A stretch of 7,071 nucleotides of DNA, taken from contig LKUE01000073.1 of NCBI GenBank assembly GCA_001412365.1, positions 1 through 7,071 of the forward strand, read 5' to 3'. The translations under genes were made by a program, and so were the position numbers. This stretch comes from Desulfuromonas sp. SDB. Lineage in GTDB: Bacteria > SDB-A. The notes under the pieces were generated by a model. That model saw only the letters and a list, made by a program, of their open reading frames with translations. It was not told the DNA's origin and ran no database searches. Shown piece after piece: positions 1 through 7,071 of the stretch. Each line of letters begins with the position of its first letter. The first letter of the stretch is position 1.

Positions 1-28
1 GAACATCGTTAACGATGCTCTTTTTTTT
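1..28 (+). terminator. Rho-independent terminator of a gene to the left of the window
   Basis: Positions 1-8 and 13-20 pair as an 8-bp stem with one A.C mismatch (third pair) around a TTAA tetraloop, followed directly by eight T at 21-28. This is the classic intrinsic terminator layout for a + strand transcript whose gene lies before base 1. The lipoprotein gene on the opposite strand ends at 55, so the same hairpin could also sit at its 3' end, but the T-run needed for termination in that direction would lie outside the window. Confidence 0.75.
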
Positions 29-54
29 ATAAACCTGTTTATTAAAAGATAGAA

Positions 55-669
55 TTATTCAGTGTCTTCGCCGCCAGTTTCTTCGGCAGGAGTATCTTCT
101 TCCATAGGAGTATCTTCACCAGTGGGCTCTTCTTCTGCAGGAGCCATAGTGTCAACTGGTTGTTCTTCCATGGGAACTTCTTCTTCTATAACTTCTTCGT
201 CTCCACTGGGAATTTCTTTCACTACTTCAAAGCTTACACTGAGAATTTCTTTACCTTCAAAATCAGAATCAAATAATCTGATATCATACATTCCAAGTTC
301 TTCGGGGGCGTAAAAACTAACTTCTGCTTCTTTTTCATCGCCAATAAGGTGGAAATCCAAGTCGAATTCGTCACATACTTCTTCGTCTCCATGTTCAACT
401 TCTGAAGGAATTAAACCAACCCAGGCATCATCTTCAAATTCGACGGGGACTTTATAGGTAACTAAAATCTCATCGCCGGGAAGATAATATTCTGCATCTA
501 AAGTTAATTCAGGTTCAATTACTTCCGGGACTTCTACTGTATCTGGTTCAACCACATCGGCGGTGTCAGTATCCTGAGGCTCAGGTTCCTGACTGCAGCT
601 GAAAAACAAAACGGTAAAACTCAGTGCTACCAGGACAACTAAAATACCAAGCATATTGCTTTTTTGCAT
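55..669 (-). CDS. Acidic lipoprotein with one Ig-like beta-sandwich domain, function unknown
   Basis: A 204-residue exported protein. Residues 1-24 form a signal peptide: a single Lys, a long hydrophobic core (about 7-23), then FFS before Cys25, which fits a slightly degenerate lipobox for signal peptidase II and lipid anchoring. Ser rather than Asp follows the Cys, so inner-membrane retention is not indicated if the cell is didermal. Residues 26-53 are a Glu/Asp/Pro/Thr/Val linker. Residues 54-150 look like one beta-sandwich domain, with the pattern YYLPGDEI, AWVGLIPS (82-89), YDIRLFDSD (128-136) and a closing SVSFEVV strand. Residues 152-204 are a low-complexity tail of Glu, Pro, Thr and Asp with a six-residue repeat. 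The ATG is well supported: AAGGAGG at 676-682 lies 6 nt upstream. The gene is monocistronic here and divergent from the PLP enzyme. No catalytic motif is visible. A surface, ion-binding or stalk-like role is inference from the acidic flanks only. Confidence 0.85.
   Translation of the reverse strand: MQKSNMLGILVVLVALSFTVLFFSCSQEPEPQDTDTADVVEPDTVEVPEVIEPELTLDAEYYLPGDEILVTYKVPVEFEDDAWVGLIPSEVEHGDEEVCDEFDLDFHLIGDEKEAEVSFYAPEELGMYDIRLFDSDFEGKEILSVSFEVVKEIPSGDEEVIEEEVPMEEQPVDTMAPAEEEPTGEDTPMEEDTPAEETGGEDTE
88..117. repeat. Imperfect tandem repeat, 18-bp period, inside the lipoprotein tail
   Basis: The 12-mer AGGAGTATCTTC occurs at 88-99 and again at 106-117, exactly 18 bp apart. On the coding (-) strand this is two copies of a six-residue unit, EDTPME followed by EDTPAE. 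Expansion of the acidic tail by short in-frame duplication is the simplest explanation. Confidence 0.7.
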
Positions 670-793
670 ATCCTTCCTCCTTTTCCAAATTTCTTGCTGT
701 AAAATTTATTTATGCAGCGTTTTAAGTTAAAATTAAAACAGGAATAAAATAAACTTTAAGCAAGCAATATTTCCTGCCTATTTACTAGACTTA

Positions 794-822
794 AATATAA
801 TAAATAAATTACCTTTTTGCAA
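794..822 (-). promoter_or_regulatory. Candidate sigma70-type promoter of the lipoprotein gene
   Basis: Reading the - strand, TTGCAA (817-822) is followed after a 17-bp spacer by TATATT (794-799, five of six consensus bases). Transcription would start near 787, giving a leader of roughly 118 nt before the ATG at 669. The spacing is ideal, but the -35 matches only four of six bases and the region is very AT-rich, so chance matches are likely. Confidence 0.4.
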
Positions 823-892
823 GGGATAATTATGTGTATAAGCATTTTTTTATAAATTTACGGTGAAAACAATAAATTAAACAAATTATTCC

Positions 893-921
893 TTGTAAAC
901 AGAGATTTTCTCATGTAAATT
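893..921 (+). promoter_or_regulatory. Weak candidate promoter of the PLP-enzyme/deaminase operon
   Basis: TTGTAA (893-898) and TAAATT (916-921) are separated by 17 bp, with four of six consensus matches in each box. A better -10-like hexamer, TATATT at 923-928, has no suitable -35. Nothing else in the 279-bp gap 670-948 looks like a gene or a structured RNA. It is AT-rich DNA between divergent genes and must hold the operon promoter somewhere. Confidence 0.25.
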
Positions 922-948
922 CTATATTTTTTTACAAAGAAAATTACT

Positions 949-2409
949 ATGATAAATTTAAAGATATCTAACCGCAAAATACTTAAACGTAATATTGAAA
1001 GATGCCGGCAAAAGAAAATTATAATACCCACCTTTCAGCAAATGCGTTACCCCCAAACCGTACCGGATAAAATCACCTCAGGATTAAAAAAAGTTGGTTT
1101 ATGGGAAATAAATCCACTTAATTTATTCAGAATAACCTGGAAAAATGAGCCGGTGGAAAAAGCCGGTCTTTACCAGCAAGTTAATTATGTTGAAATACCG
1201 CCCAGCTTATCCGGCGTGGATTGTACCATTATCGGGTTGGTGGGAAAATGGTTCCCTACCGGTTCTCACAAAGTAGGAGCTACATTTGGATGCATTGTAC
1301 CTTATCTGATAACCGGTCAATTCGACGCCACCAGCAACAAAGCGGTGTGGCCATCCACCGGCAACTACTGCCGGGGAGGAGCTTACGTAGCTTCTTTGCT
1401 GGGATGTAAATCAGTAGCTATACTTCCTGAAGAGATGTCTCAGGAAAGATTTGACTGGTTGGCTAAGGTTGCCGGAGAAGTTATTGCTACCCCGGGATGT
1501 GAGAGCAATGTAAAAGAAATTTTTGACAAGTGTCACCAGCTCCGGGAAAACCGTTCTGAAGTTGTAATATTTAATCAGTTCGATCAAATCGGAAATTATT
1601 TATGGCATTACTCTGTAACCGGTCCGGCAATTCATGAAGTCCTTTCCATTCCCACCTATGCTGATAAGAACATTGCGGGTATACTGTTAACCTCAGGATC
1701 TTCAGGAACCCTAGGGTCAGCCGACTATCTCAAACAGCAGTATCCAGCCATGAAAATTGCAGTAGGAGAAGCCTGGCAATGTCCGACTTTGCTGCTTAAC
1801 GGATATGGAGGTCATCGAATTGAGGGTATAGGGGACAAGCATGTTCCCTGGATTCACAATGTAAAAAACACAGATTTAGTGGTAGACGTAGACGATGAAC
1901 ACACTATGCGCTTGTTGAGGTTGTTCAACGAGCCGGAGGGAAAAGAGCTTTTAATCAAACAAGGAGTACCCCCTGCTTTTGTGAAGAGTTTAAACCTTTT
2001 AGGAATATCTTCCATTGCCAACTTAATTGGCTGCATAAAACTGGCAAAATATTATGAATTAAACCGTCAAGATTTATTGGTAACTGTTTTCACCGATTCT
2101 TTTGAACTTTATCCTTCCAGAATAAAACAGCTGAAAAAATTTCGTGGAGCTTATGACCAAGAACAGGCAATTAAAGACCGGGAAATTTTATTTCAGCTAT
2201 CCCTTGACAGAATTGAAGAATTAGATTATTACAGCAGGAAAAAAATCCATAATTTAAAATATTACACTTGGGTTGAACAGCAAAACAAGCAGGTAGAAGA
2301 ATTGGATCAACAATGGTATAACCGGGATTATTGGAAAACAATCCAGTCTCAAACAGAGAAGATAGATGAATTAATAAACGAATTTAATACCAAGGTTGGA
2401 ATATTATGA
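949..2409 (+). CDS. Fold-type II PLP-dependent enzyme (threonine/cysteine synthase superfamily), substrate unknown
   Basis: A 486-residue cytoplasmic protein with the landmarks of the tryptophan-synthase-beta PLP fold. The motif TGSHKVGA contains the likely Schiff-base Lys108. STGN at 136-139 is the cofactor-binding Asn loop, and GSSGT at 250-254 is the glycine-rich phosphate-binding turn. Family members usually eliminate, replace or synthesise at the beta or gamma carbon of amino acids (threonine synthase, cysteine or cysteate synthase, diaminopropionate ammonia-lyase). The substrate cannot be chosen from these motifs. It is longer than a typical ~300-400-residue member, with a charged helical C-terminal extension (about 400-486) that includes HNLKYYTWVEQQ from His434. 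The ATG at 949 has no clear Shine-Dalgarno. The next in-frame ATG (codon 32) has none either and would remove N-terminal sequence, so 949 is kept. The stop overlaps the start of the deaminase by 4 bp, so the two are probably translationally coupled, linking it to purine or nitrogen catabolism. Confidence 0.85.
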   Translation: MINLKISNRKILKRNIERCRQKKIIIPTFQQMRYPQTVPDKITSGLKKVGLWEINPLNLFRITWKNEPVEKAGLYQQVNYVEIPPSLSGVDCTIIGLVGKWFPTGSHKVGATFGCIVPYLITGQFDATSNKAVWPSTGNYCRGGAYVASLLGCKSVAILPEEMSQERFDWLAKVAGEVIATPGCESNVKEIFDKCHQLRENRSEVVIFNQFDQIGNYLWHYSVTGPAIHEVLSIPTYADKNIAGILLTSGSSGTLGSADYLKQQYPAMKIAVGEAWQCPTLLLNGYGGHRIEGIGDKHVPWIHNVKNTDLVVDVDDEHTMRLLRLFNEPEGKELLIKQGVPPAFVKSLNLLGISSIANLIGCIKLAKYYELNRQDLLVTVFTDSFELYPSRIKQLKKFRGAYDQEQAIKDREILFQLSLDRIEELDYYSRKKIHNLKYYTWVEQQNKQVEELDQQWYNRDYWKTIQSQTEKIDELINEFNTKVGIL

Positions 2410-3788
2410 TTTTATTAAAAAATTGCAAATACATTGCCACCTTTAATGACCGAGAAGATGAATTAGAACATTATGACATTTTAATAAAAGATAATAAAAT
2501 TGAAGAAATCTTCAAAAATATAAAGTTAACTACTTGTGAAGAGAAGAATACTCAAATTGTAGATTGCTCTCATCATCTGGTCGTTCCTGGTTTAATCAAC
2601 ACCCATCATCATTTTTATCAAATTCTCACCCGCAACCTGCCCTCGGTACAAAATGTTAAATTATTCCAGTGGTTAAAAAGATTATATCCCATCTGGTCAC
2701 ATCTTAATGAAAAACAGATCTTTTACTCAACCATTGCTGCTTGTGCAGAGCTGGTAAAGACCGGTTGTACAACTACTTCTGATCATATGTACCTTTACCC
2801 CAAAGATTTTACCGGAGATATAACCGCGGTTCAGTTCGAGGGAGCCAGGCAGGTGGGAATCAGATTTTCACCTTGCCGGGGAGCAATGACTTTCGGACAA
2901 GCCGAAGGAGGATTGCCTCCCGAGAATGTAGTTCAGTCTCCTCAACAGGTTATCAAAGATATGCAAAGGGTGGTGGAGATGTTCCACGATTCCGATCCCT
3001 TTTCCATGAGCCGAATAATCCTTGCCCCCTGTAGTCCCTTTTCGGTGGAAGAAAGCATAATGATCGAATCCGCCAAACTAGCCCGGCAGCACAAAATAGT
3101 ACTACATACCCATCTGGGAGAGACGGAAGATGAAAATCAGTTCTGCCTGGAAAAGTACGGACAACGTCCTTTGCAAATTATGGAAAAATGGAATTGGTTG
3201 GGTGAAGATGTTTACTATGCCCATGGCATCTGGTTTAACCAGGATGAGTTGGATTTACTCAGCACCACCTCAACTGGTATTGCCCACTGTCCCAGTTCCA
3301 ATATGAGACTTGGCTCTGGAGTGGCAAAAGTAAAAGAGATGTTATCCCGGAAAATAAGAGTGGGACTGGGAGTTGACGGATCCTCTTCCAATGACAGTTC
3401 AGACATGCTGGGAGAAGCAAGATTGGCATTATTACTGCAGAGAGTAATATTGGGAGCAGATGCAATTACCGCCAGGGAAGTGTTGTCTATGGCTACCCGG
3501 GGGGGAGCCAGTCTTCTGGGATATTCTAAAATTGGCTCTATTCAGCCGGGATTTGCAGCTGATTTGGCTGTTTTCAACCTTCATCAACTCCAGCATGCCG
3601 GGGCATTGTCCGATCCTCTGGCTGCTTTATTATTTACCGGTTTCTGTCATCAAACCGAGCATACTATTATCAATGGAAATTTCGTGGTCAAGCATGGCAT
3701 GCTAACTAACTTAGATGAGCAACAGCTGGTGGGCAAAGTAAATCATTTAGCTCATCAATTGCTGCAATCTGCTGTTCAATCACAGTAA
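2406..3788 (+). CDS. Amidohydrolase, probable 8-oxoguanine deaminase (EC 3.5.4.32)
   Basis: A 460-residue cytoplasmic metal-dependent deaminase of the amidohydrolase superfamily (ATZ/TRZ, guanine-deaminase-like branch). Visible active-site residues in order: His67 and His69 in NTHHHF (HxH on strand 1), the segment RGAMTFGQAEGGLPP (158-172), His236 and Glu239 in HTHLGETE, His273 in AHG, and Asp324 in GVDGSSSND. These are the expected ligands and proton-transfer residues for a single divalent metal. The NTHHHFYQ and RGAM...GGLPP segments and the length of about 450 resemble the 8-oxoguanine deaminase group, which makes urate and ammonia from 8-oxoguanine. Related enzymes annotated as guanine deaminase, SsnA or hydroxyatrazine ethylaminohydrolase are the alternatives, so substrate is less certain than family. 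The ATG at 2406 is embedded in the ATGA overlap with the preceding gene, with only a weak GGA upstream. Its final 13 bp overlap the 3' end of umuC on the other strand. Confidence 0.8.
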   Translation: MILLKNCKYIATFNDREDELEHYDILIKDNKIEEIFKNIKLTTCEEKNTQIVDCSHHLVVPGLINTHHHFYQILTRNLPSVQNVKLFQWLKRLYPIWSHLNEKQIFYSTIAACAELVKTGCTTTSDHMYLYPKDFTGDITAVQFEGARQVGIRFSPCRGAMTFGQAEGGLPPENVVQSPQQVIKDMQRVVEMFHDSDPFSMSRIILAPCSPFSVEESIMIESAKLARQHKIVLHTHLGETEDENQFCLEKYGQRPLQIMEKWNWLGEDVYYAHGIWFNQDELDLLSTTSTGIAHCPSSNMRLGSGVAKVKEMLSRKIRVGLGVDGSSSNDSSDMLGEARLALLLQRVILGADAITAREVLSMATRGGASLLGYSKIGSIQPGFAADLAVFNLHQLQHAGALSDPLAALLFTGFCHQTEHTIINGNFVVKHGMLTNLDEQQLVGKVNHLAHQLLQSAVQSQ

Positions 3789-5062
3789 ACTACTGGAATC
3801 TGATCCCAGGCAGTGGTAAATTTCGGCGAAAGTTTTTTCTGGGACATGGACCAGGAAGGCTTTTTACCGGGAAGGGAAAAGCCAACTGTATTTCTACCCC
3901 ACCGGTCATTTATTTGATCTAAAATTTTCATAAACCGGTGGTCATTTAGAACATCATCAGGATGATAAAAAAAACCAGGTTGAACTTCTTTTGACGGAAT
4001 TATCCCGGTAAAGGTTACTCCCACTTTTTTGTAGCGGTATCCACTCTTGTATATTTTACCCAGGTTTTCTCTAGCCAGGGAGATGAGATAGGGAGTGTAA
4101 GAAGTGGGCTTGGACAACTTAATATCAATCCAATTTGCATATTGTGGTTCATCTTGGTTGAAACGGTTAGTGGTTATGAAGATGTGCATGGAGAGGGGAA
4201 TGGAATCCTGCTTACGCAATTTCTCGGCAGCCCGGCTTATATAGGTTGCCAATGCTTGCTGGAGAAGTTCAAATTTTTCCACCGGCTGACCGAAAGATCG
4301 GGAACAGGTGATCCCTTTTTTATCAGGGGGTATCATTTCAAGCTCCACACAGTTTTTTCCTCTTAGTTCTAGAAGTGTTTTTTGTCCGGTGACAGTCATT
4401 CTTTCCCGCACCCAATTCTCATCTGTATTTTTAAACATTAACCCATCCACGATACCCTTCTTCCTTAACATCAGGGAATACTTCGGTCCAATCCCCCAAA
4501 TATCCTCAATTTCCACTTGTTTTAAAAAAGAATCCTGATCAGGATGTCCGGTTAAATTAAATACTCCTTTTAAATCAACATCTCTTTTAGCAAACCGGTT
4601 TGCAACTTTAGCCAAGGTTTTAGTTTCAGCAATGCCGATAGATACCGGTATCCCTGTCCATTTTGCCACGGTTTCTCTTATCTCTTCTCCGTATTCGCGG
4701 TAGTCTTTTTGTTTAAATTTCTCCAGACAGAGAAAGGCTTCATCAATAGAATAAATTTCCACCTGGGGAGAGAATTTCCTTAAAACATCCATTACCCTGG
4801 AAGACATATCTGCATATAGAGAGTAGTTTGAAGAAAACACCTGCACATCAAATTTTTTAATTAACTGTTCACATTTAAAAATAGGCGTTCCCATACCTAT
4901 GCCCAGCTGCTTAGCCTGTTCTGAACGGGAAACCACACAGCCGTCGTTATTGGATAACACCACTACCGGTTTATCTCTTATCCGGGGATTAAACACCCGC
5001 TCACAGGAGACGTAAAAATTATTACAATCTACCAGGGCAAAAACTTGGTCTTGGTTAAACAT
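3776..5062 (-). CDS. umuC: Error-prone Y-family DNA polymerase, UmuC (Pol V catalytic subunit)
   Basis: A 428-residue translesion polymerase, close to the 422 of E. coli UmuC. Catalytic acidic residues are Asp12 in VDCNNFYVSCE and Asp107-Glu108 in YSIDEAF. Tyr17 sits at the steric-gate position. SIGIAETKTLAKVAN (141-155) and a helix-hairpin-helix segment, IWGIGPKYS (about 188-196), follow in the expected order. QPGFF at 361-365 lies where E. coli has its beta-clamp-binding QLNLF, and the C-terminal LSPKFTT segment matches the usual UmuC tail. I chose the ATG at 5062. An upstream in-frame ATG at 5116 would add 18 unrelated residues and run into umuD, while 5062 places the first catalytic Asp near its normal position and leaves a 17-bp gap after the umuD stop. 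It would act with cleaved UmuD at stalled forks. Only a poor Shine-Dalgarno (TTTGGA) precedes it, so coupling to umuD is likely. Confidence 0.95.
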   Translation of the reverse strand: MFNQDQVFALVDCNNFYVSCERVFNPRIRDKPVVVLSNNDGCVVSRSEQAKQLGIGMGTPIFKCEQLIKKFDVQVFSSNYSLYADMSSRVMDVLRKFSPQVEIYSIDEAFLCLEKFKQKDYREYGEEIRETVAKWTGIPVSIGIAETKTLAKVANRFAKRDVDLKGVFNLTGHPDQDSFLKQVEIEDIWGIGPKYSLMLRKKGIVDGLMFKNTDENWVRERMTVTGQKTLLELRGKNCVELEMIPPDKKGITCSRSFGQPVEKFELLQQALATYISRAAEKLRKQDSIPLSMHIFITTNRFNQDEPQYANWIDIKLSKPTSYTPYLISLARENLGKIYKSGYRYKKVGVTFTGIIPSKEVQPGFFYHPDDVLNDHRFMKILDQINDRWGRNTVGFSLPGKKPSWSMSQKKLSPKFTTAWDQIPVVYCD

Positions 5063-5079
5063 CGTCCAAATGATTTTAA

Positions 5080-5511
5080 TTAAAGGGGATGGATAACATG
5101 GGTAACCACTCCCCAAATTTCACAATTTTCATGATCTTTAACTTGTATAGGTTTAAACTGGGGGTTTTCAGGGATTAAAAATATTTTATTTTTCTTAACC
5201 TTTATCCTTTTAACTGTAAACTCACCTTCTATGACCGCAATGACAACTTTCCCCGATCCAGGATTAATCGCCCTGTCCACAATTAAAATATCACCAGAAT
5301 GTATTCCCGCATCAATCATGGAATCACCGGAGACCCTTACAAAAAATGTTGCGGAGGGATGCTTAATTAAATATTCATTTAAATCAAGTTTTTTATCTAT
5401 ATAATCATCTGCGGGAGAGGGGAATCCTGCGGATATTTTAGCAGTAACCAGGGGAAATTTTCGGGATTGTTTTTTTTCAAAACCAATGATTTCAGTAATT
5501 TTAATTTCCAT
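5080..5511 (-). CDS. umuD: UmuD, self-cleaving Pol V accessory subunit (S24/LexA-type peptidase)
   Basis: A 143-residue protein (E. coli UmuD has 139). The likely self-cleavage site is Ala28-Gly29 in KISAGFPSP. The catalytic Ser64 lies in SGDSMIDAGI and Lys101 in FTVKRIK, 37 residues apart, the same spacing as Ser60/Lys97 in E. coli. No N-terminal helix-turn-helix is present, which separates it from LexA. In the known system, RecA filaments provoke removal of the N-terminal arm, and dimeric UmuD' then activates UmuC. It is first in the umuD-umuC transcript, with umuC 17 bp downstream. The ATG at 5511 has no visible Shine-Dalgarno: the upstream stretch is A/T-rich and the predicted leader is only about 20 nt. 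No shorter start would preserve the cleavage region. The promoter just upstream has dyad elements that could be an SOS operator. Confidence 0.93.
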   Translation of the reverse strand: MEIKITEIIGFEKKQSRKFPLVTAKISAGFPSPADDYIDKKLDLNEYLIKHPSATFFVRVSGDSMIDAGIHSGDILIVDRAINPGSGKVVIAVIEGEFTVKRIKVKKNKIFLIPENPQFKPIQVKDHENCEIWGVVTHVIHPL

Positions 5512-5538
5512 ATATAAATTATGTTTAGTTTTTTACAA

Positions 5539-5567
5539 AGTATAAACCAACACACTGTTCTTGACAA
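5539..5567 (-). promoter_or_regulatory. Sigma70-type promoter of umuDC
   Basis: On the - strand, TTGTCA (5562-5567, five of six consensus) is followed by a 17-bp spacer and TATACT (5539-5544, five of six). Predicted transcription start is near 5532, about 20 nt before the umuD ATG. This is the best promoter match I found in the window, and it lies where a umuDC promoter is expected. Confidence 0.7.
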
Positions 5568-5568
5568 C
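5549..5568. promoter_or_regulatory. Candidate repressor operator in the umuDC promoter
   Basis: Two dyads share a GTT: AACA-CAC-TGTT at 5549-5559, and GTTC-TTGA-CAAC at 5557-5568, the latter one mismatch from a perfect GTTC-N4-GAAC inverted repeat. They cover the promoter spacer and the -35, positions where LexA would block transcription. Neither matches the E. coli CTGT-N8-ACAG box nor the Gram-positive GAAC-N4-GTTC box exactly. LexA binding is therefore inference from location and from umuDC being an SOS operon elsewhere. Confidence 0.3.
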
Positions 5569-5589
5569 TTTTTGAATTAGCTCTACTTT
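5561..5589 (+). promoter_or_regulatory. Possible rightward promoter of the molybdenum hydroxylase gene
   Basis: A perfect TTGACA (5561-5566) is followed after 17 bp by TACTTT (5584-5589), a poor -10 with three of six matches. Transcription would start near 5596, leaving only about 14 nt before the proposed start codon, just enough to include the Shine-Dalgarno. Five of the six -35 bases are shared with the opposing umuDC -35, so the perfect hexamer may merely reflect that element. Confidence 0.3.
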
Positions 5590-5597
5590 AAAATAAA

Positions 5598-5602
5598 AAG
5601 GA
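5598..5602 (+). promoter_or_regulatory. Ribosome binding site pointing to an ATA start codon
   Basis: AAGGA at 5598-5602, in an A-rich context, stands 7 nt before the ATA at 5610, an ideal distance. An ATG at 5602-5604 overlaps this site but is out of frame with the downstream gene and is followed immediately by TAA. The Shine-Dalgarno therefore serves 5610 and decides the start of the hydroxylase gene. Confidence 0.55.
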
Positions 5603-5609
5603 TGTAAAA

Positions 5610-7071
5610 ATATCAAAACATTCCAGACTGGATATTGTTGAAAAATGTCTAGGTTTAACTAAATATACTGATGATCTTCCCCTGGAAGATTTTCTTTGGG
5701 GAATGCAGATTGGTTCTCCGGTCGCTTCAGGAGTATTTAATGGATATTCCCCCAATTCCCATGTTGATTGGTCTGAGTTTACTATTTGTGATTATAAAGA
5801 TATTCCCGGACAGAATATTGTAACTTCAGCTATTTCCGATATGCCGGCATTAGTTGAAAATGAAATTCGTTATCCTGGTCAGCCCCTGCTTTTAGTTGCT
5901 CATTCAGATAGAGATCGCCTGCAAGAAGCAGCATCAAATATTTTTTTAGATATTACTCCCGGCGCATCAGTTTTAGATTTAGAGCAAGCAATTATCACCT
6001 CAGAACCAGTTTTCACTAAAACTTTTTCCAGAGGAAATACAGTTAATGCTTTTGCTCAATCAGAGGAGGTATTCCAGGATGAATATTTTACTCAAGCAGT
6101 TGATCAAGCTTATCTGGAACCCCAGATCATTATCGCCTGTTCAAATCCAAATAAATCAATTTCCATAAAAGGATCAATGCAATGCCCCTTTTATGTGCAA
6201 AAAGCAATTTGTACCGCATTTAACCTTCCCCCGGAAAAAGTTGAAGTCATCCAAATAACCACTGGCGGAGCATTTGGAGGGAAAGAAGAATATCCTTCGT
6301 TGATTGCAGTTTATGCGGCATTATTATCCTGGAAATCGGGTAAAACCGTAAAAATCAGATATGACCGCCAAACAGACATGTCCATAACCACCAAAAGACA
6401 TCCCTCCAAAGTCATGGTTAAAATCGGAGTGGATGGTAATAAAAAAATTCAAAGCTTTCATGCGGAAATGTCTCTGGATGCGGGTGCATATCTGACTTTA
6501 AGTCCGGTTGTTTTAGCCCGGGGCATATTGCATCTGGGGGCATATTCATGTGAAAATGTAAAAATTACCGGCAACATATACATCACCAATCATCCTCCCC
6601 GGGGAGCATTTAGAGGTTTTGGCGCACCCCAGGCATTTTTTGCAGTAGAAAATCATATTGATAAGATCTGTTCAAAATTAAATATCGATCCCCTTGAATT
6701 CAGGAAAAAAAATTGTTTTAAAAGAAATTCGATGATGCCCTCCGGTCAGAAATTGGAGTCGTGCTGTTTAACTGAAATACTTGAAAAAATATTGGTCAAG
6801 TCAGACTACTTATCTGCTAAAAAGAAAAATGAAAGGTTTAATAAAAATAACTCCCTACAAAAAAGGGGAATTGGTATTTCCCTGTTTTATCATGGATGTG
6901 GCTTTACCGGAAGCGGAGAAACTGACTTAAAATCAATAGCTGGATTAAAATTGGACCATCAGGGTAATGTTTACATCTTGTCAGCAGCCGCAGAAATAGG
7001 GCAGGGAGCGCACACGGTCTTACCTCAAATTGTCTCCGAGGAGCTTAACCTTCCCCTGGAAAAAATATTTT
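5610..7071 (+). CDS. Xanthine-dehydrogenase-type molybdenum hydroxylase, molybdopterin-binding subunit (partial, right edge)
   Basis: The frame is open from 5592 to the window end; from 5610 it gives 487 codons of a protein usually about 750 residues long. KYTDDL (18-23) opens the aldehyde-oxidase/xanthine-dehydrogenase hammerhead domain. YLEPQ (168-172), GGAFGGKE (219-226), RGAFRGFGAPQ (Arg335 in FRGF) and EIGQGAHT (from Glu462) follow in family order. Glu226 and Arg335 align with the purine-binding Glu802 and Arg880 of bovine xanthine oxidase. The AYRCSFR loop of CO dehydrogenase is absent. This supports hydroxylation of a purine such as hypoxanthine or xanthine. The catalytic Glu near the C-terminus lies beyond the window, and iron-sulfur and FAD subunits would be expected as partners. 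No ATG, GTG or TTG occurs in frame between the upstream TAA (5589) and an ATG at 5703, which would delete KYTDDL. The start is set at ATA 5610 from its Shine-Dalgarno and the resulting ISKHSRLDIVEKCLG N-terminus, of normal length. Family is confident; start and exact substrate are less so. Confidence 0.88.
   Translation, partial: MSKHSRLDIVEKCLGLTKYTDDLPLEDFLWGMQIGSPVASGVFNGYSPNSHVDWSEFTICDYKDIPGQNIVTSAISDMPALVENEIRYPGQPLLLVAHSDRDRLQEAASNIFLDITPGASVLDLEQAIITSEPVFTKTFSRGNTVNAFAQSEEVFQDEYFTQAVDQAYLEPQIIIACSNPNKSISIKGSMQCPFYVQKAICTAFNLPPEKVEVIQITTGGAFGGKEEYPSLIAVYAALLSWKSGKTVKIRYDRQTDMSITTKRHPSKVMVKIGVDGNKKIQSFHAEMSLDAGAYLTLSPVVLARGILHLGAYSCENVKITGNIYITNHPPRGAFRGFGAPQAFFAVENHIDKICSKLNIDPLEFRKKNCFKRNSMMPSGQKLESCCLTEILEKILVKSDYLSAKKKNERFNKNNSLQKRGIGISLFYHGCGFTGSGETDLKSIAGLKLDHQGNVYILSAAAEIGQGAHTVLPQIVSEELNLPLEKIF

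Follow-up and report, generated by a model that had tools for sequence, protein, structure and literature searches.

Where does translation of a gene begin when its reading frame holds no ATG, GTG or TTG at the expected place? The question was raised by the analysed window, a stretch of 7,071 nucleotides that is the entire contig C73 of a draft genome (433 contigs, 3.14 Mb, 98.7% complete) from an uncultured bacterium, in which a hydroxylase gene follows an in-frame TAA at 5589 and reaches its first canonical start codon only at 5703. An earlier note had described this arrangement, together with AAGGA 7 nt ahead of an ATA at 5610 and, with that ATA counted as residue 1, KYTDDL at residues 18-23, and all of these observations were confirmed in the sequence (Table 1). 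The codons that follow the stop are AAT AAA AAG GAT GTA AAA ATA(5610) TCA AAA CAT TCC AGA CTG; AAGGA occupies 5598-5602, and the gap of exactly 7 nt is a usable spacing for what is a moderate Shine-Dalgarno sequence (SD) of 5 exact bases. The SD can pair with a downstream ACAUUC, and a hairpin around it was not significant. An ATGTAA lies 2 nt 5' of the ATA. The promoter-like pair upstream is offered as a suggestion, since its second hexamer is weak (3/6), and a consensus promoter scan (which needs 4/6) does not report it. An Rfam search of the leader for a regulatory RNA gave zero matches.

Table 1. Features of the hydroxylase start region and of the other genes in the same genome with apparent AUN starts
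Feature	Position	Strand	Remark
Promoter-like pair TTGACA (5561-5566), 17 nt, TACTTT (5584-5589)	window 5561-5589	+	read from sequence
In-frame stop TAA, 5' of hydroxylase frame	window 5589-5591	+	read from sequence
SD-like AAGGATGT	window 5598-5605	+	7/8 match to AAGGAGGT
Out-of-frame ATG, then TAA at once (ATGTAA)	window 5602-5607	+	read from sequence
ATA, proposed start codon of hydroxylase molybdenum subunit	window 5610-5612	+	
Molybdenum subunit gene (xanthine dehydrogenase family), 5' two thirds	window 5610-7071	+	rest on contig C312 (L263, minus strand to 1471)
ATG, earliest canonical start (ATG/GTG/TTG) in hydroxylase frame	window 5703-5705	+	3' of conserved N-terminal motif
infC	L125 (G000:C13) 4584-5180	+	TAAGGAGG-GAATA-ATT, as in E. 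coli
rsmH (16S rRNA C1402 N4-methylase)	L154 (G000:C42) 5705-4827	-	ATA 5705-5703
Nicotinamidase-like gene	L137 (G000:C25) 15643-16188	+	ATC, 6 nt past GGAGG

That the frame is a real molybdenum hydroxylase gene, as had been claimed, was borne out by Pfam matches to MoCoBD_1 (3e-71) and MoCoBD_2 (2e-17), both above cut-off, with the hammerhead domain PF01315 slightly under its own (25.1 bits, cut-off 31.3). Among the NCBIfam equivalog cut-offs compared (xdhB, pucD, Se-dependent XDH and others), the best match was TIGR02965, at 258.8 bits against a cut-off of 849.5 with just two thirds of the protein in the window, where the gene runs off the contig end. With a relative's C-terminal part as query, the missing 3' third was found at the end of contig C312. 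The ends of C73 (7060-7071) and C312 have only TATTTT in common; reading frame and protein alignment join across them into ...VPNSGPTVASRT, as in relatives, with MoCoBD_2 covered from 2 to 92 on C73 and from 96 to 283 on C312. Overlapping FeS and FAD subunit genes (Fer2/Fer2_2, FAD_binding_5), both listed with GTG starts, lie downstream on C312. Because the frame joins across the two contigs and these genes come next, gene and operon are intact, and by its sequence the gene encodes the molybdenum subunit of a xanthine dehydrogenase-family hydroxylase with three subunits. Contamination of the bin was ruled out, as GC (0.392) and tetranucleotides of the window match those of larger contigs.

Elsewhere in the window, a YgeX-like PLP enzyme gene (949-2409, plus strand) overlaps, through ATGA, a gene (2406-3788, plus strand) that scores above the 8-oxoguanine deaminase cut-off of NCBIfam (588 vs 532 bits). 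With the hydroxylase gene, these look like a purine-breakdown cluster. It resembles the xdhA/ssnA/ygeX purine cluster of E. coli (NC_000913, 3.00-3.02 Mb) in its molybdenum, FAD and FeS subunits and in its genes for a YgeX-like PLP enzyme and an SsnA-like amidohydrolase, and differs from it in subunit order (Mo-FeS-FAD here), in the umuD-umuC pair inside the cluster and in the start codon, E. coli xdhA being annotated as an ordinary gene, unlike the apparent ATA-start gene here. The umuD-umuC pair (error-prone polymerase; 3776-5511) is on the minus strand, with the purine genes on one side and the hydroxylase gene on the other, so that umuD and the hydroxylase gene are divergently transcribed from a shared gap of 98 bp. 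Positions 55-669 (minus strand) encode a predicted lipoprotein whose C-terminal tail is very acidic and rich in Glu, Thr and Pro, and a Pfam search with it gave zero matches.

The expected N-terminus was compared across 86 aligned relatives, the closest of which are 41-43% identical and come from unrelated phyla; the organism's own phylum comprises four genomes, and the gene is absent from the other three. Relatives conserve hGKxxxR-x-D-A-xx-KVxGxAxYxDDL, the last part of which falls here at residues 6-23, and translation must therefore begin 5' of 5703. Since the ATG at 5703 lies past this motif, automatic annotation would drop 31 residues. In most relatives the start precedes the ATA-aligned position by about 2-12 codons; a start further downstream, by 3 codons, is seen in L016 and possibly L044 alone. 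The 'normal-length N-terminus' that had been claimed for an ATA start holds in part: on this alignment the length would be acceptable, but on the short side, with some 2-12 residues fewer than in most relatives. ATA at the start position was shared by 0 of the 86, and a canonical start codon is available in nearly all distant homologues.

The arrangement has counterparts in the same genome. We read 593 kb of the 3.14 Mb, and a 487-kb sample provided the AUN cases, drawn from 240 coding ORFs on contigs of at least 4 kb and selected for the lack of a canonical codon near the N-terminus, yet an SD ahead of ATA, ATT or ATC. Three ORFs besides the hydroxylase gene stood out, namely infC (AUU), rsmH (AUA) and a nicotinamidase gene (AUC), each with an SD and an AUN codon at the family N-terminus and no canonical start there; at none of these three would a single indel bring an out-of-frame ATG, GTG or TTG into use as the start. 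In rsmH (AGGAGG-AAGAGAG-ATA TTA ACA..HIPVL), AGGAGG stands 7 nt ahead of an ATA that sits within the end of the upstream gene and corresponds to roughly position 2 in the TIGR00006 profile. The nicotinamidase gene begins GGAGG-ACAACT-ATC ACT GAA CAA GCA TTA TTA GTT GTA GAT, and its product, (I)TEQALLVVDLQNDF, presumably aligns, starting at residue 1, with the N-terminus of E. coli PncA. The IF3 encoded by this genome's infC has a 14-residue insertion (TDRTKSNSPLQNKR) after FLEVG, in the C-terminal, codon-discriminating domain, which is absent from the solved IF3s aligned with it; going by match lengths, the IF3s of two sister genomes (G001 and G002) apparently also carry it. Neither an initiator tRNA nor a 16S 3' end turned up in the contigs sampled.

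As a control, the search was run on 343 kb of E. coli K-12, where it recovered infC and a single false match, whose coding score was negative. A few candidates came from mixed draft contigs of other organisms; one of them was plausible, a gene for a MocA-like nucleotidyltransferase (L091; JAFGQG010000189.1, 674-1277, plus strand) with an apparent ATT start (AGGTG, 6 nt, ATT AAA GTT ACA GCC ATA); it adjoins the hydroxylase homologue of another bacterium. Sister genome G003 provided one case, a lipoprotein-like ORF (L241, G003:C19, minus strand, reverse-complement offsets 8345-9755) in which TAAGGA precedes an ATAATA at the beginning of the signal peptide and the first canonical codon comes 55 codons past the stop. 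With infC excluded, AUN starts were not significantly enriched in this genome (3/240 vs 5/932 elsewhere, p = 0.21). When ATN was compared with other codons following an SD within the genome, p was 0.012, a value to which we attach no weight because infC was counted twice and weak cases were included.

Of the three readings that the earlier note had offered (AUA initiation, a changed or misread ATG, and a missing base), initiation at AUA is now the best supported, through the intact operon, the apparent AUN-start genes of the same genome and the scant coding damage described below. We consider that AUA 5610 is probably the real start of the hydroxylase, used with its SD at reduced efficiency: the SD is well spaced, and a canonical start is absent ahead of the conserved motif.

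The true codon at 5610 might instead be ATG in most of the population, with ATA arising from faulty assembly or consensus calling, or from a recent expression-lowering mutation of the sampled strain. ATA is one base away from ATG at just the right distance from the SD, the assembly is fragmented, with a contig break inside the hydroxylase gene itself, and none of the aligned relatives has ATA there. Coding damage in this assembly is nevertheless very low, as 136 non-overlapping homologous matches covering 46,450 aligned codons contained 0 frameshifts and, in a match of 29% identity, no more than one internal stop, which makes assembly error unlikely as a common cause. Any single AUN case, taken alone, could be such an error; the pattern recurs, however, in rsmH and the nicotinamidase gene, as independent errors rarely would (from a substitution-rate bound, the probability of at least 3 of 240 start codons being hit is about 0.015 or less). 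On balance we find an original ATG rather unlikely. There was no sign of an altered genetic code, in-frame stops in aligned genes being antisense shadow ORFs or gene ends, with one exception.

If one base had dropped out somewhere from 5605 to about 5609, whether through the assembly or by recent loss in the organism, ATG 5602 would be the start of a protein beginning M-x-K-I-S-K-H-S-R. This start, 3 codons upstream of the ATA position, would give a length common in relatives and would align Ile near the conserved V/I of hGKxxxR, so the comparison of N-termini lends it some support. Against it, AAGG directly abuts ATG 5602, as had been pointed out earlier, and a usable SD is gone, although about half of the genes here have no clear SD; the indel would also have to fall within a window of a few bases, when none was seen in the aligned codons. 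We judge a missing base to be distinctly improbable. That the start has been lost and the hydroxylase gene is a young pseudogene would fit the missing canonical start, and is very improbable, being ruled out as the main reading: C73 and C312 together hold the complete gene, with 487 open codons in the window and 239 on C312, and it is followed by intact FeS and FAD genes, and thus is not decaying. The least credible proposals are another in-frame start, for which CTG 5628 and ATT 5634 are present but lack an SD and lie past the conserved Arg, and a start-stop at ATG 5602-TAA with re-initiation at the nearby ATA, for which we know of no bacterial parallel and whose ATGTAA could easily occur by chance in an AT-rich leader.

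If translation does begin at AUA 5610, the SD AAGGA(UGU) would place the 30S subunit, and the initiator fMet-tRNA, whose anticodon is CAU, would pair with the A and U of AUA and tolerate A in the third position, giving a protein that would begin (f)Met-SKHSRLD. In E. coli, infC starts at AUU and IF3 autoregulates its own synthesis. The hydroxylase gene would share with E. coli infC an AUN start with a third-base mismatch, an arrangement also seen in this genome's own infC. As xdhA encodes a metabolic enzyme, unlike infC, it would be expected to depend on IF3 but not to feed back on itself. In vitro, weak third-base pairs are excluded by IF3 (PMC10158994), and in E. coli non-canonical initiation rises 3-15 fold with low-fidelity infC alleles (PMC5472188). 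Another parallel is Streptomyces sigR, whose GTC start is repressed by IF3, as demonstrated with mutants (PMC5472188): it too is a gene other than infC with a rare start codon lowering translation under IF3 control, a control that for the hydroxylase, with AUA rather than GTC, is suggested by analogy.

Natural AUA starts have been described in Staphylococcus aureus for infC, ccpN and citZ, and an AUU start for cvfC1 (PMC13009471). These AUN starts were shown by ribosome profiling and reporters and have extended SDs; the reporters gave about 10% of AUG expression, and up to 30% for ccpN, and the non-canonical starts of ccpN and cvfC1 are conserved across species (PMC13009471). The hydroxylase gene is alike in that the conserved N-terminus lacks a canonical start and has an SD followed by AUN instead, and differs in its shorter SD and in that its use of AUA is inferred from sequence. 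By analogy with the S. aureus AUA starts and with the action of IF3, AUA would be used in the cell, and the hydroxylase would be made at a reduced level, perhaps between a tenth and a third of the AUG level, with an output that may respond to the level of IF3.

AUA starts in bacteria are already known; what is newer is that infC and rsmH, which encode two start-fidelity factors, both appear to have AUN starts here. Absence of RsmH raises non-AUG initiation in E. coli, according to a statement in PMC7379855 that cites Kimura and Suzuki 2010. From these sequences, a feedback through both IF3 and RsmH is possible, in which low fidelity would raise both IF3 (infC, AUU), with its 14-residue insertion, and RsmH (AUA), and the hydroxylase and other metabolic genes would follow the same control. 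Taken as a whole, the idea that this lineage tolerates AUN starts as a lasting trait, used by several of its genes, with IF3 and RsmH in feedback through them and metabolic genes under the same control, is a tentative one that we hold to be doubtful. If the AUA start of rsmH is true, a second fidelity factor would be self-regulating. Gene finders as a rule accept ATG, GTG and TTG only, and genes with AUN starts are therefore truncated, here by the 31 residues ahead of ATG 5703, or missed. If AUN starts are regular in uncultured lineages, annotated N-termini would be wrong and a layer of IF3-dependent control would have gone unseen.
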